IMG/VR virus record: IMGVR_UViG_3300013125_000012
Span: 1-48,853 of that record
From: a virus
Direction: 5' to 3' (one strand)
DNA: 48,853 nt
Below the pieces are notes generated by a model that worked only from the letters and a program-made list of their open reading frames with translations, had not been told where the DNA came from and searched no databases. The translations under genes and the position numbers were made by a program. This document shows, in pieces, positions 1 to 48,853 of this stretch; position 1 is the stretch's first letter, and each line of letters starts with the position of its first letter.

Positions 1-157
1 CGAAGTCGAGATCACCGATATCGGCGTCGCACTCTTTGGGGTCGCACGTCCCCTCGTTGGCGATGTGCTTCAACCGCCCGAGCATGTTGTAGATGTTGTC
101 TAGCCACGCCTCAGCGAGAAGCCGTGCGTGTTCGTACTGGTCCTTTTCGGGTTCCAT
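1..157 (-). CDS. Small hypothetical protein, 3' end outside window
   Basis: The ATG is at 157 and the frame stays open for 52 codons to the window edge, so the C-terminus is missing. A TAGGAG ribosome binding site lies 7 nt upstream and overlaps the stop codon of the preceding small gene, which suggests coupled translation. The visible part begins MEPEKDQYEHARLLAEAWLD, is helical and acidic, and later has two cysteines seven residues apart. No family is recognised. Confidence 0.6.
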   Translation of the reverse strand, partial: MEPEKDQYEHARLLAEAWLDNIYNMLGRLKHIANEGTCDPKECDADIGDLDF

Positions 158-160
158 TGC

Positions 161-259
161 CTAACTCCTAGTGTGTTGTGGTGACGGCAACGAATGCGAC
201 CGGTTGCAGAATGCACCACCGCGCAGAGGGTAGTAACAGTGATCGTAGGCGATGTTCAT
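161..259 (-). CDS. 32-aa Cys/His microprotein
   Basis: This short frame begins MNIAYDHCYYPLRGG. Its ATG overlaps the TGA of the upstream gene in an ATGA junction, and its TAG falls inside the ribosome binding site of the downstream gene. The tight packing on both sides is the main evidence that it is real. It has two Cys and several His residues, so metal binding is possible, but no function can be assigned. It has no good Shine-Dalgarno site of its own and would rely on coupling. Confidence 0.45.
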   Translation of the reverse strand: MNIAYDHCYYPLRGGAFCNRSHSLPSPQHTRS

Positions 260-519
260 CGGACGTCGTTCTGGTGAAGTGCGGCCAGCTTGGTTGTCGG
301 CCATCCTTCCCACTTGATCACGGGAGCAGCATCCTTTGGAAAGACGCTCACGTGAAGTTTGCCGTCTTCGGATTCGTAGCATTCGACGCTGACAACTTCC
401 TCGGGCTCACTGTTGTGCAGAGCTTTGACGGAGACACGAAGTATCGTGTTTCCGCCGGTGCCTGTCGGTTGCTGGCGACGATCACTGTCAACCGTCGCGT
501 AGAAATGATGCATACCCAT
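256..519 (-). CDS. Hypothetical protein, 87 aa
   Basis: The start at 519 was chosen because GAAAGGATC lies 11 nt upstream; a second in-frame ATG follows two codons later. The start begins MGMHHFYATVDSD. The frame could be opened nine codons further upstream, but that would run into the ribosome binding site. The product looks like a small mixed alpha/beta domain with an acidic middle and no membrane segment. It is first in a chain of three overlapping small genes and follows the structured leader at 551-607. Function unknown. Confidence 0.6.
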   Translation of the reverse strand: MGMHHFYATVDSDRRQQPTGTGGNTILRVSVKALHNSEPEEVVSVECYESEDGKLHVSVFPKDAAPVIKWEGWPTTKLAALHQNDVR

Positions 520-550
520 GTTTGTGTTGATCCTTTCCTGAAACAATGTC

Positions 551-607
551 GTAGCTCTACGCTACCATCCGCCGTCATCGTTGGGTTTGGATGCCGGCGG
601 TTGGTAG
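551..607 (-). promoter_or_regulatory. Structured intercistronic RNA element (long hairpin plus GUAGA loop)
   Basis: Between the stop at 622 and the start at 519 the transcript can form a 16-bp hairpin (562-607). Its stems are CTACCA/TGGTAG, CCGCCG/CGGCGG and CATC/GATG, separated by single mismatches, with a 10-nt loop. The 3' side runs into a second stem GTAGC/GCTAC closing a GTAGA loop (551-565). There is no T-run, so it is not a standard terminator. A related arrangement with a compensated base pair occurs at 2647-2699. Confidence 0.6.
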
Positions 608-621
608 AGGGCGAGCAGTGG

Positions 622-744
622 CTATTCCGGAAACTCTTTGTTGACACCGTCGAAGTAGACGAATTGCTCACGGATGTCATCAGGTTGGTCGTTGATGAAC
701 TTCACGATCTCAACGTACTTGTCGTCCGGTCGTTCGTCGGTCAT
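622..744 (-). CDS. 40-aa acidic microprotein
   Basis: ATG at 744 follows GGAGAGGAG, a strong ribosome binding site 8-9 nt away. The 40 codons begin MTDERPDDKYVEIVKFINDQ and end in TAG. The protein is small, acidic and helical, without cysteines or a membrane segment. It sits 24 nt after the preceding 193-aa gene, and its stop codon is followed directly by the hairpin element at 551-607. Function unknown. Confidence 0.55.
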   Translation of the reverse strand: MTDERPDDKYVEIVKFINDQPDDIREQFVYFDGVNKEFPE

Positions 745-768
745 TCTGCGTACTCCTCTCCTTCGCTC

Positions 769-1350
769 TCAGCCATCGATTGCGTTTATCATCTCGATCC
801 AGTCGTTGGACTCGATCATGTCGATGACGTTTTCGAGGCTGGTCGCGTACTCGATGTCACGTTTGACACCTCGCTCGAAGTGTCGCCAGTGCGCGAGATC
901 GATTGCGTCCCACGTATCGATCGGTGTGAGGCCCTCGACGACGAGCCAACCACCGGATCGGCCAGCACTGTACACCTTAATCTTGTGTTCGCGGTAATCA
1001 CGACCGTACTGTGGGAAGTAGAAGTATTCGCGCTTGGACGGATAACCGTTCCGAAGTGGCACAATCTCATCGTCACCATTGGGTGTGTCGAATTCGTACT
1101 TGATGGCCATGCACCAATCGTCCCAGAAGGTTTCTTGTGCGGTTTCAAACCACCATTCGATGGCTTTATCTGCAACCTTCTCGGTACAGTTGAACTTGGC
1201 CATGATCTCATTGACATCTGGCCAATTGTGCACCTTGACGTTGATCGCTGGCAGTTGATCACCGCCGTACAGGTGTAGTGAATGCGTCTGTACATCCGCT
1301 TTTGTGTAGATGCGCGGTAGACGCGGTGTGCGCCGCTTAGTAGTTGTCAT
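769..1350 (-). CDS. Hypothetical protein, 193 aa
   Basis: The ATG at 1350 is preferred over the one at 1359 because AAGGA lies 8 nt before it. The gene overlaps the end of the upstream zinc-ribbon gene by 14 nt, so translation is probably coupled. The product starts MTTTKRRTPRLPRIYTKADV and is rich in Trp, Tyr and acidic residues, with a repeated aromatic pattern around residues 65-150. It has no membrane segment and no catalytic motif that I recognise. Confidence 0.6.
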   Translation of the reverse strand: MTTTKRRTPRLPRIYTKADVQTHSLHLYGGDQLPAINVKVHNWPDVNEIMAKFNCTEKVADKAIEWWFETAQETFWDDWCMAIKYEFDTPNGDDEIVPLRNGYPSKREYFYFPQYGRDYREHKIKVYSAGRSGGWLVVEGLTPIDTWDAIDLAHWRHFERGVKRDIEYATSLENVIDMIESNDWIEMINAIDG

Positions 1351-1540
1351 TGTCGCCATCCTTACAGCGTTGGCAAAGCTTAAGTTCCCCGAGTCCGTCT
1401 ACCGGGAACAGGATCTTCACCTTGCGGCATTTCGCGCACAAGGTCTTGGTTAACATCACCGCCCTGTCGTTGGCGTAGATGATCTTGGCGGCATTACTCG
1501 TTGGTGGCGATACCGTATCGATGTTTCCCCATCCTGACAA
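1337..1540 (-). CDS. Small zinc-ribbon protein, TTG start
   Basis: A TTG at 1540 is the likely start because GAAAGGATC is placed 8 nt upstream; the longer frame to 1603 would begin inside the structured leader. The 67-aa product has CAKC about 24 residues before CQRC near its C-terminus, a typical two-knuckle zinc ribbon. Such small ribbons are common in phage accessory regions, where they may bind nucleic acid or protein partners. The specific role is unknown. Confidence 0.55.
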   Translation of the reverse strand: MSGWGNIDTVSPPTSNAAKIIYANDRAVMLTKTLCAKCRKVKILFPVDGLGELKLCQRCKDGDNDNY

Positions 1541-1571
1541 ATTGGTGATCCTTTCTTGTGAGGGTAAGTCT

Positions 1572-1627
1572 GTTAGCCCCACGACACAGCCGATATCCGC
1601 CAATCGGCTGTAGCTTGAGTAGCTAAC
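1572..1627 (-). promoter_or_regulatory. Intercistronic hairpin of the CGGAY-loop family (divergent copy)
   Basis: A perfect 9-bp stem ACAGCCGAT/ATCGGCTGT (1586-1611) closes an 8-nt loop which on the minus strand reads TGGCGGAT. This is close to the loops of the elements at 4309, 5150 and 5489. An outer 6-bp stem GTTAGC/GCTAAC (1572-1577 with 1622-1627) encloses it and includes the stop codon of the upstream gene. A ribosome finishing that gene would therefore open the outer stem. The downstream start lies about 30 nt further on. Confidence 0.55.
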
Positions 1628-1859
1628 TGTGACTGTCCAGTTCGACTGTGAATCTAGCCGTTACGCCAGTCGCTCGATCTGCCGGAACGAAGATTCCGTA
1701 CAGGTCGATGACGGCTCGCTTCGAGCCAAACTCGACTCTTTGTTCAAAAGATTGGTATCGGAGCGTCCCACCCTGTACCAGAATCGGCGTTCCGATCTTA
1801 AGGGATCGTATTCCTTCAAGAGTGCGTGGTGCGATGATAGCATCCTGTGGAATGCTCAT
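1623..1859 (-). CDS. Hypothetical protein, 78 aa
   Basis: The ATG at 1859 overlaps the TGA of the upstream 224-aa gene (ATGA), a classic coupled junction. The product, beginning MSIPQDAIIAPRTLEGIRSL, looks like a compact beta-rich domain with a central GGTLRYQSFEQRVEFGSK segment. No family is recognised. Its TAG stop lies inside the outer stem of the leader element of the next gene. Confidence 0.55.
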   Translation of the reverse strand: MSIPQDAIIAPRTLEGIRSLKIGTPILVQGGTLRYQSFEQRVEFGSKRAVIDLYGIFVPADRATGVTARFTVELDSHS

Positions 1860-2530
1860 CGTGCGAACACACCCACCAAATTCTCGATCTCGTTGACGAC
1901 CTTCTCGATGTCGATGTAGGCGCTGACAGCGTCCTCACAGATCCATTCGACGTTGCCGTTTTCGTAAGCTGCATCGAACCACTCTCGGATCTGTTCGTCA
2001 GTGAGTTCGTCATCGATGAACTCCGCGCTGTCCGGGTAACGTTTCTTCATCTCACGGCGGATGTCGTTGACGAAGTCATCGCTGTTGTACACATCGTCTT
2101 GGAGTTCACGCTCCAAATCGGAGCAGTCATCTTCATCGAGGATTAGGTAGTCGTCCAACGATTCCAATGCCGCTGCGATGTCTGGTCGTGACACAAGTAC
2201 ACCCTTGTAGATGAGTACACCTTCTGTGCCGTATCCGCCGATGACACGATGAACGCCAGCGACGTCACCGAACATCCGAAGGAACGATCGACAGTTGCTG
2301 CGTTCCACTGTAGATCCGGCGTAGTCGGACCAACACAGCAGATCCGGCAGATACCAGTTTGCGAGTTCTGTGTCACCGTAGAAATGTGCTCGCTCGATCT
2401 CGCCCATGCCGATTATGACGTCTTCACTGCTACTGTTGATTGCTTCTTGCTCGGTCGGATCGTCAGCCCACGATTCGTAGACGACGGGATCGCCAAGTAT
2501 GTGTTTCAGTGCCGGTGACAAGTTAGTCAT
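1856..2530 (-). CDS. Hypothetical acidic protein, 224 aa
   Basis: The start at 2530 is chosen because it overlaps the stop of a 28-codon leader gene with its own strong ribosome binding site. The frame could be extended to 2584, but no ribosome binding site supports that. The product is strongly acidic, beginning MTNLSPALKHILGDPVVYES, with a run of Asp/Glu-rich helices in the second half. It contains no recognised catalytic motif. High negative charge is seen in some phage DNA-mimic or inhibitor proteins, but nothing specific supports that here. Confidence 0.6.
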   Translation of the reverse strand: MTNLSPALKHILGDPVVYESWADDPTEQEAINSSSEDVIIGMGEIERAHFYGDTELANWYLPDLLCWSDYAGSTVERSNCRSFLRMFGDVAGVHRVIGGYGTEGVLIYKGVLVSRPDIAAALESLDDYLILDEDDCSDLERELQDDVYNSDDFVNDIRREMKKRYPDSAEFIDDELTDEQIREWFDAAYENGNVEWICEDAVSAYIDIEKVVNEIENLVGVFAR

Positions 2531-2609
2531 CGCGTGGCTCGATGACGGTGGGATTGACTGGAAAAACGCGGTGCCACATACCATCTATACCATCCATACC
2601 ATTAGACAT
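2523..2609 (-). CDS. 28-aa leader peptide or microprotein
   Basis: AAAAGGATC stands 6 nt before the ATG at 2609. The 28 codons (MSNGMDGIDGMWHRVFPVNP and eight more residues) end in a TAA that overlaps the ATG of the 224-aa gene. The good ribosome binding site belongs to this frame and not to the larger gene, so it probably acts as a translated leader feeding ribosomes into the next cistron. The Met/Gly/Asp repeat at its start is unusual. Confidence 0.5.
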   Translation of the reverse strand: MSNGMDGIDGMWHRVFPVNPTVIEPRDD

Positions 2610-2646
2610 TGCAGATCCTTTTACTCCTCTTTCAAGAGCTTGTTTT

Positions 2647-2699
2647 GTTGCTCTACGCAACCACTGGCCAGCAACCATCTGAACGCGTGGTTACTGGCC
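2647..2699 (-). promoter_or_regulatory. Structured intercistronic RNA element (long hairpin plus GUAGA loop), second copy
   Basis: Downstream of the helicase stop (2721) a 12-bp hairpin forms between 2666-2677 and 2688-2699 with one G-U pair and a 10-nt loop. It is followed by the stem GTTGC/GCAAC around the loop GTAGA (2647-2661). In the copy at 551-565 the same position is GTAGC/GCTAC, a compensatory base-pair change with an unchanged loop. No T-tract follows, so termination is unlikely to be its main role. Confidence 0.6.
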
Positions 2700-2720
2700 G
2701 GAGGTTGAGGGTGAGCGTTG

Positions 2721-4250
2721 CTAGCCAACCACCGTGATCAACTGTTCTTTCGCCCGAGTGACGGCAACATACATCAGGTTCGTTTCCTGATTGAGTTGCC
2801 AATCCTGCCGAGCGTATTTCGATGGTTGGAACTTGTCCGGGCGCAACCAGTACACGCGATTCCACTCCCTGCCTTTCGACTTGTGAATCGTGGAGAGTGT
2901 GAGATTACGTGATTTGGACCCCGGAGTGGTGTCACCGAAGAGGCGTTCGATCTGCGCTTTCAGGTCGGCTTTCGTTGCGGTGTCCGGTAGGCCGTCCATT
3001 ATAGCGTACAACGCTTCGGTTTTGTCGTTGAGGCTGTCGGCTTGCCCTTCCTTCCCCTTCGCCATTAGCTCCTGCGTGCGGGTGTTACAGTAATCCTGCA
3101 ACTTATCCCGCAGCACGCTAAGGTTCTGGATCTTCGGCCAGCGATTCGCCAGCAGCCACAGACTGTATCCGATTTCTTTTCCTTCAACGTGACAAGGGAT
3201 GCCGCGCCGAAGATAAGCGTACGCGAGTGCAATCAGTGGCCGCGTGTTTCGGCAGAGAACAGCGTCATCTGCGGTCAATTCTTCCGCTTGTGCACGGTAG
3301 AACTGATCTTCGCTGATTTCGATTGCTGAACCTTGTGGTGCGGACTCGTCACAGGTGATGTGCGAAACCCACTCCTGTGCGACAGCGACAACTGCTTTCG
3401 GACATCTGAATGTTACCGTCAACGGCAACTCGATGCATCCAAACTCGTGTTTGATGATGTCGAGTGCGTCGCTATCAGCACCGGTGAATCCGTAGATTGC
3501 CTGTGCGGGATCGCCGACTGCGACGAAACGTCCACCGGGCTTAAGCATCGCCTTAGCGAGCGCACGCCGGGTTGGATTGCTGTCCTGCGCCTCGTCTACG
3601 AGTACCCAATCGAATTGCTGCACAGTAGCTTTCGCCCTCAGCGGCATGTAGATCATGTCGTCGAAGTCGATAACCGTGTACGCACTTTCGATGCTTTTGT
3701 TGAGGATCTTGATCGATTCGGCGATTGCCTCGTCGAGCATTCCCTCCTCAACAGTCTGGGAGTAGCGTGAATCGCTGTAGCCGTTCTTGGCTACAAGCTC
3801 AGTGTCCAGGTCGAAGTGAGCGACTAGCTCATTCCACGCGGCTTTATCGTCGATCCGACTCGTAATGCCGATGCCCTGTTGCTTGGCTAGAGATACGGCG
3901 TGGTGGACAAACTCGTGCAGGTACGCGGGCGTTTCTGCGTCATCCATCAAACCGTACAGTTTCTTGCCATCAACCTTTGCGCGCGGTGCGATTGCTTTCC
4001 ACGCGCGCAGTCCGAATGAATGGAACGTGCCGGCCTGTGCAGTCACAACGTCTTCGATCTTCGACGCGATTTCGTCGGCGATCTTCTTGTTGTATGCTGC
4101 AAAGGCGACGGAGCCTTTCATCCGATGGACACCAGTTACGAGTGAGGTCGTCTTGCCGGAGCCGGCGACGGCGATAAGAATCGCGTTACCAGTCCCGGTG
4201 TCGATCCAATCGTAGAATGTCGCCTGTTGCGGCGACGGCTTCAGTGGCAT
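2721..4250 (-). CDS. UvrD/Rep-type superfamily 1 DNA helicase
   Basis: This 509-aa protein carries the SF1A helicase motifs in order. They are Walker A AVAGSGKTT (residues 28-36), motif Ia near GTFHSFG, Walker B VLVDEAQD, GDPAQAIYGFTGA (motif III), TIHKSKGREW and MYVAVTRAKEQL (motif VI). It should translocate 3' to 5' on single-stranded DNA using ATP and work in phage replication or repair. It is somewhat shorter than cellular UvrD, with reduced insertion domains. The ATG at 4250 has GGAG 9 nt upstream, and the structured element at 4292-4332 lies in its leader. It is the only large enzyme among small accessory genes. Confidence 0.93.
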   Translation of the reverse strand: MPLKPSPQQATFYDWIDTGTGNAILIAVAGSGKTTSLVTGVHRMKGSVAFAAYNKKIADEIASKIEDVVTAQAGTFHSFGLRAWKAIAPRAKVDGKKLYGLMDDAETPAYLHEFVHHAVSLAKQQGIGITSRIDDKAAWNELVAHFDLDTELVAKNGYSDSRYSQTVEEGMLDEAIAESIKILNKSIESAYTVIDFDDMIYMPLRAKATVQQFDWVLVDEAQDSNPTRRALAKAMLKPGGRFVAVGDPAQAIYGFTGADSDALDIIKHEFGCIELPLTVTFRCPKAVVAVAQEWVSHITCDESAPQGSAIEISEDQFYRAQAEELTADDAVLCRNTRPLIALAYAYLRRGIPCHVEGKEIGYSLWLLANRWPKIQNLSVLRDKLQDYCNTRTQELMAKGKEGQADSLNDKTEALYAIMDGLPDTATKADLKAQIERLFGDTTPGSKSRNLTLSTIHKSKGREWNRVYWLRPDKFQPSKYARQDWQLNQETNLMYVAVTRAKEQLITVVG

Positions 4251-4291
4251 ATGTTTGTTCTCCTGATCCTTTACTTGATGTAGAAACTTGT

Positions 4292-4332
4292 AGGCTCGTG
4301 CCTGCTTGCCGGGAATATCCGTCCACTCCCGG
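4292..4332 (-). promoter_or_regulatory. CGGAY-loop pseudoknot-capable element, copy 1
   Basis: Directly after the stop of the 71-aa gene the transcript forms an 8-bp hairpin (4309-4332, one mismatch) with loop GGACGGAT. A second hairpin AGGC-ACGA-GCCT follows at 4292-4303. The loop GGAT can also pair with GTCC just 5' of the hairpin, giving an alternative or pseudoknotted fold. Two further copies at 5131-5173 and 5489-5512 keep the loops but change the stems in a compensatory way. The helicase start is 42 nt downstream. Confidence 0.65.
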
Positions 4333-4340
4333 ACAGTAGG

Positions 4341-4556
4341 CTAGCGAGCCACCACGTGGATATCCCCGATGATCTTACCGCGGAACGTCACATTCCCCGC
4401 GAGGTCAACTTGAGCGTACCTTGGGAAGTAATCGTATCCCTTCAGTTCCTCGAAATACCGGTGGAGGGCGTGTTCGTAAGACTCTGCCTCAATAATGAAG
4501 CCCCAACCCACCGAGTGGGAAGAATGGTAGTCTACTTCGAATTTCTGCATCGCCAT
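4341..4556 (-). CDS. Hypothetical protein, 71 aa
   Basis: ATG at 4556 follows GAAAGGGG by 8 nt. The product begins MAMQKFEVDYHSSHSVGWGF, has a central helix (ESYEHALHRYFEELKGY) and ends in a short beta-rich stretch. No family is recognised. Its 5' leader contains the hammerhead ribozyme at 4613-4659, and its last 35 leader bases are nearly the same as those of the gene starting at 5436. Its stop codon TAG overlaps the conserved TAGCCTAC at the head of the next structured element. Confidence 0.6.
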   Translation of the reverse strand: MAMQKFEVDYHSSHSVGWGFIIEAESYEHALHRYFEELKGYDYFPRYAQVDLAGNVTFRGKIIGDIHVVAR

Positions 4557-4612
4557 GTCATAACCCCTTTCGCGTGTCTGCCGTCATTATCGGCGCGTGT
4601 GTCGGGTTGTAT

Positions 4613-4659
4613 CCCGCGACGCTTCCCAGCGTTTCGTCCTTACAGACTCGTCAGGCGGG
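4613..4659 (-). ncRNA. Hammerhead ribozyme (self-cleaving RNA)
   Basis: Read on the minus strand, stem I is CCCGC (4659-4655) with GCGGG (4617-4613). The first core box CTGACGA occupies 4654-4648. Stem II is GTCT/GGAC closed by a GTAA GNRA tetraloop. The second core box GAA is at 4635-4633. Stem III is ACGCT/AGCGT closed by GGGA, and the cleavage base is C at 4618. Every conserved hammerhead nucleotide is present, with stem I open, which makes it type I. Cleavage is expected between 4618 and 4617. It lies between two co-directional cistrons, so self-cleavage would separate their mRNAs about 60 nt upstream of the start at 4556. Hammerheads are known from phages and prophages; activity here is not proven. 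Confidence 0.88.
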
Positions 4660-4666
4660 CAAGGGG

Positions 4667-5101
4667 CTAACGGTAAGTGGAAATTACCGCACGCTTCACT
4701 CGGCCCCAATCGTGATCATGCGTGATTGGGCGCACCGTGTCCGGCCACGGCACTACGTAGGCGTTCCCAAACGTTTCGTTGTAAGCATCTGGTTCGTGTT
4801 CAAAGTTGATCGCGGGAGCCCAACCGATACCGCCATCGGCACCTATGACCCCGCCTGTTTCGGTATCTGTAGGATAGAGCGCAAACTGATCGACTGCGCG
4901 ATCCATATCCTCCCGGCTGATCTCGTAAGCGCGAATGGTGACTAGGAACGGATACTGCCGCGTGATCTCCCGCTCGTATTCATGGTTGATCGATACGTCA
5001 ATCATGACCGATTCGGGGATGTCGCCATCTGCCACACGTCGCCGATAGCGTCGCACAGCACTCGCATTGCACGATATGTCGCCAAAGATTGAGAAATGCA
5101 T
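4667..5101 (-). CDS. Hypothetical protein, 144 aa
   Basis: ATG at 5101 is chosen because AGAGGATC lies 2-8 nt upstream; the open frame extends to 5218 but that part overlaps the structured leader. The product begins MHFSIFGDISCNASAVRRYR and is acidic. Its MIDVSINHEYEREITRQYPF segment is followed by a likely alpha/beta domain. No known family. The TAG stop is immediately followed by the sequence leading into the hammerhead ribozyme. Confidence 0.6.
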   Translation of the reverse strand: MHFSIFGDISCNASAVRRYRRRVADGDIPESVMIDVSINHEYEREITRQYPFLVTIRAYEISREDMDRAVDQFALYPTDTETGGVIGADGGIGWAPAINFEHEPDAYNETFGNAYVVPWPDTVRPITHDHDWGRVKRAVISTYR

Positions 5102-5130
5102 TAGATCCTCTCTACTCCTAGTGTGTATTC

Positions 5131-5173
5131 GCAGTCTCGTGACTGCCGGCCGGGGATGTCCGCCCATCCCCGG
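5131..5173 (-). promoter_or_regulatory. CGGAY-loop pseudoknot-capable element, copy 2
   Basis: This is the best-formed member. A perfect 8-bp stem CCGGGGAT/ATCCCCGG (5150-5173) closes the loop GGGCGGAC, and a perfect 6-bp stem GCAGTC/GACTGC (5131-5146) closes an ACGA tetraloop. The loop bases GGAC are complementary to GTCC at the 5' foot of the first stem, which allows a bistable or pseudoknot fold. It lies 20 nt after the stop of the 80-aa gene and about 30 nt before the next start codon. Confidence 0.7.
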
Positions 5174-5193
5174 ACAGTAGGCTAACGAGAGAC

Positions 5194-5436
5194 CTAGGCA
5201 GTTTGGCACCGTTGACACTTACTATTTGGCGTGAAATGGCCGGAGCAATGATTGACCCAACGATTCAACCGTGATGCGCCCACCACCTTACGAGTAAGGA
5301 TCTCCCCGTTCCCAACGGATGCAGCGGCGGGAAAGACGTAGTAAGCTCCCAAGCCGCATTCACACTCAGAATCCCCGCACTTCCCTTTACCACTAGCGAT
5401 CTTGCTCGTATCAATGCATAGGATCATCGCTTCCAT
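5194..5436 (-). CDS. Cysteine-rich small protein, 80 aa
   Basis: The ATG at 5436 follows a full AAAGGAGG site by 7 nt, the best ribosome binding site in this cluster; the frame open to 5487 would begin inside the leader structure. The protein has CGDSECECG near residue 20 and HCSGHFTPNSKCQRC at the C-terminus, giving two potential zinc sites. A virion, DNA-binding or host-interaction role is possible, but nothing is specific. A second in-frame TAG follows 15 nt after the first. Confidence 0.6.
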   Translation of the reverse strand: MEAMILCIDTSKIASGKGKCGDSECECGLGAYYVFPAAASVGNGEILTRKVVGASRLNRWVNHCSGHFTPNSKCQRCQTA

Positions 5437-5488
5437 GTCGTAACCTCCTTTCGCGTGTGTTGCCGTCCCGATTGCTCGTGGCTGCAAA

Positions 5489-5512
5489 CCGAGAATATCC
5501 GTCTATTCTCGG
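5489..5512 (-). promoter_or_regulatory. CGGAY-loop hairpin element, copy 3
   Basis: A perfect 8-bp stem CCGAGAAT/ATTCTCGG closes loop AGACGGAT. Relative to copy 2, two pairs change G-C to A-U in both arms, so the stem is conserved by compensation. ATCC at its foot matches loop GGAT, tracking the GTCC/GGAC pair of copy 2. CACGAG follows as in the other copies, but its stem is weak here. The leader 3' of it is nearly identical to that of the hammerhead-containing leader. Confidence 0.65.
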
Positions 5513-5610
5513 ATGGTAGGCGTGCGAACGCGCGTGCTAGTGCCACGGTTGCAACTACTTGGATGCGGTGAAACTTGAGGTAACGCGGTGGTAGTTATAG
5601 CGAGATGCCA

Positions 5611-5925
5611 TCAGAACCACGCACTCCCGCAGAACGGGCATTTGTCGTCCGGTTTGCCGGTGAACGCAAACAGCGTTTTGTTGCCAACTTCCGATTGGGT
5701 AATCGCGTCGTACGAGTACAGACCGAACTTGACCGGAATGCGGACACGGTTTGCGTCACGCTTCCACGTTTGGATGCGCCCGTTCAGTCGCCATTTGTGA
5801 CACGAGGTTGTGCCACCGATAAGGTGGTAACGAGCGTGGAAGCCAGTAGCGGCCTTCAGATCATCGATCGTTGGCCCGGCATACACGCTGGGTTCACCGG
5901 GTTCACCGGGTTCAGTTGTAGACAT
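5611..5925 (-). CDS. Hypothetical protein with C-terminal CxxC, 104 aa
   Basis: ATG at 5925 follows GGAGG by 8 nt and begins three codons after the stop of the preceding small membrane-protein gene. The N-terminus has a short repeat EPGEPGEP, and the C-terminus ends KCPFCGSAWF, a single zinc knuckle. A likely beta-rich domain lies between. It may be an accessory protein that dimerises around zinc. Function unknown. The 174-nt gap downstream contains the third CGGAY-loop hairpin. Confidence 0.6.
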   Translation of the reverse strand: MSTTEPGEPGEPSVYAGPTIDDLKAATGFHARYHLIGGTTSCHKWRLNGRIQTWKRDANRVRIPVKFGLYSYDAITQSEVGNKTLFAFTGKPDDKCPFCGSAWF

Positions 5926-5928
5926 CTG

Positions 5929-6069
5929 TCATTCCTCCGAGATCATGTAGATTGCGAGAGACATGACCACGATCCCGCTGGCAATCAGTAGCAGCGGATG
6001 TCCGGTTGCTGCAAACACATACGGGAACGCAGCGGCGATGGCGAACAGTGCGCGCTTCAGATTACGCAT
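5929..6069 (-). CDS. Small two-helix membrane protein, 46 aa
   Basis: ATG at 6069 follows GAGGTAGGA. The product begins MRNLKRALFAIAAAFPYVFA and consists almost entirely of two hydrophobic segments (about 8-22 and 27-43) joined by a short GHP turn. The basic N-terminus would stay in the cytoplasm. It could be a holin-like, superinfection or membrane-associated accessory protein; size and topology alone do not decide. It is packed between neighbours with gaps of 3-5 nt. Confidence 0.55.
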   Translation of the reverse strand: MRNLKRALFAIAAAFPYVFAATGHPLLLIASGIVVMSLAIYMISEE

Positions 6070-6074
6070 TGTTC

Positions 6075-6317
6075 CTACCTCGTTGCCTGTTCGAGACTGA
6101 ATCCGAGGTCTGCACTTTCGCACATCGCACCGCAGTACGTGTAACGGAGAACGGCGCTCGTCTTCCGAATGTCGTACGCTGTCGCACACCGCGTACAAAT
6201 GTGCATGATGACCAGTAGATCACCATTTGGCGCAACTATTGCTAGCGGCGCCGCCTTGACCGTGTTCATTTTCTGATCCTTATCCCTGTTTGTTTTGCGA
6301 GAGTAGTTGTTGTCCAT
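6075..6317 (-). CDS. Small Cys-rich protein, 80 aa (two possible starts)
   Basis: Two starts are plausible. ATG 6317 has GGGAG 8 nt upstream and lies just after a promoter and hairpin. ATG 6269 has AAGGATC upstream and would give 64 aa. The shared part has HICTRCATAY and, about 18 residues on, YCGAMC, a candidate zinc-binding domain. Both ribosome binding sites look functional, so dual initiation is possible. No family is recognised. Confidence 0.55.
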   Translation of the reverse strand: MDNNYSRKTNRDKDQKMNTVKAAPLAIVAPNGDLLVIMHICTRCATAYDIRKTSAVLRYTYCGAMCESADLGFSLEQATR

Positions 6318-6331
6318 TTGTGATTCTCCCG

Positions 6332-6381
6332 CAGCACTGCCACGCGAACACATTATACTCGTTGGCAGTGCTGTGAGCCAA
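6332..6381 (-). promoter_or_regulatory. Promoter embedded in an 11-bp inverted repeat
   Basis: On the minus strand a perfect TATAAT (6357-6352) stands 18 nt after TTGGCT (6381-6376), a reasonable sigma-70 promoter for the gene starting at 6317. The -10 lies in the loop of a perfect 11-bp inverted repeat, CAGCACTGCCA at 6332-6342 with its complement at 6363-6373. The repeat could be an operator for a dimeric regulator or an RNA hairpin for transcripts coming from upstream. Confidence 0.5.
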
Positions 6382-6411
6382 TCGTCACAGGGTAACAGGT
6401 GGCAAGGCGCG

Positions 6412-6582
6412 TTACATGACGCCAAAGCCGGTAATCAACCGTGCGTGTTTCGTGCAGAGCTTCCACACTTCACCACGGCTGATCCGTGAGACGCTGAAGT
6501 CTGCACGATTCTTACATCGTGTCGTGTTGCCACGTAGTTCCGCCCACTCGCACATTGGTGTTTGTGCCGGTTCGTTGTTCAT
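6412..6582 (-). CDS. Small Cys/His protein, 56 aa
   Basis: The ATG overlaps the TGA of the upstream gene (ATGA). The product begins MNNEPAQTPMCEWAELRGNT and has a C-x11-C spacing followed later by LCTKH, a possible zinc site of the C-C-C-H type. Such small domains recur in phages as hypothetical proteins. It closes a chain of four overlapping small genes. Confidence 0.5.
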   Translation of the reverse strand: MNNEPAQTPMCEWAELRGNTTRCKNRADFSVSRISRGEVWKLCTKHARLITGFGVM

Positions 6583-6752
6583 ACGAGCTTCAGTTGCACG
6601 CCAGCGTTGTTGCTCGCGTGTACAATGTCATGATCTTTCATCCACTGCACACGTTCAGTGCTGGTGCGTGTCCACTTGGACTTCTGTCCGCACCAGCACT
6701 GAAGCTGGATCTGATTGCGCCAGTGTTTTCTGGCGAATTGTGCCGGTCGCAC
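6579..6752 (-). CDS. Small protein with CWC motif, 57 aa, GTG start
   Basis: GTG at 6752 is preferred, with GGAG 7 nt upstream and directly after the stop of the upstream zinc-ribbon gene; the same frame is open to 6989 but that extension overlaps two other genes. The product begins MRPAQFARKHWRNQIQLQCW and contains QCWCGQKSKW followed by a helical WMKDHDI segment. Its TGA overlaps the next ATG. Function unknown. Confidence 0.5.
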   Translation of the reverse strand: MRPAQFARKHWRNQIQLQCWCGQKSKWTRTSTERVQWMKDHDIVHASNNAGVQLKLV

Positions 6753-6754
6753 TG

Positions 6755-6886
6755 TTACGCTCCACACTCGGGACACGTGGTTTCGACGTTCGCACTGTTG
6801 TCGATCACGTATTCGGTGTGACAGATGCGGCAAACGAGAGTGTACGTGCGTGGATGCTTGTTCTTGATGGCGGTCGCGGTTGCCAT
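6755..6886 (-). CDS. 43-aa zinc-ribbon microprotein
   Basis: The ATG overlaps the stop of the upstream gene (TGATG), with GGAG 10 nt before it. The product contains VCRICHTEYVIDNSAN and TCPECGA, two CxxC knuckles separated by about 15 residues, a minimal rubredoxin-like zinc ribbon. It may bind DNA, RNA or a host transcription component; the sequence does not tell which. It has its own place in the four-gene overlap chain 6412-7029. Confidence 0.55.
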   Translation of the reverse strand: MATATAIKNKHPRTYTLVCRICHTEYVIDNSANVETTCPECGA

Positions 6887-7029
6887 CAGTTCTCGTCGCT
6901 CCATTTGGTTTCATCGGTTCGGAGGTTGGCGAGTCGGCGCTGAATGGCCGCACGTTCCGCACGGGTGTAGTCGCTGCTGATTGTCTCAACAGCTTTGGCG
7001 ATAATCGCCGAGAGCTTACCGTATTGCAC
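6886..7029 (-). CDS. 47-aa helical protein, GTG start
   Basis: GTG at 7029 follows GAAAGGATC by 6 nt. The 47-codon product begins MQYGKLSAIIAKAVETISSD and appears to be two amphipathic helices, as in small dimeric proteins. It is the first gene after the promoter region 7130-7290 and before a chain of three overlapping microprotein genes. No family is recognised. Confidence 0.5.
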   Translation of the reverse strand: MQYGKLSAIIAKAVETISSDYTRAERAAIQRRLANLRTDETKWSDEN

Positions 7030-7088
7030 TGTACTGATCCTTTCCTGTATCACGCGCGCTTAAGTATGGTTGTGTTGCACACGTGGGC

Positions 7089-7129
7089 CAGCGTACAACG
7101 ACATCTGTATCATGGATCGTTGTGCGCTG
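7089..7129 (-). promoter_or_regulatory. Leader hairpin upstream of microprotein operon
   Basis: A 13-bp inverted repeat with one mismatch (7089-7101 with 7117-7129) and a 15-nt loop lies about 60 nt before the GTG at 7029. It fits the pattern of a strong hairpin in each non-overlapping junction of this cluster. There is no T-run, so it is more likely a stabilising or regulatory leader than a terminator. Confidence 0.45.
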
Positions 7130-7290
7130 TGCCGCCGGGTGAAACCGGATCCTTTTTGCGCTTCAGTGGAACGGAATTTGCGCTTCAGTATCACAGTACA
7201 CAAGTATTCCGTACCGACTGAACAAACAGTACAATCAGTACAATCAATTGATACTGATTAGACTATTTGTTCTGTGGAAACGATGGCAAC
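7130..7290. repeat. Intergenic repeats in probable control region
   Basis: This stretch between the terminator and the microprotein operon holds two direct copies of TTTGCGCTTCAGT (7155-7167 and 7177-7189, 22 bp apart) and tandem AGTACAATC-type repeats near 7230-7250. A 22-bp period places both copies on the same face of DNA, typical of regulator sites. A clear -35/-10 pair was not found, but a promoter for the genes below 7029 is expected here because a terminator lies just upstream. Confidence 0.4.
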
Positions 7291-7296
7291 AGAAAA

Positions 7297-7330
7297 GCCC
7301 CGACCAATCGTTGTGTTGATTGGTCGGGGC
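7297..7330 (-). terminator. Rho-independent terminator
   Basis: A perfect 13-bp stem, GCCCCGACCAATC with GATTGGTCGGGGC, and an 8-nt loop is followed on the minus strand by TTTTCT. It lies 21 nt after the stop of the 225-aa gene and ends its transcript, so genes below 7030 need their own promoter. Confidence 0.88.
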
Positions 7331-7351
7331 GGGTTGTGTCGGTGGGACGTG

Positions 7352-8029
7352 TTACGCGACGGGCGCCGTGGCCGCGAGTACTGGCGCGAACCAATCGAGC
7401 GTATTGCGTTCGGCTTGCATGGTTGCTGCGAGCGCGAGCGCGGCCGTTTTTTCATTGGCGGCTTTCACGGTTGCCGAGTCTCTCGTCGCAGCATAGATCA
7501 CGAGCTTGCCAGCGTTCGGGTTCGCTTTCGTGATTGTCTGGCCGCTTCGGGTTTTGCGAACGCTGACCGCATCATGGCGAACGTACAGAATGACCGCTTC
7601 ACCCTTACGTCCCTTGTCGCTCGTGTACATAGGCCAACCCTGACCGGTCCATGCATCACGAACCGCGTGAGCGAACACGGTTCCGGTTCCCAAGTCTGCT
7701 ACGGCTTTCGAGCTACCATCCGTGAGCATGTTACCATGCGCATCACGCTCGATTCGCACGATTGCTCGTGAGTCTTTTACGAGTGCTGTACGCGCCGCTT
7801 TCGCAAGCGCGGTTGCAACGGCGCGAGTGCGGTCATCGTAGCTGATCGCTTCACGCGTGCGCGTGACACTCTCACGGATTGTCTCAGTCAGTCCTAGCAG
7901 ACTGATCAGATCAAATTCTGAATCGTCTACTGGGGAGTCTGGTACGTTGCTTTCGGGTTCTGGATCGACACCCGGCAGTGTGCCAGTTGTGTCGATCGTG
8001 CTGGTGCGCACGTGCGCATTGTGAGACAT
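7352..8029 (-). CDS. Hypothetical protein, 225 aa
   Basis: ATG at 8029 follows GAAAGGATC by 10 nt. The N-terminal 45 residues are polar and disordered (MSHNAHVRTSTIDTTGTLPG). A helical segment and an Ala/Lys-rich domain follow, with a second helical Ala-rich region near the C-terminus. It ends at a strong terminator and is preceded by a long inverted-repeat leader, so it forms a single-gene unit. A DNA-binding or nucleoid-type role would fit its composition but is a guess. Confidence 0.65.
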   Translation of the reverse strand: MSHNAHVRTSTIDTTGTLPGVDPEPESNVPDSPVDDSEFDLISLLGLTETIRESVTRTREAISYDDRTRAVATALAKAARTALVKDSRAIVRIERDAHGNMLTDGSSKAVADLGTGTVFAHAVRDAWTGQGWPMYTSDKGRKGEAVILYVRHDAVSVRKTRSGQTITKANPNAGKLVIYAATRDSATVKAANEKTAALALAATMQAERNTLDWFAPVLAATAPVA

Positions 8030-8064
8030 GGTACTACTTGATCCTTTCGCTTTCGTTTGTTGTT

Positions 8065-8203
8065 CCCTAGACGGGGAGAAACCAAGTCGAATTGAACTGT
8101 TGCCAGTTCTTCCGAGTAAGTGAGCTCCCGGCGCGCAATGGTAAATGCGTACCGGTCCAGCTGCTCGTCTCTCAGTTCGACTTGGTTTCTCCCCTATCTA
8201 GGG
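8065..8203. repeat. 139-bp element with 27-bp inverted ends
   Basis: The outer arms CCCTAGA/TCTAGGG (8065-8071, 8197-8203) continue after a small bulge into a perfect 19-bp inverted repeat, 8073-8091 with 8176-8194, which reads GGGGAGAAACCAAGTCGAA inward from each end. The 84-nt centre holds further short palindromes. It lies in the leader of the 225-aa gene. It may be a large RNA or DNA hairpin, a MITE-like insertion (no target-site duplication is visible) or a protein-binding site. One minus-strand frame through it reads like protein but lacks a start codon. Confidence 0.6.
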
Positions 8204-8848
8204 TGCGCTACGCTATGCGTGCCTGCTAGCACGTTACAGGCCAAACCTCGCAGCGCGTCTACTGTCTAGTCAGCTTGACGTAGGGCCACGAGTGACCGCC
8301 GATCGACCGGCTTAGGGTGGCCGCCGCTCACGGCTTGACCCAAGCCTAACATCGATGTCAATACACCCTGTGCGCTCGCACGATGAGCCACAATGCCCTA
8401 AGAATTGGGCGCATTCGGCCTAGTCGCCAAATCTACCACACTCACGCCACGCCACGTACACGAGCGCACAGTGGCATCGTGAGCAATACCGATCACATGA
8501 TACCGTGTATGACACTCGCTCACGATTGAGAATCGCTAGGGGACGTGGCAACATGGGCATGGGGCGCACTACGTTAGGGCGCACGGGGCGCATTCGGCGC
8601 GCACCCGCCCGATTGGCTAGCTCAACCCCGCTAACGTGACAGTACGCGCGCCATGCGCAGCATGTAGCAATTGATCATCAGCCTACACCAATTGCAACCA
8701 CGCATAAGATATGATCACATGCCCTAGCAATTGCCGAATCTGCTATTGGCATAATCGATAGCAGCTATTACTGGGCCCCACACCAGACATAATTGCTAGA
8801 AGGTAGGATTGTGGTCAGAACAAAATTTGTGGCAATCCCGAAAACTGA
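8204..8848. other. Gene-free region with short repeats, candidate origin or control region
   Basis: No frame with a credible ribosome binding site was found in these 645 nt. Four GGGCGCA copies occur (8407, 8562, 8577, 8586), two extended to GGGCGCATTCGGC. TAGCAATTG is present at 8665 and 8725, with an inverted near-copy at 8791. A 9-bp inverted repeat ATCGTGAGC/GCTCACGAT spans 8476-8526. The 3' end is more AT-rich. Repeats beside an AT-rich stretch in the only large gap of a compact phage genome suggest a replication origin or switch region; this is inference. Confidence 0.4.
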
Positions 8849-9508
8849 TTAGAACATGCGTTCTGGACGCACATTTGCCGTTTTGGCGCGATACCTCCGC
8901 ATCCGCGCATTGTAACACGTTTTGCAGAAGGTCTCGCCACGGTTAGTAATCTTCGTGTTTGTAGGGGTGATTGGGTGACCGTTGCGGCAAGTCGGCACTG
9001 TAGGCATTAAGCTTGTGTTAACACCAAGATCATACTGGGCAAGGATCTGTGCTTGTACAGTGTCGGACAAGTTGAGTGCAATCATTACCTCTTGCAGTTC
9101 ATCTCTTTTTGTTGTAACCCGCTCCTCGGCAGTCATCTCGGCCTTCAACTGGATATGTGCAGCGTTTGTGCACTTACCATTCTCACAGATCTGTACAATA
9201 TGCTGCCCATGATCCTCTTCGTCCGGCGCCACGCGGATAAAGTACACTAACCTGTGAATGGCACCGATGAGGACTCTGCGCGCCCGTGGATTCTCTACAC
9301 GTGCAGGGTTCGCGACTCTATACATCGCAATCCCGTGCATACACAGCCCCTTCCAAATCCAGCACTCACGCTTGTACGCTGGATCACCGAAGACATCTCT
9401 GTAAGGGCGCGCGATATCAACAAGATGTGTAAGGAATCGGGTACGCTCGATCTGATTGGTGCGGAGGAGGGTTAACAGGTTGTCATAGTCGGGTTTTGAA
9501 GTTGGCAT
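8849..9508 (-). CDS. HNH-family endonuclease with C-terminal zinc finger
   Basis: ATG at 9508 is chosen, since the longer TTG frame to 9601 would cover repeats and lacks a ribosome binding site. The N-terminal half has CWIWKG, then GAIHRLVYFIRV and HIVQICENGKCTNAAHIQL, the layout of phage HNH endonucleases (CWxWxG, HR, HxC-N-C-N-H). The C-terminal part has CRNGHPITPTN and FCKTCYNARMRRYRA, a zinc finger that is a frequent partner of these nucleases. It probably nicks or cuts DNA as a free-standing homing-type or packaging-associated enzyme. Divergent from the late operon. Confidence 0.8.
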   Translation of the reverse strand: MPTSKPDYDNLLTLLRTNQIERTRFLTHLVDIARPYRDVFGDPAYKRECWIWKGLCMHGIAMYRVANPARVENPRARRVLIGAIHRLVYFIRVAPDEEDHGQHIVQICENGKCTNAAHIQLKAEMTAEERVTTKRDELQEVMIALNLSDTVQAQILAQYDLGVNTSLMPTVPTCRNGHPITPTNTKITNRGETFCKTCYNARMRRYRAKTANVRPERMF

Positions 9509-9539
9509 GGTTGCGGCGGTCTCCGTGCGTTGGAAAGGT

Positions 9540-9657
9540 GTAGGCGGCGAAAGGGACAGTTCCCGCCTATAAGTATACGGGAAAGCACTTACGCATGGCA
9601 AGCGGCAAACTTCCGCCTACAATGTAAACGTGGTGGTAAACGGCAAAACGTAGGCGG
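9540..9657. repeat. GTAGGCGG repeats in divergent intergenic region
   Basis: GTAGGCGG occurs at 9540-9547 and 9650-9657, inverted at 9613-9620, and as inverted CCGCCTA at 9563-9569. Related AAGCGG/AAACGG copies lie between. They sit between the HNH gene and the late-operon promoter and so may bind a late-gene regulator. Confidence 0.5.
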
Positions 9658-9717
9658 TGTAAGCGGCGGAAAAGCAGAGCAGTGTGTAGACTAGAAACGT
9701 GGTAAGACGTAAACGGC

Positions 9718-9746
9718 TTGACACGCAGCCCCAAATGCGCTATTCT
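9718..9746 (+). promoter_or_regulatory. Strong sigma-70-type promoter for the late operon
   Basis: TTGACA (9718-9723), a 17-nt spacer and TATTCT (9741-9746) make a near-consensus promoter. The predicted transcript starts about 30 nt before the ATG at 9783. This also argues against the longer endonuclease frame that begins at 9699. Confidence 0.75.
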
Positions 9747-9782
9747 GAACGAAGTGGCCCCGGAGGGGTTGAGTTACTACTG

Positions 9783-10340
9783 ATGGCTTCGCCAAACTCG
9801 CGCCCTCGCAAACCGACTCTTGTGAAGCCCGCTGACAGTGCTCTATATATTGTAAGCAAAACGGACGCTTTCAGACTCGAAGACCTCCCCACTGAACTCG
9901 CGGACCCACGGCCCAAGCTTCCCCGGCGCAAACCCCTAACGCCCGAGCAAAAGCGCCTCAACGCAATTTGGATGCGTAACAATCCAACCAAAGCCGAAGC
10001 CATCATGCACTTCTGGCTGTTACGGACGTGTTTGACCGTCGCGCCGGATCTCCCAGAGCTTATTGACGAGATCCGCCCGCAACACCTTCTCATGGGATAC
10101 ATTCCAGATTTCTACATTCCGCTGTTGAAAGTGGTGATTGAGTGTGATGGTTGGTCACACCGTACAAAACGCGGGCGCGCACACGACAAGATCCGTGACG
10201 ACGCGATGCTCTGCGCAGGGTTGACAGTTGTCCGGTTCAGGAACGAAGCTATAACCACACAAACACCAATCTTTCAACGACGAGTAACCGCATTGATTCG
10301 CCGACTACACCGTGCATACCTGCGTAGCCATGAGCAATAG
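9783..10340 (+). CDS. DUF559/Vsr-like endonuclease
   Basis: The 185-aa product has a disordered basic N-terminus (about 1-70). A restriction-like fold follows: NPTKAEAIMHFWLLR, GYIPDFYIPLLKVVIECDGWSH and RDDAMLCAGLTVVRFRNEAI. The D-F and E-C-D residues match the DFxxxxxxxxIExDGxxH core of DUF559/Vsr-type nucleases, with the Glu of the first helix. It lies directly upstream of and overlaps the terminase gene by 11 nt. Small nucleases at this position often assist packaging, as HK97 gp74 does. That role is inferred from position. Confidence 0.8.
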   Translation: MASPNSRPRKPTLVKPADSALYIVSKTDAFRLEDLPTELADPRPKLPRRKPLTPEQKRLNAIWMRNNPTKAEAIMHFWLLRTCLTVAPDLPELIDEIRPQHLLMGYIPDFYIPLLKVVIECDGWSHRTKRGRAHDKIRDDAMLCAGLTVVRFRNEAITTQTPIFQRRVTALIRRLHRAYLRSHEQ

Positions 10341-11142
10341 CCCATTCGCGCGTGGCTACACAGATACCGAGAATCCTCTATCGCTGTTCATCAGTGAACT
10401 CTCACAAACCATTACCGGGCTGAAGGGTAACGACCTTGCCGCATACAACGATCTCGAATTCTACTCACGTTATGTTATCGGGTATGATAACCCCGAATAC
10501 AGAGCTAACAGTTCATTCCTCAAGAATGCCTACGAACATCTTGAGTACACCGATGACGATCTGCTCATTCTTGGGCCGCGCGGTTCCGCTAAATCCTCCG
10601 CAGTAAGTATAACCTACACGACGTGGAAGATCGGTCGAAACCCACTTGTACGGTTCATCCTTGCGTTTGCATCAATGGAGATGCAGGGTCTGGCATTCGG
10701 TCGGCAGATCACGCACATTCTTACCGAGAACGAACGCTATCAACGGATATTCGGACAACTTAAACCTGCCGGACGTGGAGAGAAGTGGTCTGATAACGAA
10801 TTCATCGTTAGCCGCCCAACACCAGCGTCAGGACTCAAAGACCCCACTGTTGGTATCGTTGGACTTGGTACTGCAGTCCCATCAAAGCGCGCGGATGAAG
10901 TGATCTGTGACGACCTTGTGACCGCAGACAACGCATACAGCCCAATTATGCGTCAAAAGGTCATCAGCTTTGTCTACCAGACGCTTTTCCCAATCGTCGT
11001 GCCGTCAGGGCGACGGATTATCCTAGGCAGCCGGTGGGACCCGCGCGATCTCTACAGTCACACCGCAGCAATGTGGAGACTCGACATTCCCGGGCCGATT
11101 CCGATTGATAGTGGCAAATTGACCGAAATTGCTCTATCGTAG
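10330..11142 (+). CDS. Terminase large subunit, motor (ATPase) half
   Basis: This 270-aa protein contains only the packaging ATPase. Walker A GPRGSAKS is at residues 82-89, Walker B VICDDL at 191-196 and the coupling motif LGSRW at 232-236. The gene stops shortly after, at the point where a normal large terminase continues into its nuclease domain. The rest is encoded at 11451. A short tail GPIPIDSGKLTEIALS replaces the normal continuation. The start overlaps the nuclease gene upstream. It should drive DNA into the prohead together with the nuclease half. Confidence 0.88.
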   Translation: MSNSPFARGYTDTENPLSLFISELSQTITGLKGNDLAAYNDLEFYSRYVIGYDNPEYRANSSFLKNAYEHLEYTDDDLLILGPRGSAKSSAVSITYTTWKIGRNPLVRFILAFASMEMQGLAFGRQITHILTENERYQRIFGQLKPAGRGEKWSDNEFIVSRPTPASGLKDPTVGIVGLGTAVPSKRADEVICDDLVTADNAYSPIMRQKVISFVYQTLFPIVVPSGRRIILGSRWDPRDLYSHTAAMWRLDIPGPIPIDSGKLTEIALS

Positions 11143-11177
11143 TGGTTGGCACGAGAACGAATACAAAGGGGTCCATA

Positions 11178-11438
11178 ATGGAAGGTCTGTCCGTTGGTCG
11201 CATCGTTCACTTCAAGAACCCACGCTTCGACAACGGTGCGTGTCGTGCGGCAATGATCGTTCGAGTCTGGAGCACCAGCGGCACTGTCAATCTCACCGTC
11301 TTTCCAGACTGGAGCAACGATAGCAAAGATGGCACCGGGCAGGGCGTCCGATGGGAAACCAGCGTCCAGCACGAATCACAACTCTCAGAAGAGAGCCTTG
11401 CCACCGCGAACTCTTGGCACTGGCCAGAACACGTCTAA
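11178..11438 (+). CDS. Conserved phage hypothetical protein inserted between terminase halves
   Basis: ATG at 11178 has AAAGGGG 7 nt upstream, a strong site. The 86-aa product, MEGLSVGRIVHFKN at the start with AAMIVRVWSTSGTVNLTVFP and SWHWPEHV at the end, resembles a small beta-rich protein widespread in tailed phages (GRIVHY...VVRVW...NL.VF.DG...WHWPE). Its function is not established. Here it splits the terminase, with a 36-nt gap before and a 12-nt gap after. It is intact, so it may be an insertion that became fixed. Confidence 0.75.
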   Translation: MEGLSVGRIVHFKNPRFDNGACRAAMIVRVWSTSGTVNLTVFPDWSNDSKDGTGQGVRWETSVQHESQLSEESLATANSWHWPEHV

Positions 11439-11450
11439 ACACGGTCTGTC

Positions 11451-12455
11451 GTGGCCAAGCTAGTCTTCGAGCGTGCAATCCACGTCAATGATGACGGATC
11501 TTTCTCCTCTTATTGGGAAGAATACTGGTCGATTAAAAAACTAGCTGAAAGGTGGCTTGAGGGGCCAGCGTTCTTTGCAGCAAGCTACCAGAATGATCCA
11601 TCTGCACTTGAGGGTACACTACTCAAAGCCGATTGGGTACATTACTATCTGGTAGAAGACCTAAAAGCCGCGCGCGCAAAGGCAGGTCTCGATCCCGATA
11701 CTGGCCACGGCGTAATCCACACAGGAAACGACACCGCTGCCGGCGGTCTCGGTAGGAACCCTGACTACTGCTCCGGTGTAGCAATTGAAGTTATCGATAA
11801 CCGGGCATTCATTCTGCCGGATATGCTCAACGCGCGCCTTGAAGTTGAGAAACAAGCCCCGGAAATTGAACTCTGGTGGGACCGAATCAACCCCACATTT
11901 GCCATCGTTGAAGAAACATCCGCGCGTGGCTTCGTCAAGACTGACCTTGAGACAGGGATTAACGACGGTCTCGGTTCAAAACACACATTCACCGTCGAAA
12001 CTCCACAATCAAAATCCGCCGGTGGTGATAAGTCCACTCGATTCCTTGCAATGTCGCCACGCTTCATGAACACGCAGGTGCTAGTGCCGGGAATCATGCT
12101 CTCTACAGGCGAGATTGTTTGTGATCCGCGCTGTGAAATGTGGTTTTCTGAGTGGAAGTCATATCCAAGTGGACATGATGACCTACTTGATGCTACATAT
12201 TGGGCAATCTGGTCAGCGTTTAAGGATTCTCCAGCAGTTGGGGTATCAAAAGACGAGTTCGGTCATGTAACCGGCGAGAAATCGACTGCCACTGAACGAT
12301 TATGCGAACGCGAAGCACATGTTGCTTACAATCGCCCGGTTGAGGAGTGCATTCGGTGCTCGATGGAGCAAGGTCTCTACGAGGAACGATCAAAAGGCAT
12401 TGGTGTGCCACAATTCAGACGAAGAGAGCACATGTCCATGCTACGTGGCCGCTAG
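11451..12455 (+). CDS. Terminase large subunit, nuclease half
   Basis: The 334-aa product begins at GTG 11451 without a clear ribosome binding site. Residues 20-50 (YWSIKKLAERW, FFAASYQNDP) are the linker that normally follows the ATPase. An RNase H-fold nuclease follows, with D94/D105, IVEE (153-155) and GHDDLLDA (241-248) as likely metal-binding acids. The end of the motor half and residue 4 of this one join well as one protein, so the split is recent or the mRNA is spliced. It cuts concatemers during headful or cos packaging. C-terminal 80 residues are unrelated and contain ECIRC. Confidence 0.87.
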   Translation: MAKLVFERAIHVNDDGSFSSYWEEYWSIKKLAERWLEGPAFFAASYQNDPSALEGTLLKADWVHYYLVEDLKAARAKAGLDPDTGHGVIHTGNDTAAGGLGRNPDYCSGVAIEVIDNRAFILPDMLNARLEVEKQAPEIELWWDRINPTFAIVEETSARGFVKTDLETGINDGLGSKHTFTVETPQSKSAGGDKSTRFLAMSPRFMNTQVLVPGIMLSTGEIVCDPRCEMWFSEWKSYPSGHDDLLDATYWAIWSAFKDSPAVGVSKDEFGHVTGEKSTATERLCEREAHVAYNRPVEECIRCSMEQGLYEERSKGIGVPQFRRREHMSMLRGR

Positions 12456-12469
12456 CACCAACCCGTTCT

Positions 12470-12628
12470 CTAGTGGAAGATCGCGATTGCGTGAACATCC
12501 AATGTGTGTCCACCCGTGGACCACTCAATCAACCCAGTGATGGCTACAGCTACAACAGCAAGAATCGATCCCCACACCCACGGATACGGGCCGTTACGAC
12601 TAAGCACGCCGTCAATAAACCTATTCAT
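12470..12628 (-). CDS. 52-aa single-pass membrane protein, antisense to late operon
   Basis: The frame begins MNRFIDGVLSRNGPYP and has one hydrophobic helix (about residues 17-35, WVWGSILAVVAVAITGLIEW) and a polar His-containing tail. A promoter TTGACG-17-TAAACA ends only 7 nt before the ATG, so the mRNA would be nearly leaderless. An independent promoter, a clean membrane helix and a location in a gap of the late operon suggest a moron-type gene, for example superinfection exclusion or lysis control. No homologue is recognised. Confidence 0.5.
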   Translation of the reverse strand: MNRFIDGVLSRNGPYPWVWGSILAVVAVAITGLIEWSTGGHTLDVHAIAIFH

Positions 12629-12634
12629 ACTACA

Positions 12635-12700
12635 TGTTTACCATACACAGACAGAAGCGTCAACCGCACAGTTGACAACTTGACCACTAACCGCTAAGCT
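12635..12700. promoter_or_regulatory. Divergent promoter pair
   Basis: Plus strand: TTGACA (12672-12677), 17 nt, TAAGCT (12695-12700), 6 nt before the ATG at 12707. Minus strand: TTGACG (12663-12658), 17 nt, TAAACA (12640-12635), 6 nt before the ATG at 12628. Both genes lack a Shine-Dalgarno site and would be read from leaderless or very short-leader mRNAs. Confidence 0.65.
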
Positions 12701-12706
12701 ACTGTC

Positions 12707-13240
12707 ATGTTCAACTTCTTACGTAGTCTGCGCGCTGATAACCACGACGGTCTTCACCAAGCGTCGCCTATCACTGTCACCGATGAAGGTCCGTCATGGA
12801 TGAGTTTTGCACCACAGATCGACCCGCAGCATCCTCAGTGGGTGAAGCTTGTCGAAGCCTGTACTCCCTTCCGGCTTGCAATCGATTTTCGGCGTGCAGA
12901 CATGCAGAATGGCCGATTCCTTGTCACTGAAGAGATCGGTTTAGAGGAAACACCGACCTACGTTCCTCCTCTACCGTATGACGTGCCATCGCGTCCCAGC
13001 CAACAAGTATGGGAACTCGTCTCCAGAAGCGTTGTACGCTTTGGAAAGCCGACCTCAGACTCTCCGCTATCCCTCATAGTGAATGAAACCCCCATTACTC
13101 CCGGTCGGCTGATGATAATTGAACCAACATCCGGTCCGTGGCAGGTTCGTGTACGCCTTGCACAGCTTAACGGTGTTGAAGCAACACTTCGCTATTTGTA
13201 CTACTTGCCAGCATTGACTGACTCACGATACTTCTGGTAA
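12707..13240 (+). CDS. Hypothetical protein upstream of portal, 177 aa
   Basis: The ATG lies 6 nt after a predicted -10 box and has no ribosome binding site, so a leaderless message is likely. The product begins MFNFLRSLRADNHDGLHQAS and seems soluble, with a long beta-rich C-terminal half (ITPGRLMIIEP, WQVRVRLAQLNGVEATLRYL). Its position just before the portal suggests a head or packaging accessory protein, but no family is recognised. Confidence 0.65.
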   Translation: MFNFLRSLRADNHDGLHQASPITVTDEGPSWMSFAPQIDPQHPQWVKLVEACTPFRLAIDFRRADMQNGRFLVTEEIGLEETPTYVPPLPYDVPSRPSQQVWELVSRSVVRFGKPTSDSPLSLIVNETPITPGRLMIIEPTSGPWQVRVRLAQLNGVEATLRYLYYLPALTDSRYFW

Positions 13241-13272
13241 GTATGTACGGTCGCAGACTGTAGGAGTTTGTC

Positions 13273-14748
13273 GTGGCACTAGTCAAGCCTCAACTCCCGA
13301 TTACACAAGCACGCGCTGTTTCCGAAGGAAATGTTATCAGCTTTCCCGGTGCACGGAAAGAGGATGTTGGTTGGCGCCCAACGAGTGCATCTGGTCGTAC
13401 AAGCCGAGAACTTCCCGGTGTTTTACAGGATAGAATGATCGATCTGTCATTTCGCGCGTACCGAACAAACCCACTCGCGCACCGCTTGATCGAGACACGC
13501 GTTAACTTCGTTCTCGGAAACGGAATCAGTCTAACATCCCCGAACCCGGAAGTATTGACACTGATTGCTGCGTGGTGGAACGATCCGTACAACGCGTGGC
13601 CGAGGAAGATCGCGCAGCGGCTCCGTGACTTGTACATTTACGGAGAGTGGCTGCACACGCCAACGGTCAACACAAACACGCACGCAGTCTTCATCCGGGA
13701 TCTCCAGCCGTCGGTAATCGAACGCGTTCTGCAGGATGTTGACAACCACAGCGAAGTGGACAGTGTTATCCTGAAGGAAACACGGAGCATCATCACAGGG
13801 GAGATCAATCGTGATGTTAAGTTTCCGACGATCCGACGCCGACTGGATATTGCGACTGCGACCCTTCTTCCATACAGCGGTACTTTCTTCTTCAACGGTA
13901 TTAACCGTACTTCTGATAGCGGGAGAGGCGTTGGTGATCTTTTCCCGCTAATTGACTACATCGACATCTACGATGATGTCGTCTTCTCACGTGCGGAGAA
14001 GATCACAACGATGTCGCATGTCTACTGGGATCTCACGCTTGAAGGCATGTCTGAGCAGCAGATGCGTACGTTTCTCGCAAACGAGACGAATCTTCCTCCT
14101 GCACCGGGGACTGTTTGGGCGCACAACCCACAGGCAAAATTAGAGTCAGTAGTCCCTGACTTGAAGTCGGACGATCATGTTAACGACTCTCGTGCACTCA
14201 AGTCACACATCATTAGTAGTGATGGTTGGCCGGGCACGTGGTTTGATGACCCCGGTTCAGCAGGACGCGCAGTTGGTGCAGAGATGGCTGAACCTGCCCT
14301 TCGCAACATCACCCAACTTCAATCAACTGTTGGTGATTTCCTCCGCACGATGATCGACTTTGTGCTTGATGTAGCAGGGATCGACGTCACAGATTCAGAT
14401 AACGCATACTCGTTGTCGTTCAACCGTGCATCGTCACGAGACATTCAGCGTTACGGTCCGGCCCTTGCACGATTCGCGGATTTCCTTCTCACTGTTGGCA
14501 CAAAAATCCCAGTCATGAACCGTGAAGAGATTCGGAAGATCGTTGTCGCACAAGTCAATCAGCTTGGACTGACCGATGCGCCAATGACGCTCGAACTCCC
14601 GTCCGGTCTGCCGAAGATGTCATCACAACAGAAGGCGCAGCCGCCGACTGTGGTTGCTCCAGATCCGACTAAGCCAACAAAAGTGCAGCGTGAACAACTG
14701 GCAGAGGCCAATCCTATCCCTGATAGCATTTTCCTCTTGCCACGATAA
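13273..14748 (+). CDS. Portal protein
   Basis: The 491-aa product is the dodecameric ring through which DNA enters the capsid. Evidence is its size, its position after the terminase, and portal-like features: SFRAYRTNPLAHRLIETRVNFVLGNG near the N-terminus (wing/clip region), the helical stem region around ENVT-type AEMAEPALRN and a C-terminal crown rich in Pro and Gln. GTG at 13273 has AGGAG 6 nt upstream. It most resembles the HK97/SPP1 broad portal class. No fused minor head protein is present. Confidence 0.82.
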   Translation: MALVKPQLPITQARAVSEGNVISFPGARKEDVGWRPTSASGRTSRELPGVLQDRMIDLSFRAYRTNPLAHRLIETRVNFVLGNGISLTSPNPEVLTLIAAWWNDPYNAWPRKIAQRLRDLYIYGEWLHTPTVNTNTHAVFIRDLQPSVIERVLQDVDNHSEVDSVILKETRSIITGEINRDVKFPTIRRRLDIATATLLPYSGTFFFNGINRTSDSGRGVGDLFPLIDYIDIYDDVVFSRAEKITTMSHVYWDLTLEGMSEQQMRTFLANETNLPPAPGTVWAHNPQAKLESVVPDLKSDDHVNDSRALKSHIISSDGWPGTWFDDPGSAGRAVGAEMAEPALRNITQLQSTVGDFLRTMIDFVLDVAGIDVTDSDNAYSLSFNRASSRDIQRYGPALARFADFLLTVGTKIPVMNREEIRKIVVAQVNQLGLTDAPMTLELPSGLPKMSSQQKAQPPTVVAPDPTKPTKVQREQLAEANPIPDSIFLLPR

Positions 14749-14802
14749 TAGCCCGGTTCAGTCCAACTCAGTCCAGCCCAATAACGAAAGGAAACAGTCA
14801 AA

Positions 14803-15219
14803 ATGGCAGCCGCCGCAACCAAACAGTTCGGAAATCGATATCACTTGGATCGAAAAGACTCACGTCTGGTCCAAGATGGTCAGTTTGTTGAGGCAGCACT
14901 CGGTACGTTCATGCGCGCACTGATCAGTACGGCAATCGATATGACGATTAACCGGATGGGGCCAAACGCGACACACCCACGAATACGCGTGTTTGCAGAC
15001 CCGCGTGGTATCATCACCGAGCTTCGTGTCAATACAACTGATGATGTCGTTGCTGGCCTCCATTGGCGATTGTCCAACTATAGCGAAGGGCCGTTCAGGT
15101 CAAACCTTGAACGCGCAGTTCGTGACACAGCACGTGCATGGCTGTGTGAAGACTTCAAGCAAGCGTTCATCATCGATACTACTGGAATCAAATCCATTAG
15201 TGTTGATGCAGCGTGGTAA
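14803..15219 (+). CDS. Hypothetical protein after portal, 138 aa
   Basis: ATG at 14803 follows GAAAGGAAA by 7 nt. The protein begins MAAAATKQFGNRYHLDRKDS and has a hydrophobic helix about residues 30-50 (AALGTFMRALISTAIDMTI), then a mixed alpha/beta domain. The helix is amphipathic and is not clearly a membrane segment. Between portal and small membrane proteins, it could be a head-assembly or lysis-related protein. Unknown. Confidence 0.6.
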   Translation: MAAAATKQFGNRYHLDRKDSRLVQDGQFVEAALGTFMRALISTAIDMTINRMGPNATHPRIRVFADPRGIITELRVNTTDDVVAGLHWRLSNYSEGPFRSNLERAVRDTARAWLCEDFKQAFIIDTTGIKSISVDAAW

Positions 15220-15258
15220 CGATGGAACGGAAACTGTCGAAGACTGAGAGGGAGAGTA

Positions 15259-15471
15259 ATGCCAGTGGCTTCGCCGGAAAACCTGTGCGTTCCATACTGG
15301 TTCTTGGCCAGTGCGTTTGCCAGTGGAGGAGGGACCATCGGCACCGTGATCGGAGTGCTCTGGGCACGTAACAATAGACTCACCGATAACACGGAGAGAC
15401 GACTTGATCAGATCCTTGATAAACTTACCGAAAAGGACAACGCCGATGAGTCCAAAAGTATGGGGGTCTAG
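15259..15471 (+). CDS. Small membrane protein with coiled tail, 70 aa
   Basis: ATG at 15259 follows GAGGGAGAG by 3-4 nt. One transmembrane helix (about 12-34, WFLASAFASGGGTIGTVIGV) is followed by a charged helix, ERRLDQILDKLTEK. The layout of one membrane span plus an amphipathic helix is seen in haemolysin XhlA-like and spanin-type lysis proteins. It overlaps the next gene by 26 nt. The four genes 15259-16173 form a packed cluster of small, mostly membrane proteins. Confidence 0.6.
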   Translation: MPVASPENLCVPYWFLASAFASGGGTIGTVIGVLWARNNRLTDNTERRLDQILDKLTEKDNADESKSMGV

Positions 15472-15604
15472 GGTTTGGTCACGTTTGTTTGATCCGCCAG
15501 AGAGAATTACGAATAAGCTCGATCGCATTGAGCAGCTAGTCCGCGCGAACGTGATCAAAGAAGAACGCAGGGAGATTAAGCATGTGCAGCGGCGGAGAAA
15601 CTGA
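15446..15604 (+). CDS. 52-aa basic helical protein
   Basis: ATG at 15446 has AAAAGGA 8 nt upstream and starts inside the preceding gene. The product begins MSPKVWGSRVWSRLFDPPER and continues with a charged helix (LDRIEQLVRANVIKEERREI), ending in a basic QRRRN. It may form a coiled coil with the preceding tail, which has a similar LDQILDKL pattern. Overlap on both sides supports it as a real gene. Function unknown. Confidence 0.55.
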   Translation: MSPKVWGSRVWSRLFDPPERITNKLDRIEQLVRANVIKEERREIKHVQRRRN

Positions 15605-15890
15605 CTTCGTGCAGCTAGCTGGTGATAGCATCTGTCTTGGGCTTGGTATCATGACAATAATATCTGCTCTGTACTTGCTGCCGCTCAGTAACGGCACACG
15701 TCCGTTTATATGTGGCAATCTGCTTCTCTCCATTCTCTACATCGTTTTCGCGGTGATACTGTTCTGGCATACTGATCCGTGGTACGTCGCGCTAGCGCGT
15801 ATACTCGTTGCTCTCATTCTGCTCTGGACGATGTGGTCAGCCGCACTCTTACATTCAGACGACACACACGAGGAGAAGATCGATGTCTGA
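15582..15890 (+). CDS. Three-helix membrane protein, holin candidate
   Basis: The 102-aa product has three hydrophobic segments (about 15-37, 43-62 and 69-88) and short polar ends. Its size and topology match class I holins, which make the inner-membrane lesion for lysis. ATG 15582 follows GGGAGATTAAGC and overlaps the preceding gene by 23 nt; its TGA overlaps the next ATG. No endolysin was found in the window, so a lysis role is inferred only from topology and the cluster. Confidence 0.6.
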   Translation: MCSGGETDFVQLAGDSICLGLGIMTIISALYLLPLSNGTRPFICGNLLLSILYIVFAVILFWHTDPWYVALARILVALILLWTMWSAALLHSDDTHEEKIDV

Positions 15891-16173
15891 CTTTAGTGAC
15901 GCACTTACGTTCTCGCTGGCCGCGCCGTTCATCGTAGTCATCATCGGACTGATCAAGTCCTACATCACGCTTCGGCCAAAGATTCTGCCGCTCCTGTCGC
16001 TTGGACTATCCGTTGCGTGGGGAGCAGTGCTGTGGCAGGCAGGCTACTACGACGGTGATCTCCCGACATTCATCATCGTCGCGATTGTCGTCAGCACCAG
16101 TGCAAACGGGATGCAAGCTGTGTACCGGACATTCGATGACACAGGGTTGAGGCTGAATCAGCCACCCGGGTAA
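15883..16173 (+). CDS. Membrane protein, second holin-like candidate
   Basis: ATG 15883 follows GAGGAGAAG by 6 nt and overlaps the previous stop by 8 nt. The 96-aa product has three hydrophobic stretches (about 8-28, 35-52 and 60-78) and a polar tail ending LRLNQPPG. Paired holin-like genes often encode holin and antiholin. Placement between portal and capsid genes is unusual for a lysis cassette. A role as a membrane anchor is also possible. Confidence 0.6.
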   Translation: MSDFSDALTFSLAAPFIVVIIGLIKSYITLRPKILPLLSLGLSVAWGAVLWQAGYYDGDLPTFIIVAIVVSTSANGMQAVYRTFDDTGLRLNQPPG

Positions 16174-16213
16174 CGCTTTCTCGCTGTTGACAAACGCAAA
16201 TGCCCTCTGGTGC

Positions 16214-16243
16214 TTGACGTACTAGGGGGCATACCTTTATTTA
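16214..16243 (+). promoter_or_regulatory. Probable promoter for capsid operon
   Basis: TTGACG (16214-16219) is followed after 16-18 nt by an AT-rich TTTATTTA that can supply the -10. It lies in the 175-nt gap before the capsid fusion gene, where a separate strong promoter is expected. Confidence 0.45.
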
Positions 16244-16289
16244 GTGTGTTGTACTCGGTTTGTCTGTTCCGGGTGCTTGGACTGGGGTA

Positions 16290-16323
16290 GGCCGGGACCG
16301 TTGGGCCATTAGCGGTCCCGGCC
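16290..16323 (+). promoter_or_regulatory. Stable leader hairpin before the capsid gene
   Basis: A perfect 11-bp stem GGCCGGGACCG/CGGTCCCGGCC with a 12-nt loop lies 25 nt before the capsid start. No T-run follows. It may protect the 5' end of a highly expressed mRNA from decay. Confidence 0.6.
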
Positions 16324-16348
16324 CCTGTACAGAAAGGTCAAACGTACA

Positions 16349-19201
16349 ATGTCAGTTTTTGCTGAGAGCATCGATCAACTCAAGGCCGCACTTGCTGCTA
16401 TCGATGCAGCCTATGCCGACAAAATCGCTGCAATGGGTCCAATGGACGCGCTCGACGCGATGAACGGCTACAACAGTTGCTTGAATCGAATGAAATGGCT
16501 CCGTGCAGATCTTATCTCTGTCATCAAGGACGAGTGGTGGAGCACGCAGACCGATGAGACTCCTGCCGGTGAACAAAGCCCGATGGCGAAGCTCCGAAGC
16601 GTCAGCGAGACGGTTGATACCGATCAGACCATCGACGAGGCCGGCGCAACACTCAGCAAGGCGACCAAGGACGCTCTCAATTCCGCGATCTCTGCGCTCA
16701 CAAACCTCATGGCACCACCGAAAGACGATGCAACTGAAGATGAGACAAAAGAGGCGGAGAGTGCCAAGGCAACGGCAATCTCGCTAATCAAGGACACAGA
16801 ATCTACCCTTGCAGGTGTTGAAGCTGTCCTAACAGCAAAAGCGCGGAAGAAGATCCCCGATGCACAATTTGCTGACCCTGAGCATCGCAAATATCCCATT
16901 CACGACAAGGCCCATGCTGACAATGCAATGGCCCGTCTTGAACAGAACAAGGATTCGATGTCGGACGCCGAATACAAGAAGATCCACGCGAAGATCAAAG
17001 CTGCACAGAAGAAGTTCGGTGAATCCGTTGCGCCCATCGCGCCGGTCGTTCCAGAGCCTGTGACAGTCGAAGATCTTCGTGATCCAGCACACCTGTCCAC
17101 AATTCTCTCTGAAGCGCATATCCTTGCTGAAGGTTCCGACCCGTCGAATCACAGGTACAAGATGCTCGTGATCAAAGAGGGTTTGTCTGGAAACCGTGTC
17201 GAATACAAAGGACCGATGCTCGCTGAGAGCGTTCCACTCCTCAACGGGCGCCCGATGTATATTGACCATCCAGCCGGAATCGCGGAGGGAAAGCCACAGC
17301 CAAGATCAATCGAGAACAAAGTCGGTTGGTGGAGTGATGCCAAGTGGGAAGAAGGCATTGCAACATCGTCAGGTGTGGTCAATGGCATTACTGCCACTGC
17401 GAATCTTCTTCCACCAGAGGCCAGCCCAAAGCCGTGGTTCCCCGGAATGGTTGCTGAGGCACTAGCATCCGGCCATCCCGATGTGGTTGGCGTCTCAATT
17501 CTTGCGGTGGGTGACTTCAAGCTTGCCAAGGACGGTAATGGCATGCTATACAAGGAAGCACTTCGCATAACAAAGTATGCGTCGGCTGATGCCGTAGCAG
17601 AACCGGGCGCGGGTGGACAGCCGCTTTCACTCGTAGCACATCAAGAGGTAGACAAGGAAATCATGGAATTCGAGAAACTGACCCTTGAAGAACTGAAGAC
17701 GGCCCGCCCGGATCTCGTCGCAGAACTTGCGAAGACCGATCCTCCGGCACCAGACAAAGATGATCGTGTCGCTGCGACTGTTGCAGAGATGCAGCAGGTG
17801 CTCGACGCGTCAAAGCGGCAGAACACGCAGCTTGCACTGAGCAACAAGCTTGCAGCTACCAAGCTGCCTGACGCTGTTCGGACGTTGATTCGTGCACGCG
17901 TCGGTGATGCGATCATGGCCGAGGCCGACATTGACACGATCGTTAACGAGTACAACACGGTTGCGGAATCGATCGCGACGGAAGTTGTCGGTCGAATCCC
18001 CGGCAATCAGGGCCTTACTGCTGGCGTCATCGTCCCGTTCCGTGGGATGACACAGGCAGAGCAGTTCGGCCCACTCGATCAGGTCATGCATGCCTTGTAC
18101 GATTTCTTCGGCGCTCCTGTTGCCGAAGCCAAGGGCAAGCACCCGATCATCACGAACTTCCGTGAGTTCTACGCCAGCGTTACCGGTGACTACACCGTCG
18201 ATGGTGTTGTGAACAAGCAACAGTCCGTGATCGGTGAGTGGTACGGCGAGCCGTTCGCTGAAGCACTTCCCGGTGCGACCCACATCGTCGGCGGCGGCAC
18301 CATCACGATGGCCAACCTGCTTGGCACCGCGATGAACAAGGCACTGCTCGATCGCTACGCTGCGCAGCCTCGCTGGTTCGAGCCGATCGTCAAGAAGACG
18401 CGTCTCAACGACATGAAGACACAGACGCGCATCCTTCTGCACAACTTCGGATCGCTGACTGAGCGAACTGTTGATGGCGCGGAGTACACCGAACTCGATT
18501 GGAACGAGACCGCCGAGACGTGGACACCCACCGAGTTCGGCAACGTCGTTACCGTCGGTCGGCGTGCAATCATCAACGACGATCTCAAGGGGATTCAGTC
18601 GTTGCCTGAACTTCTTGGCCAGTCGGCTGCCGTGACGATCAACGAGTTCGTCTCGTCGCTCTTTACCTCGAACAGTGGCAACGGCCCGACGCTCGCTGAT
18701 GGTCAGCAGGTTTTCAACGCGGCAAATCATCAGGGTAACCGCGTCACCACGGCGTTCTCGCGCACCAACGTTCTTGCTCTTCGCAAGGTCATTCGCTCGA
18801 TGAACAACGCGGCCAGCAAACGACTCTCGCTAGTCCCACGCTATCTCCTCGGCCCGATCGATCTTGAGGCGGACATGTTCGAACTGGTCACATCTGAGAA
18901 GGTGCCGGAATCGGCGAACAACGCACCCAACCTGCTCGCCAGTGCACAAGGTCTCCGGGCTGCGATCGTCGTTCCGAACTGGACCGACGCGAACAACTGG
19001 TACCTGATGTGCGATCCAGCACAGATCACCGGCATCGAACTCGGCTTCCTCTTTGGCCGCGAAGATCCCGAGATGTTCACGCAGACCGACCCGTCTACCG
19101 GCTTTGTCTTCACCAACGACGCAATGGCGTGGAAGATTCGCCACGACTACGGCGGCGACTGGGTTGACTACCGGGCTGCTGCTGCCGCAATTGTGGCGTA
19201 A
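16349..19201 (+). CDS. Maturation protease - scaffold - major capsid fusion protein
   Basis: This 950-aa polyprotein carries several head functions. Residues 1-165 are helical. Residues 166-225 (KKIPDAQF, KYPIHDKAHADNAMARLEQN) match the DUF6582-type module. Residues 250-425 resemble actinophage-type capsid maturation proteases, with H307 in YIDHPAG and S383 in VVGVSILA as likely catalytic residues. Residues 440-550 are helical and scaffold-like. Residues 555-950 form an HK97-fold capsid protein (PFRGMTQAEQF, EWYGEPFAEALPG, ending RHDYGGDWVDYRAAA). RBS AGAAAGG. The protease would cut itself and the scaffold away during maturation. The frame is unbroken, so the fusion is genuine. Confidence 0.85.
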   Translation: MSVFAESIDQLKAALAAIDAAYADKIAAMGPMDALDAMNGYNSCLNRMKWLRADLISVIKDEWWSTQTDETPAGEQSPMAKLRSVSETVDTDQTIDEAGATLSKATKDALNSAISALTNLMAPPKDDATEDETKEAESAKATAISLIKDTESTLAGVEAVLTAKARKKIPDAQFADPEHRKYPIHDKAHADNAMARLEQNKDSMSDAEYKKIHAKIKAAQKKFGESVAPIAPVVPEPVTVEDLRDPAHLSTILSEAHILAEGSDPSNHRYKMLVIKEGLSGNRVEYKGPMLAESVPLLNGRPMYIDHPAGIAEGKPQPRSIENKVGWWSDAKWEEGIATSSGVVNGITATANLLPPEASPKPWFPGMVAEALASGHPDVVGVSILAVGDFKLAKDGNGMLYKEALRITKYASADAVAEPGAGGQPLSLVAHQEVDKEIMEFEKLTLEELKTARPDLVAELAKTDPPAPDKDDRVAATVAEMQQVLDASKRQNTQLALSNKLAATKLPDAVRTLIRARVGDAIMAEADIDTIVNEYNTVAESIATEVVGRIPGNQGLTAGVIVPFRGMTQAEQFGPLDQVMHALYDFFGAPVAEAKGKHPIITNFREFYASVTGDYTVDGVVNKQQSVIGEWYGEPFAEALPGATHIVGGGTITMANLLGTAMNKALLDRYAAQPRWFEPIVKKTRLNDMKTQTRILLHNFGSLTERTVDGAEYTELDWNETAETWTPTEFGNVVTVGRRAIINDDLKGIQSLPELLGQSAAVTINEFVSSLFTSNSGNGPTLADGQQVFNAANHQGNRVTTAFSRTNVLALRKVIRSMNNAASKRLSLVPRYLLGPIDLEADMFELVTSEKVPESANNAPNLLASAQGLRAAIVVPNWTDANNWYLMCDPAQITGIELGFLFGREDPEMFTQTDPSTGFVFTNDAMAWKIRHDYGGDWVDYRAAAAAIVA

Positions 19202-19215
19202 AGACTGTGAAATTT

Positions 19216-19344
19216 GGGCAGGGAGCCAAATTAACTACTTGACTTCCTGCCCAACCGTTGTAAGCTATCGGTAGGACGCTGCGTTGTGGTGCTGCCGAAT
19301 AGCAAGTAGCCCGGTGAATGGGTGAGGCGTTCGGCAACACCCAT
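19216..19344 (+). promoter_or_regulatory. Promoter and stem-loops after the capsid gene
   Basis: TTGACT (19239-19244), 16 nt, TAAGCT (19261-19266) forms a promoter. It overlaps the second arm of an inverted repeat GGGCAGG/CCTGCCC (19216-19252). Downstream, ATGGGTG/CACCCAT (19318-19344) forms a leader hairpin 30 nt before the next gene. The region may both weaken readthrough and restart transcription. Confidence 0.5.
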
Positions 19345-19373
19345 CCCCAACAAAAGGCCAAGGGGAGACGCAA

Positions 19374-20228
19374 ATGACAACCGAAGGACGACCGGCAATC
19401 GGGACTCTCCGAATTGCCGCTGACGTTGTAGCGGAAGAAACGATCACTGTTGGCGACGATGTCTACCGAGTAGCGGTAGTGGATACCGACTCGACACAGA
19501 ACACGTCAGGCGGACAACTCAACAACACCAATCCAATCGTTGGTCCTGTCACGATTCCCGCACACGGTCTCATCGGTGGTGATGTCATCCGTGTTGAGAG
19601 CGAGTTCATGCTCGTGACTAACAGACTGAACGCGAATCAGGTTACACTGAAGCGTGGAATCAGCAATTCGACCATCGCGGCACACGCCGATGGTATCGAC
19701 ATCTTCACCGAAGCGGTCAAAGGTGCTGGTGGGATCGCCGTCTGTATGACGACGACACTCACCCCGACTGTCTTCACTCCTCGCTTCGTTGCCGATGTCA
19801 ATGCGCGTGGCCGGAACTATCCTCCGTACGGTGCAATCCAGATCGATGTCAACACCGTTGTCTTCTACAACGCGGTATCACAGGGCGGGGATGCGGCTGT
19901 TGATGCAACTGCGGTTGCTGTCGCTGAAGACATGAGCGGCAGCGGCAACGCGTGGGATGATGCAACGTTCGTAGGTGGGGATGTTGCGACGAATCGGCTC
20001 GTCGTCACACGCGTGCCGATCGCAGCAGAGGTCACCAAGGGCCTTTTGCACATCGTCTTCCCGTTCACACCAACGATCGACAAGATCAACGTGCAGACAA
20101 CTGCAACCGGCGCTGTTGTCGCATGGGACGGGAACGCTGCTGTGGATGGCAAGCTTCTGACACTCGACAACACTGGCAACACCGATTGGGCAACGACCGA
20201 CACAATCACTGTTTTCGCTCGCGGGTAG
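19374..20228 (+). CDS. Probable virion (head decoration or fibre) protein, 284 aa
   Basis: ATG 19374 follows AGGGGAGA. The protein is rich in Thr, Val, Ala and Asp and poor in Lys and Cys, typical of beta-structured virion proteins. It begins MTTEGRPAIGTLRIAADVVA and has repeated ITVGDDVYRVAV-like strands and a C-terminal jelly-roll-like stretch. It follows the capsid gene and has its own promoter, which suggests high copy number, as for a decoration protein. No named family is recognised. Confidence 0.65.
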   Translation: MTTEGRPAIGTLRIAADVVAEETITVGDDVYRVAVVDTDSTQNTSGGQLNNTNPIVGPVTIPAHGLIGGDVIRVESEFMLVTNRLNANQVTLKRGISNSTIAAHADGIDIFTEAVKGAGGIAVCMTTTLTPTVFTPRFVADVNARGRNYPPYGAIQIDVNTVVFYNAVSQGGDAAVDATAVAVAEDMSGSGNAWDDATFVGGDVATNRLVVTRVPIAAEVTKGLLHIVFPFTPTIDKINVQTTATGAVVAWDGNAAVDGKLLTLDNTGNTDWATTDTITVFARG

Positions 20229-20263
20229 CCGTCGGTCAGCCGACAATTAAGGTAAGGAAATCG

Positions 20264-20653
20264 ATGGCTGCAAAGAAACGGGGCACTGCGTCAAGGGTAA
20301 CGGTGAATACTGGCACCGTTGCCAGTGGTGACAGCACTGATTCGTTAGAGACTCTCACTGTTGTATCACTGGACAGTGATCCTGCGGTGGCTGATGATAA
20401 CGAGTCCGCTGATGCAGAATCGGCTGAGGCCGTGGCTATCAGGCAGGATCTTCCAGTCTGGCCGAAAGTCCAGCGGATGACTGACGCAGAGCTAGAGGGA
20501 GAGATACGCGGCTGGTCGATCCCAAGGCTTCCTGACAATCACGGCCTCAGCCGATCTCAACTTGAGCAGTTCCTGATGGCGTTGAATCGACAAGCGTCGA
20601 TCGATGCTACCCAGCTACCGTCGTGGGACGCGTTCGCAGACAGCGAGGACTAA
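20264..20653 (+). CDS. Acidic protein with SAP/Rho-N-like C-terminus, 129 aa
   Basis: ATG 20264 is chosen (GGTAAGGAAATCG upstream); the frame open from 20123 overlaps the previous gene. The N-terminal half is low complexity, Ser/Asp/Thr-rich. Residues 68-108 (MTDAELEGEIRGWSIPRLPD) resemble the helix-extended-loop-helix fold of SAP or Rho-N domains, which phages often place next to capsid genes. It may be a linker or head-associated protein. Function uncertain. Confidence 0.6.
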   Translation: MAAKKRGTASRVTVNTGTVASGDSTDSLETLTVVSLDSDPAVADDNESADAESAEAVAIRQDLPVWPKVQRMTDAELEGEIRGWSIPRLPDNHGLSRSQLEQFLMALNRQASIDATQLPSWDAFADSED

Positions 20654-20654
20654 C

Positions 20655-21056
20655 ATGTTCGGTGATCTCGACTATGTGGATGTCACTACTCCTACCGCGG
20701 CAGGTGGTGCAGGTGTAGCAACTGGAAATGCTACATCTAGCCGCATTATCGACGGTCAGATCGTCGCCGTGCAGTTGAAGTACATTGACTCTCCACCTGT
20801 CACGACCGATGTTGCGGTTGAACTCGTTGACTCGGATGCTGGATTCGCAAACCAGCCAATCGTCACGAAGTCCAACAGCGCAACTGACATCACGCTCTAC
20901 CCACAAGTGCAAGCCTGTGATACTGATGGTGTAGCGATTACTGGTGCCTACGCGCCCATTGTCGGTCATGGCTACGTCAAGGTTACGATGTCACAGGCAA
21001 ACAATAACGATCAAGTTCTTGCGCGCATCTGGTTCAAGCGTACGGGCCTGAAGTAA
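20655..21056 (+). CDS. Probable virion protein, 133 aa
   Basis: ATG 20655 starts 1 nt after the previous stop. The product begins MFGDLDYVDVTTPTAAGGAG and is beta-rich, with alternating hydrophobic strands (IVAVQLKYIDSPP, YVKVTMSQANNNDQVLARIW). It lies between capsid and connector genes. A head-decoration or connector-associated protein is likely by position; no family is recognised. Confidence 0.6.
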   Translation: MFGDLDYVDVTTPTAAGGAGVATGNATSSRIIDGQIVAVQLKYIDSPPVTTDVAVELVDSDAGFANQPIVTKSNSATDITLYPQVQACDTDGVAITGAYAPIVGHGYVKVTMSQANNNDQVLARIWFKRTGLK

Positions 21057-21057
21057 C

Positions 21058-21774
21058 ATGCCTGTTTGGGATGCTGAAGCTCTACGTAAGGCTGTAAGGG
21101 CGTTGATACAAAACGTCCCTGCGAACGTGTTGCTCGATAGCAATCTCGACGAATACATCGTCATGGGGAAGCGTCGTCTTGACGCCGATGCCCCGCGTGA
21201 AATCACAGCTTCGGTCAGCGCCACAAACGCAGCGTACTACGACCTTAGCTCTGTGTTGTCGGGCTGGGAAGATGGTTTTAGCATTGTACGCTCGATCATC
21301 TCTCCAGCCCCAGACACAACCGCAGCCGGTGTACTTTCCGAACCAGTATACGCAGACCCGCGTGATTACCGTGTTCTCTCCGTGAATGGGAATCAGTGGT
21401 TGTCGTTTATTGCTGATGAAGCATTCATGGTCGAGTACACAACACGTTGGGCGGTGAAGGATGTTGAGGGTGCTTCGGCAACGACCGTTCCGATCTCCCG
21501 GCAAAGTGCATTGACGTATATCGTCACGGCGCTCACGTGCTTTTCACTCGCAACCAAGAGTGCGGGGTCGCTGGATCAGCAACTTCCGGGTGCTGATTTT
21601 ATCAACTTCCGGTCGAAAGAGCAGGAATATCGCCGAGTTGCGAAAGAGTGGGAATCAAAGTACCTTTCGGAACTTGGACTGGACGCCAACAAGCCCGTGG
21701 CTGTTATCGTTCGTGCCGACTATGATGCCAGTCTCACTAGTGGCTCTCCGTATCTGACGCACGGTAATCGCTAA
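21058..21774 (+). CDS. Head-tail adaptor-like protein, 238 aa
   Basis: The product begins MPVWDAEALRKAVRALIQNV, a helical N-terminus. A beta domain follows with YRVLSVNGNQWLSFIADEAF and VEYTTRWAVKD, and then helices with ALTYIVTALTCFSLATKSAG. This helix-beta-helix layout and its place after the capsid match gp6/gp15-type connector proteins that sit below the portal. It overlaps the next gene by 1 nt. Confidence 0.6.
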   Translation: MPVWDAEALRKAVRALIQNVPANVLLDSNLDEYIVMGKRRLDADAPREITASVSATNAAYYDLSSVLSGWEDGFSIVRSIISPAPDTTAAGVLSEPVYADPRDYRVLSVNGNQWLSFIADEAFMVEYTTRWAVKDVEGASATTVPISRQSALTYIVTALTCFSLATKSAGSLDQQLPGADFINFRSKEQEYRRVAKEWESKYLSELGLDANKPVAVIVRADYDASLTSGSPYLTHGNR

Positions 21775-22259
21775 TGCCCCTTGCAATACAACGTCCAGCC
21801 ATACAAACAGCGATCTACAACAAGCTGATTAGTGTTACCGGTGTCGCTAACGTTAGCACCGGTCCAAAAACATCACGTGAAGCTGCTGACTTCTTGGCGA
21901 ATGCTGTTACTTCTGCTGGCGTCATTCAGCAGTGGACTATTCGCCGTGTAGCGTCGGTGCCTGAGACATCACAATCGGCGCCGGGTGACGTGCCAACGAT
22001 GCAGGTCAGTTGGAAGCATACGTTTCTGATTGACTTCTACTATGCATATCAGGCAGACGTGTCTGAAGATGCGTTCCAATCGATCATTGATGCTGTCCTG
22101 CTTGCGTTCCAATCCCAACGGACACTTGGAGGATTCAGCAACGAGCGTCCACTTGCATTGACTGGGATCGAGGAATACTCCCTTCAAGGTGTAATCGGCT
22201 ATATAGCACACTTCGAACTCACGCAATGGGACTTCCAAATCCCAGTGGCATTCGAGTGA
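21774..22259 (+). CDS. Tail-terminator-like protein, 161 aa
   Basis: It begins MPLAIQRPAIQTAIYNKLIS. The alpha/beta layout (N-terminal helix, VSWKHTFLIDFYYAYQ strand pair, helix AFQSIIDAVLLAFQSQRTL, then AHFELTQWDFQIP) resembles tail-terminator proteins of the lambda gpU / HK97 gp10-neighbour group, which cap the finished tail tube. The gene is placed just before the tail-tube gene as expected. TAATG overlap with the adaptor gene. Confidence 0.6.
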   Translation: MPLAIQRPAIQTAIYNKLISVTGVANVSTGPKTSREAADFLANAVTSAGVIQQWTIRRVASVPETSQSAPGDVPTMQVSWKHTFLIDFYYAYQADVSEDAFQSIIDAVLLAFQSQRTLGGFSNERPLALTGIEEYSLQGVIGYIAHFELTQWDFQIPVAFE

Positions 22260-22267
22260 TTGGCCAC

Positions 22268-22296
22268 TTGACATTGGCAATTTCTAGCCTCATAGT
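22268..22296 (+). promoter_or_regulatory. Probable promoter before tail genes
   Basis: TTGACA (22268-22273), 17 nt, CATAGT (22291-22296) in the 64-nt gap before the small gene at 22324 and the tail-tube gene. Confidence 0.5.
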
Positions 22297-22323
22297 AACA
22301 CTTAGTAGTGTAGAGGTAATGAC

Positions 22324-22542
22324 GTGAAAATCTACTCGACAGTCGCCGATGGCGAGTTCTCCTATCACGGTGGCGTCGTTGAGATCAAGAATCACGAAGC
22401 TGACATTGCTGACGATCACGAAGCTGACGTTCTCATCTTCGAGCATTCGAAGTTGTTTGGCTACAAGCCATTTGCAACTGTCCCAGCCGCAAAAGCCGCA
22501 CCAGAACCAATCAAAGATGCGCCTAGCGCGAAGGGAAGCTAA
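22324..22542 (+). CDS. Hypothetical protein, 72 aa, GTG start
   Basis: GTG 22324 follows AGAGGTAATGAC. The product begins MKIYSTVADGEFSYHGGVVE, has a short beta-rich domain with a repeated HEADI/HEADV sequence and a Pro/Ala tail. Small proteins with this kind of beta start are often found just before tail-tube genes in siphoviruses, but their function is not known. Confidence 0.6.
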   Translation: MKIYSTVADGEFSYHGGVVEIKNHEADIADDHEADVLIFEHSKLFGYKPFATVPAAKAAPEPIKDAPSAKGS

Positions 22543-22545
22543 CAG

Positions 22546-23493
22546 ATGCCTCAAGCACTCACCTACCAGCAGATCATCGCGCTTTCGAAAGAGACCAACT
22601 GGGGCGATGGTACGGCGACCACGGTCGTCATTCCAGTAACAGAAGGGGCGATTCAGCCACAGGTCACGTCAACATTCGACGAAGGGCGCCGGGGTATTGG
22701 TGCTGCCGAATTCGATGTTGTCCGTGATGCCGGTCATGGTGAGATCAACATGAGTGGCTGGGTCTATGCGGATCGCATCGGCCACCTGCTGATGGGCATG
22801 CTTGGCGCGGACACCAAGACCGGCACTTCAGATCCGTGGTCTCACGCACTTGCACTCAACGCTGCGCCTCCCAGCTACAACATCGAGGAACGGATCATCT
22901 CCGGCGCCAGCGGCGGAATCAAGTGCCCCGGTAGCCGATTTGGCACGCTCAACTTCACCTTCGACACAAACACTGGCGCGCTGACCTACACAGCACAGGC
23001 ACAAGGCAAGATTCCGGAACTGGCAACAACCACAGATCCGGCTGTTGGCACTGTTAGCAGCCCATTCGAGGGCTGGAAAGCAACAGTCACATCATCTGGT
23101 CTCAACGCACGAACTGTCAGTGGTGAGATCAACATGAGCCGCGAGATTCAGGTTGTGCACACCGGTGAGAACTCGCAGCAGCCAACCTCGATTCTTGTCG
23201 GTCCACTCAAGATCGAAGGCTCACTGCTGATGATCACTGACTCGCTTGCCGACCTGACTGCGTATCTCGATGGTACGCGCCAGTCGCTGGCAATTGCATT
23301 CAGCAAGGGAGCAACGCCGAACCGCAGCATTACGTTTACCATGACGGATGCGTACCTTGCTGCTGCTCCACTCGAATTTGACTACGGTGGAATTGGCGTC
23401 TTCAACCGGATTCACTACCGTGGTTTGTACAACGCAACAGACGCCGGTCCGTGCGCTGTGACGTTGCTTAACGGGCAGAACGCAGCGTACTAG
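22546..23493 (+). CDS. Major tail tube protein
   Basis: The 315-aa protein (MPQALTYQQIIALSKETNWG at start) has the features of siphovirus tube proteins. The N-terminus is GDGTAT-type, followed by DEGRRGIGAAEFDVV, INMSGWVYADRIGHLLMGML and a repeated two-domain beta pattern with INMSREI in the second half. Codon use is biased to C-ending codons as in the capsid part, which fits abundant product. It stacks as rings around the tape measure. The position between terminator and chaperone genes is canonical. Confidence 0.8.
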   Translation: MPQALTYQQIIALSKETNWGDGTATTVVIPVTEGAIQPQVTSTFDEGRRGIGAAEFDVVRDAGHGEINMSGWVYADRIGHLLMGMLGADTKTGTSDPWSHALALNAAPPSYNIEERIISGASGGIKCPGSRFGTLNFTFDTNTGALTYTAQAQGKIPELATTTDPAVGTVSSPFEGWKATVTSSGLNARTVSGEINMSREIQVVHTGENSQQPTSILVGPLKIEGSLLMITDSLADLTAYLDGTRQSLAIAFSKGATPNRSITFTMTDAYLAAAPLEFDYGGIGVFNRIHYRGLYNATDAGPCAVTLLNGQNAAY

Positions 23494-23527
23494 GAACAAT
23501 CAAACAGGAAAGGGATAACCAGCCGCC

Positions 23528-24055
23528 ATGCCTTGGAAAACAGTTACGCTCGAAGTGGGAAAAGACTTGCAGTTGGATCCCCCCAACGAGGAAGCCGTCA
23601 TCCGTATTGTTCCAGCAGCTTTTATGCCGCAGGAGCACATGAAAGCCGTCATGGAGGCCGTCAAAGCCTTGAATGACGCAAAGCCGGATGACAACGATCC
23701 GCTCGCAAGCTTTGTGGTTTTTGAGCATCTTCGTCCAGTCATGCACATCATGGTTGCGTCTTGGTCTCTGCTTGACCCGAGCAGCGAAGAACGAAGGCCG
23801 CTGCTCATGGATCAGTTCAAGATGCTTCCACTCGAATTTCTGATGCGTATCGTCAATGGTGTCATGGGGGATACGGGCGAAATCCCTTTAGTGAGCAAGA
23901 GTCCGTCCGAGAACTCATCCTCGGATCAAGCAACCGGGCTAACGTCGCCAGCCGAATCGAACGCCTCAGACAAGTCGCAGCGATCAGTGGGGCTACTGAC
24001 GAGTTTGTCAGCGCCGTTGATCGAGCCCGAGCCAGCGGTGAACTTTCCAGTCTAA
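23528..24055 (+). CDS. Tail assembly chaperone, short form
   Basis: The 175-aa protein corresponds to lambda gpG: a beta start (MPWKTVTLEVGKDLQLDPPN), then helices EHMKAVMEAVKALND and LASFVVFEHLRPVMHIMVAS. It coats the tape measure during tail assembly. The -1 frame is open over its final quarter and continues as a convincing protein, so a longer form is made by frameshifting at 23884-23890. Residues after the slip site in the zero frame are low complexity (Ser/Pro), as expected for an unselected tail. Confidence 0.78.
   Translation: MPWKTVTLEVGKDLQLDPPNEEAVIRIVPAAFMPQEHMKAVMEAVKALNDAKPDDNDPLASFVVFEHLRPVMHIMVASWSLLDPSSEERRPLLMDQFKMLPLEFLMRIVNGVMGDTGEIPLVSKSPSENSSSDQATGLTSPAESNASDKSQRSVGLLTSLSAPLIEPEPAVNFPV
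23884..23890 (+). promoter_or_regulatory. Programmed -1 ribosomal frameshift site
   Basis: The heptamer CCCTTTA sits in frame as C CCT TTA, an ideal X XXY YYZ slippery sequence. Slipping by -1 joins GEIPL to SEQESVREL in the extension. An upstream GGGGGAT at 23866 is a weaker alternative site. Confidence 0.75.
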
Positions 24056-24315
24056 ATCAGCCGCAAATTCTGATCCCGGATTGGCTAACCAAGGTTCGCG
24101 TAATGCAACTCCTAGGGATTACAGAACGCGAATACGAGGAAGAAATGTCTACGGCTATTGTACACAGGATTGCGTTCGTTAACACTGTTGACGACGAAGC
24201 GCAAGCACTGAGACAAGGGCAGCACGGTAGACCAACACCCCCGCCGGGATTTGGGAGTAGCGGTGGTAGTATCAATCAAGGTCGATCTGTCAGGGGTGCG
24301 TCAACTCCAGCGTGA
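23890..24315 (+). CDS. Tail assembly chaperone, -1 frameshift extension
   Basis: Read in the -1 frame from 23890, the sequence encodes about 141 residues starting SEQESVRELILGSS, with helices SRIERLRQVAAISG, WLTKVRVMQLLGITEREYEE and a Pro/Gly-rich end. It is the equivalent of lambda gpT and is translated only as a fusion to the short form. An independent ATG at 24103 exists but has no ribosome binding site. The extension overlaps the next gene start at 24263. Confidence 0.75.
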   Translation, partial: SEQESVRELILGSSNRANVASRIERLRQVAAISGATDEFVSAVDRARASGELSSLNQPQILIPDWLTKVRVMQLLGITEREYEEEMSTAIVHRIAFVNTVDDEAQALRQGQHGRPTPPPGFGSSGGSINQGRSVRGASTPA

Positions 24316-24808
24316 AATGAACGCACTAAAGGGGAATCTGCGTGCTGAGCGGAGTGCGATGATTCAAGGCTGGAAATCTGCGTTCATGACATCATTCTGG
24401 GATGCGTACGCGGGCGAAGTTGCTCCCGGAAATGGTCGTACACTTGCGACTATGTACCGTGGGCAGTTTGTGCGTGGGATAAACGTGCGCGTTGACCCAT
24501 TTGGGCGATGGATGACCGTCGAGAATTTCTCCGAACACGCTAACGTTGTCGAGGAAGGTACCTCGCCGGGATACACCCCAGACTTTCAAGACATCCGTGA
24601 ATGGGTAATGGACAAACTCAACGTTGCCGGTGACAGTTACGAGATCGACAAAGTCACGCGACGTGTCATTCGGAACATACAAACACGTGGGCTTGCACCA
24701 CATCTAGTTATTCAGCGTGCACTGAATCGTCCGGGTTTTGAAGGGCAACTAGCGGTAATTGCTGAACGGGCTTATACTGCTGCTATCGACCGGACATTTG
24801 GTAGGTAA
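24263..24808 (+). CDS. HK97 gp10-like tail-completion family protein, 181 aa
   Basis: GTG 24263 (GGGAG 5 nt upstream) is preferred over the TTG at 24251. The product begins MVVSIKVDLSGVRQLQREMN. It has the helix-rich N-terminus followed by a beta hairpin (GINVRVDPFGRWMTVENFSE) and EEGTSPGYTPD, as in HK97 gp10-like proteins that act at the tail top. Its place between the chaperone and the tape measure is later than usual. Assignment is by pattern only. Confidence 0.55.
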   Translation: MVVSIKVDLSGVRQLQREMNALKGNLRAERSAMIQGWKSAFMTSFWDAYAGEVAPGNGRTLATMYRGQFVRGINVRVDPFGRWMTVENFSEHANVVEEGTSPGYTPDFQDIREWVMDKLNVAGDSYEIDKVTRRVIRNIQTRGLAPHLVIQRALNRPGFEGQLAVIAERAYTAAIDRTFGR

Positions 24809-24823
24809 ACGAGGGGATCAACG

Positions 24824-27499
24824 GTGGCACAGAGAACCATTACCTTAGTCTTCAATGACAAAGACTCAGAAGCGCAGATGGCGCGGCTCACGCGTCGAAT
24901 CGATGCTCTGGCTAAGGCATTCACTGGTCTCTCTGCGCTAGCTGCACCGGTTGCTCAGCATATCACGCGTATCACAAACGCCAGTGCGAACGCTGATAAC
25001 ATTACTACGATGGCTAATGCAATCAAAAGCCTTGGTACTGGTGCTGGTCGTGTTCCCGCTATTATTGGCCGTATTGCTGATCAAGTCGCACGCCTTGGGT
25101 CGGCGTCGAAGCTAGCACGGCAGGATATTCTCGATGTTGTACAGGGCATACAGACTCTTGTTACCACAGCGCAGTCTGTCACAAGTACTAGTGCTAAGCC
25201 GATAACGGGCTTGGTCCGTGGTGCTATACGTGGTGCGTCTGGTGCGCGTAGGCCGATTCGTGGTGGCCCTGCTGTCACTGGTGCAGTAATCGATCAGGCT
25301 GGTCAGTCAGCACGTCGTTCATCATCATCGATGCTTGGCTTCGCAACACACAGTGAGCGCGTATCTCGTGCCCTTCTGCATATTCAATCGGCTGCATCTG
25401 GTATGATGCTTGCTAACGGCATTTTGAATCGGCAATTGTCACAGGTGTTGATGAACTTCCTGTTCCTTCGGTTCAGTGAGGTCCCGGTCGTTGCTGTTAC
25501 CGCTCTCCTGTCTCTGACCATGCTTGGTTTGCAGCGGATATTGGTAAAGGTTGGTACTGCTGCAACTGCTGCCGGGATGGCGTTCGAATCCTCTGGCCAG
25601 CAGATGGCATCGTTCCTCCAGTCTGCCAAGAAAGCGATGGATATCAAGCTGGAGGCCAGTAAGCTCTCACGCGAAACCGGCATGGCACGTGCTGATCTCG
25701 AAAAGACAGCAATGATGCTCGAACGGTTCGGGCTAAATACGCAAGAATACATGACCGGCTTGATGAACATTGCTGCCGGGACCGGTACGGAACTTAAAGC
25801 TGTCAGTGACGACTACCTTGCCATTCTCCGCGCGGACGGTGATCAGCAAGCGAACATGGTTAAACAGTTCGTTCGTAACTATGATCTGCCCGCAAAAGCG
25901 TATACGAACACGCTTGATATGATGACCGCGGCCAATGAGCGATATAAGGGCGCGGCTGCGCTTGCTGCCGATACAACACAGGGTTGGTGGAATCGTCTTA
26001 AGGCATCCGCCGGTTCGTTGATGCAGTCTGTCGGTATCATCATGAACGAGATCATTAAGCCCGTGCTTCAGGGGCTGTTCACGTTCTTCGAAGGTGCGAT
26101 TCAGGGCTTCAACGAGATGTTCGCGGCTGGTTCCAAATCGGGCAGGCTAAAGGATGCACTCGATAGTCTCAAGAACTCGATGCAGAGACTGCTGCCATAC
26201 ATCACTGAGATGGGACGCATCTTCGGTAAGTTCTTGTATTACGCGGTTATCGGGCTTGCACGGGTTATGAAGGTGTTGTTCGATGTTCTCCGTGGTGGAG
26301 CGCGTTGGATCAAAGAGCACAAGGACCTGTTTGTTGGTCTGTGGAACGTCATTAAGGGACTAGCCGGTTACATCTGGGATGGAATTATCAAAGCGTTTGA
26401 TGGCCTAAAGAAGATCATCAAAGAGCACGTTATTCCGGCGGTACAGGAACTCTGGAAAGCGCTTGATGCGCTGATGCAGCCGCTCAATAATCTCTGGAAC
26501 TGGATAACGACGAAGATTATCCCAGCACTCGGTGACATGGCTAACGAGCTTGTTAATCTTGGGCGGAACTTTACTAGGATCTGGAGCACTATTGTCACTG
26601 GCATGGGACCGCTCTGGGAATCATTGACTCGACTTTACGATGCTCTCGGTGGTGACAAAGGCATCGGTTTTGTTGTTCGCGTTCTCGCAGAGACAATCGT
26701 CAACACTCTCATCAATGCCCTCGAAAACCTACTAAACGTGTTCAACACGCTCTTGTTACTTGTTAACCTCAGTCTGATGATCGCGTTCACAGTTCTGACT
26801 ACAGCGATCAACGTCTTGGCCACGGCAATTGACCTTGCTAAAGATGCCGTCGTTGGCCTCTGGAATGTCCTCAATCGTGTTTGGGATGATCCGTGGGGTA
26901 TAATTCTTAGTGCAGCAGGGACAGTGGAAAGTGCGATCTGGTTGGTGTGGCAGCGACTGGTTGATATTAAGGATGTTGCTATCGATATGGCCGACGGTGC
27001 CGGTGCTGGACTGTTCGATTGGATCAATCGTGCTGCCGGTTACGTCGAGGATGCATTCTGGTGGGCGGGGAAGCGACTGAATGACCTGTACGATCTAGTC
27101 CGTAACCCGCCGAATCCTGTTGGCTGGCTGGGATCGCTTCTTGGTGTTGCTGGTGATGCAGTTCGACGACTCGGACGGTTTACAGGTCTCACTGAGACAT
27201 TTGGTGGAACGATTCCATCCTATGCGACGATGGGTACGGTACCCGGTAGGCTGGGGACACGGAAGCTTGTGTTGGCAGAAGCTGGTGAGCACTTCCTTGG
27301 TGCTCCCGGCTTTGCGAACTCACGTGCTCTATCGTACGGCGGTGGTACGGGTGGAGCGCAAGTCGTAAACATCGCGATTGATATGACCGGCAGTGTGGTA
27401 ACTGGCAGCAATGCAATGGACGATCTCTCTAACAAGGTTGCTGGTCGCATCGTCGATCGTCTCGGTGCTGGCCGAAAGATGAGCTTCCATCGTGTATAA
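24824..27499 (+). CDS. Tape measure protein
   Basis: At 891 aa this is the longest tail gene and directly follows the chaperone region. The first 200 residues are helical and Ala-rich (MAQRTITLVFNDKDSEAQMA). Hydrophobic segments occur around 205-240 and 615-650. The middle is a long helical zone with repeated GLWNVIKGLAG/IKEHVIP-type Trp-rich repeats. The C-terminus has a GGG linker and a globular end. It sets tail length, and its hydrophobic parts may enter the host membrane during ejection. At about 1.5 angstroms per residue its tail would be near 130 nm. Confidence 0.88.
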   Translation: MAQRTITLVFNDKDSEAQMARLTRRIDALAKAFTGLSALAAPVAQHITRITNASANADNITTMANAIKSLGTGAGRVPAIIGRIADQVARLGSASKLARQDILDVVQGIQTLVTTAQSVTSTSAKPITGLVRGAIRGASGARRPIRGGPAVTGAVIDQAGQSARRSSSSMLGFATHSERVSRALLHIQSAASGMMLANGILNRQLSQVLMNFLFLRFSEVPVVAVTALLSLTMLGLQRILVKVGTAATAAGMAFESSGQQMASFLQSAKKAMDIKLEASKLSRETGMARADLEKTAMMLERFGLNTQEYMTGLMNIAAGTGTELKAVSDDYLAILRADGDQQANMVKQFVRNYDLPAKAYTNTLDMMTAANERYKGAAALAADTTQGWWNRLKASAGSLMQSVGIIMNEIIKPVLQGLFTFFEGAIQGFNEMFAAGSKSGRLKDALDSLKNSMQRLLPYITEMGRIFGKFLYYAVIGLARVMKVLFDVLRGGARWIKEHKDLFVGLWNVIKGLAGYIWDGIIKAFDGLKKIIKEHVIPAVQELWKALDALMQPLNNLWNWITTKIIPALGDMANELVNLGRNFTRIWSTIVTGMGPLWESLTRLYDALGGDKGIGFVVRVLAETIVNTLINALENLLNVFNTLLLLVNLSLMIAFTVLTTAINVLATAIDLAKDAVVGLWNVLNRVWDDPWGIILSAAGTVESAIWLVWQRLVDIKDVAIDMADGAGAGLFDWINRAAGYVEDAFWWAGKRLNDLYDLVRNPPNPVGWLGSLLGVAGDAVRRLGRFTGLTETFGGTIPSYATMGTVPGRLGTRKLVLAEAGEHFLGAPGFANSRALSYGGGTGGAQVVNIAIDMTGSVVTGSNAMDDLSNKVAGRIVDRLGAGRKMSFHRV

Positions 27500-27520
27500 C
27501 GCCTTTGAGACCAGACGCTA

Positions 27521-28825
27521 ATGGCTTTCCAGCTTCTTATCAATGGCGTCGATTACACCACGTACTTTAAGCGTGAGTCGCTCTCTATTGTTGAGGCGCT
27601 ACAGGCTAACGGACAGACCATGTCAGTGACGCTGATCATTAGTGATCAGTCGATTGCTAAACCACTCGGCGGACAGTGTATACAGTTCTATCAGAACGGT
27701 GTAATCCAGTTTGCGGGCCGGATTACGACTGTATCAGAGGAACAGCCGGGTCTGCTCAAAGACCTCTGGTACGTGTTAGAGTGTGCAGACTACACAATTG
27801 ACTTGGACAACGAGCTAATCCAAGAGAAGTTTAACTCACAGATCGCTGGTGAAATCTTTCGGTCGATTATCGGTACAGTCGCTCGTGGCTTCACGTCAGT
27901 CAACGTCCTTGATGGTCCGGTCGTCGCTGCCGTCGAGGCTGATCTCGAAACACCCTCATCAATCTTTACTAAGGTTGCCGAGTCGGTTGAGTACCAGTGG
28001 TACGTTGACTACAACCGAGATGTCAACTTCTTCTACATACTTGACCGTGCAGCGCCGATCCCAGCAATTAACCTTGATACAGATACAGACACTTACGGAA
28101 ACTGTTCTGTCATCGAGAACTGGGATCAGGTCAAGAACGTTGTGTACCTGACGGGCGCAAGTGCGAAATCGAGTCTACAAGACACGATTGCTCTAGTCGC
28201 CGATGGTGACCAGAAGTTCATCCCGCTGAACTACCCGCCGTGGGACGAAAACAGTGTTTCCATTAGCGTTGGCGGCGTTCCACAAACACTGAAATTTGAT
28301 GGCATTGATGGCTCTGCCGGTGACAATCAAGGCGTCGCTGGTGAAGTCTATGTCTGCTATGATAACTGGGGCATTCGCTTCCCTGACAGTCACGCACCGG
28401 CGGCTTCCTCCGCGATTGATATCGCCTACAACTACGCCTACGAGCCAGTAATCAAAGTCGAAGATCCGGTTTCGATTGCGCTGATGGCCACACGTGAAAA
28501 CTATGCGGATGCGCCGTCGAACGGTATACACGAATTCAAGTTCGCAATTCCCGATCTCCGGGTCGAGAGTGAAGATGCGATCTGGGATTACGGTAACCTG
28601 CTCTTGCAGCGGTATGCGTATCCGGTGTATAAAGTGAAGTGGGAAAGTTGGGTGCAGGGTTGGGCGGCTGGACAGAACATTCGTGTTTATAGCACAAGCG
28701 AGAACCGCGCGTTTGATCAGACCTGTTACATTCACTCAGTCACAAAACAGATACTCAAAGTATCTGAAGGTGTGTTCAAGTTCAAGTACACAATCGAGGC
28801 CGCAAACCTCCCATTTCCCGGCTAA
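27521..28825 (+). CDS. Tail hub / tip protein, 434 aa
   Basis: It begins MAFQLLINGVDYTTYFKRES and is followed by beta-strands typical of gp27/Dit-Tal hub proteins (GGQCIQFYQNGVIQFAGRIT). The second half is rich in aromatic residues (KWESWVQGWAAGQNIRVYST). It comes right after the tape measure and probably forms the ring or cap at the tail tip. ATG 27521, short gap of 21 nt, no frameshift. Confidence 0.65.
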   Translation: MAFQLLINGVDYTTYFKRESLSIVEALQANGQTMSVTLIISDQSIAKPLGGQCIQFYQNGVIQFAGRITTVSEEQPGLLKDLWYVLECADYTIDLDNELIQEKFNSQIAGEIFRSIIGTVARGFTSVNVLDGPVVAAVEADLETPSSIFTKVAESVEYQWYVDYNRDVNFFYILDRAAPIPAINLDTDTDTYGNCSVIENWDQVKNVVYLTGASAKSSLQDTIALVADGDQKFIPLNYPPWDENSVSISVGGVPQTLKFDGIDGSAGDNQGVAGEVYVCYDNWGIRFPDSHAPAASSAIDIAYNYAYEPVIKVEDPVSIALMATRENYADAPSNGIHEFKFAIPDLRVESEDAIWDYGNLLLQRYAYPVYKVKWESWVQGWAAGQNIRVYSTSENRAFDQTCYIHSVTKQILKVSEGVFKFKYTIEAANLPFPG

Positions 28826-28844
28826 AACACGGTAGGTGTAGATC

Positions 28845-29804
28845 GTGCCACTTGATGGTACCGATAAACTGAATCGACTGCTGAACAACTTCTGGACGGC
28901 TGTTTTTGAACAACCCGGACAGAAGAAGCAGAACCGGCCGCTACGTGATGCACTTACTGTAATCGAAACCGCGATGGTAATTACTGATCCAGACTCGCGT
29001 CTGTCCGGAGTGATTCCGCCAGCTTATTACTACGCTGCTGATCTAGTTACACCGACACAAACAGAATTCACATTTGATAGTGGCTACGCGGGTAGTGGCG
29101 TAATCAACGGTACGAAGGGGATCCACAGCGCCTACGCACAGACACTTTGTGATGAAACACAGATGTGGTTTTCCGTCTGTCTAAAGCCAACATGGGCGTA
29201 TAATGCCGCGCCAAGTGCGACTCCGTATGTCTTCTCGTGGTACGACGACGCAAATAATTGGATTGTATGTTACTACGATCAGGCTACGAATAAGTGGACA
29301 CTGGGTCGTAGAAACGTAACAAACCAAACCGTCGTACAGGTTAACGGATCTCACGCGGCATACGACATTATCGTTCTGACGTTCTACGTGACTGCCACGG
29401 AGATCGGCTTGAGTCTTAACGGTGCAGCACCAACGAAGAACACTGGGACGCAATACATTCCAACACTAGCAAGCGCAAACTACCATCTCTGTAACGCCGT
29501 TAGCGGTGGCGGTTCACCGATTACTGCAACACTACACTGGTTCGCGATGGGTCTTGGCGTTGTCACTGACTCAGATATCGCGGCACTTGCTACACGGAAT
29601 CAAGCACTGGGAGCCGGATACATGCCGTTCCTGTTCTACTATCCACCGAGTCTCGGTTTTGATCCAGCACAAGCTGCGACTGGCTGGGAATACTGGCAAC
29701 TTCCGGATACTGGAATGGACCCGAGACTCTTGTGGGGTGCGCCATTCTCGGCTAATATTGGCACTGTTCCAACAGCCTGCTACGGTGATTGTGTTTATGG
29801 ATAA
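28845..29804 (+). CDS. Minor tail protein, possible lectin-like domain, 319 aa
   Basis: GTG 28845 follows GGTAGGTGTAGATC. After a helical N-terminus (MPLDGTDKLNRLLNNFWTAV), a laminin-G/concanavalin-like beta pattern is suggested by TQMWFSVCLKPTWAYNAA, YVFSWYDDANNWIVCYY and IIVLTFYVTATEIGLSLNGA. Such domains bind host glycans. It may be a receptor-binding tip protein. It overlaps the next gene by 8 nt. The fold is inferred by eye. Confidence 0.55.
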   Translation: MPLDGTDKLNRLLNNFWTAVFEQPGQKKQNRPLRDALTVIETAMVITDPDSRLSGVIPPAYYYAADLVTPTQTEFTFDSGYAGSGVINGTKGIHSAYAQTLCDETQMWFSVCLKPTWAYNAAPSATPYVFSWYDDANNWIVCYYDQATNKWTLGRRNVTNQTVVQVNGSHAAYDIIVLTFYVTATEIGLSLNGAAPTKNTGTQYIPTLASANYHLCNAVSGGGSPITATLHWFAMGLGVVTDSDIAALATRNQALGAGYMPFLFYYPPSLGFDPAQAATGWEYWQLPDTGMDPRLLWGAPFSANIGTVPTACYGDCVYG

Positions 29805-30744
29805 TCAACTCTCGTTTGAGTCGGCCACGCGTCCGATTGATAGTTACTGCGTTGTTGAGAGCCTCGATGATGAAGGTAACGTCATAGCGGAGGACGTGTT
29901 TAAGAACACGATTAGCGTTGCAGGTTATACAGCACTTGCCTCGTTGATGGGCAGCATTGACGGTGCAACGTCGCTTAACTACATCAAAGTCGCAACCGGT
30001 GGGCTGGAAGAAAACGCGTCAACAACTCAAGACACAGATAAGGCTCTAAAGTCATCTGGGGCTGACTCGAAGCTGGCGCAGCAGATTACAGCAACAGGCA
30101 CACGTTCTGTTAAGCGCGTACTTCTGTGGATGAAGCGTGTTGGTTCTGGTGCGGGCACGCTTTCACTCTCGATCCAGACAGATGCTGCCGGTCTACCGAG
30201 CGGTACACCGATAACCGACGGAACAGCCACTGCTGTTAACTTCAACACGCTTGGCACAACCTACGATTGGATTGTTTTTGAGTTTGCGACACCACCAAGC
30301 TTGAATATCAGTACAGTCTATCACCTTGTACTGGAGTCATCTGGATACACGTATTCTGCTGGGGTTCTTGAGGCAGTTCTTGGTATTGATCAATCGTCTC
30401 CGGGTTACACTGGCGGAGAATTAGAGACGTACGATGGTGCAACGTGGACAACACACAGTCCAGCAGCAGATGCCTGTTTTCGTGTCGCAGTCGTCGCGAT
30501 TAACAGCTACTCAGATGGTACGGCTACAACGAAATCAATTACGAGTCGATCTGCGTCGAGTCAGGTTGGATTTGTGCAACTGCGCCTGATTGCGCTTTTT
30601 GCTAACGCGGACGCGGTTGATTATCTCACACAAGCGTTTCTACTGGCCGGTGCCACAATTGTCGCCTATACGACAATTGGTTACAGGAAATCTGCGTCTA
30701 GAGGCGTTAACGTCTACTGGCTAATCAAAGTTCCGACGAGTTAG
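29797..30744 (+). CDS. Tail tip / fibre protein, 315 aa
   Basis: ATG 29797 lies in the end of the preceding gene. The product begins MDNQLSFESATRPIDSYCVV. A central beta-rich segment resembles a carbohydrate-binding jelly roll (RSVKRVLLWMKRVGSGAGTL, STVYHLVLESSGYTY). It lacks a coiled coil. Position and composition suggest a virion-surface protein that binds host or environment. A longer frame upstream to 29506 overlaps the previous gene and is rejected. Confidence 0.6.
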   Translation: MDNQLSFESATRPIDSYCVVESLDDEGNVIAEDVFKNTISVAGYTALASLMGSIDGATSLNYIKVATGGLEENASTTQDTDKALKSSGADSKLAQQITATGTRSVKRVLLWMKRVGSGAGTLSLSIQTDAAGLPSGTPITDGTATAVNFNTLGTTYDWIVFEFATPPSLNISTVYHLVLESSGYTYSAGVLEAVLGIDQSSPGYTGGELETYDGATWTTHSPAADACFRVAVVAINSYSDGTATTKSITSRSASSQVGFVQLRLIALFANADAVDYLTQAFLLAGATIVAYTTIGYRKSASRGVNVYWLIKVPTS

Positions 30745-30755
30745 GGGGCAATTCA

Positions 30756-30974
30756 GTGGCAAATTCGCAGGTTTCATCCTACACACCGATATTGGCGTCC
30801 AAAGCCAACGAGATCACGGTGGGTACGACTGCGCCTACAAGCCCGACGACTGGTTGGGTTTGGGTAGACACATCCATCACAGGCAGTGCAGTTTTGAAGA
30901 CTTGGAATGGTACAAGCTGGGTCGAGTCTTCAAGTAACCTGGCGCTAGCTGCATTTCTTGGAGGTACGTTCTAA
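30756..30974 (+). CDS. Short tail-fibre-like protein, 72 aa
   Basis: GTG 30756 follows GGGGGCAATTCA. The product, MANSQVSSYTPILASKANEI at the start, contains TAPTSPTTGWVWVDTSITGS and KTWNGTSWV, a pattern common in short beta repeats of phage fibres (T.P..P..G..WvDT....LK.w.gt.Wv). It stops where the next ATG begins (TAATG). Probably a fibre segment or assembly factor. Confidence 0.6.
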   Translation: MANSQVSSYTPILASKANEITVGTTAPTSPTTGWVWVDTSITGSAVLKTWNGTSWVESSSNLALAAFLGGTF

Positions 30975-31321
30975 TGGCAACGACTGCAAAGCTTCTTGCG
31001 ACTGGATCAGCACCAAACGCGCAGGGCGCACTGACAATCGTTAACGGTGCGAACAACGTCCCGACGGGCAAACATTGGATTGCCAAGGTTGTCGTGTACA
31101 ACAGTGGTGCAGCGTCACGTACAGTTACGTGTGGCTGGCATAGCAGTAACGCTGCCCTCGTTGTAGGTGATTACCTGATCAACGCTGAAGCACTCGCGAG
31201 CAAGGAACGTCGAGAGTTTGGAATCCGGATTATTCCATCCGGTTACTACTTCCGCGCCAGCCAAGGTACAGCAGATGCCGACGTACAGGTTGAGATCATC
31301 GGCTACGAGGAGGACAACTAA
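30974..31321 (+). CDS. Probable tail fibre accessory protein, 115 aa
   Basis: The gene overlaps the previous and next ones by one base each. The product begins MATTAKLLATGSAPNAQGAL and is a compact beta-sandwich by pattern (GKHWIAKVVVYNSGAASRTV, YYFRASQGTADADVQVEIIG). It looks like a small virion-surface domain. No family is recognised. Confidence 0.6.
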   Translation: MATTAKLLATGSAPNAQGALTIVNGANNVPTGKHWIAKVVVYNSGAASRTVTCGWHSSNAALVVGDYLINAEALASKERREFGIRIIPSGYYFRASQGTADADVQVEIIGYEEDN

Positions 31322-32004
31322 TGCCTGACTATGTAGCCCCGACAATTGTACTTAGCACAGCAGCTAAGATTGGATCGTCGGCATTCGGTCTTCGCTCCGA
31401 TGCGACCATCGCAGCTTTCGATGCAACTGTACCAGTTACACAGGCGCCGAGTGACGCAGCAGCAGTAGGGTCAGCGGCTTTTGCTGCACGTCGTGATCAC
31501 AAGCATGGAATGCCGCGCTTCTGGACGGTACAAGCATTCGACACGTCTGAATACAGCACATCGAGCGCGTCGTCTGCAGATCTTGTTACGATAAGTGGCA
31601 TAAACATTCCAGCTACATCGCCATTACGGATTCAATACCGCTTTCGAACGAGTTTGCCGGGTGCGCAAAGGACTGTCTATTATGGTTTGAAGCTAAACAG
31701 CACCACAGTTTCCGATGTAGGTCTAGCAGTTACTGTTGAGCCTTCGTTCAGTACCGGTGCTGGTGGTGTTGTTGATATTTTGCTCCTTCCACGCATTACA
31801 AATCATACGTACGGTGGTAGTATTCGTGCTAATGGAGAGCAGCGAGCAACAGGTGCTGCTCCTGTAAGCATTAACAACTTTGTACTTACTGACACAGCAG
31901 AGTTTCCGACTGTTGCAATTACATCTCTTGCGATTCGAGGCTTTGTTTCCGTGGCCAGTGCTATCACATCTTATGTTTCGAACATCATAGTTTTAGCGTT
32001 GTGA
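31321..32004 (+). CDS. Tail fibre protein with DHxHG motif, 227 aa
   Basis: Near residue 45 it has the short fibre motif PSDAAAVGSAAFAARRDHKHGMP, of the type G.s..AaR.DHkHG.P found at shaft-to-tip junctions of many phage fibres, where the histidines may coordinate metal in a trimer. The rest is beta-rich and may be the receptor-binding tip. It is the last gene of the late operon and ends 18 nt before a convergent gene, with no obvious terminator. Confidence 0.72.
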   Translation: MPDYVAPTIVLSTAAKIGSSAFGLRSDATIAAFDATVPVTQAPSDAAAVGSAAFAARRDHKHGMPRFWTVQAFDTSEYSTSSASSADLVTISGINIPATSPLRIQYRFRTSLPGAQRTVYYGLKLNSTTVSDVGLAVTVEPSFSTGAGGVVDILLLPRITNHTYGGSIRANGEQRATGAAPVSINNFVLTDTAEFPTVAITSLAIRGFVSVASAITSYVSNIIVLAL

Positions 32005-32022
32005 CAGCAGGACCACCGAGTT

Positions 32023-32502
32023 CTAATCCTCACACGTTGCGTCTTTGTTCTGTGCCAACTCAACGTAATGGTCTCTTCGACATGGATGGCAGACTGCAAC
32101 GACATGTTGATCGGTGTAATCATCATGCGATTCGAGCCATGCTCGCTTGGGGTTCAACAGGAGCATGACGAGAGACACGGGAGAACGGGTCTCAGACACC
32201 GCCAGAAGCGTCCTACGCTTCGACACTTCGGCAGGTGCTCTCAGCCCCGGCACGCCGCAGAACGCACATGTCCAGCTTTGACGGTCTAAGGCGCGAATAA
32301 ACCGTATAGACTGTGTTTTCTGCATCTCCAGCAGCCACATCTTGCAATCGATCTGATTCGGCGTCGAGCAGTAGATCTGATCGTGTCTCCGCGGCTGAAA
32401 CTCCGTACTACAGACGATGCACCACCGTATGTGGTATTTGTCACGAACCGTTGGCTTTGGTGGGGCTTTAAGATGATCAGGCTTTTTCTGGAAACGCGGC
32501 AT
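32023..32502 (-). CDS. HNH-like zinc-binding protein, 159 aa
   Basis: It contains WCIVCSTEFQPRRHDQIYCS, a zinc finger, then SWTCAFCG and HVVAVCHPCRRDHYVELA, which are the cysteine pairs of an HNH nuclease scaffold. The expected central HH dipeptide is not clear, so catalysis is uncertain. ATG 32502 overlaps the stop of the small membrane-protein gene. Standing at the end of the minus-strand operon, next to the late genes, it may be a free-standing endonuclease. Confidence 0.6.
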   Translation of the reverse strand: MPRFQKKPDHLKAPPKPTVRDKYHIRWCIVCSTEFQPRRHDQIYCSTPNQIDCKMWLLEMQKTQSIRFIRALDRQSWTCAFCGVPGLRAPAEVSKRRTLLAVSETRSPVSLVMLLLNPKRAWLESHDDYTDQHVVAVCHPCRRDHYVELAQNKDATCED

Positions 32503-32657
32503 CAGTCACGCGCTCGCATCATGTACTCGGCACGGATCTTTGTTTGCTCTACGACAAGCTTCACACGTTCTGTCTTGTCGTGACTGATGCCCATGACGCA
32601 GATGAGAAGTGTGAGATTGCCAATTATGAACATTGCGAAGATAAGCCACTGGTCCAC
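32502..32657 (-). CDS. 51-aa single-pass membrane protein
   Basis: GTG 32657 follows GGAGAGGA by 10 nt, and its TGA overlaps the ATG of the HNH-like gene (TGATG). The sequence begins MDQWLIFAMFIIGNLTLLIC, one transmembrane helix, followed by a charged tail with VKLVVEQTKIRAEYMMR. The topology fits a Rz-like spanin, an exclusion protein or a membrane anchor. The overlap and ribosome binding site support the gene. Confidence 0.6.
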   Translation of the reverse strand: MDQWLIFAMFIIGNLTLLICVMGISHDKTERVKLVVEQTKIRAEYMMRARD

Positions 32658-32663
32658 GTCTAT

Positions 32664-33143
32664 TTAATCCTCTCCGTCCGGCTCTCGCTCGGGCATGTAC
32701 CGAATAACAGGATCAGGTGTATAGTAAGTCGTTGGGTGCATGACTGGCATGTGTAGTGAGAACGTGCTAGTTAGCTGCTCTGGTTCCAACATCAACACCA
32801 GCTTGTTCAGTCTGCGTGCAATCTCGATTTCGGACGCGACACCGTGAGACCGATCCCAGCCATCAATACCAAGAACGATGAGCAGATCACACCGGGAAAC
32901 CATTAGCTCATCGTAGCTCTGCCAGAACATGAAGTGCTTGGGTAGATCATATGTCGTGGCGAGTGGGTGACAATGAACGATTGGTGAGAAGACGTGAACG
33001 CCAAAGCGCATGAGGCACGCAGTGGCGTGTTTTGCTTTCTCAAACCGCGACTCCATAACAATATCAGACGCCGTAGAGTAATCCGTGTATGGCGACGCAA
33101 GGTAGACGAGTTGATTGTCGAATATGCTGTCAAGGTTTACCAC
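32664..33143 (-). CDS. DUF1937 / nucleoside 2-deoxyribosyltransferase-like protein
   Basis: The 159-aa product has LVYLASPYTDYST near its start, then FSPIVHCHPLATTYDLP, FWQSYDELMVSRCDLLIVLG and WDRSHGVASEIEIA. This is the Rossmann-like pattern of the nucleoside 2-deoxyribosyltransferase fold (YLAxPYT, S-x-GVxxEI). Members exchange bases between deoxynucleosides or hydrolyse them. Placed next to the dNMP kinase, it probably acts in nucleotide salvage. GTG start at 33143 overlaps the kinase gene by 7 nt. Confidence 0.75.
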   Translation of the reverse strand: MVNLDSIFDNQLVYLASPYTDYSTASDIVMESRFEKAKHATACLMRFGVHVFSPIVHCHPLATTYDLPKHFMFWQSYDELMVSRCDLLIVLGIDGWDRSHGVASEIEIARRLNKLVLMLEPEQLTSTFSLHMPVMHPTTYYTPDPVIRYMPEREPDGED

Positions 33144-33742
33144 GGTAACGTCTTCCGAAACATTATCCTGTAGTATGACATGGCCTCGGCGGCTCTATCC
33201 TCGATCGTGCCCCAAGGAATGATGTTTCCTGAATAAATGAAGCTTGGCCAGTAACGTTCACTCTCGTGATAGTCGAATTCAACCAAGTGTTTGGTTGGAT
33301 CATCAGCAAGGCGAATGAAGACGAAGTCGTGTGCTTTGAGCCAATCGTACTCGTTCTGAAAGCGGCAATCGTCAACGGTTACGATCGTGTGTTCACGGCC
33401 ACCGTATTGTGCTTCAAAGTCGTGGAATCGCCGGGCAAGTTCGTTAATCCAATAGTCAGGGTCTTGTTTGCGGCGCATTACTCCCCACCACTGAAGTACG
33501 GGTCGCCATGTCTCTTTCGTCCGTGGATCGACCATCTGCTCCATGTACATTGCAGCGAGTTCTTGACGCGTGAGTGCTTGTGGTAGCCGCTGATTAGCTA
33601 TTGTGAGCGAAAAGCCCAATGCAACCTCAGAACGGAGAGAGCCGGCAAATGATAGCCGAATCCCTTCAAAGTTGTTGGCGAGATGGACTGCGAGCGTTGA
33701 CTTGCCGGAACCTTTTGGCCCGATAATTGCAATCTTGATCAT
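33137..33742 (-). CDS. Deoxynucleoside monophosphate kinase
   Basis: ATG 33742 opens MIKIAIIGPKGSGKSTLAVH; Walker A GPKGSGKST is at residues 8-16. The 201-aa length and the later WGVMRRKQDPDYWINELA (W/R-rich substrate region) and TIVTVDDCRFQNE (Walker B-like with catalytic D-x-R-F) match phage dNMP kinases related to T4 gene 1. It converts dNMPs to dNDPs for replication. The upstream gene overlaps by ATGA. Longer frames to 33844 lack a ribosome binding site. Confidence 0.82.
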   Translation of the reverse strand: MIKIAIIGPKGSGKSTLAVHLANNFEGIRLSFAGSLRSEVALGFSLTIANQRLPQALTRQELAAMYMEQMVDPRTKETWRPVLQWWGVMRRKQDPDYWINELARRFHDFEAQYGGREHTIVTVDDCRFQNEYDWLKAHDFVFIRLADDPTKHLVEFDYHESERYWPSFIYSGNIIPWGTIEDRAAEAMSYYRIMFRKTLPW

Positions 33743-33930
33743 GCCCGTACCGCCGAAGTGGTTACATCGATCCATGTAGACTTGCAGCCCACGAAGCCAC
33801 ATTCGTGCAGAGCACCATGATTCAGACCGTACTTGCAAACGCACGTGTCGCTGCTATGTGAATTCGGGTATGATCGAAGTGCAAGACGTGATTCACATCC
33901 ACTCACGGTGTTAATTCCCGTCTCGTTCAT
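33739..33930 (-). CDS. 63-aa Cys-rich protein (zinc-binding candidate)
   Basis: This gene overlaps the exonuclease gene by 20 nt and its TGA overlaps the kinase ATG (ATGA). ATG 33930 is taken, though GTG at 33906 is possible. The product contains CVCKYGLNHGALHECGFVGC, where Cys and His spacing suggests a metal site. It is squeezed between two enzyme genes, which supports its being real. Function unknown; it may partner the exonuclease. Confidence 0.5.
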   Translation of the reverse strand: MNETGINTVSGCESRLALRSYPNSHSSDTCVCKYGLNHGALHECGFVGCKSTWIDVTTSAVRA

Positions 33931-35053
33931 AACTGGGACCGTAGATGGCATTGACGTAGAGTCGTTTGAAGCCCTTTCCAGCTTTGTACGGAAGTTCAAA
34001 CCCCTGTATACGGGCGATCTCCTCGATGGCCTTTGTGTCGAGCGTCTTGCGACCAGTAACATCGCTAAGCTTAACAATATGCTGACTAGTAACAATGCGA
34101 TTCCCGCCGCTATTAGCAAGTTCGAGTTCAATGTTTGCCCTCAGTTCTGTTTGTTCGAGTTCGAGTGCTTTGATGTCATCTCGTAACGCGAGATAGCGTG
34201 CTACGGCTTCGTCAAGGCGCTGGACATCGACATCGCCGATAACAACATCTGTAGTCAGACTGTCAAGTTCGAATTCCTGTAGACGTGCGATCACCGGTGG
34301 ACAGAGATGGGCAAACGGACAGAAGTAGCAGTCTGGGGCTGTTCCGTCCCAGCTAGGATCAGGCATCATGCCCGTGTGCAGCGACGCCGGAATCTTTGCT
34401 AGCTCGTCACTTCGCGCTTTGAATGCGACTGGATCAATGTTGACCACATCGAATGCGAATCGTTTCAGGCCGGGTGCGTAAGCGATGACGAGACAGATGG
34501 TTGGGCGCTCACACTCGTATGAGTGGATAAGGTCACGGAACCTGTGACTGTTCCAGAGTTCATCGTTGCTGGGGTCAGCGACAGTGTTCAAGTAGTGCTG
34601 AATCTGGACCTTGTATTTCTGGAGGAAGACGGTGCCATCGAGACCGTGCTTCTTGAATTGTGTGAAGTCGTCTGGCTTCATCGTCTTGATCTCTGCGAGG
34701 ACCAGATCACCTGCAAGTAGCAGATTCTGTACGACCTTGGGAACGTTGCGCTTGAACCAGTCTGTGATCTGTGTAGCATCAGCGCCAATGATGCCATCAG
34801 GGTGTCCGACCCTGTACGGATCTTGGCAGCCGAGTTCAAGCTGATCATCACCGTCGAAGTAGTAGACAAACCCGTTGTCTCGGAGCCAATCGACGATCAT
34901 TGGCTCAAGTGCTTTTCCTTGCCGCAATGCAAGGTCGTCACCACGAGACTGTCCGACCGTTCCGATCATCTTGTGGGCAATGGCTAGGTTGCAGCCACCG
35001 GCTTCGGACATTCGGATGTAATCACGTGCGGCTGTTTGCAGTAGGTCAGTCAT
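33911..35053 (-). CDS. PD-(D/E)XK exonuclease, RecB/Cas4-like
   Basis: ATG 35053 gives 380 aa. The nuclease core has E50 (GKALEP), GHPDG with D86, AEIK with E121 and K123, and Q at YKVQIQHYL (about 147-155), the order of RecB-family nucleases. Further on DCYFCPFAHLCPP has three cysteines like the iron-sulfur anchor of Cas4/AddB proteins. It probably resects DNA ends for recombination with the Sak4-like ATPase. The C-terminal 110 residues form coiled helices (ALRDDIKALELEQTELRANI) that may bind a partner. Start codon overlaps a small zinc-protein gene. Confidence 0.82.
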   Translation of the reverse strand: MTDLLQTAARDYIRMSEAGGCNLAIAHKMIGTVGQSRGDDLALRQGKALEPMIVDWLRDNGFVYYFDGDDQLELGCQDPYRVGHPDGIIGADATQITDWFKRNVPKVVQNLLLAGDLVLAEIKTMKPDDFTQFKKHGLDGTVFLQKYKVQIQHYLNTVADPSNDELWNSHRFRDLIHSYECERPTICLVIAYAPGLKRFAFDVVNIDPVAFKARSDELAKIPASLHTGMMPDPSWDGTAPDCYFCPFAHLCPPVIARLQEFELDSLTTDVVIGDVDVQRLDEAVARYLALRDDIKALELEQTELRANIELELANSGGNRIVTSQHIVKLSDVTGRKTLDTKAIEEIARIQGFELPYKAGKGFKRLYVNAIYGPSYERDGN

Positions 35054-35174
35054 GCTGGTACCAACGCTTCCGACCACGTGTAGCCGCAACTTGTGCCCAC
35101 GCGTGCACAGACACAACTTTACATCCGCATTTCGCACACGTCTTTACTGATTCAAAAGCTGGAAGACTTAGCAT
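35046..35174 (-). CDS. 42-aa zinc microprotein
   Basis: ATG 35174 follows AAGGA by 6 nt. The sequence has TCAKCGCKVVSVHAW with a CxxCxC group, and later basic residues TRGRKRWYQHD. Its TGA lies within the first codons of the exonuclease gene, so the two are translationally coupled. It is the first gene after the operator-bearing promoter at 35239-35267. A nucleic-acid binding or regulatory role is plausible. Confidence 0.55.
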   Translation of the reverse strand: MLSLPAFESVKTCAKCGCKVVSVHAWAQVAATRGRKRWYQHD

Positions 35175-35238
35175 CGTCTGTCCTTAATTGAAACTGGGGT
35201 TGGTGCCAAGAGAGCCACCTGTTACTTGACACAGTTGT

Positions 35239-35267
35239 ACTGTACCGCGTTTGCTACATGTTGTCAA
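35239..35267 (-). promoter_or_regulatory. Minus-strand promoter with shared operator (copy 1)
   Basis: TTGACA (35267-35262), 17 nt, TACAGT (35244-35239). A GTAGCA-type palindrome (35242-35257, 13 of 16 bases identical to the copy at 45753) covers spacer and -10. The -35 lies in the last codons of the upstream gene. Confidence 0.7.
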
Positions 35268-35601
35268 CACCGTCATCGTCATAGAGATTGCTGCGGTCGG
35301 TGGCGCCGGTTACAAACGCGCCGCGTTGTCGATACATGCTGTTGCCATCGAAATGATCGAGATCCGTGTTCCAATTGTGGAACTCTTTCGTCGCGCCGCA
35401 CCGTGTACAGCGGCCAAGTGACATTGGTCCATCAGGCTCAGCGATCAACCAGTGATGTGCTTGACACACGACCAGTGGTATTGGTAACGCGGATGCGATG
35501 TTGACACTGACGGTAGCTGTGACTGCCGGTTGTGGCGTGTAGTAGTCATCAATCGCGGCGAAGTTGACGACTGTTACAGGTTCATATTCCAAGTCAAACA
35601 C
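35254..35601 (-). CDS. Small zinc-binding protein with HHW and CxxCG motif, 115 aa
   Basis: GTG 35601 follows GAGGGTAAATCC. The product ends in a domain with VCQAHHWLIAEPDGPMSLGR and CTRCGATKEFHNW. The pattern C..HHW.I....G..S.G.C..CG..k.F.N recurs in small phage proteins of unknown function and probably folds around one zinc. The N-terminal 45 residues are likely flexible. It follows dCMP deaminase in the operon. A regulatory role is possible but unproven. Confidence 0.65.
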   Translation of the reverse strand: MFDLEYEPVTVVNFAAIDDYYTPQPAVTATVSVNIASALPIPLVVCQAHHWLIAEPDGPMSLGRCTRCGATKEFHNWNTDLDHFDGNSMYRQRGAFVTGATDRSNLYDDDGVDNM

Positions 35602-35640
35602 GGATTTACCCTCAAATCCCCGTTTCTGTGCGTCAGCGGC

Positions 35641-36063
35641 TTAGCGTGGCTCTGGTATCGTTGTTGCCTGTGCTGCATCACGTTTATGATCCGCATAGTC
35701 ATGTTTCCAGTAAACCGCAACGATCCCTGCACTCTCTAGTAGCATCGAGCACGGCAAACACGGTTCATGTGTACAGTACGCGATTGCCCCACGCGTAGAG
35801 TGACCGTGTAACGCTGCCTGTGCAATGGCGTTTGCTTCTGCGTGTACGGTCCGGACGCAGTGGCCATCAACCATGAGACAACCAACACCGACATCGATAC
35901 AATGCGGCTTTCCCGGTGGTGCACCGTTGTATCCGGTTACGAAGCAGTGGCGGTCTTTGACTAAGGCCACGCCAACCTGTGCACGGTTACACGTGGCCTT
36001 AGTCGCTGCGACGGTTGCTATCGCCAAGAAGTAGGTAAGATCATCCGGGCGGCTGTTTAACAT
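35641..36063 (-). CDS. dCMP deaminase
   Basis: The 140-aa protein has the zinc cytidine/deoxycytidylate deaminase signature. HAEANAI (H74, catalytic E76) and PCLPC (C102, C105) hold the zinc, and GYNGAPPGKPHC is the dCMP-deaminase loop. It converts dCMP to dUMP, a precursor of dTMP. No thymidylate synthase is in the window. The next gene upstream encodes a polymerase with a uracil-recognition domain, which makes sense if dUTP levels rise. The sequence is close to the usual length of 130-150 aa. Confidence 0.9.
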   Translation of the reverse strand: MLNSRPDDLTYFLAIATVAATKATCNRAQVGVALVKDRHCFVTGYNGAPPGKPHCIDVGVGCLMVDGHCVRTVHAEANAIAQAALHGHSTRGAIAYCTHEPCLPCSMLLESAGIVAVYWKHDYADHKRDAAQATTIPEPR

Positions 36064-36075
36064 GATTACCTTCTT

Positions 36076-36291
36076 CTAGTGAATGACTGTAGCGAATGAC
36101 AGTTGTTGCGGTGCCGGAAACGCCGTGAGTGGTACGTACCACTCATTGACGTACGTCGCGACGTTGAATCCGTACTTGGTGTTTGGATCTGGACGGCTGT
36201 CACCGTGCGACTGCATCCCACAGTGTTGACAGGTGCCGTGTAGTGGATGCCCTTCTGGGTAGTCTTGGAACGCGTGCGCTTTGGTTGCCAT
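36076..36291 (-). CDS. Small zinc-knuckle protein, 71 aa
   Basis: ATG 36291 lies downstream of AGAGGATC, but the spacing is long (15 nt). It contains HPLHGTCQHCGMQSHGDSRP, a CxxCG knuckle with neighbouring histidines. The C-terminal part is hydrophobic but not a clear membrane helix. Such proteins are common in phage replication operons. Function unknown. Confidence 0.55.
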   Translation of the reverse strand: MATKAHAFQDYPEGHPLHGTCQHCGMQSHGDSRPDPNTKYGFNVATYVNEWYVPLTAFPAPQQLSFATVIH

Positions 36292-36326
36292 AGGACGCTG
36301 ATTTGATCCTCTTAGTTTCTTACTAG

Positions 36327-38816
36327 CTACGCTGCGACTGGTTCGTATTTGTGGAGATCACCCCAGTTTTCTCCATACTCGAAGTCAACCGGGACTGGAA
36401 CGGCCAGCTTGTACGCTGACCCAAGAATTGGCGGGACGATCGTTGCAAGTGCTTCAAGTTCGGACTTTGGCCCTTCTATCACTAGTTCGTCGTGGACCTG
36501 TGCGATCAATCGTGTCTTTAGACCATGTGCGATCAGTGCCTCTTTTACGTTTAGAGTTCCAATTTTGAAGAAATCTGCGGCAGATCCCTGAATCGGCATG
36601 TTAATTGCGGCACGTTCTGCCTCAGCGCGATATTTCGGATCGCTTGCGCTGATGTCAGGAATGTAGCGGCGGCGTCCGCTAATTGATTCGACGTAGCCAT
36701 GCTTGCGACAGAACGCTTTTGTCAGCGTCTGGTAATCTCGTAGCCTCGGATACGCTTGGTAGAACAGTTCGATAAACTCGGCGGCTTCTGCAATGGTAAG
36801 CTTGAGTGAAGGTGTTCGCATCAGCAGACCCATTGGCGTCAATCCGTAAAGCACGCCGAAGCCAACAGTCTTTGCAAGATAGCGCATGTTCTTCCATGTG
36901 GCCTTGTCTACCTTTGTCTCGTCAGTCTTGTAAATCTTCCTTGCCGTGTTAGAGTGAATATCACCAACAGTTAGCTCATGGATCATGTTCTCGTCATGTG
37001 ACATGTGAGCAGCTATACGCATCTCGATCTGTGAGAGGTCTGGTGCGTACAAGTAGTTACCTTCTGAAGCGATGAACGCCTTGCGAATTGCCGAACCTTC
37101 AACTGGCATCTCGATGTCGTCACGTGTTCGTGCGGGAATGTTCTGTAAGTTAGGGTTACGTGAGGCAAGTCGGCCGGTAACCGCAACTGTTTGTGCAAAC
37201 TCACCATGAATGCGCCCAGCGTCATCCATCCACTTTGGCAACCCGATGATGTATGTTGTTCGCATCTTCCGCAGTGCACGTACTTGGAGGATGTTCTTTA
37301 CGAGCGGATTGTCGATGTGCTCCGCAAGACCTACCTTATCTGTTGGGTAGGGTGCATCCTTTTTCTTTGCTGGTGGGATCACATAAGAGTGGTCGCCGCT
37401 GTAGAGTGCTTTCTTACACTGCGGAGTCGAGACGGCATTGATCTCGTAACCAATGAGATCGATAATGGCTTCGTTTGCTAACGCCTCGGCGACAATCAAT
37501 TCGCGATTGGCGTCCTCTAACCGTGTGGGATCGAACAGGAAGCCGTTCTCTTCCATCTCAACGATGATCTCTGTGAAGTCGATCTCTGTTTGGTACAGAT
37601 GTTCGAGTTTGCGCTCGACTAGGAGATCCCAGAACACACGGTGAAGACGGAGGGAAGCGTCAGCGTCTTGTGCAGCGTACTCAGCAACAAGGTGTGGAAC
37701 CTCATCTTGAGCCGCACGCAAGTCAACCTGATACTTGCCGTTTCGAGGGTTCTTCCACTTGTATCCCATGTCGTAGAACTTGCTAATTCGGATCATCTCG
37801 ATTCCGAACATGCGGTGGAAGCCGTCTTTTAGCGAATACGGCTGGTCTCCAAGTAGCCACGCGGCAACCATCGTGTCTTTGTAGCCACGCATCTCGATGC
37901 CATAGCCGATGAGGTTATGCCTCTCGAACTTGGCATTTGACACGATCTTGATACGGTTTGGGTCTTCTAGCGCCGCTTTAAGCTGCGGAATTTTCTCGCT
38001 GGCTTCGTCGTCTGATTCGAACGGGTAGTAACAACCATTTCCGGGGGTATCACAGACGCTAAGACCGATGATGCGAGCGCGGCGCATATCTTGGTCATTG
38101 CCGTATACATCATCTCCATTGCCAGTGTCAGTTTCGAGATCGAATCCGAACTCAGCAGCACTGTTGGCGACGGCAAGAACTTCGGACCAAGTCGCGGTGT
38201 TTGTTCTGAATCCAGCAGAGGGGGCTGTGTAGGTTCCACGTTCGGCAACCTCTTTGGCTTTGGTTAAGTCTGCAACGAGCCATCCTTCAAATGCCGTACG
38301 GTTACGAGCGACGAATGCTGGATGCACACTTGGAATGATGAACCGCTTCCGGCCACGTATGACGCGTTCGTACACGTTTCCACGGATCTGCGTGATCTTT
38401 GAATCTTCGTCGGGAATGAACCACTGGTAGGCTGTATCACCGAGTGCGATGATGACATCGGGGTTAACAGTCTCCAACTCCATGTTGAGCCACGGAGTGC
38501 ACGCACGAATTTCTACGTCTGTGGCTTTGCGATTACCCGGAGGCCAGCACTTGTTAACATTGGTCCGATAGAGATCGTCGAGATTCCAACCGATCTTTGT
38601 ACACAGTTCGGCTAGTAACTTACCAGCCGTGCCAACAAACGGCTTACCTAGCCAGTTCTCATCCTTACCCGGTGACTGCGCGACGATCATTACCTTGGAA
38701 TCGTGCTGTCCGAAGCCGGGTACTACACGAATATGACCGGGCGTGTTAACAAGTGGACAGGCAACACAGCGGTTTAGACCGGGCAGGTTAAGTGGATGAG
38801 AAACAGGTGTCGGCAC
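36327..38816 (-). CDS. Uracil-DNA-glycosylase-like domain fused to family A DNA polymerase
   Basis: The 829-aa protein begins with a family 4 UDG-like domain (1-195). Four cysteines sit where the 4Fe-4S cluster is bound (C17, C20, C90, C106), with AQSPG (46-50), GKPFVGTAGKLL and the HP of PSVHPAF (165-166). The usual Glu of GEAPG is Gln47. A 3'-5' exonuclease follows (FGFDLETD with D226/E228, YAAQDAD). Then comes a Pol I core with motif A YAPDLSQIEMRIAAH, motif B KTVGFGVLYG and motif C QVHDELVIE. This is the replicative polymerase. Phage SPO1 polymerase has a comparable N-terminal domain. Confidence 0.92.
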   Translation of the reverse strand: MPTPVSHPLNLPGLNRCVACPLVNTPGHIRVVPGFGQHDSKVMIVAQSPGKDENWLGKPFVGTAGKLLAELCTKIGWNLDDLYRTNVNKCWPPGNRKATDVEIRACTPWLNMELETVNPDVIIALGDTAYQWFIPDEDSKITQIRGNVYERVIRGRKRFIIPSVHPAFVARNRTAFEGWLVADLTKAKEVAERGTYTAPSAGFRTNTATWSEVLAVANSAAEFGFDLETDTGNGDDVYGNDQDMRRARIIGLSVCDTPGNGCYYPFESDDEASEKIPQLKAALEDPNRIKIVSNAKFERHNLIGYGIEMRGYKDTMVAAWLLGDQPYSLKDGFHRMFGIEMIRISKFYDMGYKWKNPRNGKYQVDLRAAQDEVPHLVAEYAAQDADASLRLHRVFWDLLVERKLEHLYQTEIDFTEIIVEMEENGFLFDPTRLEDANRELIVAEALANEAIIDLIGYEINAVSTPQCKKALYSGDHSYVIPPAKKKDAPYPTDKVGLAEHIDNPLVKNILQVRALRKMRTTYIIGLPKWMDDAGRIHGEFAQTVAVTGRLASRNPNLQNIPARTRDDIEMPVEGSAIRKAFIASEGNYLYAPDLSQIEMRIAAHMSHDENMIHELTVGDIHSNTARKIYKTDETKVDKATWKNMRYLAKTVGFGVLYGLTPMGLLMRTPSLKLTIAEAAEFIELFYQAYPRLRDYQTLTKAFCRKHGYVESISGRRRYIPDISASDPKYRAEAERAAINMPIQGSAADFFKIGTLNVKEALIAHGLKTRLIAQVHDELVIEGPKSELEALATIVPPILGSAYKLAVPVPVDFEYGENWGDLHKYEPVAA

Positions 38817-38822
38817 AGTCGT

Positions 38823-39506
38823 TTACTCTGTAAGCGATTCGGGTTGCTTAGGGAAGCGTGCATTCCGGAGAATCGTCAGGTACTCATGAGCGAACTTGAT
38901 GTCAAGGTCCGTTTCGCCACTGGTCTGTGTGTTGTGTTGGATCTTAATGATCCTGATCTCTTTTGTCAACTTTGCGGCAGCTATTGTTGACGATGCAAGA
39001 GCATCGTCAGTCAAGAAATATGTCCGGTCAGCCTTTGCTCGTCGCAGATCACCGAGCAGAACAGCGATAATTCCTGCTGGCGACAGGAGCCCACCGAGCC
39101 ACGAGAGCGCCTGTGCCATTCGAGACAGGTACAAACTGTATGGACCGTTGCTGAAATCAATCGGGTCCTGACTATACTGGATCATGTTCCAGTACGGCGG
39201 ATGGAAGAAGATCATATCGACGCCACGGTCGTCAGTCATTTCTTGGAGCGCGTCTCGCATCTTCTTCTTTGCGATTGGATCGAGAATATCGTAGCCTTGC
39301 TTGAGATCGAACGACGCACAGGGAATCCCGAGGTCCTCACAAACCTCAGCCGTCGTGCCTGAGCCGCCCATTGGATCGAACACGCTGTCAGGGCTGTAGG
39401 TTTCAATGAGATCCTTGATAAGATACCCAGAGCAATTGCCTCGGTAGGCATAATCACCCCACTTGCCACGATCAGGATAACTAACAACTGTGTGTGTAAA
39501 TGCCAC
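38823..39506 (-). CDS. DNA methyltransferase (N4-cytosine / N6-adenine type)
   Basis: The 227-aa product has the AdoMet motif FDPMGGSGT (43-51) and the catalytic motif IFFHPPYWN (99-107, normally DPPY), in the order motif I then motif IV. This order fits the gamma/beta-like small amino-methyltransferases. It probably protects phage DNA from host restriction. Asp of DPPY is replaced by His, which is also seen in a number of active phage enzymes but deserves attention. GTG start at 39506. Confidence 0.82.
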   Translation of the reverse strand: MAFTHTVVSYPDRGKWGDYAYRGNCSGYLIKDLIETYSPDSVFDPMGGSGTTAEVCEDLGIPCASFDLKQGYDILDPIAKKKMRDALQEMTDDRGVDMIFFHPPYWNMIQYSQDPIDFSNGPYSLYLSRMAQALSWLGGLLSPAGIIAVLLGDLRRAKADRTYFLTDDALASSTIAAAKLTKEIRIIKIQHNTQTSGETDLDIKFAHEYLTILRNARFPKQPESLTE

Positions 39507-39508
39507 GC

Positions 39509-39751
39509 TTAGCTGTCTCCTAACTGGTCTGCGTACTTTGGGTCGTCTGGGTCTGGGAGGAAACCTTCTTCTGTTAGCAACAGATCGCTCGTGTCTTCGT
39601 AGATGGCGGAGACAACTGTTGGCACGTCGGTTGGTCTGAACAGGTAAGAATCGCCGTTGACTTCGATGGTAGAGCCAACCAACTCCGCAACCATTCCTTC
39701 ATACTCGAAGTCATCGCCATCAAGCGGCCCGCCGTAGAATTTGATTAGCAC
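39509..39751 (-). CDS. Hypothetical acidic protein, 80 aa
   Basis: GTG 39751 is chosen because upstream codons overlap the ERCC4 nuclease gene; the ribosome binding site is weak. The product begins MLIKFYGGPLDGDDFEYEGM and resembles the many small phage proteins starting with FxGGPxDG, a beta-rich domain of unknown role. The C-terminus is acidic (PDPDDPKYADQLGDS). Confidence 0.6.
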   Translation of the reverse strand: MLIKFYGGPLDGDDFEYEGMVAELVGSTIEVNGDSYLFRPTDVPTVVSAIYEDTSDLLLTEEGFLPDPDDPKYADQLGDS

Positions 39752-39767
39752 GGTGCCGTTGCTAGCA

Positions 39768-40559
39768 CTATGTTGGAATGGATTCAAGTGAGTCTTCCCA
39801 ATCTGGGTTAACCATCGGAAAGTCATCAGTTGATGTTTCTGCTGCTGAGAGCCAATCAAAGACCGTGTGTGCCGTGCCCGGTCCCCAGCCCGGAATCGTC
39901 TTAAGCTCCTGCTCAGACAGAAGAGCAATAGTGCGAATGCTGCCAAAGCGATGTAGAGCCTGTTGCGCACGATCTTCTCCTACTGATGGCCAGCACATGA
40001 GTGCTTGTACGCGTGAATCTAGCGGTGTCCCGGTTGGCATTGTCACCTTGGGGATCAGGTTCTGCGGCCTAAACGTCTTGTGCTCATCGTATGGCCGTTT
40101 CCAATAACGGTACATCTGCACCAAACGTTTTTCAACGCTGCTACCATTTCGACAATAGACGACAATTACTCCGTGACACTGTGCCGCGAAAAGGATATCG
40201 TTGAGGCGGTCAAATTCGAGAGTGCTGGGGCTACCGGGAAGGAAGACGTGTCCAAACTTATCGCTGGTAACCGTATTGGTGATAAGGAGGATGGAAACGT
40301 CGTAGCGTTCGAGCATTCCCGAGAGTTGAAACGCCAATCGGCCGGACGTGACCTTGCCAGCGAGATCTGACGGCGTTGAGCATTCAACACCGATCGTTGG
40401 CTCACGCCCTTTCCCGAGCCCTTCCATAAACTGCCCGGTAAACGTGTAGTCGGCAAAGTCTAACCTCTTAGTCTCGATGTTCTCGTGGCCTAGCTGCGAC
40501 TTGAGCCACGCTAGATATACCGGGTGTTGTCGAGCTTCACGATCATCAACGGTTAGCAT
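39768..40559 (-). CDS. ERCC4-type nuclease with HhH domain
   Basis: ATG 40559 gives 263 aa starting MLTVDDREARQHPVYLAWLK. The N-terminal nuclease has VDDRE (4-8) and GVECSTPSDLAGKV (57-70), aligned with the GVERKxxxDL core of XPF/Mus81. The usual RK is CS, so the catalytic Lys is missing or replaced. The C-terminus (LMCWPSVGEDRAQQALHRFG, LKTIPGWGPGTAHTVFDWL) is a tandem helix-hairpin-helix domain. It likely cuts branched DNA in recombination or replication. The start overlaps the upstream gene by 14 nt. Confidence 0.75.
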   Translation of the reverse strand: MLTVDDREARQHPVYLAWLKSQLGHENIETKRLDFADYTFTGQFMEGLGKGREPTIGVECSTPSDLAGKVTSGRLAFQLSGMLERYDVSILLITNTVTSDKFGHVFLPGSPSTLEFDRLNDILFAAQCHGVIVVYCRNGSSVEKRLVQMYRYWKRPYDEHKTFRPQNLIPKVTMPTGTPLDSRVQALMCWPSVGEDRAQQALHRFGSIRTIALLSEQELKTIPGWGPGTAHTVFDWLSAAETSTDDFPMVNPDWEDSLESIPT

Positions 40560-40848
40560 CGGCCACGTCTTTCGTATGCATCCACGACTTCTGCTCAATT
40601 TGATACATATCCATCGCGGCCTGAAGCTTTCCGAGTAGTCGATAGACATCGTCAAAGCTGTTAAGCACAAGATTTGTCGCGACCGTGTTCTCGTGTCGTG
40701 TCATGATACGAATCACGGGCTTACCCGTATCTGCATCGGTTACAATCTTGACGAATGGGCCGTGTGGTTCTGGGCCGATGTCCTCAGCGACGACAACGGT
40801 TGCCGGACGACTTGAAACAACTGTCGTTCGTGAGAGATACTGCCCCAT
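40546..40848 (-). CDS. Hypothetical protein, 100 aa
   Basis: ATG 40848 begins 1 nt after the stop of the Sak4-like gene. The sequence MGQYLSRTTVVSSRPATVVV leads a beta-rich domain with a helical C-terminus (SFDDVYRLLGKLQAAMDMYQ). It lies between recombination genes in one operon. No family is recognised; a single-strand-binding or mediator role is conceivable by context only. Confidence 0.6.
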   Translation of the reverse strand: MGQYLSRTTVVSSRPATVVVAEDIGPEPHGPFVKIVTDADTGKPVIRIMTRHENTVATNLVLNSFDDVYRLLGKLQAAMDMYQIEQKSWMHTKDVADANR

Positions 40849-40849
40849 C

Positions 40850-41992
40850 TCAGTCCTCGCTCTCGCCGTCGGCGTTTGTAGACAGCGCAGTACCAGCGTC
40901 TGTGTTTACGTTGCCGATGTCTTCATCTCGGCCACTAATTGCGGCCTGTGCGCCAGCTAACACTTTCTCGGCTTCGGTTCTGTCTGTGACATTGATCGTT
41001 GGCAGACCGGCCCTACGGATGCTCTGAAGGTTGTCGTAGAAATCGCGATCGTAAACCTCACTCGCGTAGGTCATCTTGCCGCGATCCTTGAGCACGGTGA
41101 ACCAACGTACAGTTTTTGCAGAGACGCGCTTGCCACGTTCGTTTAGTTCGACCGGGCGAATCACCCAGAGAAACACAACCGTGGCGACAGCACCGGCGAT
41201 TGTCGGCGCGCCCTTTGGCTTCAAACCAAGCTGATCGAACAGGGCAAATATCTCTCGGCGTTCCCGTGTGTGAGGCTGCACTTCAGTTGTGTGTTGAACG
41301 AAGATCACATTGACGTTGCCGTTCTGTAACAGCCGTCCAACAGTTGCGTTGAAGATAAGGGTAACAAGGTTCCACTCATCTGCCCCGAACGCGCCGAAGC
41401 CACTGTGGTTCAGTCCGCGTGCAAAGGCAGCATCTGTGACAACGATCCCTTTCTGCTCAGCCACGCGGCGTTGTGCTTGGTCGTAGAGACGATTGATGAC
41501 ATCGACAATAACCCAGTCGCCTTCCTTTGCCTCTCGGCAGATTGTGCCGATCGTGGCCCCGGCCTCGTCCCATGAGAATGCCGGGTAAGGATAGACGTTG
41601 CCGCCATTCTCATAGTAGAGATCGGAGAACTCACAGCCTTCATTGAGGAACGCTGGCATCGTGTCATCCGTGTCAACAACGAAGAACTTTTCAGGCTCCC
41701 GACCATTGGTGCGTGCGTCTTCCAGCTTCTTTCGTGCGAGACGAAGATACGCGTAGGTCTTGCCGCTGTTCGCATCACCGCAAAGCTGAATGCGCTCACG
41801 GATTGGGCGTAGACGCGGGCGGATCGTGCGGCTCGCTGATAATGCTTCTGAACTGACCGTTACGGCTGATGCCGGGGCTGATCCTGCTGCGACGGCAGCA
41901 TTGCCGCTTGCCACGACCCTTGGCATGCCCTGTAACGGGTTCGGCCTGATCGGTTGCGGACCACCGCGTCTCGGTTGTACTGGCGTTGCCAT
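40850..41992 (-). CDS. Sak4/RecA-like ATPase
   Basis: ATG 41992 (GAGGGTAAG upstream) gives 380 aa. A disordered Pro/Ala-rich N-terminus precedes the core. Walker A GDANSGKT is at 72-79, Walker B GDWVIVDVINRLY is in the middle, and NVIFVQHTTE is a sensor-like strand. This is the AAA/RecA-type ATPase found in many phages as the Sak4 single-strand annealing or recombination protein. The C-terminus is acidic. It lies beside ERCC4, exonuclease and helicase genes. Confidence 0.8.
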   Translation of the reverse strand: MATPVQPRRGGPQPIRPNPLQGMPRVVASGNAAVAAGSAPASAVTVSSEALSASRTIRPRLRPIRERIQLCGDANSGKTYAYLRLARKKLEDARTNGREPEKFFVVDTDDTMPAFLNEGCEFSDLYYENGGNVYPYPAFSWDEAGATIGTICREAKEGDWVIVDVINRLYDQAQRRVAEQKGIVVTDAAFARGLNHSGFGAFGADEWNLVTLIFNATVGRLLQNGNVNVIFVQHTTEVQPHTRERREIFALFDQLGLKPKGAPTIAGAVATVVFLWVIRPVELNERGKRVSAKTVRWFTVLKDRGKMTYASEVYDRDFYDNLQSIRRAGLPTINVTDRTEAEKVLAGAQAAISGRDEDIGNVNTDAGTALSTNADGESED

Positions 41993-42048
41993 CGTGCTTA
42001 CCCTCGACCTCACTTTAATACCCTGCCATTGATATTACTGACACGGTT

Positions 42049-42144
42049 GTCATCGCGGCAAGCTCGGGGGCGCCTTTTGGTACTGTTGATCGAGAGGGTA
42101 GCACCGATCCAGTCAGAAGGGGGTCCGAGTCTTACCGCGATGAC
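42049..42144 (-). promoter_or_regulatory. Long-range stem-loop in the recombinase leader
   Basis: GTCATCGCGG, AAG and CTCGG (42049-42067) pair with their complement at 42125-42144 with one mismatch and one bulge, about 18 bp enclosing 57 nt. A GATCG/CGATC hairpin lies inside. It sits 57 nt before the Sak4-like start, downstream of the terminator at 42161. Confidence 0.55.
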
Positions 42145-42160
42145 AGCCGGATTAGTAAAG

Positions 42161-42200
42161 GTGCGCGCCGGGGACGGGCTGTCTGATCCCCGGCGCGCAC
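42161..42200 (-). terminator. Terminator-like hairpin
   Basis: A perfect 14-bp stem GTGCGCGCCGGGGA/TCCCCGGCGCGCAC with a 12-nt loop follows the stop of the 216-aa gene by 12 nt. It is followed by CTTTACT on the minus strand, so the T-run is weak and readthrough is likely. Confidence 0.65.
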
Positions 42201-42212
42201 TTCCGTTTGGCG

Positions 42213-42863
42213 CTACTTCTTGCTAGTAGTTGCCGCGGCTTCGACCGGAACCTGTCCGACGAGATAGGTTGCTGCCTTGCCAAGCTTCGCGCGAAGCTCG
42301 TTGTCGAATCCATAGACCTCTACTGGCACGTTCACAGTGAACGTCTGATCGTTGAAGCCCTCGTACCGGTTCGTCATTCGATGGAATTTGAGACCGATGA
42401 GGTCGGTGATTGGGCCGAACAGGAACGCGGTTGCCATCTCGGGATTGCTGCTGACGCCGCACGCCGCGAGGGCTGCAAGCCAGATTCCGTATTTCGACTG
42501 CTTCGACGGCTTGGCGCGACGCGGCTTGTTGTCCTTGCCAACGATCATCTTCGGAATCGTGATATATTCCGTCGTGAATTCATTTTCAAGGCCGAGTTCC
42601 CCAGCGTTGTCGATACGGTAGTGGATCTCAAGCTGCGGCGACGTGACGAACGTCTCGCCGGGCTTCTTGGTGTTTTCCTTGACTTCACCACCGTGCTGCG
42701 ACTTGAAGCCGATGATGGTCACATCGATGTCAGCCAATCCGCCTTCCGTCAGATCGTTGACATCGGTAACCATCGTCTCGACGGCTTCTTCAAGGATTGA
42801 GTCGTCGATGCCGAAAACAGGCTCCCTGTGTTCCTTCACGTTTGCATCAGGCTGCTGTGACAT
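42213..42863 (-). CDS. Hypothetical replication/recombination protein, 216 aa
   Basis: ATG 42863 follows AAAGGGAAA. The product begins MSQQPDANVKEHREPVFGID, with an acidic N-terminus, a beta-rich middle (DIDVTIIGFKSQHGG, LEIHYRIDN, EYITIPKMIVGKDN) and a Lys-rich PRRAKPSKQSK loop. Ala-Cys-Gly-Val near 135 and FHRMTNRYEGFN follow. Two promoters precede it and a hairpin ends it, so it is highly expressed. Abundance and placement beside Sak4 suggest an SSB-like role; this is inference. Confidence 0.6.
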   Translation of the reverse strand: MSQQPDANVKEHREPVFGIDDSILEEAVETMVTDVNDLTEGGLADIDVTIIGFKSQHGGEVKENTKKPGETFVTSPQLEIHYRIDNAGELGLENEFTTEYITIPKMIVGKDNKPRRAKPSKQSKYGIWLAALAACGVSSNPEMATAFLFGPITDLIGLKFHRMTNRYEGFNDQTFTVNVPVEVYGFDNELRAKLGKAATYLVGQVPVEAAATTSKK

Positions 42864-42944
42864 GTGTCTGTGGTTTCCCTTTCACTTGGTTTTGTTGGAC
42901 GCTACGGAATGTTGCGTTGGTTGGCGTGCACAAGGCACAAGATC

Positions 42945-43034
42945 AGATTACTGTAGGCTGTTCATTTTGTCAACGGCTGTGTACTACCCCCTCGGCGTCA
43001 TTAGTACCGTAGCATGGTTACTACAAGTTGTCAA
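42945..43034 (-). promoter_or_regulatory. Tandem minus-strand promoters, one with the shared operator (copy 2)
   Basis: Distal promoter: TTGACA (43034-43029), 17 nt, TACGGT (43011-43006), with the operator-like palindrome at 43009-43024 (14 of 16 identical to the copy at 45753). Proximal promoter: TTGACA (42973-42968), 17 nt, TAATCT (42950-42945), without the palindrome. Together they can give repressed and constitutive expression of the 216-aa gene. Confidence 0.7.
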
Positions 43035-43058
43035 CACGTCATCTGGATTACGTGCTGG

Positions 43059-44858
43059 TCACTGGGGTTTGTTGATGATGAGCCCGGACAGCATCGCATC
43101 CATTACCAGCTTATCCTTGATGTCCGGAAAGCTGTCCCAACCACGGTATACAAGTGCTTTGCGGAACCATACCGGGAAGTGCTCTTTCTGCGACTGGAAG
43201 AACCAGCCAAACTGCTCATCAAGGATGATCGTTGGACCATCGTGGTCCTGTGCACGTTTGATTCGCCCTGCTGCCTGAACCAACTGACAGATTGTGTGGT
43301 ACGGATAGAAGCTCTTGTCAACGTTCTTCCGCTTAACCACTGCAGGATCATCAGTCGGGAGGAACCACAGCTTAGTGATTATCTGCCACTTCGGGACGTA
43401 GGGCAGATCAACACCAGTGCTGATTGATTGACCAACAAGCACGTTCGGTTGCTTTGATCGGACAAACGTGTCAAGAATCTGATCTTTTGCGGGGAAGCGA
43501 CGATAAGGTCCATCTCCGTCGTAGGCGAGGAACCTCTGTTTGGCTCCGGGCCGCATAACTCCGGCAAGAATTGTATCTCGCAACCGAACAGACGGGGCAT
43601 GGATCATTCCTTTCATGTCTAAGTAGAGATCCATGAAGCGGCCAATGACTGCGTTCACGTACTTGTACTCATTCGCAGTCGTCTTGTACGTCAGCTTCCG
43701 TGTCGGGCAGTAGTAAATCCGACTCTTGCTGCGGTCGAACGCTTCCGGTGCACGGATGATCTCAACATCCTCTGGGTCAATGCCTAGTGTGTTCATTAGT
43801 AGCTCTGGACCGAGAAACGCAGACATCAACACGATCTTCTCAGTGGCCGCGCCGAGAATGCGCTTGAACGCATGCTTTCCGTAGATCGGTTTCAGCAACA
43901 CAGCACTGTTGTCCTTCGCGCCGTCTATCACCCACTCTTCATAGGTGTCAGGGTCAATATCGATGAGAACATCAATTCCCTGCTTGACTCGGCGCGTAAC
44001 GTGAATAGCCTTGATGACTGCGTCAACCTTGTCGTCGTGGCTAATGAATTCAGCGTCAACCGCGTCGGGATCGTCATCAGGGATGAAGTCACCGGCTTCT
44101 TCATCATCGCCGGGCAGACTAAGACCGAGCGCCCTCGCCTGTTGCTTAAGCATTGCCAGACGGTTGTTGACTGTGTGGCTGTTCTCGTTGCCCCACGTAA
44201 CCATCTGTTCAACCGAGTAGTCCTTGGTCGGTCGTGGAATTTCCATCTCTTTCAGATCAAGGAACCTGAATTCTTCGACACCGGCCGCCATCAAGATCTG
44301 ATCCAGTTCGTGTGCTTCATCACAGATGATCCAGTCGGTCTTAGCAAAACTGGACCCACCGACGTTGGTTGTTTCACCAAGCCAGTACGCGTAGTTCTGA
44401 ATGGTAATTGGCGACGTTGCAGCGATAGCCTTACGTCGGAAGTAGTTACACTCTGGCGTGTCGAGTGGTTGGCCCCTGACCCACATGCCTTTCAGTGAGC
44501 ACTTAGCACCGATCGTGCATGGAGCCTTATCGGCGGATTTGCCACTAAGGTTACACTCACTGTGTGAACGGCCGACCATCATGGCCAAGCCAATGAAGTC
44601 TCGAAGATACTGCTCTTGTAGCTGAATAGTTTGAATGAGAACGATCGCATCCTTGCCGGTAGCACGAGCGGCTGCGGTAGGAATGAGCGATTTCCCAGTT
44701 CCGCACTCAGCTTCGAACATCACAATCTTCTTGGTAGATTGTGCAATTTGTTCGGCGAGTTCCCACTGACCTGTACGCCATGTCCAGTTAGGCGGGACAA
44801 GCTTCAGATCAGCAAGGTTACGTGGAACTATAGTATCGGTTGTACTTGGTGCGGTCAC
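43059..44858 (-). CDS. XPD/DinG-like iron-sulfur helicase
   Basis: The 599-aa SF2 helicase has Walker A AECGTGKS (50-57), DEAH in CDEAHELD (179-186), and four cysteines (C102, C114, C120, C137) between them, the place of the 4Fe-4S cluster in XPD/DinG/FancJ. C-terminal motifs VLVGQSISTGVDLP and QLVQAAGRIKRAQDHDG (motif VI, QaaGRikR) complete it. It should unwind DNA 5' to 3' and act in replication, R-loop removal or recombination. GTG 44858 follows AAAGGAACAGAC. The gene ends 25 nt before the operator-promoter at 43034. Confidence 0.88.
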   Translation of the reverse strand: MTAPSTTDTIVPRNLADLKLVPPNWTWRTGQWELAEQIAQSTKKIVMFEAECGTGKSLIPTAAARATGKDAIVLIQTIQLQEQYLRDFIGLAMMVGRSHSECNLSGKSADKAPCTIGAKCSLKGMWVRGQPLDTPECNYFRRKAIAATSPITIQNYAYWLGETTNVGGSSFAKTDWIICDEAHELDQILMAAGVEEFRFLDLKEMEIPRPTKDYSVEQMVTWGNENSHTVNNRLAMLKQQARALGLSLPGDDEEAGDFIPDDDPDAVDAEFISHDDKVDAVIKAIHVTRRVKQGIDVLIDIDPDTYEEWVIDGAKDNSAVLLKPIYGKHAFKRILGAATEKIVLMSAFLGPELLMNTLGIDPEDVEIIRAPEAFDRSKSRIYYCPTRKLTYKTTANEYKYVNAVIGRFMDLYLDMKGMIHAPSVRLRDTILAGVMRPGAKQRFLAYDGDGPYRRFPAKDQILDTFVRSKQPNVLVGQSISTGVDLPYVPKWQIITKLWFLPTDDPAVVKRKNVDKSFYPYHTICQLVQAAGRIKRAQDHDGPTIILDEQFGWFFQSQKEHFPVWFRKALVYRGWDSFPDIKDKLVMDAMLSGLIINKPQ

Positions 44859-44888
44859 GTCTGTTCCTTTATAGTTGACTGGACTGGG

Positions 44889-45713
44889 TTAACCGAGCAC
44901 ATCGAGGTCTGGGGCGTCCTCAATGAATCCTCTATCGATTTTGATGACCTTTCCATCTTCAGGCTTTCGCTCACGAAGGTTAAAGGTGGATATAAGTGAC
45001 TGAACATATTCATCAACGATGTGGCCGTGGTCGCTCAGGAAGACGAGTGCGGAGGCAATGGTTGGTTCGTCAACAATTGCTTTGATCATCAACCGTTCCC
45101 AGAAAGGTGACTGGTGAATTCGACTTAATTCCTGTGCGTTCTCGATCCACTTGTTAATCATATCGGCAGCTTCAGCGTACTCCTGCATACCGACGAGAAG
45201 ATTAACTGCCTCTGCAACCGCTGACGCCTTCTTGCGTGCGTCAGTAATCGCATTGGACCGGGCTGCAAGTTCACCAGCAGTACGTTCAAGGAAGATTTGT
45301 GTTGAGAGAATCGGATCGAGTGGTTCTTCCAGCCGACCTTCACGATTCAAATCTTCCATGATCATGCGAAACTGAAGCATTCCTTGCATGATACACCAAC
45401 GGAATAGGCTTCCCATCGTTGGCCAAATATCTTTGGGAAGATTCGTACCGGGCAGTTCTCGCATCCGGTTCATCGTTTCTACCCACGACGGTGCGACTCT
45501 TGTGTGGACTGGAATGGATTCTTCGCCGTCGTAGCTCGCCGGATAATCGATGAGACGACTTAGTGAATCGGTGTCTGTTGGTAACGCATCGAGCCACTCT
45601 TTCTCGTTCCGTGGTATACGGTCTGGCGCTACATCAGTAGGAAGATTGAGTAGATCGTCAAAGTCGTCAGGGGGTGACGGTTTGATCCTACGTTGTGCAG
45701 GAGGCTTGTCCAA
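44889..45713 (-). CDS. Hypothetical helical protein, 274 aa, TTG start
   Basis: TTG 45713 lies 1-4 nt after GTAGAGGGTAGAG and opens MDKPPAQRRIKPSPPDDFDD. The middle is helical: MRELPGTNLPKDIWPTMGSL, WCIMQGMLQFRMIMEDLNRE, and AVAEAVNLLVGMQEYAEAAD. It is the first gene after the operator-promoter at 45750-45778 and precedes the iron-sulfur helicase. It could be a helicase loader or regulator by context. No family is recognised. Confidence 0.6.
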   Translation of the reverse strand: MDKPPAQRRIKPSPPDDFDDLLNLPTDVAPDRIPRNEKEWLDALPTDTDSLSRLIDYPASYDGEESIPVHTRVAPSWVETMNRMRELPGTNLPKDIWPTMGSLFRWCIMQGMLQFRMIMEDLNREGRLEEPLDPILSTQIFLERTAGELAARSNAITDARKKASAVAEAVNLLVGMQEYAEAADMINKWIENAQELSRIHQSPFWERLMIKAIVDEPTIASALVFLSDHGHIVDEYVQSLISTFNLRERKPEDGKVIKIDRGFIEDAPDLDVLG

Positions 45714-45749
45714 CTCTACCCTCTACGCCACCCTAAAAGTGACAACTTC

Positions 45750-45778
45750 ACTGTAGCATGTTTGCTACAAGTTGTCAA
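45750..45778 (-). promoter_or_regulatory. Minus-strand promoter with perfect operator palindrome (copy 3)
   Basis: TTGACA (45778-45773), 17 nt, TACAGT (45755-45750). The spacer and -10 contain a perfect 18-bp palindrome, TGTAGCA-TGTT-TGCTACA (45752-45769), consistent with a dimeric repressor site. Confidence 0.78.
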
Positions 45779-45849
45779 CGGACGCTGTTAGATTACAACT
45801 ACTGGCGCGGCAACGACAAAGTTACTACTGTCGTGGGCTCGTGTCAATG

Positions 45850-46104
45850 CTACGCAGCGCGATTGCGGCGAATCTCCTCAGCCTCATAGTAAATGCCGAG
45901 CCGCGTGATCCAGTGTGACAACGTCGTGTGGAGAATCCCGATTGCATAAGCAGCGTCGGAATCACGCTTGTGCGCGCTGAGAGCATCGAGGATGATGTCT
46001 CTGATGTCAGGCGCTTCATCTTTGGTGCTTTTGCGGTTGGCAAGTTCACAGAGACGCATTGCTTTGGTCTTTGGGACGGCTGGCCAGCGGGTAGCGGTGG
46101 TCAT
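45850..46104 (-). CDS. Small HTH DNA-binding protein, 84 aa
   Basis: ATG 46104 follows GGAATAGGGAAA. The C-terminal half, DSDAAYAIGILHTTLSHWIT, has the spacing of a helix-turn-helix (helix 2 DAAYAIGI, turn HTT, recognition helix LSHWITRLGI). The N-terminus is basic (KTKAMRLCELANRKSTKDEA). It is the first minus-strand gene after the divergent promoters and a candidate regulator of the shared operator. Which site it binds cannot be told from sequence. Confidence 0.65.
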   Translation of the reverse strand: MTTATRWPAVPKTKAMRLCELANRKSTKDEAPDIRDIILDALSAHKRDSDAAYAIGILHTTLSHWITRLGIYYEAEEIRRNRAA

Positions 46105-46165
46105 TTTCCCTATTCCTCATATAGTGCTCTGCCCCCGGACAGAGTCGCGTTCGTTTGTGTCTCTA

Positions 46166-46249
46166 ACCATACCTGTATTGTAACAGTTTGTCAATTGCAA
46201 TCGTAATAACGTACAGGCTTCTTGACGGTTGGTTAATTACCGTTGTAGA
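46166..46249. promoter_or_regulatory. Divergent promoters between regulator and packaging gene
   Basis: Minus: TTGACA (46194-46189), 17 nt, TATGGT (46171-46166). Plus: TTGACG (46222-46227), 16 nt, TGTAGA (46244-46249), only 8 nt before the ATG at 46258, which lacks a ribosome binding site. An imperfect ACGGT...ACCGT palindrome overlaps the plus promoter. Confidence 0.6.
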
Positions 46250-46257
46250 GTCACGCC

Positions 46258-46977
46258 ATGCCCATGCCCAATACGGCTGTGACTAACGTTCCACAGAAGT
46301 TTGATCCTGAGAAGCACTGCGGTGCAAAGCAACGTGGCCGTGATGGCGTGTGTCTAATGCTTGCTGGGATGCGGACGGATCACGTCGGCGTCGGGCGCTG
46401 TTTTCTGCATGGTGGGTTGACACCTGTCATACACGGCGGGTCGAGTAAGGTCTATCCACGTGCGCCGATCCGTGATCGTATTGAGGAAATCAAGCAAAGC
46501 CCAGACCTGCTCAGCCTCGACGACCAGATCGCATATCTCCGTGCGATTATCGAACGGCAAATGGAGGTCTTCTGTGAGCAGATCGAGGGCTTCGATTTTG
46601 TAGTCAACAAGCTCAACGAGGCTGAAGCGGAAGGGCGCATTGAGACTGATGGTGCGCCGCTTATCACCGCCGACATGTTCCCAAAGGTGGATACTGCACT
46701 GATTGATCAGTTACAAAAGCTGGTCAATGTCGCATATAACATGCGCTTCAGTAAGCGGTTTAGCGTTCCCGTTTCAGAACTTGGGTCAATCATCGCGCAG
46801 ATTAAGTCTGCGTTCGATGATGTGTGTGCACGATTCAATCTTCCACAAGAAGCTCGTGCAGCTTTTGGTGAGAGATTGATGCAGATCAATATCAGCCGCC
46901 CGTTCGATCCTCAACTCGCCCGCGCTGGTGGTGAAGCACGATATATCATTAACGCTGACAAAGAAAACGTAGCATAG
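46258..46977 (+). CDS. HGG-type packaging protein, terminase small-subunit-like
   Basis: The 239-aa product starts MPMPNTAVTNVPQKFDPEKH. It has C...C spacing, KHCGAKQRGRDGVC and GRCFLHGGLTPVIHGGSSKVYP, the HGGxTP zinc region found in phage proteins encoded next to terminases. A helical C-terminal part contains IDQLQKLVNVAYNMRFSKRF. This layout fits a DNA-recognition small terminase subunit. The large-subunit genes lie far away at 10330, unless the genome is circular. The message may be leaderless. Confidence 0.55.
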   Translation: MPMPNTAVTNVPQKFDPEKHCGAKQRGRDGVCLMLAGMRTDHVGVGRCFLHGGLTPVIHGGSSKVYPRAPIRDRIEEIKQSPDLLSLDDQIAYLRAIIERQMEVFCEQIEGFDFVVNKLNEAEAEGRIETDGAPLITADMFPKVDTALIDQLQKLVNVAYNMRFSKRFSVPVSELGSIIAQIKSAFDDVCARFNLPQEARAAFGERLMQINISRPFDPQLARAGGEARYIINADKENVA

Positions 46978-47002
46978 TACACGGGCTAAGGGAGACAATT
47001 CG

Positions 47003-47557
47003 ATGGCTGCTGCAACAATTCGCGCATCTTACTACGGTGCAAGTGCAGGCGAACCTGCTGGAGTAACGGCAGAAACTGGCATTACGTTCTCGAAGAGTGA
47101 TGCACAGGTACCGTCTGCGGGTACGTCGCCGGTTAGCATTCCAACCGCAACCGGAACCAACTACTCGTGGATCATGCTGCTGGCGTTCGAGGTCACCGTA
47201 ACCGGTACTACATCGATCAACAATAGGACGATCAAGTACGCATCGAGCGTTACTTCTGGAAGCGCAGTGTTCTTTGGGAATACCGCGACCTATCGACAGC
47301 CCGCATCCGGTAACAAGCCGACGGATAGCGGATCTGCTGGACCGGCAACGCCAACGCCAGCAGGTGCAAATGCTCCGGGATCGTATACAGCCCTTACTAC
47401 GAGCGCGCAGCAATGGGACAACACAACCTCAGCCACGTCTTCGACCGGTCGCAAAGGCAACTTCTGCGAACTGGTCTACGGCGTGGATAACAGCTTCGCC
47501 GGTGGCGGCGGACAGGAAGCCCTTCCCAATCTTACGATGACCTACGACGAGTTCTAA
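47003..47557 (+). CDS. Probable virion protein, 184 aa
   Basis: ATG 47003 follows AGGGAGA. The sequence begins MAAATIRASYYGASAGEPAG. It is rich in Ser/Thr/Gly/Ala, has almost no charged residues, and appears beta-structured (YSWIMLLAFEVTVTGTTSIN), a composition typical of fibre or decoration proteins. It is far from the main tail genes. No family is recognised. Confidence 0.6.
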   Translation: MAAATIRASYYGASAGEPAGVTAETGITFSKSDAQVPSAGTSPVSIPTATGTNYSWIMLLAFEVTVTGTTSINNRTIKYASSVTSGSAVFFGNTATYRQPASGNKPTDSGSAGPATPTPAGANAPGSYTALTTSAQQWDNTTSATSSTGRKGNFCELVYGVDNSFAGGGGQEALPNLTMTYDEF

Positions 47558-47597
47558 CCATCGTTTACACAGTCTACACAGTCTAGGAGAAAAGGCA

Positions 47598-47927
47598 ATG
47601 GGTCAGATTCTTGTTTACCGCGTTGGCAACACCGACGTTGCCTGTGGTCCATGCGGAATGGAGTTTGCCAACGACGCAGAGATCGACACTTCGGCTCTGG
47701 CGCCAGTTCTGGACAGTCTTGAATCCGGTGGTGGTGATGGTGCAATCGGTATTTGCGTGCACCACGAACCGATGTTTCTCGCAGCGATCAGTGCGACTGG
47801 TCGTGCCTACGCGCCGGTTGCCGTTGGGGAGATCAAGGGGATTATCACCAAGGCTGGCGTTGCTGCGGTAATCCCAGCACTTGACCCACATGTTGCGGCG
47901 CACCCAGTCGCGGCTCCAGAGGAATAA
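47598..47927 (+). CDS. Hypothetical protein with Cys/His cluster, 109 aa
   Basis: ATG 47598 follows TAGGAGAAAAGG. It begins MGQILVYRVGNTDVACGPCG and has ACGPCG near residue 16 and GICVHHEPMF near 52, a likely zinc site. The remainder is Ala/Val-rich. It sits in the same operon as the preceding probable virion protein. Function unknown. Confidence 0.6.
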   Translation: MGQILVYRVGNTDVACGPCGMEFANDAEIDTSALAPVLDSLESGGGDGAIGICVHHEPMFLAAISATGRAYAPVAVGEIKGIITKAGVAAVIPALDPHVAAHPVAAPEE

Positions 47928-47990
47928 AGCCGACAGCTACTGACAGTCTTGTTGCAATTCAATGCAAACCAAACACAGAGAGGCAATCCA

Positions 47991-48503
47991 ATGCAAACAG
48001 CCACCGAGTTTCCCCAGACGGTCAGGATCACCGCGGGTCACATCGGCCCAGAATTGTTTAACTGGATCGCTGTGTACTCGGATGGGCGGCAGTGTGCCGA
48101 GTGGCTTGAATGGCCCTGTGCACAACCAGACGCAAACCACATCGCAGAAGATCGGCTCGCTGGTGACCGTGGTTACAGTCACTCGTTCGCGTGTCTGTCA
48201 CTGGACAACTTTGCAGGTTGGATTCTCGTTCCCACTGAACATGGTTTAGTGTCCACCGGAATCAAGAACCACATCCTCATCCCGATGCCTGAACATGGTA
48301 GCCCGCGACCAATCTTCATCCGTCGTCGGATTATCAATGACGTTCTTGGTAATCAGCATTACGGTGGATCCATTACCATTGCTGGCTGGCAGCAGACACG
48401 CCTTACCGCATATGGGAAACGAAAGAACGTCAAGAGTCTGTTGGCTGTATGGCCGGATGGCCGCATCATGCTTACTGACGACGACAAGAGCATTACGGGA
48501 TAG
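47991..48503 (+). CDS. Hypothetical protein, 170 aa
   Basis: ATG 47991 is chosen because GAGAGG lies 7 nt upstream; the frame to 47949 has no ribosome binding site. The product begins MQTATEFPQTVRITAGHIGP and is a compact alpha/beta domain with many aromatic residues (IAVYSDGRQCAEWLEWPCAQ). No catalytic motif is recognised. The next gene starts 5 nt after its stop. Confidence 0.6.
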   Translation: MQTATEFPQTVRITAGHIGPELFNWIAVYSDGRQCAEWLEWPCAQPDANHIAEDRLAGDRGYSHSFACLSLDNFAGWILVPTEHGLVSTGIKNHILIPMPEHGSPRPIFIRRRIINDVLGNQHYGGSITIAGWQQTRLTAYGKRKNVKSLLAVWPDGRIMLTDDDKSITG

Positions 48504-48508
48504 CTGTC

Positions 48509-48853
48509 GTGAATAAGAACGGTAACGGCAGCAACTTTGATAGATCTCTCATACGTGGTGGCGCAGGACGTGAGGTTCTCCCGCGCGGTCCGGAAGTCAT
48601 CGAATACCCGTGGCAACCACTGGATAATGACGACACGGTTGGCAGCGAGCATCTTCACTGGACAGTTCAGGTGTACGCGAGCCGCGACAAAGATGGACGT
48701 TTGAGCGACGTGACACTCATTCATGTCGAAGGGCCAGATGAGGACACGGCGTTGAAGCGAGCAATGCGACAGTTCCAGCGACCGGGCTATGCTTATCGCG
48801 TCGCAGATGTCACAGAAGTGTGTCAGTTGGACGAAGCACTGACGCGCACCACA
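48509..48853 (+). CDS. Hypothetical protein, 3' end outside window
   Basis: GTG 48509 opens 115 codons that run to the edge without a stop, beginning MNKNGNGSNFDRSLIRGGAG. GATAGCTGTC precedes it, a weak site, so coupling to the previous gene is likely. The visible part is polar with an alpha/beta look (LHWTVQVYASRDKDG). No family is recognised. Not listed among longer open frames because of the missing end. Confidence 0.5.
   Translation, partial: MNKNGNGSNFDRSLIRGGAGREVLPRGPEVIEYPWQPLDNDDTVGSEHLHWTVQVYASRDKDGRLSDVTLIHVEGPDEDTALKRAMRQFQRPGYAYRVADVTEVCQLDEALTRTT

Follow-up and report, generated by a model that had tools for sequence, protein, structure and literature searches.

What does a short RNA fold do when it is repeated in the gaps before three of four consecutive viral genes, while the fourth gap holds a predicted type I hammerhead ribozyme? 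This question is raised by the left arm of a 48.9-kb virus record (the window, meaning here the whole stretch of DNA that was analysed), in which the genes lie on the minus strand in the 5' to 3' order copy 3 of the element, 80-aa ORF, copy 2, 144-aa ORF, hammerhead, 71-aa ORF, copy 1 and UvrD-type helicase. Known ribozyme classes in phages tend to cluster near one another (PMC4604425). Small phage ribozyme classes have been discovered near known ones, and the reason for their placement between genes is unsettled; a four-gene row with one hammerhead gap and three gaps holding a repeated fold offers a direct test of a between-gene role. An earlier note on this DNA had seen the structured repeats but missed their outer stem, the adjacent hammerhead and further structured gaps in the row.

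Measured from P1 to P1', the copies lie at 4294-4349 (copy 1, upstream of the UvrD-type helicase gene 4250-2721), 5135-5190 (copy 2, upstream of ORF 5101-4667) and 5474-5529 (copy 3, upstream of ORF 5436-5194), all on the minus strand. Aligned over 66 columns (5534-5469, 5195-5130 and 4354-4289, minus strand) they are constant at 38 columns, the constant parts being GCCUAC--UCCG, the hexaloop G-CGGA and GCAG-CACGAG. Comparison of 65-mers, copy against copy, gave 50, 44 and 41 identities of 65, against 33-36 at the best unrelated place and a maximum of 35 in 60 shuffled windows. When a covariance model was built from the copies, they scored 83-89 bits with it and the next independent site 11 bits. 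The likeness of the three copies is thus far above background and the repeated element is real. This bears out the three copies claimed in the earlier note, and likewise the CACGAG that it had placed 3' of the stem. The coordinates given there covered P2 for copy 3 and, for copies 1 and 2, P2 together with the 3' half; the whole elements are larger, and all three belong on the minus strand. A candidate fourth copy at 1630-1572 (11 bits, E 0.6) has different flanks and was not counted. The same stretch, 1572-1630 on the minus strand, forms a stable irregular hairpin (z -4.5) with the loop TGGCGGAT on a 10-bp stem at a stop codon, and the hairpin may be distantly related to the element. A protein reading of the repeat was rejected. 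In one frame copies 1 and 2 read PTVREWTDIPG and PTVRGWADIPG, which slightly resemble the start of NUMOD4 endonucleases, but Pfam finds nothing, copy 3 runs into a stop and there is no shared start codon.

The architecture of the element is an outer stem P1 of 5 bp, an irregular middle with inner strands of 12 nt and 10 nt, a 9-bp stem P2 and a hexaloop GRCGGA. The P2 hairpins, all on the minus strand, read CCGGGAGUG-GACGGA-UAUUCCCGG in copy 1 (4309-4332), CCGGGGAUG-GGCGGA-CAUCCCCGG in copy 2 (5150-5173) and CCGAGAAUA-GACGGA-UAUUCUCGG in copy 3 (5489-5512). P1 and P2 are paired in 42 of the 42 pair cells of the three copies, with changes on both sides at 4 pairs; P1 has one fully compensated pair, G-C/U-A. 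Shuffles equalled this pairing and compensation in 17 of 500 cases; no version of the fold displaced by 1-3 columns did. The compensatory stem changes described earlier are thereby upheld. The covariation for the fold rests on 4 compensated pairs among three copies, and since three sequences are few this support is fair rather than strong. What had been described as an 8-nt loop, RGRCGGAY, keeps its conserved CGGA-Y but is better written as the hexaloop closed by an R-Y pair (G-U, G-C and A-U). In copy 1 two further G-C pairs are possible outside P1. The middle region also allows a helix of GCCUAC with GCAGNC that includes a single A-C mismatch and a single variable position, although across the three copies these pairs vary in no way that tests them. 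A competing 3' hairpin, AGNC-ACGA-GNCU, is present in copies 1 and 2 and broken in copy 3.

It had also been claimed that the loop covaries with the 5' foot of the stem, suggesting a pseudoknot or switch. Every copy does carry RUCCG at the 5' foot of P2, able to pair with CGGAY of the loop. Of the five pairs so formed, however, only one covaries, and it does no better than shuffled letters (333 of 500); the other four are invariant. Because CCG and the loop-side Y are also used by P2, the RUCCG helix and P2 are mutually exclusive. The RUCCG/CGGAY pairing is therefore at most an alternative, competing hairpin, which may be a folding intermediate; as a pseudoknot or switch it is unsupported.

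The gaps in which the copies lie are not all alike. In copy 1 the stop codon of ORF 4556-4341 falls inside the 5' strand of the element and in copy 2 that of ORF 5436-5194 ends 2 nt before it, whereas copy 3 begins 82 nt past the preceding stop. The statement that all copies sit after a stop codon is thus true of copy 2. Their placement in front of ribosome binding sites stands for all three, with start codons 32-41 nt downstream of the elements, AGGA or GGAGG in each downstream ribosome binding site and 61-71 nt from hexaloop to start codon. In 4200-5620 the minus strand showed neither a promoter-like nor a terminator-like site, which makes a single transcript of the row plausible; a search of that strand in 4200-6500 likewise gave no terminator-like site, meaning a GC-rich hairpin with a U-tract. 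The element itself was rejected as an intrinsic terminator because it has no U-tract. Further upstream, a promoter-like TTGGCT-18-TATAAT (6381-6352, minus) lies inside and upstream of a perfect 11-bp inverted repeat, CAGCACTGCCA ... TGGCAGTGCTG, within 6320-6381 (minus), and together the two might serve the gene row as an operator.

The predicted hammerhead, at 4612-4660 (minus), lies in the remaining gap of the row, in front of ORF 4556-4341. Against Rfam RF00163 this stretch scores 23.2 bits (E 0.0085 over a 1.3-kb stretch), below the gathering score of 34. Its letters contain CUGANGA, GAAA, the H17 cleavage base and stems I-III, as expected of a hammerhead, and the core reads CCCGC-CUGACGA-GUC..GAC-GAAA-CGC..GCG-UC-GCGGG. 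Cleavage would give a 3' product, GCGGGAUACAACCCG, that could form a small hairpin in competition with stem I. The element itself was rejected as a hammerhead: copies 1-3 are without the CUGANGA...GAAA core, and Rfam finds only 4660-4612. What the hammerhead and the element do share is a leader. The leader after the hammerhead (4554-4587, minus, GACGGCAGACACGCGAAAGGGGTTATGACATG) matches, as read in the sequence, that after copy 3 (5434-5468, minus, GACGGCAACACACGCGAAAGGAGGTTACGACATG) through the ribosome binding site and start codon, while the RNA parts differ and the downstream proteins appear, by eye, unrelated.

Hammerheads have previously been described in rows between prophage genes, where cutting of long phage transcripts into mRNAs of single-gene or operon length was proposed (Perreault et al., PMC3088659), and in the haloviruses HF1 and HF2 a hammerhead lies 13 nt upstream of a helicase gene (PMC3088659). 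Viral contigs were scanned for hammerheads whose stem II is of the form GUC/GAC, which gave at least 120 stretches. In 114 of the listed loci there is a hammerhead with a stem I of 3 bp or more, and 109 such hammerheads away from contig ends were used for statistics of the slot, with ORFs called mechanically and rates that are accordingly rough. An upstream stop codon lay within -60 to +20 nt of the hammerhead 5' end in 79 of 109 (random places 27%), the offsets being mostly -14 to +10 and bunched near 0 to +10. A start codon followed within 110 nt in 89 of 109 (random places 55%), and both features were present in 70 of 109 (64%), compared with 14% for random positions of these loci. The contrast is large despite the rough rates. 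On one viral contig (L094, 2812-3875) three type I hammerheads lie between successive small genes, with a stop codon in or adjoining each 5' stem strand. Copies 1 and 2, the hammerhead of the window and hairpins at 2716 and 622 all occupy this slot; copy 3 lies further from its stop.

The two last-named hairpins (2648-2716 and 559-622, minus) are related to each other, of the form GCUCRCCCUCNACC ... GGUNGCGUAGAGC with covarying CNACC/GGUNG, and their 3' motif GGTGGCGTAGAG recurs before ORF 45713-44889; a search of viral sequences with their pattern gave two matches, unrelated in appearance. Elsewhere on the minus strand a strong irregular hairpin at 7078-7140 precedes the gene starting at 7029 (leader z -3.9; the plus strand folds better), and a long inverted repeat, GGGGAGAAACCAAGTCGAA ... 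TTCGACTTGGTTTCTCCCC, lies at 8075-8195 upstream of the gene starting at 8029. At 36327-38816 (minus) a uracil-DNA glycosylase domain and a family A DNA polymerase are joined in one ORF.

The claim of a new family was examined by a wide search for relatives. None of 4227 Rfam families matched the element at gathering score, and at E up to 10 only the FMN riboswitch appeared (15.8 bits against the 66 needed). Patterns of the invariant positions, applied to viral contigs and GTDB genomes, turned up nothing but stretches that lack the fold, for the most part within long open frames; such exact patterns are blind to homologues changed at those positions, and records very near this genome possibly lay outside the scans. 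With blastn against phages and plasmids there was nothing beyond one match at E=3. The earlier note had looked to a covariance model searched across phage sequences. The model built from the three copies gave no match in 20 helicase relatives or 120 hammerhead-bearing viral loci, and in 48 whole hammerhead-bearing records and two bacterial genomes it gave one match of 15 bits with two broken pairs, which is about what chance gives over 50 records; homologues with the conserved loop were not found. A search for closer relatives by the head protein and a second protein also gave none. Readings of the element as HDV-like, twister-like or preQ1-like were discarded after comparison by eye. With these patterns and this model, then, Rfam, IMG/VR and the GTDB, phage and plasmid collections yielded no homologue. 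The family therefore consists so far of three copies in one genome, and conservation cannot separate catalytic from structural positions. By these sequence comparisons the element family is new to the resources searched, and small; the claim of novelty stands on a thin base of three copies and 4 covarying pairs.

Turning to function, we regard it as an even call whether the element is a new intercistronic mRNA-processing family that does the same job as the adjacent hammerhead. Folded where two genes meet in the polycistronic mRNA, each copy would mark the point of cutting, and the downstream gene would be left on a single-gene mRNA that has a leader and a ribosome binding site of its own. The cutting agent could be the RNA itself or a host RNase such as RNase III. 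Processing is the most economical function because of the equal position, the shared leader and the ribozyme neighbourhood and, since they lie in hammerhead-type gaps, the copies probably help to split a long message into single-gene messages. The near-identical folds, compensated variable stems and constant loop and junctions of the three copies speak for this reading; the 82 nt between copy 3 and its stop, and a plus strand that folds at least as well, speak against it. Sharing a slot with a ribozyme is no proof of common function. Stems that vary beside a constant loop and constant junctions would be in keeping with a ribozyme or a protein-bound fold, and RNase III alone would not call for such constancy. 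Within the processing reading, a new small self-cleaving ribozyme class, interchangeable with the hammerhead in one phage operon, is a tentative proposal that we think unlikely to be correct. Were the three copies to cut without protein they would form a new ribozyme class; were they cut by RNase III, ribozyme and RNase sites would substitute for each other.

A protein-bound fold could also serve as a translational operator, the GRCGGA hexaloop being bound by a phage protein or by host CsrA/RsmA to make a small regulon of the downstream genes, with the bound protein possibly bridging from the hexaloop to GGA in the ribosome binding site. This too is unlikely, although the hexaloop is constant, every downstream ribosome binding site carries AGGA or GGAGG, with 61-71 nt between loop and start codon, and the element is common to several genes. 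Compared with the CsrA/RsmA consensus ANGGAN in a hairpin loop, copies 1 and 3 have ACGGAU, but copy 2 has GCGGAC; moreover, the outer stem and the constant stretches GCCUAC and GCAG-CACGAG are not needed in a CsrA site, the window proteins scanned with Pfam include none that is CsrA-like, and the hammerhead in the same slot is left unexplained. The constant loop and junctions of all three copies would likewise be superfluous in a passive insulator or stabiliser, in which uncut hairpins separate cistrons, shield the downstream mRNA from 5'/3' decay or block ribosome run-through. The stable folding of the copies, the unrelated hairpins in other gaps of the same arm and the lack of a U-tract fit such a role, which we nevertheless consider rather improbable.

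All of these readings place the element in RNA. An imperfect palindrome acting in single-stranded or extruded DNA, as a site of recombination, replication or mobility, would accord with the plus strand, on which the copies score 23-28 bits with the covariance model, fold at least as stably as on the minus strand and pair the middle helix in 16 of 18 cells, against 13 of 18 on the mRNA strand. P1 and P2 tell the other way: their complete pairing on the mRNA strand uses three G-U pairs, which become A-C mismatches on the plus strand (39 of 42 cells). Recognition of duplex DNA asks for no compensated stem changes, the R boxes of an integron attC site (RYYYAAC ... GTTRRRY) are absent, by eye, from the ends of the element, and the copies, all of them in gene gaps, share one orientation. 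We judge a DNA-level role to be very improbable; the gene-gap position favours a minus-strand RNA, and we infer that the element acts as a sense RNA.

The processing reading can be set beside several known systems. In T7-like phages, RNase III processing hairpins lie between early genes; like the element these are long imperfect hairpins in the gene gaps of an early transcript, but they have no common constant terminal loop. CsrA and RsmA bind GGA in hairpin loops, and the element similarly presents GGA in a hexaloop within a 5' leader, although it has in addition a constant outer stem and flanks and the loop of copy 2 deviates. Pistol and the other ribozyme classes found as neighbours of hammerheads (PMC4604425) share with the element a place in phage gene gaps near ribozymes and a constant loop or junctions with variable stems; the element matches none of their Rfam models, and no pseudoknot is supported in it. 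The type I hammerhead (RF00163) of phage gene rows occupies the same slot at a stop codon shortly before the next start, is likewise small with variable stems around a constant core, and has a predicted member within the same gene row, whereas the element, without the CUGANGA/GAAA core or the three-stem junction, is one long irregular hairpin.
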